In this document: piece after piece, positions 1-64,000 of the stretch
How the letters are laid out: every line of letters begins with the position of its first letter
Position numbering within the stretch: position 1 is the stretch's first letter
DNA from: an uncultured Oleiphilus sp.
GTDB lineage: Bacteria; Pseudomonadota; Gammaproteobacteria; Pseudomonadales; Oleiphilaceae
Length of the DNA: 64,000 bases
NCBI GenBank assembly: GCA_913020045.1
Contig: CAJWBE010000002.1
Span: 62,001 to 126,000, forward strand
Direction: 5' to 3'
The notes under the pieces: generated by a model
Told to the model about the DNA's origin: nothing
Database searches by the model: none
Seen by the model: the letters and a program-made list of their open reading frames with translations, nothing else
Program-made: the position numbers and the translations under genes

Positions 1-838
1 TTTGTTTAGATTGTTGGCTGCGCCAAGACTCAAGACGCTTACCTTTGGCGTGTGCGGCATCGCTGCCTAATGGGCGTTCTAATTTTAGATCGCGAATATG
101 TTCAAGCGGCTCAACGAAAGCTTTAAGAAGTGTTGTCGCCGCATCGATATCGTCTTCAAAGTATCCGTCGAGCTGTGTTGCATCGCTAAATTGGGGGAGC
201 ATTTGTTGATGCCATTCATTAGAAAGCGCTAGTGCGACGTTATGAACCTCTTGGCTGATGCGCACTAGTACCTCACATCGAAACGAAGCGTCATCATTTA
301 TTGAGATAGGTTTTTCGCTAAACAGTAAACGCTCGATCGCCGGCAACCCTTTAATGCTGATAGGTAGCGAAGCGAAAGATTCTTCTAAGCGTTGTCTATC
401 CTTGGAATCTATTAGCCGTACTAGGCGTTTGCCAATATGATTTTTTTTGTCTGGCCAAAACTGCAGGCTGTAGTGACGTTCTGAAATTTCAACAGGGCCA
501 AAACGCACATTCTGAATTTTTTGCCACGCGGCCATCGTTGCAATGAACGTGTTTTGGGCGAATGTTAAGGTCTCTTTAGACGTTTTTTTACATAGCGACT
601 GATTTGCAGCGACTAAGCGATTTGCGTTAGTTTCCAGTGCGTCATAATTGGGTAGCACATAGTGTGTCACCGTATTGATATTAAATTGCTTCCATTGTTC
701 TATGCTTGGTGTTGCGTTTGCCGCACTGACAGTCGTGAAGACAAGAACGAGAACTGAAAAAAGTGCATTAAAGCACCGTCGATTTTTTAAAAAGCTGCGC
801 CTCGTCGTATTGGGGTTTTGACTCACGAAATAGGGCAT
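1..838 (-). CDS. Imelysin family (iron-regulated, EfeO/ICMP-like) protein, C-terminus truncated by window edge
   Basis: Own translation of minus strand from ATG (rc of 836-838): MPYFVSQNPN...ATPSIEQWKQFNINTVTHYVLPNYDALETNANRLV...FGPVEISERHYSLQFWPDKKNHIGKRL; overlaps stop of upstream gene; same cluster as another imelysin. Confidence 0.75.
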   Translation of the reverse strand, partial: MPYFVSQNPNTTRRSFLKNRRCFNALFSVLVLVFTTVSAANATPSIEQWKQFNINTVTHYVLPNYDALETNANRLVAANQSLCKKTSKETLTFAQNTFIATMAAWQKIQNVRFGPVEISERHYSLQFWPDKKNHIGKRLVRLIDSKDRQRLEESFASLPISIKGLPAIERLLFSEKPISINDDASFRCEVLVRISQEVHNVALALSNEWHQQMLPQFSDATQLDGYFEDDIDAATTLLKAFVEPLEHIRDLKLERPLGSDAAHAKGKRLESWRSQQSKQ

Positions 839-2364
839 TAAAGAGACTCCAGAAAATCTAAAAGGTGTTGTCGCTGCAGGGGTAGAAGCTGCTTTACGCT
901 TTCGGCCGAAGCCAGCGCTTCGCCACCATGCCAAAGTATTGCTTCTATCAGGTTGTTAGCACGACCATCATGTAGGTAGCTTTTGTTCTGAGCTGTTTGT
1001 TTATCTAAGGTTTGCTCAGGAGCAAAGCCTAAGCCCCAGAGCGGCGCGGTTCTCCACTCGCGACCGGTGGCGTTGCCTTCCGGTCGATTATCGGCCAAAC
1101 CGGGGCCCATGTCATGCAACAATAAGTCGGTATAGGGCCATATTGTTTGCTCAGATAAGGTAGGGTGATCAGCATTGTTTCGGGTGATAAACGATGGCCG
1201 ATGGCAATCTGCGCAGCCTATTTCGTGGAATATCTTTTGTCCCGCGCGGACATCCAGATTATTGCTTTCGTTGCGTTCCAATCGCGCGGGAACTGAAAGA
1301 TGCTGCGTGTAATCTAGCAATAACTGAGTCAATTTTTTTGACGCCTCAAGACCCTCATGACGTGCAGTATTGCCATGAGGGGCAGCACGACAATCTTGCT
1401 GCGCTGTGGTGCAGTCTCCCCAAGGTTCTGGAAATAGTGCAGAGCCAATTCCTATGTCATGAAATAGAGCCGCCGCATTTTGCTGCTCCAGGTTTGGCGC
1501 GCCACCTTTCCAGCCAAATCGACCCACTTCGATTTTCCCCGTTTTACGATTTAGCACCCGCCGAGTGCGGCCAGAAATACCATTGTTATCAACATCTTCA
1601 GGGTCTGCCAGCGCTTCTAGGTCTTGGCTAGAAATGTTGTCGAGTAGGCCAAGGCCGATCATTGGTGGGGCGACACGTGGAGATATCATTGTTTTTGGAT
1701 GCATTGGCCCGTAGCCAAGCGCTACCACTTCATAACTGGGAGCATAAAGCGTTACCACTTGGCCTCCATTGAGGCTCAGCATTGTTGTTTCATACCTTAC
1801 TTTCAATCGTCCTTCAGCATGCCCGCCGGGGTTAGCAAACCCTTGGAGTTGGGCGCCATAAGTGGGTTCCGGTACAAACGGTATCGCGCCATCGTCTATC
1901 GACTCTATTTGTTGTAGATTTGGTGGAATGCTCAGTCGAACGAACAGGGATATAGGGCGAATGATTGACGGTTCTAGCTTATTGCCGGGGGCATGACCGC
2001 GACCATTGTTTACGTGGCAGCGCGCACAAGAGCGTGCGTTGTAGAGCGGGCCCAATCCGTCGCTTGCAGTCGTACTGGAGGGAGACGATACCCATAGTTT
2101 CTCGAATACCGCTTTGCCAACCTTGAAGTCCAGTTTGTCTTCGAATGTTAAGGCGGCAGAAGGGTGCGAGAAAGCATTGTTATTTCGCTTTACGCTGACG
2201 CTTGTTGTGCCGCCGGGAAATAGTGCTGATAGGTCTAAGGTTTCGTTGGAAAGAGGCCGATTCTCGTCGCCGAACGAAATGCTCGCCTGGAGTATGAGAG
2301 TGTTAAGAAACACGAACGCCAGACAATATCTGGCGCTGTTACGTATTAGTCTGCATAGACTCAT
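838..2364 (-). CDS. Di-heme thiol oxidoreductase-like protein (DUF1111 family)
   Basis: 508 aa ORF with signal peptide and two CxxCH motifs (CARCH, CADCH); sits between imelysin genes. Confidence 0.88.
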   Translation of the reverse strand: MSLCRLIRNSARYCLAFVFLNTLILQASISFGDENRPLSNETLDLSALFPGGTTSVSVKRNNNAFSHPSAALTFEDKLDFKVGKAVFEKLWVSSPSSTTASDGLGPLYNARSCARCHVNNGRGHAPGNKLEPSIIRPISLFVRLSIPPNLQQIESIDDGAIPFVPEPTYGAQLQGFANPGGHAEGRLKVRYETTMLSLNGGQVVTLYAPSYEVVALGYGPMHPKTMISPRVAPPMIGLGLLDNISSQDLEALADPEDVDNNGISGRTRRVLNRKTGKIEVGRFGWKGGAPNLEQQNAAALFHDIGIGSALFPEPWGDCTTAQQDCRAAPHGNTARHEGLEASKKLTQLLLDYTQHLSVPARLERNESNNLDVRAGQKIFHEIGCADCHRPSFITRNNADHPTLSEQTIWPYTDLLLHDMGPGLADNRPEGNATGREWRTAPLWGLGFAPEQTLDKQTAQNKSYLHDGRANNLIEAILWHGGEALASAESVKQLLPLQRQHLLDFLESL

Positions 2365-2370
2365 CGATGA

Positions 2371-3696
2371 CTATTTTTGGATGCTGTCTGGGGCGTCTAG
2401 GCTATCTGACCCTTCAAGCTCTAAATTTTCTAGACCAAGTGCAACAATTAGCTCTTCGGTTACACGCGTTTGTGCGACGAGTGAATCAACGATGGTTTGA
2501 ATAATTTGATGTCCTTCTAAATTATTCTCTCCGATCAAGACGTCAAAGGTATTTCCCTTAGCGGCTTCATCCACCATCGCCTGCATCGCCCGCTCTGTTG
2601 TTGCTAGCGCGGCCAGCATTTTTGCGTCTAAGGCTGGGTTTGATTGGGCGATAAGTTGTGACAGTGACGCGCCTTTGGTTAGGGTCCCTTGAGTTGATAG
2701 GTATTCACCGCGATAGATATTGCTAATTCCCTTGGCGTCGTAGTAATGCGACCAATGGGTATTGTCCGAAAAGCAGTCATGTTCTTCTTCTGGGTCATTT
2801 AACATGAGCCCAAGCTTGATGCGTTCGCCTGCAAGCTCACCATAGGCGAGACTACCCATGCCAGTCAGCATGGTAGATAAACCGCCAGCATCGCCTTTCG
2901 CGATGAGCTGTTGGTATGCCTCACCGCCGACTTGCCAGCTTTCAGTCATGTCTTTGAGGTCTTTAACGATTAGATTAGTTGCGGCACTAAGGTAAGCACG
3001 GCGACGTTCACAATTACCACCGGTGCAAGCTGTCACCGAATAGTCGCTAGCTGGACGAGCGCCCGCTCCGGGAGCGGTGCCGTTCAAGTCTTGGCCCCAT
3101 AACAGAAACTCCACCGCGTGATAGCCGGTCGCCACGTTCGATTCGACTTCGTCTAGTTCATGCAGGGTGTTGGCGAGTAGATTTGTGTCAATAATTCGTA
3201 CGTCGATTGTGTCCCCGCCTAGCTTGATCATCGGGTTGGCGATGATGTTCGCGGTAAAAAAGGGATTTTCGTCGGATTCACTTCCATACGAAGCGTCAAC
3301 ATAGTCAATCAAACCTTCATCCAGTGGCCATGCATTTACTTTTCCTTCCCAATCGTCAACTGCCTCATTGCCAAAGCGGTACACTTCAGTTTGTTGGTAG
3401 GGCACTCGGGCTTGAATCCAAGCAGATCTTGCGTCTCCTAAGCGAGCATCCGTCGGCTCAGCCAGAAACTGATTGACCGTTTTTTCCAAGGCTTCGGCTG
3501 TAACAAGTGCGTCGTTATACTTTTGCTGAGCCAAAGAGATATAGTTTTGCACAACTTCGTGCTGACTGACGTTGGCCTTGCTTGGGTCGTTTGTTTCATA
3601 GGCGTCTAGGGTATTACATGCGCTCAATGTTGCCACGATCGTTGGAACTACCAGCAAGCGAAAGAGGCTCGCGTTGCCTATATAAATTTGTTTCAT
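2371..3696 (-). CDS. Imelysin family protein (iron-regulated lipoprotein-like)
   Basis: 441 aa; N-terminal lipobox-like LSAC; imelysin features (GYHAVEFLLWGQDLNGTAPGAGARPASDY). Confidence 0.9.
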   Translation of the reverse strand: MKQIYIGNASLFRLLVVPTIVATLSACNTLDAYETNDPSKANVSQHEVVQNYISLAQQKYNDALVTAEALEKTVNQFLAEPTDARLGDARSAWIQARVPYQQTEVYRFGNEAVDDWEGKVNAWPLDEGLIDYVDASYGSESDENPFFTANIIANPMIKLGGDTIDVRIIDTNLLANTLHELDEVESNVATGYHAVEFLLWGQDLNGTAPGAGARPASDYSVTACTGGNCERRRAYLSAATNLIVKDLKDMTESWQVGGEAYQQLIAKGDAGGLSTMLTGMGSLAYGELAGERIKLGLMLNDPEEEHDCFSDNTHWSHYYDAKGISNIYRGEYLSTQGTLTKGASLSQLIAQSNPALDAKMLAALATTERAMQAMVDEAAKGNTFDVLIGENNLEGHQIIQTIVDSLVAQTRVTEELIVALGLENLELEGSDSLDAPDSIQK

Positions 3697-3745
3697 GGGG
3701 CTGCTTGTCCTAATGTGTCCTTTAATTGGTCGAGCAATATAATCT

Positions 3746-3765
3746 AAATGATAATGATTCGCAAT
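3746..3765. promoter_or_regulatory. Fur box-like operator
   Basis: aaatgataatgattcgcaat, close to the Fur consensus GATAATGATAATCATTATC; lies between divergent imelysin operon and 3793 CDS. Confidence 0.75.
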
Positions 3766-3792
3766 TCTATTTATTGATTGGCGTGTTAGCTT

Positions 3793-4530
3793 GTGACTAG
3801 TTTGATGAATAATGACGGAGAAATACGTGTGAAGCGAAACTGTTGGTTGGGTGTAGCAGGTTGTGACGAGCTATTGGTTGGGCAGTATGTCGTCCCGAAT
3901 TTCGTATCCAATAGCGTTGCTTTGGATGTGGGGAAGGGCTGTTGGGTACTTTATAGTCCAGGCGAGTCCTTGTTGAAAGATTGGAGCGAACGTTTCGGTG
4001 ACGCGGTATCTGAAATAAATATTATTATACCCAATCATTATCACTACTTAGGTGTCGATGCTTGGCTAGAGGCATACCCTAGCGCAAGGGTTTATGCCAG
4101 TGATAAAGCGATTCCTCGGCTCATAGAAAAAGGAATACCTTCCGTTCTGTCTTTGGAGTCTAGTCCGCCGGTTTTGCCCTTAGGTTATCAAGTTAAAGTA
4201 CCTGAGGGGCATCGAGGTGGCGACGTATGGCTATGCAAAACTGGTGAGCAAAACGTATGGATAACCTGCGATAGTTTTCTAAACTATGAGCGCTTATCAA
4301 ATCAACTGGTTGCGCGCGCAATGCAGCGTTTGTTGGGTGCTGCCCCGGGCTTAAAAATGAGCGATGTCGTTAAGTGGTTGATACTAGACGATCGGCCCGG
4401 CTTCAAACGCTGGGCACTTAAGCAGCTAGGCGTTTGCCCGCCTGAGATTTTGATTCCAAGCCATGGCGAGGTTCTACACGCCTCCCAGTTGCGAGGTCAA
4501 ATCGAAGCCTTACTTGCGGCGCGCTTGTAG
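3793..4530 (+). CDS. DUF4336-like / metallo-hydrolase-like protein
   Basis: IIIPNHYHYLGVDAWLEAYPSARVYAS and terminal IPSHG motif; start could be GTG 3793 or ATG 3805. Confidence 0.6.
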   Translation: MTSLMNNDGEIRVKRNCWLGVAGCDELLVGQYVVPNFVSNSVALDVGKGCWVLYSPGESLLKDWSERFGDAVSEINIIIPNHYHYLGVDAWLEAYPSARVYASDKAIPRLIEKGIPSVLSLESSPPVLPLGYQVKVPEGHRGGDVWLCKTGEQNVWITCDSFLNYERLSNQLVARAMQRLLGAAPGLKMSDVVKWLILDDRPGFKRWALKQLGVCPPEILIPSHGEVLHASQLRGQIEALLAARL

Positions 4531-4566
4531 TTCAATTGGTTGGCAAGGATTGGACATTTACTCGAC

Positions 4567-5769
4567 TTATGGCGACGAGAGTGGAGTCAGGTGCTCAAAC
4601 TGCTTATCGGTTAGCAGATTCATGAAGGCAACGAGGGCGTCGATTCGGCGGTCGTCAAGCGCTGGGCCTTCGCGAAGTTCTTGTAAGGATATGTTCTCAG
4701 GCACCTCGGGTGAAGCCCACTCCTGTTGTGTTTCAGGGTTTATTTGGCGCGCGGCGCTTTTACTATTGTACTTGTTGTAGAAGCTGACGACGGTCCGCAA
4801 GTCTTGGAATACGCCGTTGTGCATATAAGGGCCTGTGACTGCAACATTTCGTAGGCTAGGCGTTTTGAATTTACCCGCAAGTGATTCGTCGTTAATGCTT
4901 GGGTTGTGGAATAGCCCCTTATCTTGATAGCCCTTGTTGAGTCCGTTTGCTTGGCGCAAACGTGTATTTTCAGGGACACCGATGTTGTGATAGCTGTAAT
5001 CGCTAAAGGTTTCGTTGGGCGCGCTTGGCCGCGCATTTAATTGGTGGCAAGCGTGGCAATTTGAAAACTGCTGAGAAAAGAATATCGTCATGCCGAGGTC
5101 TTCTTGTTTCGTCAGCAGATACTCGCCTTTTAGATAGCGGTCATATTTTGAGTCAAAGGCTGCAAAAAAGTCGCTCTTTTCAAAGTATTCAAGTGCGGTC
5201 GTGACCGCCATAAACGCATTGTCTTCGGTTTTGAGAGTGTCATCGGAAAATAGTGTTTTAAAAGCGTCGACGTAACGTGGGTTTTCATTGAGGCGTTCGA
5301 GCAGTGCGGCTTTACTTGGGAGTCCCATTTCAATCCCATTGAGAATCGGGCCGCCTGCCTGCTCTTTTAGGTCACGTGCTCGGCCATCAAGAAACTGGCC
5401 GCCGTGGAAGTTTCCTTCGGGGTCTTGAGCAAAGCCGGGTGCGAAGCGAGCGTACCCAATCGCCGGCGTGTTGCGATCACCTAATGATTTGCCGTCATCT
5501 CCAAGCGATGCACTGCCGCCTACGCCATTGTCGCGGGGGTCTGCAAAGCCGTGACTAGGCGCGTGGCAGGTCGCACATGCTTGCGAGCGGTTATTGGACA
5601 GATTGGTATCGAAAAACAATTTTTCACCGAGTTCGACAATCGTGCCAATAGGTTGTTCAGTTAAGTTATTGCTGGCTTTTTGAGGGGCCTGGGCAAGCGC
5701 GGCTAAAGGGTTGATTGCCATCAACATGATGAGCATAAGGCCGCAATAAAATGTGTTGTTTGTATTCAT
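4567..5769 (-). CDS. MauG / di-heme cytochrome c peroxidase family protein
   Basis: CATCH and CHACH heme motifs; signal peptide from MNTNNTFYCGLMLIM; ATG at 5769 preferred over ORF-track start 5826 because of ATGA overlap with queG. Confidence 0.88.
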   Translation of the reverse strand: MNTNNTFYCGLMLIMLMAINPLAALAQAPQKASNNLTEQPIGTIVELGEKLFFDTNLSNNRSQACATCHAPSHGFADPRDNGVGGSASLGDDGKSLGDRNTPAIGYARFAPGFAQDPEGNFHGGQFLDGRARDLKEQAGGPILNGIEMGLPSKAALLERLNENPRYVDAFKTLFSDDTLKTEDNAFMAVTTALEYFEKSDFFAAFDSKYDRYLKGEYLLTKQEDLGMTIFFSQQFSNCHACHQLNARPSAPNETFSDYSYHNIGVPENTRLRQANGLNKGYQDKGLFHNPSINDESLAGKFKTPSLRNVAVTGPYMHNGVFQDLRTVVSFYNKYNSKSAARQINPETQQEWASPEVPENISLQELREGPALDDRRIDALVAFMNLLTDKQFEHLTPLSSP

Positions 5770-6872
5770 GGTAGCTTGGGTTTCGTTGTATGGCTGGGTG
5801 TGTTTGTATGTTGAGAGAGCGCCCATTGCACGTGCTCTCGAACAAGTTCTGATTCGTGTCGTTGTTTCGCTTGAAGCGCTGTGACTATGTCTTCGCTGGT
5901 GTCTGCGTTACCGAGTGCGACAGCAATATTTCTTAGCCAGTTTTCGTAACCGGTGCGCCGGATAGGCGAGCCCTCTGTTTTGCTGAGAAACGTATCTTCA
6001 TCCCACTCGAACAGTTCAAGCAAGGCGATGTTATCAAGCTGATGCCTAGGGCTAAAGTCTGGTTCCTCAGATACTTGGGTAAAGCGTGTCCATGGGCAGA
6101 CGAGCTGGCAGTCATCACAGCCAAAGATTCGATTGCCCATCAAGGGTCTCAGCTCTGTTGGAATGGCGCCTTTATGCTCGATGGTCAGATAGGAAATGCA
6201 GCGTTTACTGTCAAGCAAGTAGGGACCAGCGAATGCCTTGGTAGGGCAGTCGTCTAGACAAGCGGTGCAGCTGCCGCAGTGTTCAGCATTGTAAGCATCG
6301 TCGAGTGGCAGGGGGAGGTCTGTGTATAGCTCCCCTAAAAAAAACCAAGAGCCTGCGCTGCGGTTGATAATCATAGTGTTTTTGCCAAACCAGCCAAGTC
6401 CAGAACGCTGAGCGAAGGCGCGTTCAAGTACGGGGGCGCTGTCGACAAATGCGCGAAACTGGTGGCCAGCGCATTTTGTGTCGATATAGCTGATTAGTTT
6501 TTTGAGACGTTGGCGAATGAGCTTGTGGTAGTCCCTGCCTAAAGCGTAGCGAGAGATATAGGCCTGTTCTTTCTCAGATAATAGCGCCAGAGGGTTGCCG
6601 TCTTCGTGGCGATAATCCATTCGCAAGGAGATAACGCGCAGCGTTCCCGGTACCAGCTCTTCTGGGGTCCAACGCTTGCTACCATGCTTGCTCATATAGT
6701 CGAGCTCGCCGTGGAAGTCTTGGTCCAACCAGTTTTGATAGTGTTCAATATGCTCGCCAAGATCTGTATGGGTGACGCCAAGTTGTTGAAAGCCAAGGCG
6801 CTTCGCTTCTGCCGCGAGATCGGACTTAAAAGATGACCAAAAGTGTGTGTCGTATTGTTGCTGGATAGTCAT
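5766..6872 (-). CDS. queG: Epoxyqueuosine reductase
   Basis: Two 4Fe-4S motifs (CGSCTACLDDCPT, CDDCQLVCPW), QueG-type sequence, conserved neighbourhood with tsaE-amiB-mutL. Confidence 0.95.
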   Translation of the reverse strand: MTIQQQYDTHFWSSFKSDLAAEAKRLGFQQLGVTHTDLGEHIEHYQNWLDQDFHGELDYMSKHGSKRWTPEELVPGTLRVISLRMDYRHEDGNPLALLSEKEQAYISRYALGRDYHKLIRQRLKKLISYIDTKCAGHQFRAFVDSAPVLERAFAQRSGLGWFGKNTMIINRSAGSWFFLGELYTDLPLPLDDAYNAEHCGSCTACLDDCPTKAFAGPYLLDSKRCISYLTIEHKGAIPTELRPLMGNRIFGCDDCQLVCPWTRFTQVSEEPDFSPRHQLDNIALLELFEWDEDTFLSKTEGSPIRRTGYENWLRNIAVALGNADTSEDIVTALQAKQRHESELVREHVQWALSQHTNTPSHTTKPKLP

Positions 6873-6998
6873 GTTACTTTATGTACTTTTGATTCGGATT
6901 TGCTATTCTTAACAATGGGCTACATCAATAAGCTAAGCTGAATTCGAGTGAGTGGCTAGGCGAGGGCACAAGCCTATTTCTCTAGACGAAGATTCATT

Positions 6999-7523
6999 AT
7001 GTATTGTATCGAACTGAAAGACGAGAGCGACACCTTAAAGTTGGGACAACTTTTGGGTGAGAGTTTAAAGCAAGCAGCCGCTCCTCTTAGTGTGGTTTTC
7101 TTAAAGGGAGACTTGGGCATGGGGAAAACTACCTTATGTCGCGGTTTGCTCGGAGCGTTTGATTACAACGGTGCGGTTAAAAGTCCGACGTATACCTTGG
7201 TTGAGGAATATGCCTTAGTCGGTCACACGCTTTATCATTTTGATATTTATCGCCTGGGTGATCCTGAAGAACTTGAGTATATGGGGATTAGAGATTTTCT
7301 CTGCGCGGGTGAGGCGCCCGTGACGTGTATTATTGAGTGGCCAGAGAAGGGGCGTGGTGTATTGCCGTCACCTGATCTAGAAATTGTGTTTGGCTTGTCT
7401 GGAGAAGGCCGACAAGTCGAGCTGCACATGCGTCAATCGCTGCAGCAAAGTTGGTCTGATAGTTTTTTGGCGGCGTGCAAAGGGGCTTTTAAGTCCGCTG
7501 AGCACGTAAGCGGACAGTTGTAA
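6999..7523 (+). CDS. tsaE: tRNA threonylcarbamoyladenosine biosynthesis ATPase TsaE
   Basis: Walker A GDLGMGKTTLCRG, SPTYTLVEEY; gene order. Confidence 0.95.
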   Translation: MYCIELKDESDTLKLGQLLGESLKQAAAPLSVVFLKGDLGMGKTTLCRGLLGAFDYNGAVKSPTYTLVEEYALVGHTLYHFDIYRLGDPEELEYMGIRDFLCAGEAPVTCIIEWPEKGRGVLPSPDLEIVFGLSGEGRQVELHMRQSLQQSWSDSFLAACKGAFKSAEHVSGQL

Positions 7524-8905
7524 TGTTGAGGGTGTTAGGTATTTATAATCTTCGTTATTTTTGCAGTAGTGCTAGGGCAGTCGCATTGATTTTGTCGCTA
7601 TGCCTGTTGTCGAGTCTTTCTGCAGCAGGATCTATCGCGATTGAAAATGCGCGTATTTGGAATGCGCCTGACCATTCTCGCTTAGTGCTGGAAGTCTCCG
7701 GCGCTGTTAAGCATAAGGTGATGGTTTTAAAGTCTCCCGACCGCATTGTTGTCGATTTGAGTGGTACCACGAATAAAGCCCGTTTCGATAAGCTGGATAT
7801 CAAAGGCTCTCCAATTAAGGGGATTCGCAGTGCTCGACGTAACGGTGGCGATCTACGCGTCGTTTTAGATTTAGCTGGGGCGGTTAGTCCGCGCAGCTTT
7901 TTATTGAAGCCCAATGAGCAGTATGGGAATCGTTTAGTTGTTGATTTATATGATAAAAAGAAAAAAAGCAAAGCGTCAGCGAAGCCTAAAGTTTTTTCTC
8001 CAGTCGGTGGCAAACGAGATGTCGTGATTGTTGTTGATCCGGGACATGGTGGTGAAGACCCTGGCGCAATTGGCCCCGGTCGAATTTTCGAGAAAGATGT
8101 AGTACTGGCTATTTCAAAGGAGTTGGTGGCTCAGATCAATGCAAAGAAAGGGTTTAGTGCCAGGCTGACACGGGACCGCGACTACTATATCCAGCTACGA
8201 AAACGAACCCAGATAGCACGTGATCATAACGCCGATTTGTTGGTATCTGTCCATGCAGATGCGTTCAATAAAGCGCAGGCAAATGGCGCATCTGTGTTCG
8301 CTTTGTCGAATAGTGGCGCGACGAGTGAGACGGCGCGTTGGTTAGCTAAGCGCGAAAATGCAGCCGATTTGATTGGTGGCGTTGGTGGCGTGAGTCTTGG
8401 CGGTAAAGATGATGTGTTGGCAGGTGTGTTGCTCGATTTATCCTCAACTGCGAGCCTTAAGGCGAGTCTAGGTGTTGGTGATCATGTGCTGAAGTCGTTA
8501 GGTAAGGTGTCGCGTCTGCACAAACGTCGGGTGCAGCAAGCCGGTTTTGTCGTGTTGAAGTCACCAGACATTCCCTCCATTTTAGTCGAAACGGGTTTTA
8601 TCTCTAATCCTGCTGAGTCTCGCCGTCTAAACACGCGCAAGTATCAGCGCTCCATTGCTAAATCGATTGCGACGGGGGTTTCGAAACATTTTGAATCGAC
8701 GCCGCCGCCGGGCAGTTACTTAGCGTCCCGTCAGCAAGGCAGCCCTTCGGTCGCCGGTTTGGGTTCTTACGTTGTTCGCAAGGGTGATACGCTGTCGCAT
8801 ATTGCTGCGAAGAATGCGGTGTCCATTAGTCGCTTGCGCAGCTTGAACGATTTACGTTCAGATAAGCTAAGAGTTGGTCAGCGTTTGCGAGTGCCAACGT
8901 CGTAA
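7523..8905 (+). CDS. amiB: N-acetylmuramoyl-L-alanine amidase (AMIN + Amidase_3 + C-terminal LysM)
   Basis: VVDPGHGGEDPGAIG catalytic motif, ETGFISNP, C-terminal LysM (YVVRKGDTLSHIAAKN). Confidence 0.92.
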   Translation: MLRVLGIYNLRYFCSSARAVALILSLCLLSSLSAAGSIAIENARIWNAPDHSRLVLEVSGAVKHKVMVLKSPDRIVVDLSGTTNKARFDKLDIKGSPIKGIRSARRNGGDLRVVLDLAGAVSPRSFLLKPNEQYGNRLVVDLYDKKKKSKASAKPKVFSPVGGKRDVVIVVDPGHGGEDPGAIGPGRIFEKDVVLAISKELVAQINAKKGFSARLTRDRDYYIQLRKRTQIARDHNADLLVSVHADAFNKAQANGASVFALSNSGATSETARWLAKRENAADLIGGVGGVSLGGKDDVLAGVLLDLSSTASLKASLGVGDHVLKSLGKVSRLHKRRVQQAGFVVLKSPDIPSILVETGFISNPAESRRLNTRKYQRSIAKSIATGVSKHFESTPPPGSYLASRQQGSPSVAGLGSYVVRKGDTLSHIAAKNAVSISRLRSLNDLRSDKLRVGQRLRVPTS

Positions 8906-9075
8906 AGGCATCTATGGCCAGCCGACTCACTGGCGCGGCTTGATTTTTACAGCGCGCCTCAAAATCGAGGGGGCTTATTCTTTAGTTTCTACCCTCGTCG
9001 GGAATTCTTTCTTGCCTTAGTCGTACTCCTGAATAAGAATATGCGCGTATTTTTCTACTCGGATTTTTCTTTGTT

Positions 9076-10950
9076 ATGTCTCGTATTCATAAGCTTTCCG
9101 CACGTTTAGCCAACCAAATTGCTGCAGGTGAGGTGGTCGAACGACCTGCCTCTGTGGTGAAAGAGCTGCTTGAGAACGCGCTAGACGCTGGCGCGCGCAA
9201 AGTTCAGATTCAAGTGGACAATGGTGGTGTTAAACGCATTATGATTCGGGATGATGGCGAGGGGATGTCGAAGGATGACTTGCCCTTGTCTCTGAGTCGT
9301 CATGCAACCAGTAAGATTACCTCTTTAGACGACTTAGAAGCCGTTGCGACGCTTGGTTTTCGTGGTGAAGCCTTGGCGAGTATCTCGTCGGTCTCCCGCT
9401 TGAAGCTGAGCTCAAGAACGGAAGATGCCGAGCAAGCTTGGTTGGCTGAAACGGAAGGTCGTGACATGCAGGCCAATCTGAGCCCAACTGCACATAATCG
9501 CGGAACAACCGTCGAAGTCCGAGACCTGTTTTTCAATACGCCCGCCCGCCGAAAGTTTCTTCGGACAGAGAAGACCGAGTTTAATCACCTGGAAGAGGTG
9601 GTAAAGCGCCAAGCGCTCAGTCGTTTTGATGTGAGCTTTGAATTGGGGCATAACGGCAAGGCGGTACATATGCTCCGCCCCGCGCCAACGATACGTGATA
9701 AAGAGCAGCGAATCGCTTCACTGTGTGGTCGCCCTTTTATGGAAAACGCTGTCGAAATAGATGTCGAAGCGTCAGGGCTTAAGCTTTGGGGTTGGGTCGC
9801 ATTGCCGACGTTCTCGCGAAGTCAGGCAGACCTTCAATATTTTTATGTGAATGGCCGAGTGATTCGAGATCGCCTGGTGACTCATGCAGTGAAACAAGCG
9901 TACCGGGATGTCTTATATCATGGTCGGCATCCGGCGTTTGTTTTGTACCTAGAGCTAGATCCTGCTTTGGTTGACGTAAACGTGCACCCAACCAAGCATG
10001 AAGTTCGTTTTCGCGATGGGCGTTTAGTGCATGACTTTATCTTTCGAAGTCTTCATAAGGCCTTGGCTGACGTACGACCTGTAACGCAGGAAGGGATAGT
10101 CGAAGGCGCAAATGAGTTTGAAGGCGCTCAAGTGGGCTCCCCTTATTCGGGGGTTATGCCTGCGGCCGGGTCTTCTATGTTAGCCACCATGCCATCAGAA
10201 GGCTCTCAAGGCGCAATGTCGTTGGCGCCTTTGTCTTCAGCTGCGGGTGTTCGCGAGTCGATGCCGGCTTATGGTCAGCTATATTCTGCGCAAGGGAATG
10301 CGCAGAGCAATGTGTTCACCGAGGGTGGACTGGCTGGCGGTTTTATTGGTACTGATCCCGCTAAGGATTACCCCTTGGGTTTTGCTGTAGCGCAGCTGCA
10401 CGGTATATATATTCTTGCGCAGAATAAGTCGGGCCTGATTGTGGTGGACATGCATGCGGCGCACGAACGAGTGACGTATGAGCGAATGAAGCAGGACTTT
10501 TATAGTCAGGGTATTCAGTCGCAGCCTCTTTTAGTTCCTATGAGCTTGGCGGTGAGTCAGAAAGAGGCAAACATTGCTGAAGAGTGTGTTGAGCCGCTCC
10601 AGCGTTTTGGCTTAGGGGTTGAGCGCAGTGGGCCAGAAAGCTTGGTGGTGAGAGAGGTGCCAGTTTTACTGCAAGGGGTCGATGTGGATCAGTTGGTTCG
10701 GGATGTGCTGAGCGATATGATTGAGCATGGGTATTCTGACCAAGTTGAGGCGCGTGCGAATGAGTTGATGTCATCGATGGCCTGTCACGGTTCCGTAAGG
10801 GCTAATAGAGAGCTAACCCACCCAGAGATGAATGCCTTATTGCGAGATATGGAAGAGACTGAGCGCAGTGGGCAGTGTAATCACGGTCGGCCAACGTGGG
10901 CGGCTATGTCGATGTCAGAGCTAGATAAACTATTTTTGCGTGGTCGTTGA
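9076..10950 (+). CDS. mutL: DNA mismatch repair protein MutL
   Basis: [26 protein letters not shown] and GFRGEAL motifs. Confidence 0.97.
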
Positions 10951-11968
10951 GATGAGCGCTGATCAGCAAGCTTCGGCTCTCGATATGGCGACGTTGCCAC
11001 CCGCGATTTTTTTGATGGGTCCGACGGCTTCGGGAAAAACAGATCTAGCTGTGGCGCTTAAAGCAGCATTGCCAGTCGAGCTAATAAGCGTTGACTCTGC
11101 GTTGATATACAAAGGTATGGATATTGGAACGGCTAAACCTGAACCGGAAGTTTTAGCAGCAGCTCCCCATGCATTGGTCGATATCATCGAGCCTTGGCAG
11201 AGCTATTCTGTCGCGCAATTTTATGACGATGTATTGCTTGAAATGGCGGCGATCACTCAGCGTGGCAACATTCCTTTGTTAGTTGGGGGAACCATGATGT
11301 ATTTCCGTGTTCTTAGAGATGGGATTGCTGCGCTGCCTTCTGCTGACGCGAGCATTCGAGCAAAGATCTCGGAGCAGGCGGCAGAAAAAGGATGGGAAAG
11401 CGTGCATCAGCAGCTGCAAGAGGTGGACCCGGAGTCCGCTGCGCGCATCAAATCAACGGATTCGCAACGTTTGCAGCGAGCGCTTGAGGTGTATTTGGTA
11501 AGTGGTAAGACGCTAACTGAGTTTTGGCGAGCGCAAAGTGAGAGTGGAAAAGGCGCTATTTCAGATTACACTAAGCAAGATGGCGCGTTGCCACCGATTC
11601 CTTATCGCTTGATTTGTATGGCCATAGCGCCGGAAAAACGCACGGACTTGCACGATCGTATTCGCTTGCGTTTTGAGTTGATGTTGGAGCATGGTTTTTT
11701 AGAGGAAATGAATGGGTTTTTTCATTCAGGTAAAGTTGATGAGTCAATGTCATCGATGCGCTGTGTAGGATATCGTCAGGCGTGGGAGCATCTTCAGGGC
11801 AAATTAACGTATGACGAAATGGTTGAGCGTGGGGTTATCGCGACTCGGCAGCTGGCAAAACGGCAGCTCACATGGTTGCGCAGTTGGCCCGATTTGACTT
11901 GGCTGTACACCGAAGATAAAAAAAACTTTGCTAAAGCGTTGAAAATCATCAAAGATGCCACATCATAA
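10940..11968 (+). CDS. miaA: tRNA dimethylallyltransferase
   Basis: [33 protein letters not shown]. Confidence 0.96.
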
Positions 11969-12112
11969 GGGTAACGGAGTCGACGTGATGTTAAGAAGAC
12001 AGGGCGCGTCATAGAGTTTTGTTACCGGTACGGCACTCGAAATATTAGAGAGTGGGGCAGTGTATAAGCCTCGCCAAAAAAGATAATTACTTAGTTACCA
12101 GGAGATAACAAC

Positions 12113-12355
12113 ATGTCAAAGGGCCAGTCACTGCAGGATCCATATTTGAATGCCTTAAGAAAAGAGCGCATTCCAGTATCCATCTTTCTAGTAAATGGAA
12201 TTAAGCTGCAAGGACAAATTGAGTCCTTTGATCAATTTGTCATCTTACTTAAAAATACGGTTAGTCAGATGGTTTATAAGCATGCTATTTCGACAGTCGT
12301 TCCGGCGCGAAACGTGCGTATTCCGACTGCTGAAGAGCAGGAAGGGAACGGTTAA
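12113..12355 (+). CDS. hfq: RNA chaperone Hfq
   Basis: [38 protein letters not shown]...[11 protein letters not shown]. Confidence 0.98.
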
Positions 12356-12423
12356 TTTGTTGCAATGCATTGTTTTAGTTAACAACCAAGGTAGCGTTAA
12401 TCAACATGAGGTGATTAACAAAC

Positions 12424-13713
12424 GTGTTTGATAGACCCGACGCGGGTGAACGGGCTATCTTGGTTCACATCGACTTTAGCGCTGAAGATGAGCGCGAAGA
12501 TCCTAACGAGTTCAAAGAGCTAGTAAAATCTGCCGGTGTAGAAATGGTGGATTTAGTTGTTGGCTCTCGTCACTTTCCAACCCCTAAATACTTTATCGGT
12601 ACGGGCAAGCTTGAAGAGGTTGAAGCCTCGAAACAGCTTCATGAAGCCGATGTCGTACTTTTCAATCATGCACTGTCTCCAAGCCAGCAACGAAATTTAG
12701 AGGCTGCGTTGGAATGTCGGGTGATTGATCGCACCGGCATTATCCTAGACATCTTTGCGCAGCGTGCGCGGACACATGAAGGAAAGCTGCAGGTAGAGTT
12801 GGCTCAGTTGGAATACATGTCTACGCGATTGATTCGCGGCTGGACTCACCTGGAACGCCAAAAGGGTGGTATCGGCCTTCGCGGGCCGGGCGAAACTCAG
12901 CTGGAAAGTGATCGTCGATTGTTGCGTGCTCGCATCAAGACAATCTCAGCTCGTCTAGACAAAGTTAAGAAACAGCGTGACCAAGGGCGAAAGGCGCGAA
13001 TGCGTGCTGATATTCCAACTGTTTCTTTGGTGGGTTATACCAACGCGGGTAAATCGACCTTATTCAATACGGTTACTCAGTCAGGTGTTTACGCCGCCGA
13101 TCAATTGTTTGCAACGCTAGACCCAACGCTCAGGCGCATTGATCTGCCCGATGTTGGGCCGGCGATTCTGGTTGATACGGTAGGCTTTATTCGACATTTG
13201 CCGCACAAGCTTGTCGATGCGTTTAGGGCCACCCTAGAAGAAACCTGTAACGCGACGCTGTTGATACACGTCATTGATTGCAATGACCCTGACCGTCGAG
13301 ACAATATCGAACAAGTGAATCACGTATTAGCCGAAATAGGGGCTGACACGATTCCCGTCCTTAAAGTCTATAATAAACTCGATTTACTAGAAGATCGCGA
13401 ACCTCGTCTGGATAGAGATGAAGACGGCGTTCCTCAGAGGGTTTGGGTATCAGCGCAGGCTGGCCTCGGGCTAGACCTCCTCTATGACGCGATTGCAGAG
13501 CTATTAGGCGAGGAATTGGTTCATGGCGATCTAGTTTTACCGCATGCTGGCGGCAAGCTAAGGGCGTTGTTGTACGAGCAAAATGCAGTACAAAGTGAGT
13601 CAACGAATGAGCAGGGTATGACATCTTTGTCGCTTCGATTACAAAAAGCGGATTATGATCGTCTTGTGCGCATGTCGGGTTTGAACCCAGATGAGCTTGA
13701 GCTTATTTCTTAA
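12424..13713 (+). CDS. hflX: GTPase HflX
   Basis: GYTNAGKSTLFN, RGPGETQLESDRR. Confidence 0.96.
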   Translation: MFDRPDAGERAILVHIDFSAEDEREDPNEFKELVKSAGVEMVDLVVGSRHFPTPKYFIGTGKLEEVEASKQLHEADVVLFNHALSPSQQRNLEAALECRVIDRTGIILDIFAQRARTHEGKLQVELAQLEYMSTRLIRGWTHLERQKGGIGLRGPGETQLESDRRLLRARIKTISARLDKVKKQRDQGRKARMRADIPTVSLVGYTNAGKSTLFNTVTQSGVYAADQLFATLDPTLRRIDLPDVGPAILVDTVGFIRHLPHKLVDAFRATLEETCNATLLIHVIDCNDPDRRDNIEQVNHVLAEIGADTIPVLKVYNKLDLLEDREPRLDRDEDGVPQRVWVSAQAGLGLDLLYDAIAELLGEELVHGDLVLPHAGGKLRALLYEQNAVQSESTNEQGMTSLSLRLQKADYDRLVRMSGLNPDELELIS

Positions 13714-13904
13714 CGTGTTCTAACCACAGATAAGCGTCTTTTTTCTTGCGAATGCTAGCGATTTAATGCGCTAGGCCTCAAAAATACTGCGTTTTCTTTT
13801 TATCCTGAAATATTGTCTATACTAAATTTTATACGTGGTTGTTCCTCTCTCGACGGCGGTTGGGGGAGTGCTCGTTTTAGAATTTAATTTAAGGGAAAAC
13901 AGAT

Positions 13905-15491
13905 ATGTCATTTCGATCGAATTTTGTCGGCGCATTGAGCCTTTCAGCTCTACTACTGGCCGGTTGTGGCGGCGGCAGTGACGGCGACGTTAATATTGGT
14001 GGTGGCAGCGGCGGAGATCTCGGTGGCGGTTCGTCTGGTGGCTCTACTGGCGGAACGACTGGTGGAACAGGAAGCACTGGTGGCAGTACAGGCGGCAGCA
14101 CGGGTGGCTCAACGTCCGGGGGCACAAATCCTTATAGCTTTGATAGCTTAGCCGTATTTGAGGCCTCAGATGATTATGCCGGTGAAGATAACGGTGGGTT
14201 GTATCAGGGTTTTACATTAAATCCTTACATTAAAGAGTATACGATTAACCCAGTAACGACGAGTAATTTGGCGTCAACCGATTTGGCAGTTACTGCCGAC
14301 TTTACGGTGACAGTTAATGATATCGTCGTTGATGATAATGAAAGCTTCCCCTTAATGCAGAAAGTTCTTGGGAATGAGGTTCTGTTAACGACAGCGTTAG
14401 TATTTGATGTAAGTGGAAGTATGTCTCACGTTGATATGGCAGCGTTAGTTGATGAGGCGAAAGATTATGTGGCTGCCGCTCAGGCGAGTGCTGATGAGAC
14501 TATCGCGAATCAAGTATTTGTTGTTTGGGCATTTGGTCGCGACGTCGAAGATTTGACAGGTGGCTTTACCAGTAACGCCGCGACAATTGAAACTGCACTG
14601 GATGCCGTGGTAACCCGCAACAACAGTGGCGCGCTTAGGAGAACTAGTAACCTTCACAGGGCGGTTGTAGAGATTGTGGGTCGTTACACGACGGACGACT
14701 ATAGTTTTGGCGGACTACCTTTTAATGACCTGTTCGACGTGATTAGTAATGACGGCGTACAGCTAAGTCAGATGGTCATTTTTTCGTCTGGTGCTGACTC
14801 ATATGGTGAAATGACAACCGAGCTAATGGTAGAAGGTATTCAGTCGCAAAGTATAGATGTGCTTGATGCCGGTGGAACTGAGAAGCTTTATAAGCCGGTT
14901 ATTTACTATGTTGTGGGTGATGATGAAGATGGCGAAACCTATACTAATTTGGCCGAAAATGCTGAGACGGTTACGAATATTAACCTTGATGCTGGCGACT
15001 ACGTTTTTGCTGATGCACTGATTCAGAATCAGGCTGACGCGATTGCAGCGCGTTTGGATATTAGCAATCAACACATTTATCGCTTCGCTTTTGTACCAAG
15101 AATTGGCGACCATATTAGTGTTCTGTCGTCCAACTCTGCATCATTCGAACAAACCATCACTACTGCTTGGGATGAACTGGATGATGCTGCTACAGGAACG
15201 CCAGAAGAGGTTTTAGCATCTTTGGTCGAGATTACCGGTCCGAATGGTGAGTACTTGTCTTTCGATGCGGCGGAACTTTCTGAAGTGAGCACATTCATGC
15301 CAGCGACTCGTTGGACAACAACTGAGTATGCTGCAGGAGACTATGCATGGGCGATTACTGGAGGTACGGCGACGTTAGTTCCAAATGCTGATGGCTCTGC
15401 AACAGTATCCGCGATTACGGCGAGCCCGGTAACGTTGCAGCTAACGAATACAGTTTTAGGTCATACTGAAACAATAACAATTGTCGATTAG
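13905..15491 (+). CDS. Putative lipoprotein with Gly/Ser/Thr-rich linker and VWA-like domain
   Basis: Lipobox LLLAGC, low-complexity (GGST)n, MIDAS-like DVSGSMS followed by VWA-like fold sequence. Confidence 0.75.
   Translation: MSFRSNFVGALSLSALLLAGCGGGSDGDVNIGGGSGGDLGGGSSGGSTGGTTGGTGSTGGSTGGSTGGSTSGGTNPYSFDSLAVFEASDDYAGEDNGGLYQGFTLNPYIKEYTINPVTTSNLASTDLAVTADFTVTVNDIVVDDNESFPLMQKVLGNEVLLTTALVFDVSGSMSHVDMAALVDEAKDYVAAAQASADETIANQVFVVWAFGRDVEDLTGGFTSNAATIETALDAVVTRNNSGALRRTSNLHRAVVEIVGRYTTDDYSFGGLPFNDLFDVISNDGVQLSQMVIFSSGADSYGEMTTELMVEGIQSQSIDVLDAGGTEKLYKPVIYYVVGDDEDGETYTNLAENAETVTNINLDAGDYVFADALIQNQADAIAARLDISNQHIYRFAFVPRIGDHISVLSSNSASFEQTITTAWDELDDAATGTPEEVLASLVEITGPNGEYLSFDAAELSEVSTFMPATRWTTTEYAAGDYAWAITGGTATLVPNADGSATVSAITASPVTLQLTNTVLGHTETITIVD
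14010..14127 (+). repeat. Degenerate GGC/GGT-rich in-frame tandem repeats (about 12-nt units encoding GGST/GGTT)
   Basis: ggtggcagtacaggcggcagcacgggtggctcaacg and similar units. Confidence 0.8.
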
Positions 15492-15505
15492 GTATTTTTT
15501 GTTGT

Positions 15506-15537
15506 AAAAAGCCAAGCCAAGCGCTTGGCTTTTTTTT
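15506..15537 (+). terminator. Rho-independent terminator after VWA lipoprotein gene
   Basis: aaaaagccaag-ccaagcg-cttggctttttttt. Confidence 0.85.
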
Positions 15538-15584
15538 GTGTCGTTTCTGGCGATATTCGAACTGAAGTAAATATAGGAATTTAA

Positions 15585-16271
15585 ATGGCTCGGCCTAAAC
15601 CTAACCCCGAAGAAGTGCTGCCGCATATTATTTCAGCGGCCGTGAACTTGATTCAAAGCCAGGGCTTCGAATCGATGACAATGAAGCGTTTGGCTGAGTC
15701 GTCAGGCATGTCAGTGGGTAAGTTGTATCATTTTTTCCCGAGTAAAGATGAGCTCTTTTTAACGCTCGAAATTCATTATTTTGATGGACTCTACGCGCAC
15801 ATCACAGAGGCAATGGACTTAGGCAAATTAAAAAACTCGGCACCAAGGGACACATTTAGGGCCATGCTCGATGCGTATTATGCTTATGCGGTCTCGCACT
15901 TTGATCTCTACAAATTGGTAACGAGCCCGCCAAAAGTATTTGCGCACTTCTTAGGAACACAAACCGAAGATCTTGCGAAACAGGAGCTGGTGTCCGCGTT
16001 GCGAGCGATTGCTTTATTTCGTCAGCATTTTGAAAATGCCCTACAAGACAAAGAGCAACTTAGCCAAGCAGGGCAGGTTGATGCGCTCTTTGTTTTGTTT
16101 GTAAATTCCTTACACGGTTTAATTTTGATGAGTCAGTCTACAGCATGGCCTTACCTTTCCTTAGACACAGATACAGTTAGTCAGGGTCATTGGGCTGACA
16201 AGCTGCCAGCCTCTGCTACCCCTTTAGATATTCGTCAGCAAATAGATTTGATTGTTGAGAAGCTTATTTAG
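15585..16271 (+). CDS. TetR/AcrR family transcriptional regulator
   Basis: N-terminal HTH (MKRLAESSGMSVGKLYHFFPSKDELF). Confidence 0.9.
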   Translation: MARPKPNPEEVLPHIISAAVNLIQSQGFESMTMKRLAESSGMSVGKLYHFFPSKDELFLTLEIHYFDGLYAHITEAMDLGKLKNSAPRDTFRAMLDAYYAYAVSHFDLYKLVTSPPKVFAHFLGTQTEDLAKQELVSALRAIALFRQHFENALQDKEQLSQAGQVDALFVLFVNSLHGLILMSQSTAWPYLSLDTDTVSQGHWADKLPASATPLDIRQQIDLIVEKLI

Positions 16272-16302
16272 ATTTCGTTGTAGCGAGACTTGCATTTAGT
16301 AA

Positions 16303-17460
16303 ATGAACGATGGTTCAATAAAGATTATTGTCACTTGGCCAGAAGATGAAATCATGAACCAACAAGTAAGAGCACCCTACAATGCAGCAACTGAAGCAGA
16401 GCTTGAAGAGCTTGGGTTTGCGCAGCTGCCAGACCTTGATAATTCTCGACATAGTGTCCTTCCGTCGATGCGCTTGGAAAAAGCACGTGAGGCAGCACTA
16501 GCGCTTCGAGAGCAAATATTGAATGACGACCAGCAAGTAAGCTATTACCAGACCGTTAGCTTGATTCGCGCTCCGTATCCAACCAAGTATGGTTTGCTAA
16601 ATGCAAACACGGTTAAATCGCCCTTCATGCATATCGTTAACCGCTTGTTTATTGTTCAGTTCTCGGTTGCAGGAAGCGTCAAGACGCTGCTGTTTTCGCC
16701 GTCTGACTATGAGGCGAACAGAGAAACACCATACTTTAAGCGTATGATCGATAAATACGGCGCGCTCTCTCCGATGGTCAGTAGTTTTCTAGCGCCGGTC
16801 GAGAGCTCGGTAGAAAAAGCGCTTGCTGACGCCGGTATTGCGCCAGAGCAGGTTGATTACATTTCTTATGACCATTTGCACACGCAAGATATTCGAAAGT
16901 GGTTGGGTGACGATAAAAAGCCGGGTTATTTCCCGAATGCACGTTTGCTAATCATGAAGCAGGAGTGGGACTCGACAACATCGTTATTGCCGCAGCAGCG
17001 AGATTGGTATTGCCCTCATGGAATAGATGGAGTGCCTGCCGAGCGTGTTATATTGCTTGAGAACAGCGTCAGGCTGGGCGCGAGTGTCGCGCTAGTTCGG
17101 ACACCTGGCCATACGGAGGGGAATCATTCCTTGGTCGCGCATACGCCCGAAGGTTTGTTAGTGACCAGTGAGAACGGCGTCAGTGCTGATAGTTATTCTC
17201 CAGAGCATTCGAACATTCCTGGGGTTCGTGACTACGCGAAAGCAACCGGAATGGAGGTAATACTAAACGGCAACACGCTAGAAGACTCTCTCGATCAGTA
17301 TATTTCTATGGTGGTTGAAAAAACGATCGCGGGTCCAAGAAAGGACCAGCCCGAATTTTGTAATTTTGTGCCATCCTCAGAGCTAACGCCTTATTGGGCA
17401 TTTCCTGGTCTTAAGCCGACTTACTCATTTGGTGAATTGAAATTTGGGGCAGTCACTTAA
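16303..17460 (+). CDS. Metallo-beta-lactamase-fold-like protein with degenerate metal ligands
   Basis: YDHLHTQDIRKW and RTPGHTEGNHSL motifs; translation may begin at ATG 16354 (MNQQVRAPYN). Confidence 0.7.
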   Translation: MNDGSIKIIVTWPEDEIMNQQVRAPYNAATEAELEELGFAQLPDLDNSRHSVLPSMRLEKAREAALALREQILNDDQQVSYYQTVSLIRAPYPTKYGLLNANTVKSPFMHIVNRLFIVQFSVAGSVKTLLFSPSDYEANRETPYFKRMIDKYGALSPMVSSFLAPVESSVEKALADAGIAPEQVDYISYDHLHTQDIRKWLGDDKKPGYFPNARLLIMKQEWDSTTSLLPQQRDWYCPHGIDGVPAERVILLENSVRLGASVALVRTPGHTEGNHSLVAHTPEGLLVTSENGVSADSYSPEHSNIPGVRDYAKATGMEVILNGNTLEDSLDQYISMVVEKTIAGPRKDQPEFCNFVPSSELTPYWAFPGLKPTYSFGELKFGAVT

Positions 17461-17517
17461 ATCCTTATTGAACCTGAATAATATGAACCTGAGCCAAATA
17501 AATTTAAGGAAACGGGT

Positions 17518-18339
17518 ATGAATCAGAAGGTAGTGTTTTTGACTGGCAGTGCGAGCGGAGTTGGCTTGCATTTAACGGAACGGTTTGCCGCATTGGGTCA
17601 TCGGGTGGTGGCGACGGATGTCAATCTTGATCAGTTAAAGCGCCATCAGAAAGATAAGGGCTGGAGCAAAGAGCGGGTTTGGGTGCGCAAGTTAGATGTG
17701 ACGAAGAAGGCGCAGTGGAAAACGCTCTGGGATGATGTGACAGAGAAGTGGGGTAGCGTCGATATCGTCTGTAATGTTGCTGGTTATTTATTACCGGGCA
17801 AGATATCGGAAACGCCTTTTGAGCAGATCGACCGCCATATAGATATCAATGTAAAGGGTTTAATGTACGGCAGTAAGTTTGCGAGTCAGGAGATGACAAA
17901 AGCGGGCTCTGGGCACATTATAAATATAGCATCGTTGGCCGGTATCGCTCCGATCCCTGGTATTGCCTTGTATAGTGCCTCGAAGTTTGCCGTGCGCGGA
18001 TTTACGCTCGCCTTAGCTCAAGAGCTTAAGCCAGTTGGGGTCAATGTTACGGTGATCTGTCCTGATGCCATAGAAACACCTATGCTTACTTTGCAGGAAG
18101 ATTATGAGGAGGCTGCGCTGACGTTTTCGGGCTCTCAAACCCTGACTGTTGAAGATATTGCGGACGCCGTGTTCCATGACGCCCTGCAAAAGAAAACCCT
18201 AGAGGTTGTGCTGCCCTCTACGCGCGGTATGTTGGCTAAAATGGGTAGTGCGTTCCCTAAAATTTCATTTATGCTGTCTGAGCAGCTTGGGAAAGCTGGA
18301 CGAAAAAAACAACAGCAGCGCAAGCACGGTATTCACTAA
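17518..18339 (+). CDS. Short-chain dehydrogenase/reductase
   Basis: TGSASGVGLHL Rossmann motif, ASLAG...YSASK catalytic motif. Confidence 0.9.
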   Translation: MNQKVVFLTGSASGVGLHLTERFAALGHRVVATDVNLDQLKRHQKDKGWSKERVWVRKLDVTKKAQWKTLWDDVTEKWGSVDIVCNVAGYLLPGKISETPFEQIDRHIDINVKGLMYGSKFASQEMTKAGSGHIINIASLAGIAPIPGIALYSASKFAVRGFTLALAQELKPVGVNVTVICPDAIETPMLTLQEDYEEAALTFSGSQTLTVEDIADAVFHDALQKKTLEVVLPSTRGMLAKMGSAFPKISFMLSEQLGKAGRKKQQQRKHGIH

Positions 18340-18400
18340 GTTCGTGTCTCGTGGCCCCCTTGCCAGCGTCGGCAGAAATCAAAAATAACAAAGAGAAAAT

Positions 18401-19429
18401 ATGTCAAAAATGTTTAAGAAAGCCCGTCTTACTAAGCTTAAATCCCCCGTATTCGTAACGGGGGCAGCGGGATTTATTGGCCGACGTTTGGTCAATTATT
18501 TGCTGGAAATAGACGTTGAGGTAGTTGCGTTCGATATTATCGCCTGTCCCGAAGCGTTGGCGGATTCCTCTAGCTTAAGGTGGGTCAAAGGTGATGTGAC
18601 GGATTACGAGGATGTGTTCCAGGCTATGTCGGGCGTGAAGACCGTTTTTCATCTTGCCGCGATGGTAGGTGACTGGGGGGCGGCTGATCTACATCGTCGT
18701 GTAACTGTAGATGGCACTGATAATGTCTTCCGCGCGGGCCAGGAGGGAGGCGAAAACCCGACAGTCGTGTTGGCATCTAGTATTGTTGTTTATGGCCAGC
18801 AGATAGGCGAGGGAACTTGCCATGAAGGGTGTTCGCTAGGGAACACTTTTGGCCCTTATAGTGAATCAAAACAAGCTCAGGAGAAGTTAGCTCAAGCGTA
18901 TTTGCAGAAGGGGCTAGATGTGCGCATTGTGCGACCCGCCAACGTTTATGGTGCAGGCTCTAAGCCTTGGGTAGAGGAGTTGTGTCGGGAGTTGAAGCGG
19001 GGTGTCCCTGCCTTGATCGGCGGCGGAGACTTTAATGCCGGACTGGTGCATGTAGATAATGTTGTCGATATTCTAGTGCGCGTCGCTCGAGCGTCTGGGC
19101 AGGCGGGGCAAGTGTTTAATGCTGGTGAAGAAGAGGTCGTGACATGGAAGCAGTATACGGGAGATTTGGCGAAGTTGATTGGTGCGCCGAGGCCGAGGTC
19201 GTTACCCTTTTTTGTTGCGAGCTCAATGTCACTCGCGCTTGAAAACAGTTATCGCTTGTTTGGTGTGACATCTAGACCTCCGTTAACTCAAGAAGCGTTA
19301 AATCTAGTTGGCTCTGCACATGATATTTCGATGAAAAAAACCGTCGCAGTGCTTGGCTTTCGCCCCCTAGTCAGCTACCGAGAAGGCTTGAACGAGGTTC
19401 AGCATTATATGCATGCTAGTGCGGATTGA
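18401..19429 (+). CDS. NAD-dependent epimerase / 3-beta-HSD-like extended SDR
   Basis: VTGAAGFIGRRLV, YSESKQAQEK; extended SDR architecture. Confidence 0.85.
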   Translation: MSKMFKKARLTKLKSPVFVTGAAGFIGRRLVNYLLEIDVEVVAFDIIACPEALADSSSLRWVKGDVTDYEDVFQAMSGVKTVFHLAAMVGDWGAADLHRRVTVDGTDNVFRAGQEGGENPTVVLASSIVVYGQQIGEGTCHEGCSLGNTFGPYSESKQAQEKLAQAYLQKGLDVRIVRPANVYGAGSKPWVEELCRELKRGVPALIGGGDFNAGLVHVDNVVDILVRVARASGQAGQVFNAGEEEVVTWKQYTGDLAKLIGAPRPRSLPFFVASSMSLALENSYRLFGVTSRPPLTQEALNLVGSAHDISMKKTVAVLGFRPLVSYREGLNEVQHYMHASAD

Positions 19430-19645
19430 ATGCTATGTTCTGGTGCGCAAGCCTTTTTCTATAATTCCCTTGCCCAACTAGTCGAACAACAATAAGATGT
19501 GGGCCTTGTAATTGGGGCGACCGCCCTTACTTAACAGAATAGCGAATCTTGCGAAACCGAGTTTTATTTGAACTTGGTCGTGAGGGTTCGGTGTCTTCAG
19601 GCGGTAACCCGCCAATCAAATTTCTAACAATTGACGGAGTATTTT

Positions 19646-20800
19646 ATGGCCTGGAATGAGCCGGGTGGAAACCAGAACGGTAAAGATCCGTGGGGCAACA
19701 ATAATCGTGGAAATCAGGGGCCACCTGATTTAGACGAAGCCTTGAAGCAATTGCTGAATAAACTTAACGGTTTGTTCGGTTCGGGTTCTGGTGGCGGTAA
19801 CAGCGGTGACAATAGTAACGGACAGAGCTTTGGCGGTGTTGCGCTAATTTTGGTCGTTCTACTGATTGTTTTTCTCGGTTTCAAGTCTGTGTATACCATC
19901 GATGAACAGGAGCGAGGTGTCGTGCTCCAGTTGGGTAAATACAATCGAACGCTGGACCCAGGGCTGCAATTTGTCATCCCGATTTTCGAGAAAGTGACTC
20001 CTGTCAATACGACTAACGTTCGTAATGCTGAATTGAAGCAGGAAATGCTAACTCAAGATGAAAACGTCGTTGAGGTTGAGCTGAACGTCCAGTATACGGT
20101 TTCAGACCCGGTAGCGTTTGCGCTTAGGGTAGAAAACCCTGAAGGAAGTTTGCGCCATGCAGCTGAATCGGCACTGCGGCATGAAGTGGGTAGTACTGAT
20201 TTGAACCCCATCATGACTGATGGCCGTCGCTTATTAGCGGACAACGTTCGTTCACGTTTGCAGGAATACATGAATACTTATCAAACAGGGATTAACGTTA
20301 GTATTGTTAACGTTAAAGAAGCGCGCGCTCCAGCTGCTGTTCAAGCGGCGTTTGATGACGTTCAAAAAGCAAACCTTGATAAAGAGCGTTTTGTGAACGA
20401 AGCGCAAGCTTATGCGAATACCGTTGTTCCTGAGGCGCGTGGTGCTTCTCAGCGTATGCTGGAAGAAGCGAATGCGTATAAGGAGCAAGTTATTGCTCGT
20501 GCAACAGGTCAAGCGGTCCGTTTTAAGAAGCTTTTAGTCGAGTATGATAAGGCGCCTGAAGTCACACGTGAGCGTCTATACCTTGATGCAATTTCATCAG
20601 TTTATAGCAACAGCAGTAAGGTGTTGGTAGACGTTGAGGGGGGCAATAACATGATGTACCTGCCTTTGGATCAAATAATGCAACGTCGCCAAAACACCAG
20701 CGCTGACTCTGCCGCAGACCAAGATGTCTCGAATATTGCAGACCAGGTTATTGAGGAGCTTAGAGCTCGAAATGCCCGTACTTCAAGGGAGAGCAGATAA
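19646..20800 (+). CDS. hflK: FtsH protease modulator HflK
   Basis: MAWNEPGGNQNGKDPWG N-terminus, SPFH domain; ATG at 19646 (ORF track TTG 19631 upstream). Confidence 0.96.
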   Translation: MAWNEPGGNQNGKDPWGNNNRGNQGPPDLDEALKQLLNKLNGLFGSGSGGGNSGDNSNGQSFGGVALILVVLLIVFLGFKSVYTIDEQERGVVLQLGKYNRTLDPGLQFVIPIFEKVTPVNTTNVRNAELKQEMLTQDENVVEVELNVQYTVSDPVAFALRVENPEGSLRHAAESALRHEVGSTDLNPIMTDGRRLLADNVRSRLQEYMNTYQTGINVSIVNVKEARAPAAVQAAFDDVQKANLDKERFVNEAQAYANTVVPEARGASQRMLEEANAYKEQVIARATGQAVRFKKLLVEYDKAPEVTRERLYLDAISSVYSNSSKVLVDVEGGNNMMYLPLDQIMQRRQNTSADSAADQDVSNIADQVIEELRARNARTSRESR

Positions 20801-21672
20801 TGAATAAGTCAGGATTAATCGTTGTTATTGCTTTGCTGTTGGGGCTAGGTATCGTCTCGTCTTCTTTGTACACGGTTAACGAAACTGAAATTGCAATCAA
20901 ACTTCAGTTCGGTGAAATCGTACAAACTGACATTGAGCCGGGATGGCATTTTAAAATGCCTTTCGTGCAGAATATCAGAAAATTTGATGCGCGGATTCTA
21001 ACGCTTGATACACCACCAGAGCGTTTTCTGACGGTGGGTAAAAAGTTCGTTATTGTTGACTCTTTCATTAAATGGAAGATCTCTGATGTAAAAACGTTCT
21101 ATAAAGCAACAGCTGGTAATCGTTGGCAGGCAACGACATTGCTGTCTAACTCTACCAACAAGGGCTTGCGTGACGAGTTCGCGGCGCGCAGCTTGACGGA
21201 AGTTGTGTCGGGTGAGCGAGATCAATTGATGTCTGTCATCACTAGTAAACTTAATGAACAAACGCTGGGTGAGTTTGGGATCGAGGTATTAGATGTGCGG
21301 GTTAAAGGCATCGACTTACCGGAAGATCTAAGTAAGAACGTTTATCGACGTATGTCTACGGAGCGAGAGCGTGAAGCGCGCGAAACGCGTTCGCAAGGTA
21401 AAGAACTTGCGGAAGGTATTCGAGCTGATGCTGATCGTCAAAAGACAGTTCTACTCGCCGAGGCATATCGTGAGGCGGAACAGACTCGTGGTGAAGGTGA
21501 TGCGATCGCAGCCAATACTTATGCGGAAGCTTACAATCGGAATAAAGAGTTTTATTCGTTTACGCGCAGCCTTAAGGCGTATACGGAAACATTTTCTGGT
21601 CAAGATGATGTGTTATTACTAAAACCAGACAGCGACTTTTTCAAGTACATGAAAAGCCCAACTGGCAAGTAG
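20800..21672 (+). CDS. hflC: FtsH protease modulator HflC
   Basis: SPFH domain, overlaps hflK stop. Confidence 0.96.
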   Translation: MNKSGLIVVIALLLGLGIVSSSLYTVNETEIAIKLQFGEIVQTDIEPGWHFKMPFVQNIRKFDARILTLDTPPERFLTVGKKFVIVDSFIKWKISDVKTFYKATAGNRWQATTLLSNSTNKGLRDEFAARSLTEVVSGERDQLMSVITSKLNEQTLGEFGIEVLDVRVKGIDLPEDLSKNVYRRMSTEREREARETRSQGKELAEGIRADADRQKTVLLAEAYREAEQTRGEGDAIAANTYAEAYNRNKEFYSFTRSLKAYTETFSGQDDVLLLKPDSDFFKYMKSPTGK

Positions 21673-21688
21673 TTACGCAACAAAGCGT

Positions 21689-21723
21689 AAAAGCGCCTTT
21701 ATCTCGGTATTGGCGCTTTTTTG
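21689..21723 (+). terminator. Rho-independent terminator after hflC
   Basis: aaaagcgcc-tttatctcggtatt-ggcgcttttttg. Confidence 0.8.
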
Positions 21724-21844
21724 TTGCCTGAAAAAAAGGCGGTTTTTTTGTTCGGGATAAAGAGGTAAAATCGCGTTCTTTTTGGCCAAAGCCAAGTCGA
21801 TTTTGACTTTCTTGTGCTCAATTTAACGCATTTAGGCTGACCGT

Positions 21845-22030
21845 ATGTGGCAAGAATTAATGACAGCGTTTTGCCTAATGCTGATATTGGAGGGGATGAT
21901 TCCTTTTTTGTATCCGGATCGTTGGAAAAACGTCGTTAAAAAGTTGGCGGATATCGATAGCCGAAGCATGAGAATGATGGGACTGGCGAGTATGTTGATT
22001 GGCGCGTTGTCTCTTTATCTAGTGCGTTAA
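21845..22030 (+). CDS. DUF2065 (YjeT-like) small membrane protein
   Basis: 61 aa, EGMIPFLYPDRWK, position between hflC and hisZ. Confidence 0.85.
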   Translation: MWQELMTAFCLMLILEGMIPFLYPDRWKNVVKKLADIDSRSMRMMGLASMLIGALSLYLVR

Positions 22031-22088
22031 ATGAAACTCATCTGCCTTGTTGGTAGTGAAAAATGAATTGGTATGTTGAATTAAGCAA

Positions 22089-22125
22089 TATGAGTTGGAC
22101 TATATGAGTTGGACTATATGAGTGG
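22089..22125 (+). repeat. 14-bp tandem direct repeat (2 full plus partial third copy) overlapping hisZ start
   Basis: tatgagttggacta x2 (22089-22102, 22103-22116) then tatgagtgg. Confidence 0.95.
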
Positions 22126-23305
22126 AATAAATCGTTGGTTGTTGCCTGATGGAGTGGACGAGTTACTGCCGCCAGAAGCATGGTCGGTTGAGCTCTTGCG
22201 CCGTTCGTTGTTAGATCTTTTTTCGAGCTACGGGTATGAGTTAGTGACACCGCCCTTGATCGAGTATTTGGAGTCATTATTGACCGGTACTGGCAATGAC
22301 CTAGAGCTACAGACGTTTAAAGTTACTGACCAACTAACAGGGCGTATGATGGGTTTGCGGGGTGATATTACACCGCAAGTAGCGCGCATCGATTCGCACC
22401 TTTTGAAAAGCACAGGTGTTAGTCGCCTTTGCTATGCCGATAACGTTCTACATACGCGGCCTGCACATACCATGACCAGCCGCAGCCCGTTGCAGCTGGG
22501 TTGTGAGCTTTTTGGCGAAGCGAGTGCGGCAGCTGATATGGAAGTTATTTCGCTAATGGTCGAAACCTTAGCGCTAGCTGGCGTTAACGAGCTGCATATT
22601 GATCTAGCACATGTGGGTATTTATCGCGGCCTAGTGGAGACATCTGGGCTTAGTGCAAAAGATCAAAGCACTCTCTTTGATTCGCTAAGCAGAAAGTCGC
22701 TGCCTGAATTAAGCGCCTTGGCCGAACATGTTGCCGAAGGCGGAGAAATTGTTAGAACGATTCGTGATATTGCCGAACTTAGCGGTGGTACAGGGGCGTT
22801 AGAAAAAATACGAGAAAGTGTTGCGCAGCTAAAGCTTTCTAATAACGCGGTTGTCATGTCAGCAATTGATGATCTAGACGCCATTAAGGTACAGCTTCAA
22901 CAGCGTTTCCCTCATGTAGAAATTGGCTTTGATTTTTGCGAGTTGCGCGGATACAGCTACCATACGGGTGTCATGTTCGCTGCTTATACGCCGAGTTACG
23001 GTTACGCGCTTGCCAAGGGTGGTCGCTATGACGACATTGGCAAAGAGTTTGGTGAATCTCGCCCCGCGACAGGATTTAGCGCAGACCTCAAGGCCTTGGC
23101 GCGCGTCTCAGGCCTACAAGTAAGACAAGCAAGTGAAGATGTCGTTGCACCATATGGTGTGTCAGCTGACTTGCTAGGCGCAGTTAAACAGTTGCGCGCT
23201 ACGCGACGCGTCATTCAGCGTTTGAGCGCTCAAGATAACTCAAATTATGGCTGTCGTTTCGAGTTATGTAAAAACGGAGAGGACTGGAAAGTCATTGCTC
23301 TGTGA
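22118..23305 (+). CDS. hisZ: ATP phosphoribosyltransferase regulatory subunit HisZ
   Basis: HisRS-like paralog lacking the full synthetase; followed by purA; ATG at 22118 in frame (ORF track TTG at 22109). Confidence 0.92.
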   Translation: MSGINRWLLPDGVDELLPPEAWSVELLRRSLLDLFSSYGYELVTPPLIEYLESLLTGTGNDLELQTFKVTDQLTGRMMGLRGDITPQVARIDSHLLKSTGVSRLCYADNVLHTRPAHTMTSRSPLQLGCELFGEASAAADMEVISLMVETLALAGVNELHIDLAHVGIYRGLVETSGLSAKDQSTLFDSLSRKSLPELSALAEHVAEGGEIVRTIRDIAELSGGTGALEKIRESVAQLKLSNNAVVMSAIDDLDAIKVQLQQRFPHVEIGFDFCELRGYSYHTGVMFAAYTPSYGYALAKGGRYDDIGKEFGESRPATGFSADLKALARVSGLQVRQASEDVVAPYGVSADLLGAVKQLRATRRVIQRLSAQDNSNYGCRFELCKNGEDWKVIAL

Positions 23306-23387
23306 TTAAAGAATTTATTATGGTGTGCCGGTAAACTGGATAACAGTGACTGAGCGGTTGATGGGCGAAAGCTCAATTAAGAGATGA

Positions 23388-24686
<1,299 letters not shown>

Positions 24687-24773
24687 GCGTTAAGGTGCGT
24701 AAGCAATCAATGACGACATGATTGTTTGATGGGGCGTTGTTGGTATTTTTGATCGCTCATTGTTGATATAAAG

Positions 24774-24819
24774 AACGAAAAAAGCGAATGGCTGGATTAG
24801 CCATTCGCTTTTTTTCGTT
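24774..24819. terminator. Bidirectional terminator between convergent purA and acyl-CoA dehydrogenase gene
   Basis: aacgaaaaaagcgaatggc-tggatta-gccattcgctttttttcgtt. Confidence 0.92.
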
Positions 24820-24838
24820 TAACGCTTTGTGTGACGAA

Positions 24839-26608
24839 TTAAAATTCGGCGTTGCTAAGCGCCATCAAGGTTTCTTTTCCTGCTTTCACATCCTCCGACA
24901 AGGCTCTGATTTCTGGCAAGCTTTGTCGATAGAAATGATCAGCAGCTTTGCGTTTTCCTGACAAGAAGTCTGCGGGATACTGCGCAATGGTTGCTTCGTT
25001 TTGGGTTTGTTGCGCCATGGTCGCCCAAAGTACAGCAAGGCTTGTTAGTGCAAACATTGTGAGAAGTGGGGTTGCCGCTGCACCCGCTTGCTCAGGATCT
25101 TGTGGTGCATTGGAGCCGACCCAAGCGACCGCTGAGTGCAGTTCAGAAATAAACTCGGCGCACAGGTCTTTGTGCTCTTGGTTTTCGACGCTTGCTAGCA
25201 TGTTGCTTAGTTCTGCGAAATACGTTCGAGCGAGCTGACCGCCTTTCATCGTTAATTTTCGTCCGACCAGATCCAGTGCTTGTATACCGTTGGTTCCTTC
25301 GTAAATACGAGCGATTCGTCCATCTCGCATTAACTGCTCGACGGGCCAGTCCTGCGTGAAGCCGGAACCGCCCATTGACTGTAAGCCGGCATCACTGCTG
25401 AAGTAGCCTTCGTCAGTAAGATAGGATTTAACGACTGGCGTCAGAAGCTGGAACAAATCGTCAGATCGTTCTCGCTCTGCAGGATCGCTGTGCGAATGGC
25501 TTAAATCCAAATGCAAGCCTGCCCAGTAAGCTAATGCTCTGGCGCCTTCAGTGAAGACCTTTTGCTTGAGCAGCATGCGTCGCACATCTGGGTGAACGAT
25601 GATGGCATCAGCACTTTCTCCGGGTTCTTGAGGGCCCGCAATCGAACGACTCTGTCTACGTTCTTTTGCGAACGCTAGAGACACCTGATAAGCCGTTTCA
25701 GCCAAGCCTAAGCCCTGGACGCCGACCATAATTCGTGCCGCATTCATCATGGTGAACATGCACTTTAAGCCTTCGTTCGGGTTGCCGACCAACCAACCTT
25801 TGGCACTCTCGAAGTTCATGACACAGGTTGCTGAGGCTTTGATCCCCATTTTGTGCTCTAAACCACCACAAAAAGCGTCGTTTCGAGTACCGTCTTCAAG
25901 GAACTTTGGCACGACAAATAGTGAGATACCTTTGCTGCCCTGAGGTGCATCGGGAAGTTTAGCGAGTACGAGGTGGATGATGTTGTCTGACAAGTCATGC
26001 TCGCCGCCGGTGATCCAAATCTTGGTGCCAGAGATGGCATAGCTCCCGTCTGCACTGGGTTCGGCTTTGGTTCTAATTAAGCCTAAGTCGGTTCCGCATT
26101 GTGGCTCAGTGAGGCACATCGTGCCCGTCCAAATGCCTTCAATCATCTTGGGAAGGTAGTAAGCCTTTTGCTCGTCGGTACCATGTTGACTAAGGAGATC
26201 AATTGCTCCATGAGATAAGCCTGGGTACATGCCGAAAGAAAGGTTACTAGAGCAACACATTTCGTCTACCACAATCTTTAACAAGTGTGGTAGACCTTGG
26301 CCGCCAAACTCGGGGTCTGCAGAGAGGCCTGTCCAACCGCCTTGCTGATAGGTTTGATAAGCTTCTGGAAACCCTGACGGTGTTTTTACCGAATGCGTTG
26401 CCGGATCATAATTGCAGCCCTCACGATCACCTGACTCGTTAATCGGAAGTAAAACGTTTTCGGCTAACTTTCCGGCTTCTTCGAGAATGGCGCGTTGCAT
26501 CTCTTCCGTTGCTTCGCCGAAGCCCTCTAGTTCTGCTAATTTCTGTGCATTCAGCACGTCGAACAAAACGAATGACATGTCATGACTTGGGGGGGTGTAA
26601 TGGCTCAC
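24839..26608 (-). CDS. Acyl-CoA dehydrogenase (C-terminal DMDH-type, FadE-like, ~590 aa)
   Basis: MCLTEPQCGTDLG, YEGTNGIQALDLVGRK. Confidence 0.92.
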   Translation of the reverse strand: MSHYTPPSHDMSFVLFDVLNAQKLAELEGFGEATEEMQRAILEEAGKLAENVLLPINESGDREGCNYDPATHSVKTPSGFPEAYQTYQQGGWTGLSADPEFGGQGLPHLLKIVVDEMCCSSNLSFGMYPGLSHGAIDLLSQHGTDEQKAYYLPKMIEGIWTGTMCLTEPQCGTDLGLIRTKAEPSADGSYAISGTKIWITGGEHDLSDNIIHLVLAKLPDAPQGSKGISLFVVPKFLEDGTRNDAFCGGLEHKMGIKASATCVMNFESAKGWLVGNPNEGLKCMFTMMNAARIMVGVQGLGLAETAYQVSLAFAKERRQSRSIAGPQEPGESADAIIVHPDVRRMLLKQKVFTEGARALAYWAGLHLDLSHSHSDPAERERSDDLFQLLTPVVKSYLTDEGYFSSDAGLQSMGGSGFTQDWPVEQLMRDGRIARIYEGTNGIQALDLVGRKLTMKGGQLARTYFAELSNMLASVENQEHKDLCAEFISELHSAVAWVGSNAPQDPEQAGAAATPLLTMFALTSLAVLWATMAQQTQNEATIAQYPADFLSGKRKAADHFYRQSLPEIRALSEDVKAGKETLMALSNAEF

Positions 26609-26862
26609 AGATTACCTCTTGGTCTTTGCTGTTATGTTCAGTCGTTTTTCGCGACTTTATGAAGCGGTGTGGTTTCACACCAGAACGGTTACTTTTCTCA
26701 GTTTCCTAATAACAATACGGAGTATTTGTCTAACTGGATCTATAACAAGAGCTGCTCAGCAAGATGAGGCGAGGTGCCTAAGGTAGGATCTATAGAGGTT
26801 TAGGTCGACTTTGAAAGAGATACTGTGAGGGACGCGAATAATTCTACGAAAAAGGCAATACA

Positions 26863-26896
26863 AAAAAGCCGGAGGCGAAGGAGCTTCCGGCTTTAT
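26863..26896 (-). terminator. Rho-independent terminator of PEP-CTERM gene
   Basis: minus strand: aaagccggaagctccttcgcctccggcttttttg. Confidence 0.85.
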
Positions 26897-26914
26897 GTTA
26901 ACTAATAATGATCA

Positions 26915-27682
26915 TTAAGCTTGGGTCTTGCGACGCGCAAAACCAAGTCCCATTAGACCAAGGCCTAGCAATGCTAGCGTACCTGGCTCAGGCACTTCAG
27001 AGTATTCAATCGCTTCAACATAGCTTGAGTGGTCGCCCCAGCCTGTCGCCGCAACAGCGTAATAGCGATATGCTGAATCAAGACCTGTACTCAAAAAATC
27101 AAGGTCTGTAGGTTGCTGCTGGCCGCCAGCAAAGATGCTTGAGTATTTATCGCCATCTGTACTGACGAAAATATTGAACAATGCATCAGAACCGTCTTTT
27201 AGGTTGCCATCATTATCGGATTTAACTTTCTCTCTGTGCCCGCCGTTAAACCAAACCGTATCGAGAATTGTGTCAATGCCGAAGTCAAAAAATAGAACTT
27301 CATCATTGTTTGAGCCAGAACCAACGTTAGACTCAATGCCGTCGCCTGAGAACGATGAGTAGCTTACCGCACCCAAACCAGCATTGCCCCAATCTTGATA
27401 AACCCGACGACTAGAAATGTTGTCAGATAGATCAAACATTCCGCCAGCAGGTTTTGCTAGGTTAAAGCCTTTTGATTGACCGGCCGTTACAACAAAATCA
27501 TTGAACGTTAGCGTTTGGCCAACAGGTTCTGTTCCGTTAAATGTTGCGCCAGCTCCGCCAGCAGTACCCGTTTCAGCAAGTCCGCCATTTTTTGTTGCGC
27601 CGTCAAACGAAACGATGCCTGCATTGGCTGTTGCACCTAACAAGCTTAAGCAAGCTACTGCAGTTAGATTTTTAAGTTTCAT
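26915..27682 (-). CDS. PEP-CTERM sorting domain protein
   Basis: C-terminal VPEPGTLALLGLGLMGLGFARRKTQA; signal peptide from MKLKNLTAVACLSLLGATANA (ATG at 27682). Confidence 0.9.
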   Translation of the reverse strand: MKLKNLTAVACLSLLGATANAGIVSFDGATKNGGLAETGTAGGAGATFNGTEPVGQTLTFNDFVVTAGQSKGFNLAKPAGGMFDLSDNISSRRVYQDWGNAGLGAVSYSSFSGDGIESNVGSGSNNDEVLFFDFGIDTILDTVWFNGGHREKVKSDNDGNLKDGSDALFNIFVSTDGDKYSSIFAGGQQQPTDLDFLSTGLDSAYRYYAVAATGWGDHSSYVEAIEYSEVPEPGTLALLGLGLMGLGFARRKTQA

Positions 27683-28062
27683 GATAATAATTCCAAGTTT
27701 GTCATATAAGTTATAGTGCAACCGGCTGCCTACTATGTAAGATTGAGAATGTAGGCCCATGGCTTTCCGTCACAGCCTCGCGGCTGGTTTGGCTACTGCT
27801 AAAAGCACTCAATAATTAGCACAATGCGCGCCACTGTTATTAATGTCATTGAAAACAATCGCTTAAGCGCAGCAATCTTTGTACTGTGTAAAGTTGTTCG
27901 ACACTATATTCTCTTTGTAAAAACGCTTCTCAAATTGAAGAGATTTGGGTGAGTTCGGCACAATATAAGTGCTGCGCGTTAGAGTAAGGTTAAGGTGATA
28001 AGAGGGGTTTATTAAAACCAAGGAAGGATGACAGTCTAGGGTTTTGGCGAATGGTGTACTGC

Positions 28063-28821
28063 TTACCAGGCGATGTCTTGATGTTGCCAGTCTTGGTAGC
28101 TGAGTTGGCCATCGACTGGTGCGCTGTTCATCAAAGTCCAAAGTTGTTGGGCGACGAATTCTGGGGTGAATAGTTTTTCAGGCGGGACGTTCGCTTGAAA
28201 AGGTTCCGACAGTTTACTGTTAGTGGTGCCTGGGTGGAATGCGATAAGTTTTACGAGAGGGTAGCGCCGCTGGAATTCGATAGCGAGGGTTTTGAGCATC
28301 ATGTTAAGCGCCGCTTTTGAGCCTCGGTACGTATACCAGCCACCCAATTGGTTGTCTGCAATACTGCCAACTCGCGCAGAAAGAACGCTAATGACGGTTT
28401 TTTGATTACGGTTAAGCAGCCCCGCGAACTTGCTAAGCCAGAGCATCGGCAAAAACGTATTGATACTAAACACCTCTGCCAGCGAATCGTAAGCTAAGCT
28501 ATCGATTCTTTTTTCTGGCGCGACAGATTTGGCCTCGTCATGTAATTTTCCTGTGGCTATAACGATATGGGTTAAAGCGCACCCGTGCTGTTTAATATGT
28601 TTGCACACCTTGCCGATCGAATTTTCGCTAGCGTCACTTTCAAGCCATATTACTTTCGAATTGGACGCTGAGACGGCCGCACTAGATCGTCTTGCGGTTC
28701 TACTAATGGCAAACACTTTGTCGAGTGAAGTATCCCTTTCAAAACGCTCCAGCATGGCATTGCCGATGGCGCCGTTCGCTCCAACGACAATCGCTGCACG
28801 TTCAACTCTCATCTCGCTCAC
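28063..28821 (-). CDS. SDR family protein, CsgA/C-factor-like
   Basis: VVGANGAIGNAML, YRGSKAALNMM; overlaps folM start. Confidence 0.85.
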   Translation of the reverse strand: MSEMRVERAAIVVGANGAIGNAMLERFERDTSLDKVFAISRTARRSSAAVSASNSKVIWLESDASENSIGKVCKHIKQHGCALTHIVIATGKLHDEAKSVAPEKRIDSLAYDSLAEVFSINTFLPMLWLSKFAGLLNRNQKTVISVLSARVGSIADNQLGGWYTYRGSKAALNMMLKTLAIEFQRRYPLVKLIAFHPGTTNSKLSEPFQANVPPEKLFTPEFVAQQLWTLMNSAPVDGQLSYQDWQHQDIAW

Positions 28822-29525
28822 TTCAAATGTCTCCCGCCATTTAGGTGGATAACTTGCCCTGTTATGTACTGGCTATTCAATAAGAAATCGACGGCGTTAG
28901 TGAATTCTTGCTCGCCCCCTTCATGAGGGAATAGTGACTTTGAAAGGGCTTTCTTCCGATAGGCTTCGTCATCATCGGCATTGAACAGCATTAGCGCTGG
29001 AGCGATTGAATTCACCTTTACACGAGGTGCCATGGCGCTCGCAAATGAAAGAGACATATTGTCCATTGCAGCCTTACTGGCGGCGTAGCCGATATGTTTC
29101 TTGCTACCTTTGCTCGATACATAATCTGAGATATGAATAATGTCCGCAAATGGTTGTGGGCAAGCTTTCAGCAAAGGACCGAGTGCAACATTGAGTTGGT
29201 AGGGCACACTAACGTGGACCGTCATCATTTGATTCAGATGCGCGCTTGTGTGATCAACACCATCAGGCAACCACTCTGAAGCGTTGTGGATAATTCCCCT
29301 GAGGGATTCGAACTCATCAAGTATCGAAGCGATCAAGGTCTCGACTTGGTCTTGTTTGTAAAAGTTACATTGATAGACCTTTGCGCCGAGCATTTCTAAG
29401 TCATCAATACTGGCTCGGCGCGTGCGGTAAGTACCAATCACACTGATGCCTTGACTCAGAAGATGTTTGGCAAGCGCAAGGCCGAGTCTTTGTCCAAGAC
29501 CGGTGATTAAAATGGGTGATGTCAT
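28818..29525 (-). CDS. folM: Dihydromonapterin reductase (FolM)
   Basis: [30 protein letters not shown]; adjacent to folE/folX. Confidence 0.85.
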
Positions 29526-30175
29526 TGTTGACGGCTGTTCTGAAGAAACTCAGCGCGGGTTTGAGGGTTGGTCTTGAAGCTACCACCCAGCGCCGTGGTC
29601 GATGTTTCAGAGTTTGCATCCATAATTCCGCGGGATTTGACGCAATAGTGCGTTGCATCGATAGACACCGCGACGTTTTCAGTACCCAGCAGTGTTTGAA
29701 GGGCGACTAATATTTGTTGCGTTAAGCGTTCTTGTACTTGTGGGCGTTGCGCGAAGAATTTTACGATGCGATTGATTTTGGACAAACCAATAATCTTTTG
29801 CTCCGGAATGTATGCAACTTTTGCCAGACCGTCGATCGTAATAAAGTGGTGTTCACAGGTGCTTATTAGGCTGATATTACTGACCTTGACCATTTCATCG
29901 ACGCTCATTTTATTGTCGATAACTGAGATCTTCGGGAAGTTATCGTAGTTCAACCCAGAAAATATCTCATTCACATACATTTTTGCGATGCGATGAGGGG
30001 TTTCTTTTAAGCTATCATCGTTTAGGTCTAGCCCTAAGGTTTCGACGACATCTGTTAGCAAGCCTTTGATTCGTTCATACTTTTGCTCTGGGTTCAGCGG
30101 TGAGGGCGTCAGTGGGGTCTCCAGACCTTTTTCGATCAGTGTATCTCTTACCAATATTGCTTCTTGACTGGACAT
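29522..30175 (-). CDS. folE: GTP cyclohydrolase I
   Basis: [29 protein letters not shown]. Confidence 0.96.
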
Positions 30176-30176
30176 A

Positions 30177-30563
30177 TTAGCTTGCTTCCTTGAGTGTATT
30201 TGGATTGGCGTATTGCAGTGTCAATGAAACTGAGTCGGCGAATCGTAGTGCATGAGGTTTGTCGATAGTCACTTTTGCGAAGCTGACTGAGGAGTGCTCC
30301 GCACAGATATCTAAAGCGTCTTTTACGAGTTTTTCCAACAGTTTGAATCGACCGTTTTCGATGTGTGCGATCATTTTCTTGGTCACATTTTTGTAATTCA
30401 ACGCTTGCGCTACATTGTCTTCTTCACACGCTTCCTCAGCGGGGTAGTGGATTTCCGCATTGATGATGATGTCTTGCTGTTTTTCTTGCTCTTCAGGGTT
30501 AAAGCCAATGAAGGTTCGCAGTCTTAAGTTAGTGATATTGATAATGGCAGAATATGGGTTCAT
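30177..30563 (-). CDS. folX: Dihydroneopterin triphosphate 2'-epimerase
   Basis: [33 protein letters not shown]...[12 protein letters not shown]...[10 protein letters not shown], closely FolX-like. Confidence 0.9.
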
Positions 30564-30598
30564 GTCTTGGTTCCGATTATTATTAGTCTGATGATGAA

Positions 30599-31204
30599 TT
30601 ATGGTTGGACTGCTAGCAGCGTTTGATCAATTGCGCTGGTTACGATTTCCGAGTTTGGTGTGTCGCGACTCGAAAAGTGCTGAACCAGCCTTCCATCTGG
30701 GCCTATCAAGTATTTATTAAAGTTCCAATTCGGCGCTTTAGATTGCGTCGCGAGCTGCTTGAAAAGAGGATGCGCATTTTCTCCGGTTACGTTTACCGGT
30801 TCCGTCATCGTGAAACTCACACCAAAATTCTTGTAACAGACGTCCGCGATCTTGCGGCTGTCGCTTGCTTCTTGGTTAAAGTCATTAGAGGGAAAGCCGA
30901 TTACGGTCAGCTGCTCAGAATAGCGTTGATGTAGCGTTTCAAGACCACCAAATTGCTTGGTAAAACCGCAATGGCTGGCTGTGTTTACGACGAGCACGCT
31001 TTTGTTTGCAGTCAACTGGCACAGGTTCACGTCTCGATTGCTATGCAATGCTTTAAGAGGCTGTTGCTGCCATGATTGGCAGGGATGCGCGGCCACTTGT
31101 TTGTTGGTGCTGGTTGTTTTTTTCGTATCGATTTCGCTAGCAAACAGGCAGGCGCTTAACATGCTTGCGAAGAAGGTTAGAAGGGCTTGTTGAATGATTT
31201 TCAT
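30599..31204 (-). CDS. Glutathione peroxidase family protein
   Basis: NTASHCGFTKQFGGLETLHQRY, GFPSNDF, exported (signal peptide). Confidence 0.9.
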   Translation of the reverse strand: MKIIQQALLTFFASMLSACLFASEIDTKKTTSTNKQVAAHPCQSWQQQPLKALHSNRDVNLCQLTANKSVLVVNTASHCGFTKQFGGLETLHQRYSEQLTVIGFPSNDFNQEASDSRKIADVCYKNFGVSFTMTEPVNVTGENAHPLFKQLATQSKAPNWNFNKYLIGPDGRLVQHFSSRDTPNSEIVTSAIDQTLLAVQP

Positions 31205-31207
31205 GGT

Positions 31208-32425
31208 TTATCCTTGTGGTTCGTTTGCAGCCGAAGGGTCTAGATCGTGTTGCAGTTTTGCGATTGCTTTTTGGCTGATTTGTCGCACGCGTTCTCCTGA
31301 CAGAGAAAGCGTTTCACTAATTTCTTTCAAGGTGTAACTCTTTGACGTTCCGAAGCCATACCGCATTCTCAATATCGTCTGCGTTCGCTGATCTAGGCGC
31401 TGAAGCGCATGTTCAAGTATTGCTTTGTGAGTTAATAAATGGGTTGAGAAGTCTTGAGCATTTGATTCCAGTGCCTGATGATCTTCTGGGTTGACGCTGC
31501 TCGTATACAGGTCTTGAGTATCGGCGCTGGGCGCTATATTTGCCACGATGTGGGCCTGCGTATATTCGAGAGAAGCGGGCAAGCACTTTTCTAATTCATG
31601 TCCTCTTAATGGCCGCGCTAACTGCTGTTCTAGCGTCATGCGCGCCTTGTCGACAACTGCCTTTTCTCTGAGCTGGCGGAAAGGCTTTCGAACTAAGTGA
31701 GTCTGTTTATCTAAGGCGTTGTGTATTGATTGACTTATCACGCGATAGGCGTAGGTTGAAAACAGGAATCCTTTTGCTGGTTCATACCGTTCAATCGCTT
31801 TCATAAGTCCCAAGCTACCTTCTTGAACTAGGTCTTCATGTGGTAAACCCAGAAATCTAAAACGGAAGGCGACACTGTAGACCAGCCTGAGATTGGCATT
31901 GGTTAGTTTGTTGCGTTGCGCACGGTACTGCTGCTGCGATGTTTTGAGGGCATCAAGAACTTTGTAATGCACGCTAGACCGACTAAGCGTTCTGCCCTGA
32001 CCTGATCGTAAGGACTGAGATACAGCGGAAACGATCATATGATGGGGGACAGACCATTCGGCTAGTCGTCGTTTTAAACGTTGTTGGCGCTGCCGAAACC
32101 CTTGCGACTCTTGCAAGTAATAGACGGTTTCTAAGGCATCAATGAGACCCAGAAGATCAAGCGCAGCAGCGGTTCGCTCAGTGTCGATTGTTTGGCTATA
32201 ACGTTTGGCCTCTTCTTCCGTCAATTCAACAATGTCTTTCAGAAGCTCCAGAGAGTGAGCGTCTGCAGTTAACAGGGCTAATTGCGATAGGCTGGATGAA
32301 CGCATGTTTTGATAGGCGCGTTGCTCTTGCTTTACTGTCATCCTTGGCAGAGCATACGCTTGCTTGATCGGTGAATCAGGTTCACCGTCGGCGGAGTAGG
32401 TTAAAGGTTCAGAAGCGTGTTTCAT
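31208..32425 (-). CDS. Sigma-70 family RNA polymerase sigma factor (alternative, RpoD-related)
   Basis: Region 2 LVQEGSLGLMKAIERYEPAKGFLFSTYAYRVI; region 4 LKEISETLSLSGERVRQISQKAIAKL. Confidence 0.92.
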   Translation of the reverse strand: MKHASEPLTYSADGEPDSPIKQAYALPRMTVKQEQRAYQNMRSSSLSQLALLTADAHSLELLKDIVELTEEEAKRYSQTIDTERTAAALDLLGLIDALETVYYLQESQGFRQRQQRLKRRLAEWSVPHHMIVSAVSQSLRSGQGRTLSRSSVHYKVLDALKTSQQQYRAQRNKLTNANLRLVYSVAFRFRFLGLPHEDLVQEGSLGLMKAIERYEPAKGFLFSTYAYRVISQSIHNALDKQTHLVRKPFRQLREKAVVDKARMTLEQQLARPLRGHELEKCLPASLEYTQAHIVANIAPSADTQDLYTSSVNPEDHQALESNAQDFSTHLLTHKAILEHALQRLDQRTQTILRMRYGFGTSKSYTLKEISETLSLSGERVRQISQKAIAKLQHDLDPSAANEPQG

Positions 32426-32440
32426 CGGGCTACGTTCAGT

Positions 32441-32464
32441 GGAGTATGTATCAACGAATACTCC
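32441..32464. promoter_or_regulatory. Inverted repeat just upstream of sigma factor start
   Basis: ggagtat-N10-atactcc, perfect 7-bp arms, 16 nt from ATG (rc). Confidence 0.4.
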
Positions 32465-32551
32465 AAAGACCGTGAATTAGATCACCTAAGCCGCGAACTT
32501 ATTCGCGAATGATGCTCTGATGATCTATCTATCGGTGCCGTCTTGAGGGCC

Positions 32552-33535
32552 TTATTTGCGGGCGATAAATGTTGCGCGCTTGGGCGCCGGATAGCCTTCA
32601 ATGGTTCTAGATGGGTCGTCTGGATCTAGGAAATCCTTCAGCGACTGAAAGCTCATCCACTCAGTTGCACGCTGTTCTTCGAGACTGGTGACGTTGTTTT
32701 CGACGCAGCGAACATCAGAAAATCCGGCGCGCCTTAGCCAGAGTTCTAAGGTCGGTATAGACGGGATAAACCAAACATTTCGCATCATCGAATAGCGGTC
32801 TTCAGGAACTAAGGAATAGCCCAGTTCGCCATCGGTAACAAGTGTTTCAAGGACCAACTCTCCGCCTTTTCTGAGGGTGCCTTTGAGTTCTAGCAAATGA
32901 TCAATAGGTGAGCGCCGATGATAAAGCACGCCCATTGAAAATGTGGTGTCAAACGCTTCTAAATTAGCCGTGACATCCTCCATGCGAACGGGCAGCAGGT
33001 GGATGGGGGCAGTAGGGCCGCAGTATTTCTTTATGGCTTCAAATTGCATCAAAAATAGATTGCTGGGATCAATGCCGACCACTCTCGCTGCGCCATCACC
33101 AAGCATCCGCCAGCAGTGATATCCAGAGCCACAGCCAACGTCGAGAATGACGCGATTATGTAAGGGGCTAATGTGCTCTTTGATCCGATCCCATTTCCAG
33201 TCTGAGCGCCACTCGGTATCGATATGTGTGCCGAATAGCTCAAATGGCCCTTTGCGCCAAGGAGACAGGCCACGCAGGCCGGCCTCAAGTTGTTGCTGTT
33301 GTTCGGCTATTAATTTGGTGCTGTCAGCGCCGACTCTTGCTTGATCTATATTGACGTTTTCGGGGGCGATATCAGGCAGGGAGTTGAGGGCGTCAAGCCA
33401 TCTTTTAAGGTCTCCATGGGGTTTGTCTTGGAGCTTGTGTTTCAGCAAGGGCTCCAAGGAATCCAACCATCGCGCTAATTTTGTCTCACGCATAAAAGCA
33501 AAAAGGTCTTGGTAAGTTTCTTGATAGTCAAACAT
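32552..33535 (-). CDS. cmoB: tRNA U34 carboxymethyltransferase
   Basis: CmoB-type SAM domain [17 protein letters not shown]; adjacent to cmoA. Confidence 0.95.
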
Positions 33536-33546
33536 TGAGAATACGC

Positions 33547-34281
33547 TTACTTGATGGCGAGGATAGAGGAGAAATTAAAGCACTGGTACCAGTTGTTGGC
33601 CGAGCTAAAACCGCAGTCGCTTAGCCTTTGCAAATGGTCGTTTGTGGTTTCTGGAACTAAAACGTTTTCGATCGCCGTGCGTTTTTGACTGATCTCAAGG
33701 TCGCTGTAACCATTGGCCTTTTTGAAAAGCCAATGCAGTTCTTCCAAGTGGCTTTGGGCGTTTGCATCTTCGAGCTTTATCTTTTCCGACAGAATGAGTG
33801 CGCCGCCAGGCAATAATGCGTTCGATATTTTTTGCAGAAGCGTTGCACGTTCTTCTTTTGCTAAAAACTGAAGCGTAAAATTAAGCGTCACGACAGAGCA
33901 GGGCTCAAATTCTATCTCCTGAATATCGGCACAGAACAATTCAACAGGAGTTGGGTCATTGTCCAGTTCTATATAGTGATGGCAGCGCTCAAGCATTGAT
34001 GCAGAATTGTCGATACCGACAAGCTTGCAGCGTTTGTTCTTCAGACCATGACGCATCGCCAATGTCGATGCGCCGAGTGAGCAGCCAAGGTCGTAGCAAA
34101 CTGAGTCGTCCAATGCATATTGTTCCGTGATTAAGCCGATCATCGGAATGATCGTGGTATAGCCGGGAACGGAGCGCTGGATCATATCCGGGAACACACG
34201 GGCGACGGCTTCGTCGAACGCAAAATCATTGACGGTGCTCAGTGGTGATGAAAACAATTTGTCGGGGCGTTGATCGGTCAT
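33547..34281 (-). CDS. cmoA: Carboxy-SAM synthase
   Basis: [50 protein letters not shown]. Confidence 0.96.
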
Positions 34282-34304
34282 CGTTTGAAGTACTTTCGCT
34301 TAAA

Positions 34305-34637
34305 CTATGGGAGGGTTGTTAGCTTACATTTTACACCACGATTTTTGTAATCGACGACCAGCCCAAGTAAATTTTTGTTGTCGTCGGCACCGATCAAGAG
34401 ATAGCCGTCTACACATTGTGCGGTTTGGTTTGAAGGCTTGCGAGATAGCCGATACGGATCTTCTGACTCTTGATCAATGAGAATGGCTTGGTACTGGCTT
34501 ACCGGAAAGTCCGCTTTGTCATCATTGTGTTTGATTCTGCCCTGTGACTCCAGAAAAACAAATGTGATGATTACCGCGATTACCGCACTTGCGATTGCGA
34601 CGACGGCAGTATTCGGGCTAGCTTTCTCTTTGCTCAT
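34305..34637 (-). CDS. Hypothetical single-TM protein
   Basis: ORF between cmoA and srkA; ATG 34637 (MSKEKASPNTAVVAIASAVIAVIITFVFL) more plausible than 34670. Confidence 0.6.
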   Translation of the reverse strand: MSKEKASPNTAVVAIASAVIAVIITFVFLESQGRIKHNDDKADFPVSQYQAILIDQESEDPYRLSRKPSNQTAQCVDGYLLIGADDNKNLLGLVVDYKNRGVKCKLTTLP

Positions 34638-34677
34638 GTGACGTTTTACCTTTTTCTGTTTGTCTAACAAGCGCCCC

Positions 34678-35655
34678 CTAGGGCATTAGTCTTAGCGGTG
34701 GCTCGTGCAGCGCAGCAAATTGCTCTCGCAGTTCTAGTATGTGTTCAGACCAATATCGCTCTGTGTTGAACCACGGAAAGTGCATTGGGAATGCAGGGTC
34801 GGTCCAGCGTCTTGCTAGCCACGCAGCGTAATGCATCATGCGCAAGGTGCGCAGCGCTTCGACTAGGTTTAATTCGCGCGGGTCGAATTCGCAAAACTCT
34901 TCGTAACCCTCAACTAACTCGATTAATTGGCCACTTTGTTGTTGGGCATCGCCTGAGAGCATCAGCCAAAGGTCTTGCACGGCGGGTCCCATGATGCAGT
35001 CATCAAAGTCGACAAAATGCGCGAGGTCGTCGCGCCACAGAATATTGCTGAGGTGGCAGTCGCCATGCAGCCTTTGCGTGCTGAATGGCGTTGACTCCCA
35101 AATGGACGTCACTTTTTCAATGATGTCATGAGTCAATGATTCGTAGGCGGGCTTTAGGGACTCGGATATGAAATTGTTCTCGAGAATGAATGCGCGACTG
35201 TCTTCTGCCCACACTTTAATCGACAGGGCGCGGCGGTGTTCGAACGGCTTTGATCGACCAATTTGATGCATTCTGCCGATATTTCGACCGATACGGAACA
35301 GTGTGTCCGGCATTTCGATCTCGGGCGCATAGCCGCCTTGCCTTGGAAAAAGCGCAAAGCGATAACCGTCATGCTCATGCAAGGTCTTGCCTTGGTAGGC
35401 AAGTGGTGCGATCACGGAAAGTTCATGTGACTGAAGTTCAAGCGTAAAGTCATGCTCTTCTTGAATCGCTTCGTTGGTCCACCGATCCGGTCGATAGAAC
35501 TTCGCAATTAAAGGGGCAGACTCTTCGATACCGACTTGGTAAACACGGTTCTCGTAGCTGTTCAAAGGGAATATTCTCTGATCACTCAGCATTCCAAGAG
35601 ATTCGACTGCGTCCATCACGAGATCTGGCGTCAGGCGTTCGTATGCATGGTTCAA
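34678..35655 (-). CDS. srkA: SrkA/YihE-type stress-response serine/threonine kinase
   Basis: RLHGDCHLSNILWRDDLAHFVDFDDCIMGPAVQDLWLML. Confidence 0.9.
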   Translation of the reverse strand: MNHAYERLTPDLVMDAVESLGMLSDQRIFPLNSYENRVYQVGIEESAPLIAKFYRPDRWTNEAIQEEHDFTLELQSHELSVIAPLAYQGKTLHEHDGYRFALFPRQGGYAPEIEMPDTLFRIGRNIGRMHQIGRSKPFEHRRALSIKVWAEDSRAFILENNFISESLKPAYESLTHDIIEKVTSIWESTPFSTQRLHGDCHLSNILWRDDLAHFVDFDDCIMGPAVQDLWLMLSGDAQQQSGQLIELVEGYEEFCEFDPRELNLVEALRTLRMMHYAAWLARRWTDPAFPMHFPWFNTERYWSEHILELREQFAALHEPPLRLMP

Positions 35656-35799
35656 AGTTAACTACCGCGTCTTAAAAAACGCGGATTGTAGCATTCTTGG
35701 GTGCAGGCTGGGCATAAACTGCAAAGAGTTTTGTTCGCAGTCATTGATCATTTCTTGATGACGCTTATCGCGGGCATGAAAATTGTCAGGTATGCCGCA

Positions 35800-36372
35800 T
35801 TATTCTGGTGGGAGTAAGTCTTTAATAATTTCGTAAAGCGCTGGCCGTCCAGTTTGTATTTCGTTGACGGATAATCCCTCTAGCGAATGCGGGTATTTCA
35901 ACCAAGCCGTGGTTTCATGGATAAAATAATGCGGTATACGGTCTGTTAGATTCCGAGCTGGTTTGTAATACGGAACCGCCACGCGAACTTGGTTGGGCAT
36001 GTTCTTGCGGGTTCTTTTGATGAGTTCATTGATAATTGCATCAATTGAACGGCCTGTATCGAACACGTCATCGACGATCAACAAACGGTCATGTTGCTCT
36101 AGGTTCTTAACGAGATAGCTTAGGCCGTGTATACGGACGGTCTTGTTTTGCTGATCAATTCCCGTCGTATAAGACGACGTGCGAATGGCGATGTTATCTG
36201 TTTCAATTCCGTGAACTGCTAAAAACTCCTGGACCGCAATGCCAATTGGAGCGCCGCCTCGCCACAAGGCGATAATAAAGGTGGGGCGATAACCGCTACT
36301 TAGTACTTTGGACGCGAGTTTGAACGAGTCTTTTAAAAGGCTTTCTGCGCTAATAAATAGTTTGTCGTTCAT
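35800..36372 (-). CDS. Phosphoribosyltransferase (COG2236-like)
   Basis: LLIVDDVFDTGRSIDAI PRPP-loop. Confidence 0.85.
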   Translation of the reverse strand: MNDKLFISAESLLKDSFKLASKVLSSGYRPTFIIALWRGGAPIGIAVQEFLAVHGIETDNIAIRTSSYTTGIDQQNKTVRIHGLSYLVKNLEQHDRLLIVDDVFDTGRSIDAIINELIKRTRKNMPNQVRVAVPYYKPARNLTDRIPHYFIHETTAWLKYPHSLEGLSVNEIQTGRPALYEIIKDLLPPE

Positions 36373-36550
36373 GGCTAGTGTCGCTGGATGATTGAAATGG
36401 TCTCGCTCGCAGCCGCGATATTACCGTACCGCACTACCTTGGTTTTTATACCGGACTCCGATGATGGTATTGCAAGACTATGCCGATGTCAGCTATTTTC
36501 ATTTCCCTAGCGTCTGTGCACATACACTAACAACAGGACACGCATTTACG

Positions 36551-37147
36551 ATGGTCGAGACTAAGCGCTTTTTGCAAGAGGAGTCGTTAATCGAAGATTC
36601 TTTTCGTCTAGCGACTGAGGTTTTTAGGAGTGGGTTTAAACCGACATTTATCGTTGGACTGTGGCGGGGTGGCAGCTCGGTAGGGATCTACGTTCAAGAG
36701 TGCCTGCAGTATTTGGGCATAGAAACGGATCATGTTTCGCTGCGTACCTCGTATCGCGGACGGCCACATTACAAGGCGATGGTCGATAATCCTCAGCAGA
36801 TACGCGTGCATGGTGCGCAGTATCTGGTCGAAAACCTAAATGCCGATGACAAGCTCCTTATCGTGGATGATGTCTATAGCTCTGGAAACAGCATTCATGC
36901 CGTACTTTCGCGCTTGAATAAGCACCTCAAACGAAATATGCCGACGGATGTGCGGGTAGCATGTTTGTATCAACGGAAAAATGTTCGTTGTCATTCAAAC
37001 GGACCGGACTATTGTCTACATGAGACGGAGGATTGGTTGGTCTTCCCTTATGAACTGAGTGGATTGACGCTCGCTGAAGTGCGCGATCATAAACCGGCGG
37101 TGGCGGGCTTTATTCAATCTGATATTTTTGTTCATGACGTGCTTTGA
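36551..37147 (+). CDS. Phosphoribosyltransferase paralog with variant PRPP loop
   Basis: LLIVDDVYSSGNSIHAV; clear alignment to the 35800-36372 product; ATG 36551 (MVETKRFLQEE) preferred over ORF-track 36392. Confidence 0.8.
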   Translation: MVETKRFLQEESLIEDSFRLATEVFRSGFKPTFIVGLWRGGSSVGIYVQECLQYLGIETDHVSLRTSYRGRPHYKAMVDNPQQIRVHGAQYLVENLNADDKLLIVDDVYSSGNSIHAVLSRLNKHLKRNMPTDVRVACLYQRKNVRCHSNGPDYCLHETEDWLVFPYELSGLTLAEVRDHKPAVAGFIQSDIFVHDVL

Positions 37148-37178
37148 ATGCTTCGCAGCGAGTTATAGAGAGTCTACG

Positions 37179-38351
37179 TTAGCTGTCTATTTTGTCTTTG
37201 GGCGCTGTTGTGTCTGAGCTAATTGAATCGGTAGGCGCTTCATTGGTCGCGCCGTCTTTTGGCGCAGAGGTAAAAAGATCTAGCTGAGTAGACATGCCTG
37301 ACGCCAAGCCTTGGTTGAAAGCAACTCCGATACCTAGTAGACGAACGGGTTTGCTGCTGCGTTTCCAGGCTTCACTTATCATGGCTTGATAGGCCTGCTT
37401 GTCGTCCCAGTCTTCTTGATGACTTGCGAGGCGTTTTTCAAGCGTGGTTTGAGTGAAATCGTGGAATTTAACCTTAACCACTCGCTTGGCAACTAGCTTA
37501 CTCATCTTGCTGCGTTCGACGCGCTCGCGAAGCTCGTCTAACAGGCTCAGGGTTCGTTCCTGTATTTCTGACTCATTCGCAATGTCATTTGAGTATGTGT
37601 GTTCAACGGATAAAGACTTGCGTATGCGCGACGTCTGCACGGGACGCTCATCCACGCCATTGGCCAATTGAATTAAGCGATGACCCTGTTTGCCAAACTT
37701 TTCGGTTAAACGTTTGGCGTCATAAGCCAATATATCGGCGCATGTTTGAATTCCCATGTGCGCAAGTTTCTGGCTGGTGACTTTACCGACGCCGTTTATT
37801 TTTGAAACATCGAGTTCAAGAACAAACGCTTCAACTTCGTCGGGCGTGATAACAAACGTGCCATTTGGTTTGCGCCAGTCACTCGCTATTTTGGCAAGAA
37901 ATTTGTTCGGCGCGACACCGGCGGAAACCGTGATACCGAGCTCACGTTTTACGTCGCCACGAATAGCGTTGGCGATGCGAGTCGCACTGCCTTGAAAGTC
38001 GGTGCATTGAGACACATCTAGATAGGCTTCATCGAGTGATAATGGTTCTATTAAGCTGGTGTAGCGCCCAAATATGTCGTGCATTCGTGCTGATACTTGC
38101 TTATAGAGCGGAAAGTTAGGCGTTACAAATACTAAGTCCGGACACAATCGTAATGCATGCGCTGCTGGCATGGCGGAGCGCACGCCGAACTGCCGTGCAA
38201 TATAATTGCAGGTCGCGATGACGCCACGTCGGTCTGGCTTTCCTCCCACTGCAACGGGGACTTTTGTCAGCGCAGGGTTCTGTTGCATCTCGACAGATGC
38301 ATAAAACGCATCGGCGTCTACATGAATGATTTTACGCTGGTGTGAGGTCAC
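37179..38351 (-). CDS. dinB: DNA polymerase IV
   Basis: KIIHVDADAFYASVEMQQNP, SLDEAYLDV; GTG at 38351 likely start (ORF track 38420 adds an atypical N-terminus). Confidence 0.93.
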   Translation of the reverse strand: MTSHQRKIIHVDADAFYASVEMQQNPALTKVPVAVGGKPDRRGVIATCNYIARQFGVRSAMPAAHALRLCPDLVFVTPNFPLYKQVSARMHDIFGRYTSLIEPLSLDEAYLDVSQCTDFQGSATRIANAIRGDVKRELGITVSAGVAPNKFLAKIASDWRKPNGTFVITPDEVEAFVLELDVSKINGVGKVTSQKLAHMGIQTCADILAYDAKRLTEKFGKQGHRLIQLANGVDERPVQTSRIRKSLSVEHTYSNDIANESEIQERTLSLLDELRERVERSKMSKLVAKRVVKVKFHDFTQTTLEKRLASHQEDWDDKQAYQAMISEAWKRSSKPVRLLGIGVAFNQGLASGMSTQLDLFTSAPKDGATNEAPTDSISSDTTAPKDKIDS

Positions 38352-38570
38352 GATTAATGAAGTAATTGGCTTTAAGATGAATATAGGTTTTAGCAGGATC
38401 CATGCTAAATGGCGAGACAAAAAATATTCCTGTATTCGTGGGCAAAGAGAAATAGCGAGAGAGTGGTATTTGAGCGCTTGGCTTCGTGATATCTTTTAAA
38501 AAAAGTGGTCGCCACGCTTGGTCGTCTATAGTCAGTCGGCAGTAATCGTATTTAGCAAAATGGATTAAGA

Positions 38571-39704
38571 TTGGAAACGTTCAATGTAGATGTTTTGGTA
38601 ATTGGGGCAGGGGTGATTGGCCTTGCAGTCGCGCGCGAGCTGGCGCGTCATTGTCGAGGAACCGAAACGCAAGTTTGGTTGATGGACCAGCGTGAGTCGT
38701 TTGGCATGGAGACGTCTTCACGAAACAGTGAGGTTATTCATGCAGGAATCTACTATCCGCCCGGTAGCTTGAAGGCGAAGTTATGCGTGAAAGGCCGAGA
38801 CCAACTTTACCATTATTGCGAAAGTAAGCAGATACCCTATCAACGCTGCGGCAAACTCATTGTGGCTGGATCTGAAGGCCAGCAAGCACAATTGCAGCAC
38901 ATAATGGATAATGCAGTGGCCAACGGGGTGGATGACTTGCAATGGCTGGATGAGGCGGCGTTGCGCGCATTAGAACCTGAGCTCAGCGGTCTTAGTGCTC
39001 TGTTGTCTCCTTCGACGGGCGTGATCGATAGTCATGCCTACATGAGTCAGTTATTAGCGGATTTTGAGGCCGAAGGCGGGCATTTTGTTGCGCGCAGCGA
39101 ACTAAGCTTCATTCGTGCAACGGATGCTGGAACGCAGTGGGAGATAGTTGGACAGGATGCACTTCTTCTCGCAAAAACTTGTGTTAATTCGGCAGGTTTG
39201 TACGCAGCAGAAATTCTATCAGACAGCACCGTAAAGGCGCCTAACGTAACCTTCGCGAAAGGTGAGTATTTTAGTTACGGCGCTCGCGTGCCCTTTAAAC
39301 ATCTAGTTTATCCTGTGCCTGAAGAGGGTGGGCTGGGTGTTCATTTGACTATGGATATGAGTGGCGCGGCGAAATTCGGGCCTGATGTCACATGGCTGTC
39401 CCGTGACCAAAAAGCGGCGGATTTAGATTATCAAGTCAAGTCGTCCAAACGTGAGCAGTTCGCGATCGCTATTTCATCTTACTGGCCAGGAGTGGATGCA
39501 ACTTCGTTACTGCCTGACTATGCGGGTGTTCGCCCCAAATTAAGCCAGTGTGGAGAGCCTCCAGCAGATTTTTTGATTCAAAGCTCTAACGACCATGGTA
39601 TCGCCGGCTTGGTTAACATGTTCGGCATGGAGTCACCCGGCCTTACCGCCTCGTTAGCCATTGCTGAGTATGTTCGCGAGTTAGTATTGTGTCGCGCTGA
39701 GTGA
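38571..39704 (+). CDS. FAD-dependent oxidoreductase, L-2-hydroxyglutarate oxidase-like
   Basis: DVLVIGAGVIGLAVARELA, TSSRNSEVIHAGIYYPPGSLKA; TTG start. Confidence 0.88.
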   Translation: METFNVDVLVIGAGVIGLAVARELARHCRGTETQVWLMDQRESFGMETSSRNSEVIHAGIYYPPGSLKAKLCVKGRDQLYHYCESKQIPYQRCGKLIVAGSEGQQAQLQHIMDNAVANGVDDLQWLDEAALRALEPELSGLSALLSPSTGVIDSHAYMSQLLADFEAEGGHFVARSELSFIRATDAGTQWEIVGQDALLLAKTCVNSAGLYAAEILSDSTVKAPNVTFAKGEYFSYGARVPFKHLVYPVPEEGGLGVHLTMDMSGAAKFGPDVTWLSRDQKAADLDYQVKSSKREQFAIAISSYWPGVDATSLLPDYAGVRPKLSQCGEPPADFLIQSSNDHGIAGLVNMFGMESPGLTASLAIAEYVRELVLCRAE

Positions 39705-39764
39705 GTTGGTGTTCTCGGCCTGATGCATGCGTGTCAATAGGGCAGTGGCTGTGCGGTGAAGGCT

Positions 39765-40565
39765 TTAGTTTTTAGGCGTTCTCGCCAATGCCCATATTTC
39801 GACGGTTTCCACACCATTTTCTTTCAATAACTGCGCGATCGTATGCGCTGTTGCCCCCGTGGTCACTACGTCGTCAATCAGCGTAACGTGCTTTGGCACG
39901 GCGCAAGGCTTAGTCGTAAAACTAAAACTGCCTTTTAAGTTCTTAACACGCTCTATTCTTTTAAGCCCTGCTTGGGATGATGTCACTTTATGCTTGCCAA
40001 TAATATCGAGGCGAACCGCCATATTCAGTCGGCTGGACAGCTTCTTTGCTAGCAACTCACTGTGATTATAACTGCGTTTTTTTTGCTGAGACCGAGCCAT
40101 GGGCACTGCCATGATGCATCGCTCGTCATGTGTCAACGATGCTACTCGATTGTGTTGATCATTCGTTGCTAGCGATTCTGAGTAAGCCATAAGATCGCAA
40201 AATACATTGGCATAACGGCGTTGGCCCAAATATTTAAAGCGCTGAATACATATGTCTATTGGGAATTGATAAATGAGTGGTGCGATAACCCTATCAAAAG
40301 CCGGTGGGCTTGCCTGACACTGCCCGCAGGCCTCACCAGACTGTGTTGCTGACGGCTCGGCACAGACAGGGCAAGAGTGTGTATTCCATGCCAAATCGAG
40401 AAGGCAGCCGGGACAGACTTTTTGCTTATTGCTAGTGCGTCCGAGGCAGAAAATACATTTACCCCGTTGCCGAAGGGAAGCTCCCACATTGTTAATCTTG
40501 GCAAACCTGTTAACCAAAAATTCAAATATGGTTGACAAGTTTTTGTTGGGTTTTATCATGTGCAT
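39765..40565 (-). CDS. comF: ComF family protein (phosphoribosyltransferase)
   Basis: Zn-finger-like CIFCLGR...CPGC...[24 protein letters not shown] at 40487 is an alternative start. Confidence 0.88.
40507..40538. promoter_or_regulatory. BirA operator-like site
   Basis: CTGTTAACC-N14-GGTTGACAA, resembles the bioO consensus TTGTAAACC-N14/15-GGTTTACAA; upstream of bioB. Confidence 0.75.
40532..40559 (+). promoter_or_regulatory. Predicted sigma70 promoter of bioB
   Basis: TTGACA (40532-40537) - 16 bp - TATCAT (40554-40559), overlapping the BirA-like site. Confidence 0.65.
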
Positions 40566-40679
40566 ATCCTTATGCGCGTTCAGGGCTTGTTTAGCGGCTG
40601 CTCGTGTATCTTTTACAGGACGCTAGTGAAGAATAATTTGTACTTTGCGTCAATTGCCGGTTTGAGTTTGGAGATAGAA

Positions 40680-41744
40680 ATGAGAAATGGTAGCAACTCT
40701 GAAGTTCGTCACGATTGGTCGATGAAAGAAGTTCGAGCATTGTTTGACCTGCCGTTCAACGACTTGTTGTTCCAAGCACAGACGGTTCATCGTGCCAATT
40801 TTGACCCTAACGAAGTGCAGGTCAGCACGTTGCTTTCCATCAAGACTGGCGCTTGCCCAGAAGACTGCAAGTACTGTCCGCAAAGCGGGCATTACAACAC
40901 CGGTTTAGCAAAAGAAAAGTTAATGCAAGTTGAAAAGGTGCTAGAAAAAGCCAAGCAAGCCAAAGAAAAGGGTAGCAGCCGTTTCTGCATGGGCGCTGCA
41001 TGGAAACACCCTAGTGAAAAAGATATGCCTTATGTTGTGGAAATGGTGAAAGGTGTTCGTGAGTTGGGTTTAGAGACCTGCATGACGCTTGGTATGCTTT
41101 CAGATGATCAAGCGTCGCAGTTGGCCGACGCAGGTTTGGATTACTACAACCACAACTTAGACACGTCCCCAGATTTTTACGACAAAATTATTACGACGCG
41201 AAGCTATCAGGATCGCTTGGATACATTGCAACATGTGCGCGACTCGGGCATGAAAATATGCAGTGGCGGCATTATCGGAATGGGTGAAAAAGCGACCGAC
41301 CGTATTGGCCTTTTAGTTCAGCTTGCTAATTTGCCGCAGCAGCCAGAAAGTGTGCCGATCAATATGTTGGTTAAGGTGAAAGGTACGCCTTTAGAAAACG
41401 TGGAAAATATCGATCCTTTTGATTTTATTCGTTGTATCGCCGTGGCTAGAATATTGATGCCTGAGAGTCATGTACGCTTGTCTGCTGGGCGTGAAGAAAT
41501 GTCAGACGAAATGCAAGCAATGGCATTTATGGCGGGCGCTAACTCTATCTTTTATGGCGAGTGCTTGTTAACGACTCCCAATCCTGAAGCACATGAAGAT
41601 ATGCAACTTTTTAAGCGTCTTGGTCTTCGCCCTGAGCAACGCATCGAAAAAACGGATGATGAACAAGAAGCGTCACTGAATCAGGCAATACAGAAAGAGC
41701 AAAATAGTCATCGCTTCTATGATGCTTCTAGTGCTCAGCACTAG
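40680..41744 (+). CDS. bioB: Biotin synthase
   Basis: [14 protein letters not shown] radical SAM motif; ATG 40680 preferred over ORF-track 40560. Confidence 0.97.
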
Positions 41745-41772
41745 GCATCTTATTGCTATTGGTGTCTGACAT

Positions 41773-42966
41773 ATGTCGCAGTTTGACAACTATTGGCGGG
41801 CTCAGTTGGAACAGCGCGCCGGCGATGGCTTGCTGCGTCAAAGGCCTCTTCTTGGTTCTAAACAGGGTGTTCAGGTTGTCATTAATGGTGACCCTATACT
41901 GTCCTTCGCCAGTAATGACTATCTCGGATTCGCCGGTGATGCGCGCATTGCAAAAGCCGCAGCCGTCGCCGCAGAGACGCATGGAGTTGGCGGTGGCGCT
42001 TCTCACCTCGTGGTTGGTCACCATATCGAACATCAACGCTTAGAAGATGAACTGGCAGCGTTTACCGGCCGACAAAAGGCGCTAGTTTTTTCAAGTGGAT
42101 ACATGGCGAACCTTGCTGTGGTATCTACTTTGGTGGGTGCGGGTGACGGTGTTTTTGAGGACAAATTGAATCATGCGTCGTTGATTGATGGAGGCTTGCT
42201 AAGCGGGGCTCGCTTTCAGCGCTACCTTCATAATGATGCCGTCAGCTTACAGTCTCATGTCGATCGCTTTTCTAAGCGAAATCCCGATACATCTTCTCGT
42301 AAATTAGTGGTGACAGACGGCGTCTTTAGCATGGACGGCGATATTGCAGATTTAGCCAGCTTGTCGACAGTTTGTAATACAGAGCGGGCTGTTCTCGCTG
42401 TTGACGACGCGCATGGCTTGGGTGTGGTTGGTAGGCAAGGGCGAGGCACGTTAGACCTTTTGAATATGTCTGAAGAGCATGTGCCGGTGTTGGTGGGTAC
42501 CTTTGGCAAGGCTTTCGGTACTGCGGGAGCTTTTGTTGCTGGCTCGGCTGCCATGATTGACTATTTGGAACAGTTTGCGCGGCCTTACATTTATACAACG
42601 TCGATGCCGCCTATGCTGGCGGCGGCCACCCGTCGATCTTTAAAGCTTATTCAAGAAGCCGACGATCGCAGAGAACGTTTGAATAGAAACATTGAATACT
42701 TTAGAGATGGCGCAGATAGCTTGTCTCTCAAGTTAATGGCGTCTAATACAGCCATTCAGCCAATCATGATTGGAGAAAGCGCCTCGGCAATGAGCGTTTC
42801 GAGCTGTTTAAAAGAGCAAGGTATTTTAGTAGGGGCTATCCGGCCACCGACGGTGCCAAAGAATACAGCGCGTTTGCGGATTACTCTATCGAGCGAACAT
42901 AGTATTGAGATGCTGGATCGACTATTTGACGGCCTCGCGATCGCTAAGCAAGAAAACTATTTATGA
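41773..42966 (+). CDS. bioF: 8-amino-7-oxononanoate synthase
   Basis: SNDYLGFAGD, VDDAHGLGVVG, GTFGKAFGTAGAF. Confidence 0.96.
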   Translation: MSQFDNYWRAQLEQRAGDGLLRQRPLLGSKQGVQVVINGDPILSFASNDYLGFAGDARIAKAAAVAAETHGVGGGASHLVVGHHIEHQRLEDELAAFTGRQKALVFSSGYMANLAVVSTLVGAGDGVFEDKLNHASLIDGGLLSGARFQRYLHNDAVSLQSHVDRFSKRNPDTSSRKLVVTDGVFSMDGDIADLASLSTVCNTERAVLAVDDAHGLGVVGRQGRGTLDLLNMSEEHVPVLVGTFGKAFGTAGAFVAGSAAMIDYLEQFARPYIYTTSMPPMLAAATRRSLKLIQEADDRRERLNRNIEYFRDGADSLSLKLMASNTAIQPIMIGESASAMSVSSCLKEQGILVGAIRPPTVPKNTARLRITLSSEHSIEMLDRLFDGLAIAKQENYL

Positions 42967-43712
42967 AGATATTGCTCCTCAATGGTTGGTCAGTGCCAAA
43001 CACAATGTGGTCTGGCTTTTTTGACGAGCTTTGCAATGTGCTACTAGAAAAAGGAGTCGTGGTTACGGCTTATGAAATGATAGCCATCGACCGCCCATTA
43101 ACGAAAAAAGAGTGGTTTCAAGAAATTGATCCAAGAGTCGACGAAGACACGATGTTGGTTGGGTGGTCATTGGGAGGAATGCTGGCAACTGCTTATGCCG
43201 CAAGTAGCGAGCGTAATTTTGTCGGGCTAGTGACATTGATGAGCAACCTTTGTTTTATTCGGACTCAAGACTGTTCTTGGGCGATGTCTCGTGACGACTT
43301 CGAGACGTTTAGAAAAGACTTAAGTACTGAGGCTGATAAAACTGGCTTTTTTAATCGCTTTTCGAGTTTGGTGGCACGCGGTGACACTCAGCTAAAAGCG
43401 GCGATTCGTTTTCTTAGGGAACGCTATCGCGTTGACGGTTGTTTTGATGATGTCGTGCTAACTCAGTCTCTAGAATTGTTAGGTGGCCTTGATGTGACGA
43501 GCGAGATCGCTGAGGTCAAAGTGCCGCTGTTGATGCTATTTGGAGAAGCGGATGCCTTGTCTGGCTGTCCCTCAAATGAGCAGGCCCAGAAACTAAGAGA
43601 GCTAAATGGTGACGCTTCGGTTCAGCGAATTCCTACCGGACACCTGCCCTTTATGGGTGCAAGGCAGACGGTTCAAGAACACATGATAGATTTTGCGGTG
43701 GCAAATGCCTGA
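42963..43712 (+). CDS. bioH: Pimeloyl-ACP methyl ester esterase-like alpha/beta hydrolase
   Basis: GWSLGG nucleophile elbow, operon position between bioF and bioC. Confidence 0.8.
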   Translation: MKILLLNGWSVPNTMWSGFFDELCNVLLEKGVVVTAYEMIAIDRPLTKKEWFQEIDPRVDEDTMLVGWSLGGMLATAYAASSERNFVGLVTLMSNLCFIRTQDCSWAMSRDDFETFRKDLSTEADKTGFFNRFSSLVARGDTQLKAAIRFLRERYRVDGCFDDVVLTQSLELLGGLDVTSEIAEVKVPLLMLFGEADALSGCPSNEQAQKLRELNGDASVQRIPTGHLPFMGARQTVQEHMIDFAVANA

Positions 43713-44493
43713 TATAGCGATAGATAAACGTGCAATTGCTCAGTCTTTCGGCCTTGCCGCGCCCAAATATGACTCGGCTGCACATTTTCAGCGATGGGTA
43801 GGTCGTAAGTTACTGGATCTATTACCTCAGCGTCGGTTTTTGCGGGTCTTAGATTTGGGAACGGGCACAGGCTATTTTCTTGAACCGCTGCGCCACGCGC
43901 ACAGCCCCGAACTAATTTGCGGCGTTGATTTGTCTGAAGGTATGGTCCGTCATATCGCTGATGCGAACTCAGGTCCTACTCAGCTTGTTGTGGGTGACGC
44001 AGACATGCTGCCGTTTCAGGCTAATAGCTTTGATTTAGTGTATTCGAGTTTGGCCATTCAATGGTGTTATAGGCTCCCTCAGTTATTTGACGAGATTTCT
44101 CGTATTTTAGCGCCTAATGGCTTGTTCGGTTTTTCGACGTTGCTAAACGGCTCGCTGATGGAGCTTAAAGAGGCTTGGGGAAATGTTGATCAATCACAAC
44201 ATGTAAACGATTTTTTTGAGTTGAAGGATTATGCCGTCGCCATCGACGGTGCAGCGCTGAGCGTTCACTCATTAACTGAACGACCGAAAATACTTGAATA
44301 TGAGAATGCCTTGGATTTGAGTCGGGAGCTAAAAACGTTGGGTGCTCATAATATGACGCAACATCGAAATAAAGGTTTAACGGGCAAAGCACGTGTGAAA
44401 GCATTTGTTCAGAATTATGAAGGAATGCGGATGGCAACTGGCTACTTGCCTGCAACATACCAAGTAGGTTTTGGTTTGGTCGAAAAGGGGTAA
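43705..44493 (+). CDS. bioC: Malonyl-ACP O-methyltransferase
   Basis: VLDLGTGTGYFLEPL, operon context; ATG 43705 overlaps bioH stop. Confidence 0.93.
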   Translation: MPDIAIDKRAIAQSFGLAAPKYDSAAHFQRWVGRKLLDLLPQRRFLRVLDLGTGTGYFLEPLRHAHSPELICGVDLSEGMVRHIADANSGPTQLVVGDADMLPFQANSFDLVYSSLAIQWCYRLPQLFDEISRILAPNGLFGFSTLLNGSLMELKEAWGNVDQSQHVNDFFELKDYAVAIDGAALSVHSLTERPKILEYENALDLSRELKTLGAHNMTQHRNKGLTGKARVKAFVQNYEGMRMATGYLPATYQVGFGLVEKG

Positions 44494-44497
44494 GGTG

Positions 44498-45184
44498 ATG
44501 AGTAAAGCTTTTTTTGTAACGGGGACTGATACTGGCGTAGGAAAAACGTTTGCGTCTTGCGCAATGCTTGAAGCAGCGAAATCCAAAGGTTTGAGTACGA
44601 TGGCCCTTAAGCCAGTCGCTGCGGGTGCTGAGATCGTTGATGAGCGAAAAACAAATGAAGATGCGTTGCAGTTGCAGGCTCATATGTCGCTTGAACTGCC
44701 TTATGAACAGATCAATCCTGTTGTCCTTGATGCGCCAACATCTCCTCACATTGCAGCGCATATAGAGGGGCGGAAAGTGGATGCATCGCGATTACTTGGT
44801 TATTGCAGGGGCGCGTTGCTCAATCGCCCGGATTTCGCATTGGTAGAGGGAGCGGGTGGTTGGCGCGTTCCTATCAATAACCGAGAAACGCTGGCGGACT
44901 TAGCGAAGCTTCTCGATTTGCCGGTAATTTTGGTCGTATCGTTAAAACTAGGTTGTTTAAATCATGCGATATTGACTGCCGAAGCGATAGCGAACGACGG
45001 CCTCACGCTTGCAGGTTGGATTGGTAACCGCGTGGAGGCGGAGCCAATGGAATATGAGTCAGAGTATATTGCGTCATTAAAGGGTGCGCTCAAAGCACCG
45101 ATGCTTGGTGGCTTGCCTTTTTCAGCGAAAAGTGCGCCAGTTGAGGCTGCTGCTGAGATCGACCTTTCTGCGCTAGATTTGTAA
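44498..45184 (+). CDS. bioD: Dethiobiotin synthetase
   Basis: FFVTGTDTGVGKTFAS, VEGAGGWRVPI. Confidence 0.96.
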   Translation: MSKAFFVTGTDTGVGKTFASCAMLEAAKSKGLSTMALKPVAAGAEIVDERKTNEDALQLQAHMSLELPYEQINPVVLDAPTSPHIAAHIEGRKVDASRLLGYCRGALLNRPDFALVEGAGGWRVPINNRETLADLAKLLDLPVILVVSLKLGCLNHAILTAEAIANDGLTLAGWIGNRVEAEPMEYESEYIASLKGALKAPMLGGLPFSAKSAPVEAAAEIDLSALDL

Positions 45185-45295
45185 TTTAATTTTATCTTGA
45201 TTGAAAAATAACCAAATATTTGCTTGAATTGTAGCTAGAGATGTCCTAACGCAAACGTCCTCAGCTTTGTGTTAGATGACAAATAAGGTGTAGCT

Positions 45296-45544
45296 ATGAA
45301 CGTGAACGTGAATACGATTTTACAGACAGGCTTGCAGGGCATAGAGCGCGGAGTTGAAGGGGTGGAGAGATCCGCAACCGAGATCGTTCGTGGTGGCGCT
45401 GTCGATGGCCCCGCTGGTTCAAATTCCGATGTTGTCGAAGCCGTAGTAGATTTAAAACTTTATGAACGTTCTATTGAAGCGTCTGCACAGGTGGTTCGCA
45501 CCGCAGATGAAGTTTTAGGTTCTTTGCTCGATACGATGGCCTAG
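45296..45544 (+). CDS. Small protein resembling flagellar rod/hook (FlgEFG-type) C-terminal helix
   Basis: 82 aa; VVDLKLYERSIEASAQVVRTADEVLGSLLDTMA resembles rod-protein C-termini. Confidence 0.6.
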   Translation: MNVNVNTILQTGLQGIERGVEGVERSATEIVRGGAVDGPAGSNSDVVEAVVDLKLYERSIEASAQVVRTADEVLGSLLDTMA

Positions 45545-45562
45545 TCAAGTCGAGCTCATGTT

Positions 45563-46339
45563 ATGCAAACTCCTGCCGTAAACCAATCAAGCCCTCGTTC
45601 TGAAAATCCTGGAGGCGTTAATTCGCCGTCAAATCCTACGCCTGTAGCGCGGGTCGTGGCAGAAACTGACAGTATAGAATTACCCATCTTTGAACGCTCT
45701 GTTCTTCAGAAAGATAAAGTGACGCTTTCTGACGACAGCCAGCTAGGTGTTCAAATAGACGATGTCGTTAAAAAAGACAATGACACGAGTAGCGACTCTG
45801 GCCAAGTGCGTGCAGACAAATCTCCAGACAAAGAGTCAGCTGATTCAGAAAGGGTGTTAACTGAGCAGCAAGAGAAAGAGGTGTTGGCTCTTCAAGCTAG
45901 AGACGCTGAGGTTAGGGCACATGAACGTGCCCATAAAGCGGTCGGTGGGCAGTATGCGGGCGCTATTTCTTACGATTATCAGCAAGGTCCAAATGGAAAG
46001 CGCTACGCCGTTGGCGGTGAAGTATCAATCGATGCATCGCCGGTGAGTGGAAATCCAGAAAAAACAATCGAAAAAATGAACGTTATCAAGGCGGCTGCGT
46101 TAGCGCCGGCAGAGCCATCGTCTCAAGATCGTCGTGTCGCGGCTCAGGCCTCGCAGGTAATTGCTAGTGCTCGCGCAGAGCTAAATGCTGCAGAACAGCC
46201 ATCCGGCAATGAGAATAAAGAAGATGCTAGCTCTGATCTACGTATCAACAAACGTAGTTTAGAGTCATACAGTTCAGTAAGCGATCTTCGAAGTGAAGAT
46301 CAGAATGCGACTCGCCAATTGATAGATGACTTGGCCTGA
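45563..46339 (+). CDS. SprA-related family putative metalloprotease
   Basis: EVRAHERAHKAVGGQYAGAISYDYQQGPNGKRYAVGGEVSIDASPVSGNPEKTIEKM. Confidence 0.82.
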   Translation: MQTPAVNQSSPRSENPGGVNSPSNPTPVARVVAETDSIELPIFERSVLQKDKVTLSDDSQLGVQIDDVVKKDNDTSSDSGQVRADKSPDKESADSERVLTEQQEKEVLALQARDAEVRAHERAHKAVGGQYAGAISYDYQQGPNGKRYAVGGEVSIDASPVSGNPEKTIEKMNVIKAAALAPAEPSSQDRRVAAQASQVIASARAELNAAEQPSGNENKEDASSDLRINKRSLESYSSVSDLRSEDQNATRQLIDDLA

Positions 46340-46506
46340 TTTAACGGGTACACCGTTACAAAACTCCTCAATGTCCAGACGGACAAATAGTAATCCTCTG
46401 CTACGCTTCTGTAGGAAAGTTTGGCCTTACGCCATGTTTGTTTGAATCTCTTTTAGATGATTTTTCAAGAGCTGTGTGAAATTACAGGAATTCTTGGTGG
46501 CTTCGC

Positions 46507-46535
46507 TTGACAATTCTTTAAAGCAAACGTATGTT
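46507..46535 (+). promoter_or_regulatory. Predicted sigma70 promoter of the acyl-CoA dehydrogenase gene
   Basis: TTGACA (46507-46512) - 17 bp - TATGTT (46530-46535). Confidence 0.7.
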
Positions 46536-46550
46536 TCAAACGGTCGTTTG
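46524..46550. promoter_or_regulatory. Two overlapping PsrA-like operators
   Basis: CAAAC-GTAT-GTTTC (46524-46537) and CAAAC-GGTC-GTTTG (46537-46550) covering the -10 region. Confidence 0.7.
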
Positions 46551-46688
46551 AACTTAGCGTTTTCTCTTTGCTAAGTTATGACGTCCGTGAACAACAAATT
46601 TCCGTCGGTACCAGCTTGTTCGGTACGGACGATAGACTGAAAACGAAACTGCGCAACTGCGCATCAAAACATATTTGAGGTTATCGAT

Positions 46689-48482
46689 ATGCCAGACTAT
46701 AAAGCTCCTTTACGTGACATTAGATTTGTCATGAACGAAGTGTTGAACAGCGAAAAGCACTATGCTGATCTGGGTGCAGAAGACGCGAGTCCAGATATGA
46801 TCGATGCGATCATTGGTGAAGGTGCAAAGTTTTGTGAAGAAGTACTAGCGCCAATAAACCAGAGTGGCGACCAAGAAGGTTGTACTTGGAGCCCTGAGGG
46901 CGTTAAAACACCAGCAGGCTTTAAAGAAGCCTATGCCCAGTTTGTCGAAGGTGGATGGCCTTCAATGAACGCTCCTGTGGAGCATGGCGGTCAAGGCTTA
47001 CCTGAGTCAATCAACATCGTATTGAGCGAAATGATTGGAACGGCTAACTGGTCTTGGGGTATGTATCCGGGCCTAAGCCACGGTGCAAGAGCAACAATCG
47101 AAGAGCACGGTACGCCAGAGCAGCAAGAAACTTACTTAACGAAGCTCGTTTCGGGTGAGTGGACAGGTACCATGTGTCTTACTGAGCCTCAATGCGGTTC
47201 AGACCTTGGTATTCTGACAACGAAAGCTGAGCCAAACGCAGATGGCAGCTATGCGATCACAGGTACCAAGATATTTATTTCAGCGGGTGAGCACGACATG
47301 GTGGACAACATTGTTCACGTAGTGTTGGCTCGTTTACCTGGCGCGCCTGAAGGCACTAAAGGTATTTCTTTGTTCATCGTCCCTAAGTTTTTGCCTGACA
47401 CTGCCGGTAACCCTGGCGATAAGAATGGTGTTACCTGTGGTTCGATCGAGCACAAAATGGGTATTCATGGAAATGCTACCTGTGTGATGAATTTTGACGG
47501 GGCGAAAGGTTGGTTGATTGGCCCTGAGAATAAAGGTTTGAACTGTATGTTCACCTTTATGAACGTAGCGCGTATTGGTACGTCCATTCAAGGGCTGGCA
47601 GCGGCTGAAGGTTCTTTCCAGGGTGCGTTGGCATACGCGAAAGACCGTTTGGCAATGCGTTCATTGTCAGGACCGAAGAACCCTGATGGGAAAGCTGATC
47701 CGATTATTGTTCACCCAGACGTACGCCGTATGTTGTTAACGCAAAAAGCGATCGCTGAAGGCACTCGCGCGATGATTTACTATGCCGCGTTGCAGGCTGA
47801 CTGGGTTCAACATGGGGAAGGTGAAACACAAAAGGACGCTGACGATATTCTTGGTTTCTTGACGCCAATTTTGAAAGCCTTCTGTACTGAAGCGGGCTAT
47901 GAAGCGGCAAACCATGGAGTTCAGGTGTTTGGTGGTCATGGCTTCATCGCAGAATGGGGTATGGAGCAGATCGTACGTGATACACGTATTGCTTTGTTGT
48001 ACGAAGGAACGACAGGTATTCAAGCACTTGATTTGTTAGGTCGTAAGATCTTAATGACGCAAGGCGCTGCACTCAGAAACTTCACTAAAATGGTTCACGT
48101 TTTCTGTAAAGAAAATGAAGGCAACGAGTCGATGAAGCAGTTCATTGAGCCACTATCGACCTTGAACAAGGAGTGGGGCGAGATCACCATGAAGATCGGT
48201 GCAACTGCAATGCAGAATCGTGATGAAGTTGGCGCTGCTTCGGTAGATTTCTTGATGTACTCTGGTTACGTTTGCTTGGCATACTTCTGGGCTCGCATGG
48301 CAGAAACTGCACAGCAGAAGATTGCTGAAGGAACGTCAGAGGGTGACTTCTATAATGCTAAGGTACAAACGGCTAGCTTCTATTACGATAGAATTCTGCC
48401 ACGTACCGCAGCACATGCTCAGATGATTGCAAATGGTGGGTCATCAATGATGGAGATGGACGCAGAACATTTCGCGTTCTAA
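46689..48482 (+). CDS. Acyl-CoA dehydrogenase (C-terminal DMDH-type, ~597 aa)
   Basis: MCLTEPQCGSDLG, YEGTTGIQALDLLGRK. Confidence 0.93.
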   Translation: MPDYKAPLRDIRFVMNEVLNSEKHYADLGAEDASPDMIDAIIGEGAKFCEEVLAPINQSGDQEGCTWSPEGVKTPAGFKEAYAQFVEGGWPSMNAPVEHGGQGLPESINIVLSEMIGTANWSWGMYPGLSHGARATIEEHGTPEQQETYLTKLVSGEWTGTMCLTEPQCGSDLGILTTKAEPNADGSYAITGTKIFISAGEHDMVDNIVHVVLARLPGAPEGTKGISLFIVPKFLPDTAGNPGDKNGVTCGSIEHKMGIHGNATCVMNFDGAKGWLIGPENKGLNCMFTFMNVARIGTSIQGLAAAEGSFQGALAYAKDRLAMRSLSGPKNPDGKADPIIVHPDVRRMLLTQKAIAEGTRAMIYYAALQADWVQHGEGETQKDADDILGFLTPILKAFCTEAGYEAANHGVQVFGGHGFIAEWGMEQIVRDTRIALLYEGTTGIQALDLLGRKILMTQGAALRNFTKMVHVFCKENEGNESMKQFIEPLSTLNKEWGEITMKIGATAMQNRDEVGAASVDFLMYSGYVCLAYFWARMAETAQQKIAEGTSEGDFYNAKVQTASFYYDRILPRTAAHAQMIANGGSSMMEMDAEHFAF

Positions 48483-48490
48483 GTCTTCAT

Positions 48491-48520
48491 AAAAAAAAAG
48501 CCCGCACTCGCGGGCTTTTT
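48491..48520 (+). terminator. Rho-independent terminator
   Basis: aaaaaaaaagcccgc-actc-gcgggcttttt. Confidence 0.85.
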
Positions 48521-48621
48521 GCGTTAATATGCGCAGCGAATTTTTGGCTGAATAGTGATTTTAGTCGCTTTTCGGCGTTGTTGTAGATTGGTCGGACAGT
48601 TTTATATAGAGGAATAGGTTG

Positions 48622-50406
48622 ATGGCAGAGTACAAAGCTCCTTTGAAAGACATTCGTTTCATCATGAATGAAGTTTTTGAGGCTGAAAAATTGTGGGCTT
48701 CGCTCGCGGGCACAAAAGATTCGGTTGATATGGAAACTGCTGATGCGATTTTGGAAGAAGCGGGAAAAATTACTGCGTCTTTGATCGCTCCGCTGAGCCG
48801 TGAGGGTGATGAAGAGGGGTGCCATTTCGAAGATGGCAAAGTAACCGTGCCTGCAGGCTATCGTGATGCATTCAAAACCTTCTCTGAAGGTGGTTGGGCT
48901 GGTTTGACCGGCAACCCAGAGTATGACGGTATGGGTATGCCGAAAATGCTTGGCGCTCAGTATGAAGAAATGTTGTATTCAGCGGACATTTCGTTTGGTC
49001 TATACGTATGTCTTACCTCTGGCGCGGCGTTAGCGATTGATGCGCATGCAAGCGAAGAGTTGAAAACGAAGTACTTGCCGAAGATGTACTCTGGTGAGTG
49101 GAATGGCGCAATGGATTTGACTGAGCCTCATTCAGGTACTGATTTGGGAATGATTCGCGCAAAAGCTATCCCAAACGGTGATGGCAGCTTTAATGTCACT
49201 GGCACGAAGATTTTTATAACGGGCGGTGACAATGACTTGTCCGACAACATTATTCACTTAGTCTTGGCAAAGCTTCCTGATGCCCCTTCAGGTTCTCGTG
49301 GGATTTCTTTGTTTCTTGTGCCTCGTAACAAGGTCGATGAAAACGATGTTGTTGGCGAAAACAACAAGGTTACTGTTGGTTCGATTGAGCACAAGATGGG
49401 GATAAAAGCCTCCGGAACGTGTGTAATGAATTTTGACGGTGCTCAGGGCTGGCTTGTAGGTGAAGAGAACAAAGGCTTGCAAGCCATGTTCACAATGATG
49501 AACTACGAGCGCCTTAGTGTGGGTATTCAGGGTTTCGCTGCGGCAGAGCGCTCTTATCAGAATGCAGTTGCGTATGCTCAGGATCGTATTCAGGGGCGTT
49601 CACCAACAGGCGTTGCTGCGCCAGAAAAAGCGGCAGACCCGATTATTGTGCATCCAGATGTACGTCGTATGCTGATGACGATGAAAGCTTATACTGAAGG
49701 TAGTCGTGCGTTCTCTACTTACGTCGCTCGCTTTCTTGATATCTCGAAGTTCTCCGATGATCCAGAGCAAAAACAGCACGCTGAAGCAATGGTTGCCCTA
49801 ATGACGCCGATTGCTAAGGCTTATATGACAGATCGTGCTTTAGATACCTGCATTGCTGGGCAGCAAGTCTTTGGTGGTCACGGTTATATTCGTGAGTGGG
49901 GCCAAGAGCAGTTGGTACGTGATACGCGTATTACCCAGATTTACGAAGGAACAAACGGTGTTCAGGCGATGGACTTGATGGGTCGAAAAGTTGTTGCTAA
50001 TGGCGGTAAGCTTTTTGAGTTGTTTGCGTCGGAAGTCGCCACGTTCATTGAGGCGGAGTCAGATAACCAAGCGATCGTGCATCTTCTGAAGCCTCTTGCG
50101 GCATCTGTAGAGCGTTTAAGCGATACCACTGAATATGTCATCAAGGCAGCTCAGTCTGATCCGAGCGCTATTGGTGCAGCGGCTGTTGAGTATTTAGATT
50201 TGTTTGGTTTGGTTGCTTACGCATACATGTGGGCAAGAATGGCTAAAGTCGCAGCGCCACAAGCTGATGCGGATGAGTTTTATGATGTTAAAGTGAAAAC
50301 TGCCAACTTCTTTTTCGCTCGTATTCTGCCGAAAAGTGTTTCATTGGTAGAGTCTATTAAAGCCGGTGCGGACGAGATGATGTCGTTGACTGCTGAGCAG
50401 TTCTAA
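48622..50406 (+). CDS. Acyl-CoA dehydrogenase (tandem paralog, ~594 aa)
   Basis: MAEYKAPLKDIRFIMNEVFEAEKLW vs MPDYKAPLRDIRFVMNEVLNSEKHY; ATG at 48622. Confidence 0.93.
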   Translation: MAEYKAPLKDIRFIMNEVFEAEKLWASLAGTKDSVDMETADAILEEAGKITASLIAPLSREGDEEGCHFEDGKVTVPAGYRDAFKTFSEGGWAGLTGNPEYDGMGMPKMLGAQYEEMLYSADISFGLYVCLTSGAALAIDAHASEELKTKYLPKMYSGEWNGAMDLTEPHSGTDLGMIRAKAIPNGDGSFNVTGTKIFITGGDNDLSDNIIHLVLAKLPDAPSGSRGISLFLVPRNKVDENDVVGENNKVTVGSIEHKMGIKASGTCVMNFDGAQGWLVGEENKGLQAMFTMMNYERLSVGIQGFAAAERSYQNAVAYAQDRIQGRSPTGVAAPEKAADPIIVHPDVRRMLMTMKAYTEGSRAFSTYVARFLDISKFSDDPEQKQHAEAMVALMTPIAKAYMTDRALDTCIAGQQVFGGHGYIREWGQEQLVRDTRITQIYEGTNGVQAMDLMGRKVVANGGKLFELFASEVATFIEAESDNQAIVHLLKPLAASVERLSDTTEYVIKAAQSDPSAIGAAAVEYLDLFGLVAYAYMWARMAKVAAPQADADEFYDVKVKTANFFFARILPKSVSLVESIKAGADEMMSLTAEQF

Positions 50407-50424
50407 GGTTTTAGCTGGTATTAG

Positions 50425-50461
50425 AAAGCCCTACGCTACTCGCTAGTGTGGGGCTTTTTTG
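50425..50461 (+). terminator. Rho-independent terminator
   Basis: aaagccctacgcta-ctcg-ctagtgtggggctttttt. Confidence 0.75.
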
Positions 50462-50493
50462 TGGGCGACAGTATCGCATTTGGACCTAATTCG

Positions 50494-51288
50494 TTAAGGC
50501 TTTATGCAGCTAACTTTTGACGTCACGTTCGTTCTCTGTAATTTCTTGGCTTCTAGCATTGCTGCAGACAGTTGTTTAATACGCGTTGAACTAGCAGGGT
50601 GTGTGGACAAAAACTCTGGCGGCTTGCTTCCTCCGGATTTTCCCATCGTTTGCCAAAGCGACACGGCTTGTTCGGGGTCGAAGCCGGCTTTTGCCATGAT
50701 CTTAAGACCAATGAAGTCTGCCTCGGACTCATGCGTGCGACTGTAAGGAAGTATCACTCCATACTGAGCACCGAGCCCAACGGCCGCCATCGCTGCGCTA
50801 CTGTATTCCTTTCCGTTAACTGCGATGGCTGTCGCCTGCTGAACGGCTTGCGAAGCCATGTTCAATGAGACACGCTCCGCACCATGTTTCGCTTGTACAT
50901 GAGCAATTTCATGGCCTATAACCGCGGCGAGTTGGCCTGAATTTGATGTCAGTCCGATCATTCCAGTATGAACGCCAATTTTTTTCCCAGGTAATGCGAA
51001 GGCATTCGGCGTGGCATCTTTGAATACTTTGACTTCCCATTCGCTTGGGTTTTCTCCTGCTGCAAGAAGTAATGGCCGGCTCAAGCATTCTACATATATC
51101 GTCAGCTTGGAGTCTTCGATAGGAGGGTTTGAGCTTTTCATCTGAGAGAATGATGCGGCACCGAGTTGGCTCATCTCTGCGTCTGAAATCATGATGATTT
51201 GATGTCTGCCAGTGGGGGAGGTCTGACAGGCGACTAGAGAGAGGGTAAGCAACGGCGTTAGTAGAAAATTAAGGCGTAATCTCAACAT
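50494..51288 (-). CDS. M48 family metalloprotease, lipoprotein
   Basis: VIGHEIAHVQAKHGAERVS HExxH motif; lipobox LSLVAC. Confidence 0.92.
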   Translation of the reverse strand: MLRLRLNFLLTPLLTLSLVACQTSPTGRHQIIMISDAEMSQLGAASFSQMKSSNPPIEDSKLTIYVECLSRPLLLAAGENPSEWEVKVFKDATPNAFALPGKKIGVHTGMIGLTSNSGQLAAVIGHEIAHVQAKHGAERVSLNMASQAVQQATAIAVNGKEYSSAAMAAVGLGAQYGVILPYSRTHESEADFIGLKIMAKAGFDPEQAVSLWQTMGKSGGSKPPEFLSTHPASSTRIKQLSAAMLEAKKLQRTNVTSKVSCIKP

Positions 51289-51294
51289 CGTGGC

Positions 51295-52329
51295 TTAGCT
51301 TGCTTGGCTTGAGCGGTAGCCGCTAGCGCCACTCAATAGCAAGGCTATATCGAGCAGAGTGTCCCACGGTGAAAACCCTTTCTGCATGCCTTTTATTTGT
51401 TGGTCGCAATCGGCGCATAATGAAAGCATTTCTCTAAACTGTGCCTGCCCCAGACGATTTGAGGCGGCAACTAAAGCAGGTTGACGCTTTTTGATGACGT
51501 ACTGTTTACTGAACACGCTTTGTGGTCCGGTGCCGTTGTTCTGGGCATGTTTTAAGGCGTCCAAAATTCTGACTTCTTTTGATAGGGCCCATAGCGCGAT
51601 TGTTGGTTCGAGGCCTTCGGTGCGCAAGTGACTCAAAATTCTAGCTGCTTGCTGACTGTTTCCGGCCACAGAAGCGTCGGTCAGATTAAAAATGTCGTAG
51701 CGCGACGAGTCTTCTACACTCGCGAGTACCTTATCATCGGTAATTTTGCTATCAGGATAGTTGAGCTTTAGCTTTTCGAGCTCTTGGACAGCCGCAAGTA
51801 AGTTCCCTTCCAGTCTCTCACTCAGCAATGAAAGCGCTTCGTTAGTTAAATTAAGCTGCATCTTTTTGGCACGATTGCTGAGCCAGCGAGGCATTTCTTC
51901 AATGCCAACTGGCCATACTTGCACGAAGCAACCTGCCTGTTCGACAGATTTCAGCCATTTGCTTTTTGTCGCACTCGCATCGAGTTTCCCGCACTCAATC
52001 AGAAGGATATTGTCTTCGCTTGGCTGAGCAAGATACTGCATTATCGATTTTGCGCCGGGAATGCCAGGCTTTGACTTTCCTAGGCGTAGCTCGATCAATT
52101 TTTTTTCTGCAAATAATGACAATGCATTGGCTTCGTCATTTAGTTGGGCCCAGTCAAATTGACGCTCGACATGTAATATGGTGCGTTCGCTGTAGTCAGC
52201 CTTTCTACAGGCTGCACGTATTAAGTCTACCGCCTCTTGAACGAGCAGGGGCTCGTCACCGCCGACCAAATAAATGGGCTGTAATTTAGCGCTCAATGCG
52301 TTTTCTAGTTGGTCTAAGCGGAGGCGCAT
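51295..52329 (-). CDS. holA: DNA polymerase III subunit delta
   Basis: YLVGGDEPLLVQEAVDLIR; next to lptE-leuS. Confidence 0.92.
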   Translation of the reverse strand: MRLRLDQLENALSAKLQPIYLVGGDEPLLVQEAVDLIRAACRKADYSERTILHVERQFDWAQLNDEANALSLFAEKKLIELRLGKSKPGIPGAKSIMQYLAQPSEDNILLIECGKLDASATKSKWLKSVEQAGCFVQVWPVGIEEMPRWLSNRAKKMQLNLTNEALSLLSERLEGNLLAAVQELEKLKLNYPDSKITDDKVLASVEDSSRYDIFNLTDASVAGNSQQAARILSHLRTEGLEPTIALWALSKEVRILDALKHAQNNGTGPQSVFSKQYVIKKRQPALVAASNRLGQAQFREMLSLCADCDQQIKGMQKGFSPWDTLLDIALLLSGASGYRSSQAS

Positions 52330-52335
52330 GATGGA

Positions 52336-52887
52336 TTATTCTCGGCTAAGAATGCTGATCTCTCGCAGCATTATGTCGATGAGAGCCTCGTCCAGACTTT
52401 TTTGAAGCTCTTCTTTCTCTCTGTCCTTTGCTATTAGCGCTGAAGCATTATGTCGATAAATTTGGCTGCGAGAGATGGTTCTTTCTGATAAAACTTCGCC
52501 GCTGCTTTTATCCAATAGTTGATAGCGTATAGCGTGTTTAAGTTCCCGCTCAGCTGCTGTTGCGTCACTCTCGAGAGAGAATACTCGATTTTGAGTCTCG
52601 CTTCGGCGAACGCTTAATGTGACCGAAGAATTTGGATCAATGACGGTGCCCGCGGATGTGATACGGCTATTCAAATAATGACAAAGGCGCCACGCGCTTT
52701 TTTTCTCGCACTCGATATTGAGGCTAGGGAATGTCGCGGGTAGGGTTTCGGCCGTTCCGCGCAGGTTAAAGCCGCAGCCTGTTAATAGAGCCAGGCTACT
52801 CATAAGAAGCAAGTTCTTGATGGCGACGTTTAGTCTATGCAAAGCACAGCGGCGCTTGGCGTTTAGATCTTTAAGTTGAAACACCAA
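52336..52887 (-). CDS. lptE: LPS-assembly lipoprotein LptE
   Basis: LLTGCGFNLRGTAETLPATFPSLNIEC; between holA and leuS. Confidence 0.9.
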   Translation of the reverse strand: MVFQLKDLNAKRRCALHRLNVAIKNLLLMSSLALLTGCGFNLRGTAETLPATFPSLNIECEKKSAWRLCHYLNSRITSAGTVIDPNSSVTLSVRRSETQNRVFSLESDATAAERELKHAIRYQLLDKSSGEVLSERTISRSQIYRHNASALIAKDREKEELQKSLDEALIDIMLREISILSRE

Positions 52888-52901
52888 AGCACCGCCTCCT
52901 T

Positions 52902-55544
<2,643 letters not shown>

Positions 55545-55744
55545 CTAACCTAGTTTTTGGCTTCTGTGATAAGTAAATTGGGGATAAGTCGTAATCAATA
55601 GGGACTGAAATCATGACGCTAGATTTGATGGTTTGGTGATACTGATTAGACTTACATTTTATGAGCGAGCACGCCGATGGGATCAAGGACAAGGAGTGTT
55701 GAGCTTGTTTCTACCGATACCCAATATGATGGCTAAGCCGAGCC

Positions 55745-57307
55745 CTAATTGTGTATAGGCTTTTTTCTTCGCCTAACTAGAACAAAGAAAAACACGATGC
55801 CGCTCGCGAGGATATACAAAGGTGTCGACTGCATACGCGAGAACGGCGTATTTCCCTCGAACAGCTGCACTTCAGCGCTTAGCGTTGTTTCAATAAATTG
55901 TTCGCTTTGTGCAACGATCGCGCCCTTTTGGTTAATCATGGCGCTCACGCCGTTGTTGGTTGCTCGCACCATATAGCGGCCATTTTCTGCGGCTCTCATT
56001 TGGGCCATCTCTAGATGTTGTAACGGACCTATCGACGCACCAAACCAGCTGTCGTTGCTAATCGTAAGCAGATAGTCAGCACCTTGAGCTTGTTTTGCTA
56101 CGAAGTTTGGATAGACCACTTCGTAGCAAATAAAGGGCGCTACCATCATATTTTTTGACAGCAGTAGTTCTTGAGTTGATGGGCCTTTTCGAAAGTCTGA
56201 CATCGGAAGATCGAAAAACGCAATCAACCCTCGCAGTTGGTCTTGCAGCGGCACATATTCACCGAAGGGAACGAGTTTTTGTTTGTGATACAAACCACTA
56301 CCTTGGCCGAAGCTATAAATACTATTGTGCAGCGCTACTGTTCGTCCTTGTTCGTTTAGTTCGCGGTAGGGAATGCCGGTAATGATATTGGTACTGCGCT
56401 CGGAGGCCACTTCGCTGAGTTTGTTCAAAAAGGGTAGAGCTTGATCATGAAGCATCGGAACGGCGGTTTCAGGCCAGATAATTATGTCGTGGTCCCATGC
56501 GTCGATGCTCATCTGTTCCAACAAGCGGATTGTTTTTCGGCGCTGTTGCGGTAGCCATTTTAGTTCTTGGGGGATATTGGTTTGCAGCATTGCTACACTC
56601 AGCGTTTCATTTTTCGGAGTGGTCCATTCAACTGAGTTTAGTGGATAACCTGCGACCCAAATAGCGAGGACAGAGCCAGCGAAGACGCGGCTAGGCATAG
56701 CTTTATTTGCGTTGACCATTAAACTAATTGCGATACCGGTCGCGACGACGATGGTCGTGATGCCATAGACGCCGAGCAAGGGTATCCAGCCTGATAGCGG
56801 GCTAGTTAGATGTCCATAGCCCAAAAATAACCAAGGAAATCCGGTTAAAAAATCAGTTCGAAAGGCATCTGATAGAAGCCATAGTGCGGTAAAAATCATA
56901 CCGTTTATGTATACGCTTGCGGAGCGTATTTTATAATAAAGCCAAAACTGAAATGCATGGAAAAGCGCCAGTCCAGCGACAAAAATAGCGGTTAGTATTG
57001 CAGCGAGAGGTGCTGGAGCGTGTCCATGGGTGTGAATGCTGACATAGACCCACGACGCGCCAGACCCGAATAAGCCTAGCCCGAAAAGCCAGCCGTATAA
57101 TAACGGCTTTCCAGGCGCCTCGGCATCTAACGCCTTTGTAGCCCAGACCAAAACAAAGATAGAAATGGGCCCGAGCAGCCACCAGCCGATTGGCGCGAGG
57201 GTGAGGGTCTGAAGTGCGCCACTGAGGACAATAAGCAGTGCAATGACTGAAGGCTTTTTGAGTTGGGCAAGCATGATTTTTTTATTCTTGTGAGTTTGTG
57301 GAGCCAA
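55745..57307 (-). CDS. lnt: Apolipoprotein N-acyltransferase
   Basis: GFPWLFLGYGHL, IIWPETAVPM, APFICYEVVYP, ISNDSWFGASIGPLQHLEMAQMRAAENGRYMVRATNNGVSA. Confidence 0.95.
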   Translation of the reverse strand: MAPQTHKNKKIMLAQLKKPSVIALLIVLSGALQTLTLAPIGWWLLGPISIFVLVWATKALDAEAPGKPLLYGWLFGLGLFGSGASWVYVSIHTHGHAPAPLAAILTAIFVAGLALFHAFQFWLYYKIRSASVYINGMIFTALWLLSDAFRTDFLTGFPWLFLGYGHLTSPLSGWIPLLGVYGITTIVVATGIAISLMVNANKAMPSRVFAGSVLAIWVAGYPLNSVEWTTPKNETLSVAMLQTNIPQELKWLPQQRRKTIRLLEQMSIDAWDHDIIIWPETAVPMLHDQALPFLNKLSEVASERSTNIITGIPYRELNEQGRTVALHNSIYSFGQGSGLYHKQKLVPFGEYVPLQDQLRGLIAFFDLPMSDFRKGPSTQELLLSKNMMVAPFICYEVVYPNFVAKQAQGADYLLTISNDSWFGASIGPLQHLEMAQMRAAENGRYMVRATNNGVSAMINQKGAIVAQSEQFIETTLSAEVQLFEGNTPFSRMQSTPLYILASGIVFFFVLVRRRKKPIHN

Positions 57308-57314
57308 TCAAATG

Positions 57315-58154
57315 CTAAAGGCGCTCGATTTTAAGCAGGCGAATGGTGCGGCTGTCGGCATTCAATACAGTCGCCTGAAAGCCATAGAATTCGGTTTGAT
57401 CATTCCTTTCCGGTAGGCGGCCAAAATGCTTGAGGGCGACGCCGCCGATGGTGTCGAATTCGTTATCCAAAATGTTAGTACCAAAAAACTCATTGAACTC
57501 TTGAATGGTGGTGAGTGCTTTTACGTTGTATTCACCGCTTCCCAGAGTTTTGATCATCGCCTCGTCGTCGATATCATGTTCATCTTCGATTTCACCAACG
57601 ATTTGTTCTAGCACGTCTTCGATCGTCACTAAGCCTGCAATGCCGCCGTACTCATCGACGACTATCGCCATATGATTTCGGTTCTGCTTAAACTCTTTTA
57701 AGAGCTGGTTGAGGCGCTTACTTTCGGGAACAACTGAGGCGGGGCGCAATAGTTCCGCGATGGTGCCTTTTCGGAGTTCCCCTTTCCAGACAAGAGGTAG
57801 TAAGTCTTTGGCGAGTAAAATACCGATGACGTCGTCAGGAGTTTCGCCCATGACGGGAAAGCGAGAGTGGGCAGAGCTGATGATTTCTTCGATGTACTGC
57901 TCAGGATCATGTGATGCTTTAACCGTGATCATCTGAGTGCGCGGGATCATGACTTCACGCACTTGCATATGCGTGACCTGAATAGCGCCTTCAATAATGC
58001 TCAGCGAATCTGGGTCCAACACATTGCGCTGTTCTGCCTCGCGCACGACCTCTACGATTTCTTTAAGGGATTCGGGTTGATCTGAAAATGCTTGGGATAT
58101 TCGTTCAAGCCAGTTTTTGCCAGCAGAAGGGCTGTCAGCCGTTTGATCACTCAT
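57315..58154 (-). CDS. corC: CorC/YbeX CBS-domain transporter-associated protein
   Basis: VREVMIPRTQMITV, IVVDEYGGIAGLVTIEDVLEQIVGEIEDEHD. Confidence 0.93.
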   Translation of the reverse strand: MSDQTADSPSAGKNWLERISQAFSDQPESLKEIVEVVREAEQRNVLDPDSLSIIEGAIQVTHMQVREVMIPRTQMITVKASHDPEQYIEEIISSAHSRFPVMGETPDDVIGILLAKDLLPLVWKGELRKGTIAELLRPASVVPESKRLNQLLKEFKQNRNHMAIVVDEYGGIAGLVTIEDVLEQIVGEIEDEHDIDDEAMIKTLGSGEYNVKALTTIQEFNEFFGTNILDNEFDTIGGVALKHFGRLPERNDQTEFYGFQATVLNADSRTIRLLKIERL

Positions 58155-58237
58155 AGATTAATTCAGTTTGTCTTTCGGAGGTATATTCTGCGCGAAGTCT
58201 GGTGTGAAGTGAAGCTTTTCACAGCGCAGATTTGCGA

Positions 58238-58693
58238 TTATTGACTTGCGTAAGGGTCTTTGATGTTCAGAGACGAGAGTAGCTTTGTTTCAAGGGACTC
58301 CATGAGAGTTGCCTCACTTTCCTCTATGTGGTCGTATGCTTGTAAGTGGAGCATGCCATGGATGGTTAGGTGGGCCCAGTGATCGAGTGCCGCTTTGCCT
58401 TGCTCTGCCGCCTCCTGTTCGACAACTGGAGCGCATATTACTAAATCGCCGAGTAAATTTATCTCGATATGCTCAGGTGCTTCGAATGGGAAGGACAGCA
58501 CATTGGTGGGTTTATCCTTCTCGCGATACTCCTTATTCAATGCCTGACTTTCATCAATATCGACAATACGGATGGTTAGCTCGTGCTCGTCGTCGAGCTG
58601 ACTAGCGACTTCTGCCCACTGTTGAAACTGATCAGGGCTTGGCAGTGAGGAATGATCACTGGCGATTTGCAAGTCTAAGATGATTTTACCCAT
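58238..58693 (-). CDS. ybeY: Endoribonuclease YbeY
   Basis: [27 protein letters not shown]. Confidence 0.95.
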
Positions 58694-59649
58694 TAGCGAT
58701 TGTTGTTTTCGTTTGAGGAATGCTCATGCTTATCATAGGCTTCAACAATTCGTTGCACGAGTGGGTGTCGAACAACATCTTTAGCGTCAAAGTGAATGCT
58801 GCCTATTCCGCTAACATTTTTGAGGACTTGTTGACCGTGAGATAGCCCTGAGCGTGCCCCCTTAGGTAGATCCGTTTGGGTAATGTCTCCAGTGATAACG
58901 GCGGTGGAGCCAAAGCCTATTCTTGTGAGAAACATCTTCATTTGTTCGGGGGTGGTGTTCTGGCTTTCGTCCAAAATGATAAAAGCATTATTAAGTGTTC
59001 GTCCGCGCATAAACGCGAGAGGAGCGACTTCAATAATGTTTTTTTCGATAAAGCGCGCCACTTGATCAAAGCCCAGCATTTCGTATAGAGCATCGTAAAG
59101 TGGGCGTAAATAAGGGTCTACTTTTTGTGCCAGATCGCCGGGCAAAAAACCCAGTTTTTCGCCCGCTTCAACAGCGGGGCGCACTAGTAATATTCGCTTT
59201 ACTTCTTCATTGTTGAGCGCTTCTACTGCACATGCGACCGCTAAGTAGGTCTTACCTGTTCCCGCTGGGCCAATACCAAAATTGATGTCATGCTTTTTTA
59301 TGCTGTTGACGTAAAGATTCTGGTTTTCGCCGCGAGGCTTTATTTGAACGCGCGGCGTTTTGATCAGGCTAAGATTTGTGTCGGGGTTCTGCGGGGTGTA
59401 TTCGAGGCCCGATTCTTGGATGTATAGGTCAACCATTTTTAGCGTGATTGCGTTGCTGCTTTCGGTTTCTCGGTAAAGGTGGCGAATGATCTCTAGACTT
59501 GCTCGCGCACTATCATCCGACTCACTGAAAGCTTTAAAGGTGTTTCCACGCCGATTTATTCGAACTCTCATTAGGTTATCGATGCGTTTGATGTTTTCAT
59601 CAAACTGGCCGCAAAGTAGCGCGAGTCGATCGTTGTCAAACGGACTCAA
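58693..59649 (-). CDS. ybeZ: PhoH-like ATPase YbeZ
   Basis: [44 protein letters not shown]. Confidence 0.94.
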
Positions 59650-59782
59650 GTGGATTTCATGGCTTGAGTTAACCTTACTTGCTTTGTTACTTGTGTTTGA
59701 CTGTTTCGTGCTTGAGCTAGTGATATCAATTACCTTGGTAAAGTCGAGATGTTAATGGTTTTGATCGCCGCATGGTTCTCGA

Positions 59783-61135
59783 TTAGTAGTCGAGATCGTC
59801 CACTCTTTCGCCTCTAAGCGAATTAGGGAGTGCGTCATTGATGTGGACATTGATAAATCGGCCAATAAGCTGGCTATCGGTGCGATCTTGGTTTGCTCTA
59901 AAGTTAACAACGCGGTTGTTTTCGGTTCGGCCCTGCATTTCACCAGGATCTTTTTTGGAGAACCCCGTTACGAGGATGCGTTGTTGCGTACCCACCATTC
60001 TTCGGCTTATTGCTTGTGCTTGTTGCACGATGCGTTGCTGAAGAATCGATAGTCTCTGTTTGTGTGTTGTTTCTGGTGTGTCGTCTTTAAGGTCTGCGGC
60101 GGGGGTGCCGGGTCGCGCACTGTAAATAAAGCTAAATGAGGTGTCGAAACCGATGTCATTAATCAGGTTCATTGTCGCCTCAAAGTCTTTTTCAGTTTCA
60201 CCCGGAAAGCCGACGATAAAGTCAGATGATATGGATATATCTGGACGATGCGCTCTAATACGGCGGATCTTGGATTTGTATTCGAGCGCCATATGTCCGC
60301 GCTTCATGGCCGCTAGGATGCGGTCAGAGCCGCTTTGAACCGGCAGGTGTAGGTGGCTAACCAGCTCAGGGACAGTACCGTAGACATCAATGAGGCTATC
60401 TGAAAACTCAACGGGGTGTGAGGTGGTGAAGCGAATGCGTTCGATGCCATCTATTGAGGCTATCAATGTGATTAGTTCAGCCAAATCCATCGTGTCGCCG
60501 TCGTGGGTTTGTCCGGCAAAGGCATTGACGTTCTGACCAAGTAAGTTTACTTCTCTGACGCCTTGCGATGCCAAGTGAGCGACTTCTGCAATTACGTCAT
60601 CCGCTGGCCGGCTTACTTCTTCGCCGCGCGTGTAAGGGACAACGCAAAACGTACAATACTTGCTGCAGCCTTCCATAATCGATACAAAGGCTGAGGGGCC
60701 GTCAACGCCGGGTGCGGGAAGGTGGTCGAACTTTTCAATCTCTGGAAAGCTGATATCGACTACACCAACATCGCTGGTTTTGGATGCGTCGATCATTTCT
60801 GGCAAGCGGTGTAGCGTTTGAGGGCCGAACACTACGTCTACAAAAGGAGCCCTAGCACGAATCGCTTCGCCTTCTTGGCTCGCGACGCAGCCGCCAACGC
60901 CGATGGTTAGATCGGGGTTGTTCTCTTTTAGTTTTTTCCAGCGGCCAAGCTGATGAAATACTTTCTCTTGGGCCTTTTCACGAATTGAGCAAGTGTTGAG
61001 AAGAAGGATATCTGCTTCGTTCGCATCTTCGGTAAGCTCGACATCGCTATCAACGCGAAGGAGATCTGCCATGCGTGAAGAGTCGTACTCATTCATCTGG
61101 CAGCCGTGGGTCTTGATAAAAAGCTTTTTAGTCAT
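59783..61135 (-). CDS. miaB: tRNA-2-methylthio-N6-dimethylallyladenosine synthase
   Basis: [32 protein letters not shown]. Confidence 0.97.
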
Positions 61136-61288
61136 TGTATCGCTTTAATATTGGTCGTTGGCTGGAATTTTGGGCCGAAAATTATACCCGTCATGACGAC
61201 TCGCGGGTAGCACTAAATTGTAAAGGTGTCAGGAAAAAAATGTGGTATGATCCGCCTCTTTTCTCAGCGCCAAAACAGCAGTAATTCC

Positions 61289-61612
61289 ATGACAATTAAG
61301 AAGACCTACAAAGTAATATTTTACAACCACGAAGATATCTTCGAAATCTACGCGACACATGTTTACCCTTCTGAAATGTATGGCTTTGTTGAAGTCGAGG
61401 AGATTTTGTTTGGGGAAAAGTCGCAGCTTCTAGTTGACCCTGGCGAAGAGAAATTGAAAACTGAGTTTTCTGGCGTTAAGCGCACTTATGTGCCGATGAA
61501 TGCGATTGTCCGAATTGATGAAGTGGAACAAACCGGTGTCGCCAAAGTTAAATCAAACAGTGCGGTTGCGCATTTTCCGGCGGGCTCTAAAGGGCCTACT
61601 AACCATAAATAA
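61289..61612 (+). CDS. DUF1820 family protein
   Basis: MTIKKTYKVIFYNHEDIFEIYATHVYPSEMYGFVEVEE; ATG 61289 preferred over 61226. Confidence 0.85.
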   Translation: MTIKKTYKVIFYNHEDIFEIYATHVYPSEMYGFVEVEEILFGEKSQLLVDPGEEKLKTEFSGVKRTYVPMNAIVRIDEVEQTGVAKVKSNSAVAHFPAGSKGPTNHK

Positions 61613-61674
61613 TTGGCGCGTGCTAAAAATAGTTAGCGAGTGCTAATGGTCAGTCGATCAAGGGTCTTACAAAA

Positions 61675-62073
61675 ATGACGATGTTGCGTTTTGCGCCAAT
61701 TTACGGCGGCTTACTGGTTCTGTTAGTGATATTTTTGGCTTACCGTGTCACCACCTTTCGTCAAGGTGAAAAAATATCTTTGGGTGACGACAAGGGCTCA
61801 AAGCAGATGAAGAGTGCGGTTCGCGCTCATGCTAACGCCATCGAAAATATTCCACTCGGGATCGCTTTACTATTGATGCTTGAACTTAATCACCTTACAC
61901 CTTGGTTGCTTCATGCGTTTGGAGTGTCATTTCTCGTTGCAAGAGTTCTCCATGCATGGGGCCTTTCGTCTAAAAACGGGCCTTCGTTTGGCCGCTTTTA
62001 TGGTACATTATTGACGTGGTTGGCGTTGATAGGAATGGCGGTTATTAATATTTTGGTCGTGTTAACTCGGTAA
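61675..62073 (+). CDS. MAPEG family membrane protein
   Basis: Four hydrophobic segments; VRAHANAIENIPLGIALLLMLELN, VARVLHAWGL. Confidence 0.85.
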   Translation: MTMLRFAPIYGGLLVLLVIFLAYRVTTFRQGEKISLGDDKGSKQMKSAVRAHANAIENIPLGIALLLMLELNHLTPWLLHAFGVSFLVARVLHAWGLSSKNGPSFGRFYGTLLTWLALIGMAVINILVVLTR

Positions 62074-62882
62074 TGACGCCCGAAAGATTCGAGAAACTGG
62101 TTAACACGCTGGATAGGCGTCAGCCAGACCTTACTCTCCTCACCGAGCAAATTCACAAACCCCGAAATATTGCGGCGCTGGTTCGAACTAGCGACGCCGT
62201 GGGAATACACGAATTGCACATGGTTTGGCCGTGGGACAAGCATCGGCCCTATAGCGGCACAGCGATGGGTAGTGATCGTTGGGTCGATATCGTGCGTCAT
62301 GAGTCAATGAGTGATGGCATAAGCACGTTACGGTCGCGAGGCTACAAAGTCTATGCAGCGCATTTGTCCTCGAGTTCCATTGATTATCGTGAAGTGGATT
62401 TTACCCAACCGTGTGCTTTGCTAATGGGCAATGAGAAGAGGGGCGTAAGTGAAGATACCTTAGCCCAAGTGGATGAGCATATTACGATTCCCATGGAAGG
62501 AATGGTTGAGTCATTTAATGTGTCGGTCGCGGCGGCAATTATTCTTTCTGAAGCGCATCGGCAGCGCCAGCAAGCGGGGCTTTATGATAAGCGCCGTTTA
62601 GACGCTTCTGTTTATCGCGATACTTTTTTCCGTTGGGCGCATCCGAAAGTGGCTCAGTATTGCCACGATAAAGGATTAGACTATCCTGAGGTTAGCCAAG
62701 AGGATGGTGAAATTATTGATCCGTCTGGTTGGTATGCTTCTGTTCGTTTACAGCGAGAAACAGCACCTCAAGATCAAAAGAAGGGTTCGGTATCTGATGA
62801 TACTCACACCGGCAGTCGTAAAGTCGATGGATTACAACTTGATAAGCGTGAACCCCAAACTATCAGTAAGAAACTAGTATGA
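62073..62882 (+). CDS. trmH: tRNA (guanosine-18-2'-O)-methyltransferase
   Basis: HKPRNIAALVRTSDAVGI, LLMGNEKRGVS, MEGMVESFNVSVAAAI. Confidence 0.92.
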   Translation: MTPERFEKLVNTLDRRQPDLTLLTEQIHKPRNIAALVRTSDAVGIHELHMVWPWDKHRPYSGTAMGSDRWVDIVRHESMSDGISTLRSRGYKVYAAHLSSSSIDYREVDFTQPCALLMGNEKRGVSEDTLAQVDEHITIPMEGMVESFNVSVAAAIILSEAHRQRQQAGLYDKRRLDASVYRDTFFRWAHPKVAQYCHDKGLDYPEVSQEDGEIIDPSGWYASVRLQRETAPQDQKKGSVSDDTHTGSRKVDGLQLDKREPQTISKKLV

Positions 62883-64000
62883 CACTAGGCCGCGATCTGT
62901 TCAGATTGTCTGTACCCATGGTTGTGGGGCAGCTTGCGTTTGCCTCTATGTCCTTCATCGATACAGTGCTGATGGGCCAGCTTGGAGTCGAAGTACTTGC
63001 TGGTGGCGGTTTGGCGGCGGTCGCATTTCAGTTTTTTTACGTGGTTGGTACCGGGGTATTGGTGGCAACCGCTAATCACATTGCCTTTGCTAAAGGTCAG
63101 ATTGATCATGCTGATGGGCAGTCGTCTGATATTCATCGAGCGCTGTTGTCGGGCGTTGTGGTGGTGTTTCTTTTGACGCTTCTATTTGGCGTAATTATCT
63201 GGAATATCACGCCGCTATTGCTTGCCTTAGGTCAAGAGCCAGCAGTGGTTGATATCGCAGAGCGCTATTTGCATGTATTGGTTTGGGCGCTACTTCCTGC
63301 GCTGTTTTTCATCTTAATGCGCAGCTTGGTATTAGGTGTTGGGCGACCTCAAGTTATTCTCCCGATTAGTATGATCTCTGCCGCGCTAAATTACCCTATT
63401 AGTTATGCCTTGATGACCGGCCAGTTAGGTCTGCCTGCGCTGGGTGTCGAGGGTGTCGCTTTGGGGACCTGTATTGTCTCAGTTGGTATGGCGGTGGCTA
63501 TTGTTTTGATGTCTTATCGCCAGACTACGTTTAAGCCTTATCCTTTTTGGACGGGGTGGCATCTTTTTTCTTTTGCTCAGTTGGCTCAGACACTGCGGCT
63601 CGGTGTGCCGATTGCGTTGGCGTATGCCATGGAAATTGGCATGTTTTCCGCTGCAGCTTTGTTGATTGGCTTGGTTGGCATCGAGGCGCTTGCGGCGCAC
63701 CAGGTTGCTCTTCAGTGTACGACAATTGCCTTTATGATTCCGTTGGGGTTTTCTCAAGCTGTGTCTGTCAAAGTTGGTGAGTTTTATGGTGCAGGTCAGT
63801 TTGACAACGTGAAGCGTACGGTTAAGTTAAGCTTAATGGCCGTAACGGCAACAGCCGTATGCTCGGGAAGTGTTTTTGTACTGATTCCTGAGCCCCTTAC
63901 ACAGCTATTTTTGGAGAGCGAGGTGTCGTCAACTGAGCACTTACTTCCCATTGCCGTTAGTTTGTTATTTGTTGCCGCGCTATTTCAAATGGTCGACGCG
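62879..64000 (+). CDS. MATE family efflux transporter (C-terminus truncated by window edge)
   Basis: Own translation from ATG 62879 (ATGA overlap with trmH): MTLGRDLFRLSVPMVVGQLAFASMSFIDTVLMGQLG...; open to window end. Confidence 0.9.
   Translation, partial: MTLGRDLFRLSVPMVVGQLAFASMSFIDTVLMGQLGVEVLAGGGLAAVAFQFFYVVGTGVLVATANHIAFAKGQIDHADGQSSDIHRALLSGVVVVFLLTLLFGVIIWNITPLLLALGQEPAVVDIAERYLHVLVWALLPALFFILMRSLVLGVGRPQVILPISMISAALNYPISYALMTGQLGLPALGVEGVALGTCIVSVGMAVAIVLMSYRQTTFKPYPFWTGWHLFSFAQLAQTLRLGVPIALAYAMEIGMFSAAALLIGLVGIEALAAHQVALQCTTIAFMIPLGFSQAVSVKVGEFYGAGQFDNVKRTVKLSLMAVTATAVCSGSVFVLIPEPLTQLFLESEVSSTEHLLPIAVSLLFVAALFQMVDA

Follow-up and report, generated by a model that had tools for sequence, protein, structure and literature searches.

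The sigma-E regulon of Rhodobacter extends to rpoHII and folE2 (PMC6852236; PMC7074977). The RpoE2–ChrR regulon of Shewanella oneidensis takes in a periplasmic glutathione peroxidase (GPx; pgpD), photolyase–CFA genes and a predicted phr–CsgA SDR pair, and the sigma-E/ChrR promoter published for this species, TGATCC-N16-CGTA (PMC4336711), has the same form as that published for P. syringae (PMC5507510). In Pseudomonas mendocina, folM-folE-folX are light-induced alongside genes for a photolyase and UfaM, and LitR binds the promoter region (PMC9758184).

Here we describe a block of six genes in a 64,000-nucleotide stretch of DNA (the window) from an uncultured Oleiphilus sp. that draws together elements of these systems. 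The parts are already known but the combination of sigma factor, GPx and fol genes is new, and a search of the available literature yielded no account of such a link between a sigma factor and fol genes. From sequence comparisons, we put at roughly two in three the probability that the block is a photo-oxidative (singlet oxygen/organic peroxide) stress operon lying downstream of the genome's ECF sigma-E factor and its partner ChrR.

The six-gene block and its products

The block consists of six minus-strand open reading frames (Table 1), just where the earlier note had located them and with the gaps (about 3, 35 and 1 bp) and two 4-bp overlaps that it had given: the computed spacings, from sigma gene to SDR gene, are 3, 35, 1, -4 and -4 bp. 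In gene order, the products belong to the Pfam families sigma-70 (regions 2 and 4), GSHPx, FolB fold, GTP cyclohydrolase I and, for the last two, SDR. Whilst the sigma factor, GPx and terminal SDR pass no NCBIfam equivalog cut-off, all three Fol proteins do so: FolX scores 184 bits (cut-off 152), FolE 365 bits (cut-off 202) and FolM 335 bits (cut-off 249). FolM also displays the pteridine-reductase motif TGX3RXG (as TGLGQRLG) and the catalytic YX3K motif (as YAASK). The proposal, made in the earlier note, that FolE, FolX and FolM form a full monapterin pathway is thus borne out; sequence models support a complete tetrahydromonapterin pathway, of the right subfamilies, within the operon.

A second FolE, encoded on contig C19 and 38% identical to the operon FolE, is probably the housekeeping enzyme. 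There is also a second folX gene (L069:1489-1869, contig C1), whose product scores over the equivalog cut-off and which lies in the same region as the photolyase–CFA cluster described below, with a similar folX paralogue in the corresponding region of a related genome, G004 (L075:17143-17541).

The GPx is 58% identical to its counterpart in G001, another genome of the genus, and has a hydrophobic, signal-like N-terminal segment (read by eye); the protein is probably exported. Downstream of the block lies a gene for an acyl-CoA dehydrogenase (ACAD), which is probably a member of the same unit, since the SDR and ACAD genes are separated by only 93 bp in G001 and 87 bp in G002, although in the window a PEP-CTERM protein gene intervenes between them. 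We considered ACAD as a candidate for the furan fatty acid desaturase UfaD but dropped this identification because the literature describes UfaD as a relative of the phytoene dehydrogenases/desaturases. A c-di-GMP-I riboswitch (RF01051; window 27714-27803, minus strand; 49.3 bits, gathering threshold 35) is found at the start of the PEP-CTERM gene, the true start of which is probably the downstream MKLKNL, at about 27682.

Table 1 Features of the operon, its surroundings and the ECF–ChrR pair
Feature	Position	Strand or contig	Remarks
Sigma gene	32425-31208	minus	diverged RpoD-like sigma factor, 405 aa, narrow family
GPx	31204-30599	minus	PF00255, 82.6 bits
folX, dihydroneopterin triphosphate 2'-epimerase	30563-30177	minus	NF008418
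folE, GTP cyclohydrolase I	30175-29522	minus	NF006824; 219-position model type
folM, dihydromonapterin reductase	29525-28818	minus	NF005066
Terminal SDR oxidoreductase	28821-28063	minus	nearest NCBIfam model PRK09009, below cut-off
PEP-CTERM protein gene	26915-27760		riboswitch at its start
ACAD (acyl-CoA dehydrogenase), probable further unit member	26608-24839	minus	adjoins SDR in G001 and G002
Putative sigma-E/ChrR-type promoter, sigma operon	32459..32484	minus	TGATCT-N17-GTA, followed by TTC
Putative sigma-E/ChrR-type promoter, ACAD	26716..26741	minus	AGATCC-N16-CGTA
ECF sigma and adjacent ChrR	L070:2235-2822 and 2789-3433	contig C1	

Conservation in the genus and the nature of the sigma factor

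The genome that carries the window (G000) was compared with other genomes of the same genus, including G001, G002 and G004. The earlier note had suggested a conservation analysis of the six-gene block, and linkage proves to be conserved in two other species of the genus: all six genes are found in G001, in the order kinase-cmoA-cmoB-[chemotaxis-like ORFs]-sigma-GPx-folX-folE-folM-SDR-ACAD-purA, and five, without GPx, in G002, in the order cmoA-cmoB-sigma-folX-folE-folM-SDR-ACAD. In both, the block is placed between cmoAB and the ACAD gene, with the SDR gene as its conserved last member. In G004, GPx-folX-folE-folM occur at a different chromosomal place (L037:8265-10643), with neither sigma nor SDR gene; in this genome the metabolic part of the operon stands by itself.

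The sigma factor falls below the equivalog cut-offs for RpoD (133 bits, cut-off 555), RpoS (134, cut-off 379) and RpoH (99, cut-off 323) and, in a phylogenetic tree, belongs to a four-member clade (99/99 support) that stands apart from the RpoD, RpoS and RpoH of its own genome. Its predicted structure is of moderate confidence (mean pLDDT 73) and matches RpoD chains across most of its length. Going by this model, with its RpoD-type fold, and by the presence of regions 2 and 4, the protein is RpoD-like (sigma-70) in the broad sense. In region 2, all four members of the clade have other residues (RV, RV, RI and RA) in place of the Trp-Trp pair seen in RpoD and RpoS, which, in the light of what is generally known of sigma factors, suggests altered promoter opening.

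Searches of the order (392 genomes) and of the class (369 genomes), which scored few candidates per genome and may miss members, brought to light no further clear member of the clade. The best other full-length match, in G346, lies outside the clade and not near fol genes, and when a genome collection was scanned with the sigma alignment, the matches listed were all unrelated group 1/2 sigma factors. G010 carries a distant homologue inside a photolyase–CFA gene row that diverges from ECF–ChrR genes. The top NCBIfam match, the anti-phage sigma factor MzaA, was rejected because its score of 163 bits falls below the cut-off of 800.

The ECF–ChrR system and upstream promoter-like sites

As the earlier note had remarked, the window contains neither a photolyase nor a LitR-like gene: the two photolyases of the genome are encoded on contigs C10 and C1, and the B12-binding (LitR-type) domain has no hit in the window. 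The contig C1 cluster (L069/L070) comprises a photolyase, transmembrane and SnoaL-like ORFs, an SDR, an FAD oxidoreductase, DUF1365 and CFA/UfaM, and genes for an ECF sigma factor and a ChrR-family anti-sigma factor adjoin its photolyase end. The anti-sigma factor scores 203 bits with TIGR02451 (cut-off 124.5), and the zinc-binding motif HX3CX2C can be read in its sequence. By these sequence criteria the genome holds a canonical photo-oxidative system (ECF11-type sigma-E/ChrR), located on a different contig from the operon. G001, G002 and G004 have comparable clusters in which ECF and ChrR-like ORFs could be read, and photolyase and DUF1365 occur in four of the five genus genomes. In G037, genes for GPx, a DCC thiol oxidoreductase, a small membrane-like protein, folE-folM and ECF–ChrR all lie within L046:8016-13692; several genes of this stretch bear a sigma-E-like site.

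The motif upstream of the operon was first spotted by eye and tested afterwards. Two scoring matrices were used, one made from the published sites and one from photo-oxidative cluster sites of relatives, neither of which includes the operon sites. The putative promoter precedes the sigma ATG by 59 bp, with counterparts at -57 in G001 and -60 in G002, and TGATCT-RAWTC...GTA is the only clearly conserved island upstream of sigma in the three-genome alignment. It is a weak match to the consensus, departing from it in beginning TGATCT and in having, in the -10 element, A/A/T before GTA where the published sites have C. With the cluster-site matrix, the shuffle p values in the three genomes are 0.004, 0.001 and 0.016; with the published-site matrix they are a modest 0.016, 0.016 and 0.014, which Fisher's method combines to about 3e-4, treating the three genomes as independent.

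The values given next for further sites come from the published-site matrix. For the ACAD site, none of 500 shuffles was as good in the window, G010 or G008, and p is 0.002 in G001. The fol genes and GPx are preceded by the same motif also in other genera, none of 500 shuffles being as good for folX-folM-folE in G010, folE-folM and GPx in G037 or folE in G039. The result is the same for folX in G001, within the genus. The GPx-folX-folE-folM unit of G004 has a weak site only (p 0.028), and no sigma-E-like site was found at the housekeeping folE (p 0.68), at purA or cmoA, or at folE of G042 and G045. Across the genome, TGATCY-N16-CGTA occurs 14 times and a reversed-pattern control 11 times; there is no excess, and the motif alone is therefore not diagnostic. 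A TGATCT-N16-CGTA sequence is also present 87 bp upstream of a cupin-like protein gene on contig C21 (L204), a possible further regulon member. A sigma-70-like promoter was looked for just upstream of the operon and not found. A candidate operator, a 7-bp inverted repeat upstream of sigma (GGAGTAT...ATACTCC), was dropped since neither G001 nor G002 retains it.

Competing readings and comparison with known systems

Gene content, conserved order, the ECF–ChrR–photolyase cluster and the motifs found upstream make it more likely that the operon is a branch lying downstream in the sigma-E/ChrR regulon, to which motifs and gene neighbourhoods link it. By analogy with the known sigma-E/ChrR system, singlet oxygen or peroxide would inactivate ChrR, and the sigma-E so released would transcribe the operon from 32484-32459 and ACAD from 26741-26716. 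Exported GPx would then remove peroxide outside the cytoplasm, whilst the extra FolE, together with FolX and FolM, would convert GTP to tetrahydromonapterin, with the SDR also being supplied. The RpoD-like sigma factor might act as a second tier, widening or sustaining the response.

The earlier note had instead envisaged a self-contained stress regulon, in which the operon's own sigma factor would autoregulate the operon and drive the whole response alone, with no ECF sigma factor. The single operon, its conserved linkage and the stress theme stand; 'self-contained' does not, because photolyase and anti-sigma genes, within an ECF sigma–ChrR–photolyase–CFA cluster, are found elsewhere in the genome and sigma-E-like sites precede both operon and ACAD. 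Autoregulation would fit the position of the sigma gene as first of the unit, and the variant shared by the three upstream sites (TGATCT, no C before GTA), which sets them apart from most sigma-E sites, could mark another sigma factor. We nevertheless regard it as unlikely: the G004 unit exists without the sigma gene, and sites close to the sigma-E consensus precede fol genes of G010, G037 and G039 that adjoin no sigma gene of this kind. Light control of the LitR/CarH or LOV type is more doubtful still, even though light induces this trio of fol genes in P. mendocina, as sigma-E-type sites are present instead and the genome's B12-binding matches fall in frames that, at 684-1259 aa, are longer than a LitR protein would be (a degenerate class II LitR could escape such a search).

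Least probable of all is that the block makes a pterin cofactor for an aromatic amino acid hydroxylase and that the stress genes are linked to it by chance. FolM and FolX do make the phenylalanine hydroxylase cofactor in other proteobacteria, according to the literature, and the earlier note had mentioned this use. Set against this, the GPx and sigma linkage is conserved and the Biopterin_H family (PF00351) has no match in any of the five genus genomes, of which three have a completeness of about 98% or higher, whilst a match was obtained in a control genome. The link to phenylalanine hydroxylase was accordingly dropped, and the pterin must therefore serve something else. If the sigma-E/ChrR reading is true, the operon would offer a genetic system for asking what monapterin does in cells without phenylalanine hydroxylase. 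We tentatively propose, as a possibility that is less likely than not, a two-tier cascade in which sigma-E/ChrR would switch on a sigma factor derived from RpoD but changed in its promoter-melting residues, and monapterin would contribute directly to photo-oxidative defence, as an antioxidant or unknown cofactor, rather than to aromatic hydroxylation.

Among the closest parallels is the cascade that leads from sigma-E/ChrR to RpoHII in Rhodobacter sphaeroides, where the sigma-E regulon, like the one proposed here, comprises a second sigma factor together with a GTP cyclohydrolase, a photolyase and an SDR. The second sigma factor is RpoD-like here rather than RpoH, the cyclohydrolase is FolE rather than FolE2 and, unlike in R. 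sphaeroides, sigma and metabolic genes are combined in one operon. Were the proposed reading true, singlet-oxygen defence cascades would have arisen with different second sigma factors (RpoH in Rhodobacter, an RpoD-like one in Oleiphilus), and sigma-E would recurrently target GTP cyclohydrolase in alpha- and gammaproteobacteria. The Shewanella oneidensis RpoE2–ChrR system resembles the present one in photolyase–CFA and SDR, in the type of the putative promoters and in a GPx that is periplasmic there and probably exported here, but its regulon as listed includes neither fol genes nor a second sigma factor. Pseudomonas mendocina, finally, has the same three Fol enzymes within one operon; there, however, the operon is under the control of class II LitR and a LOV protein, and is without sigma or GPx genes.
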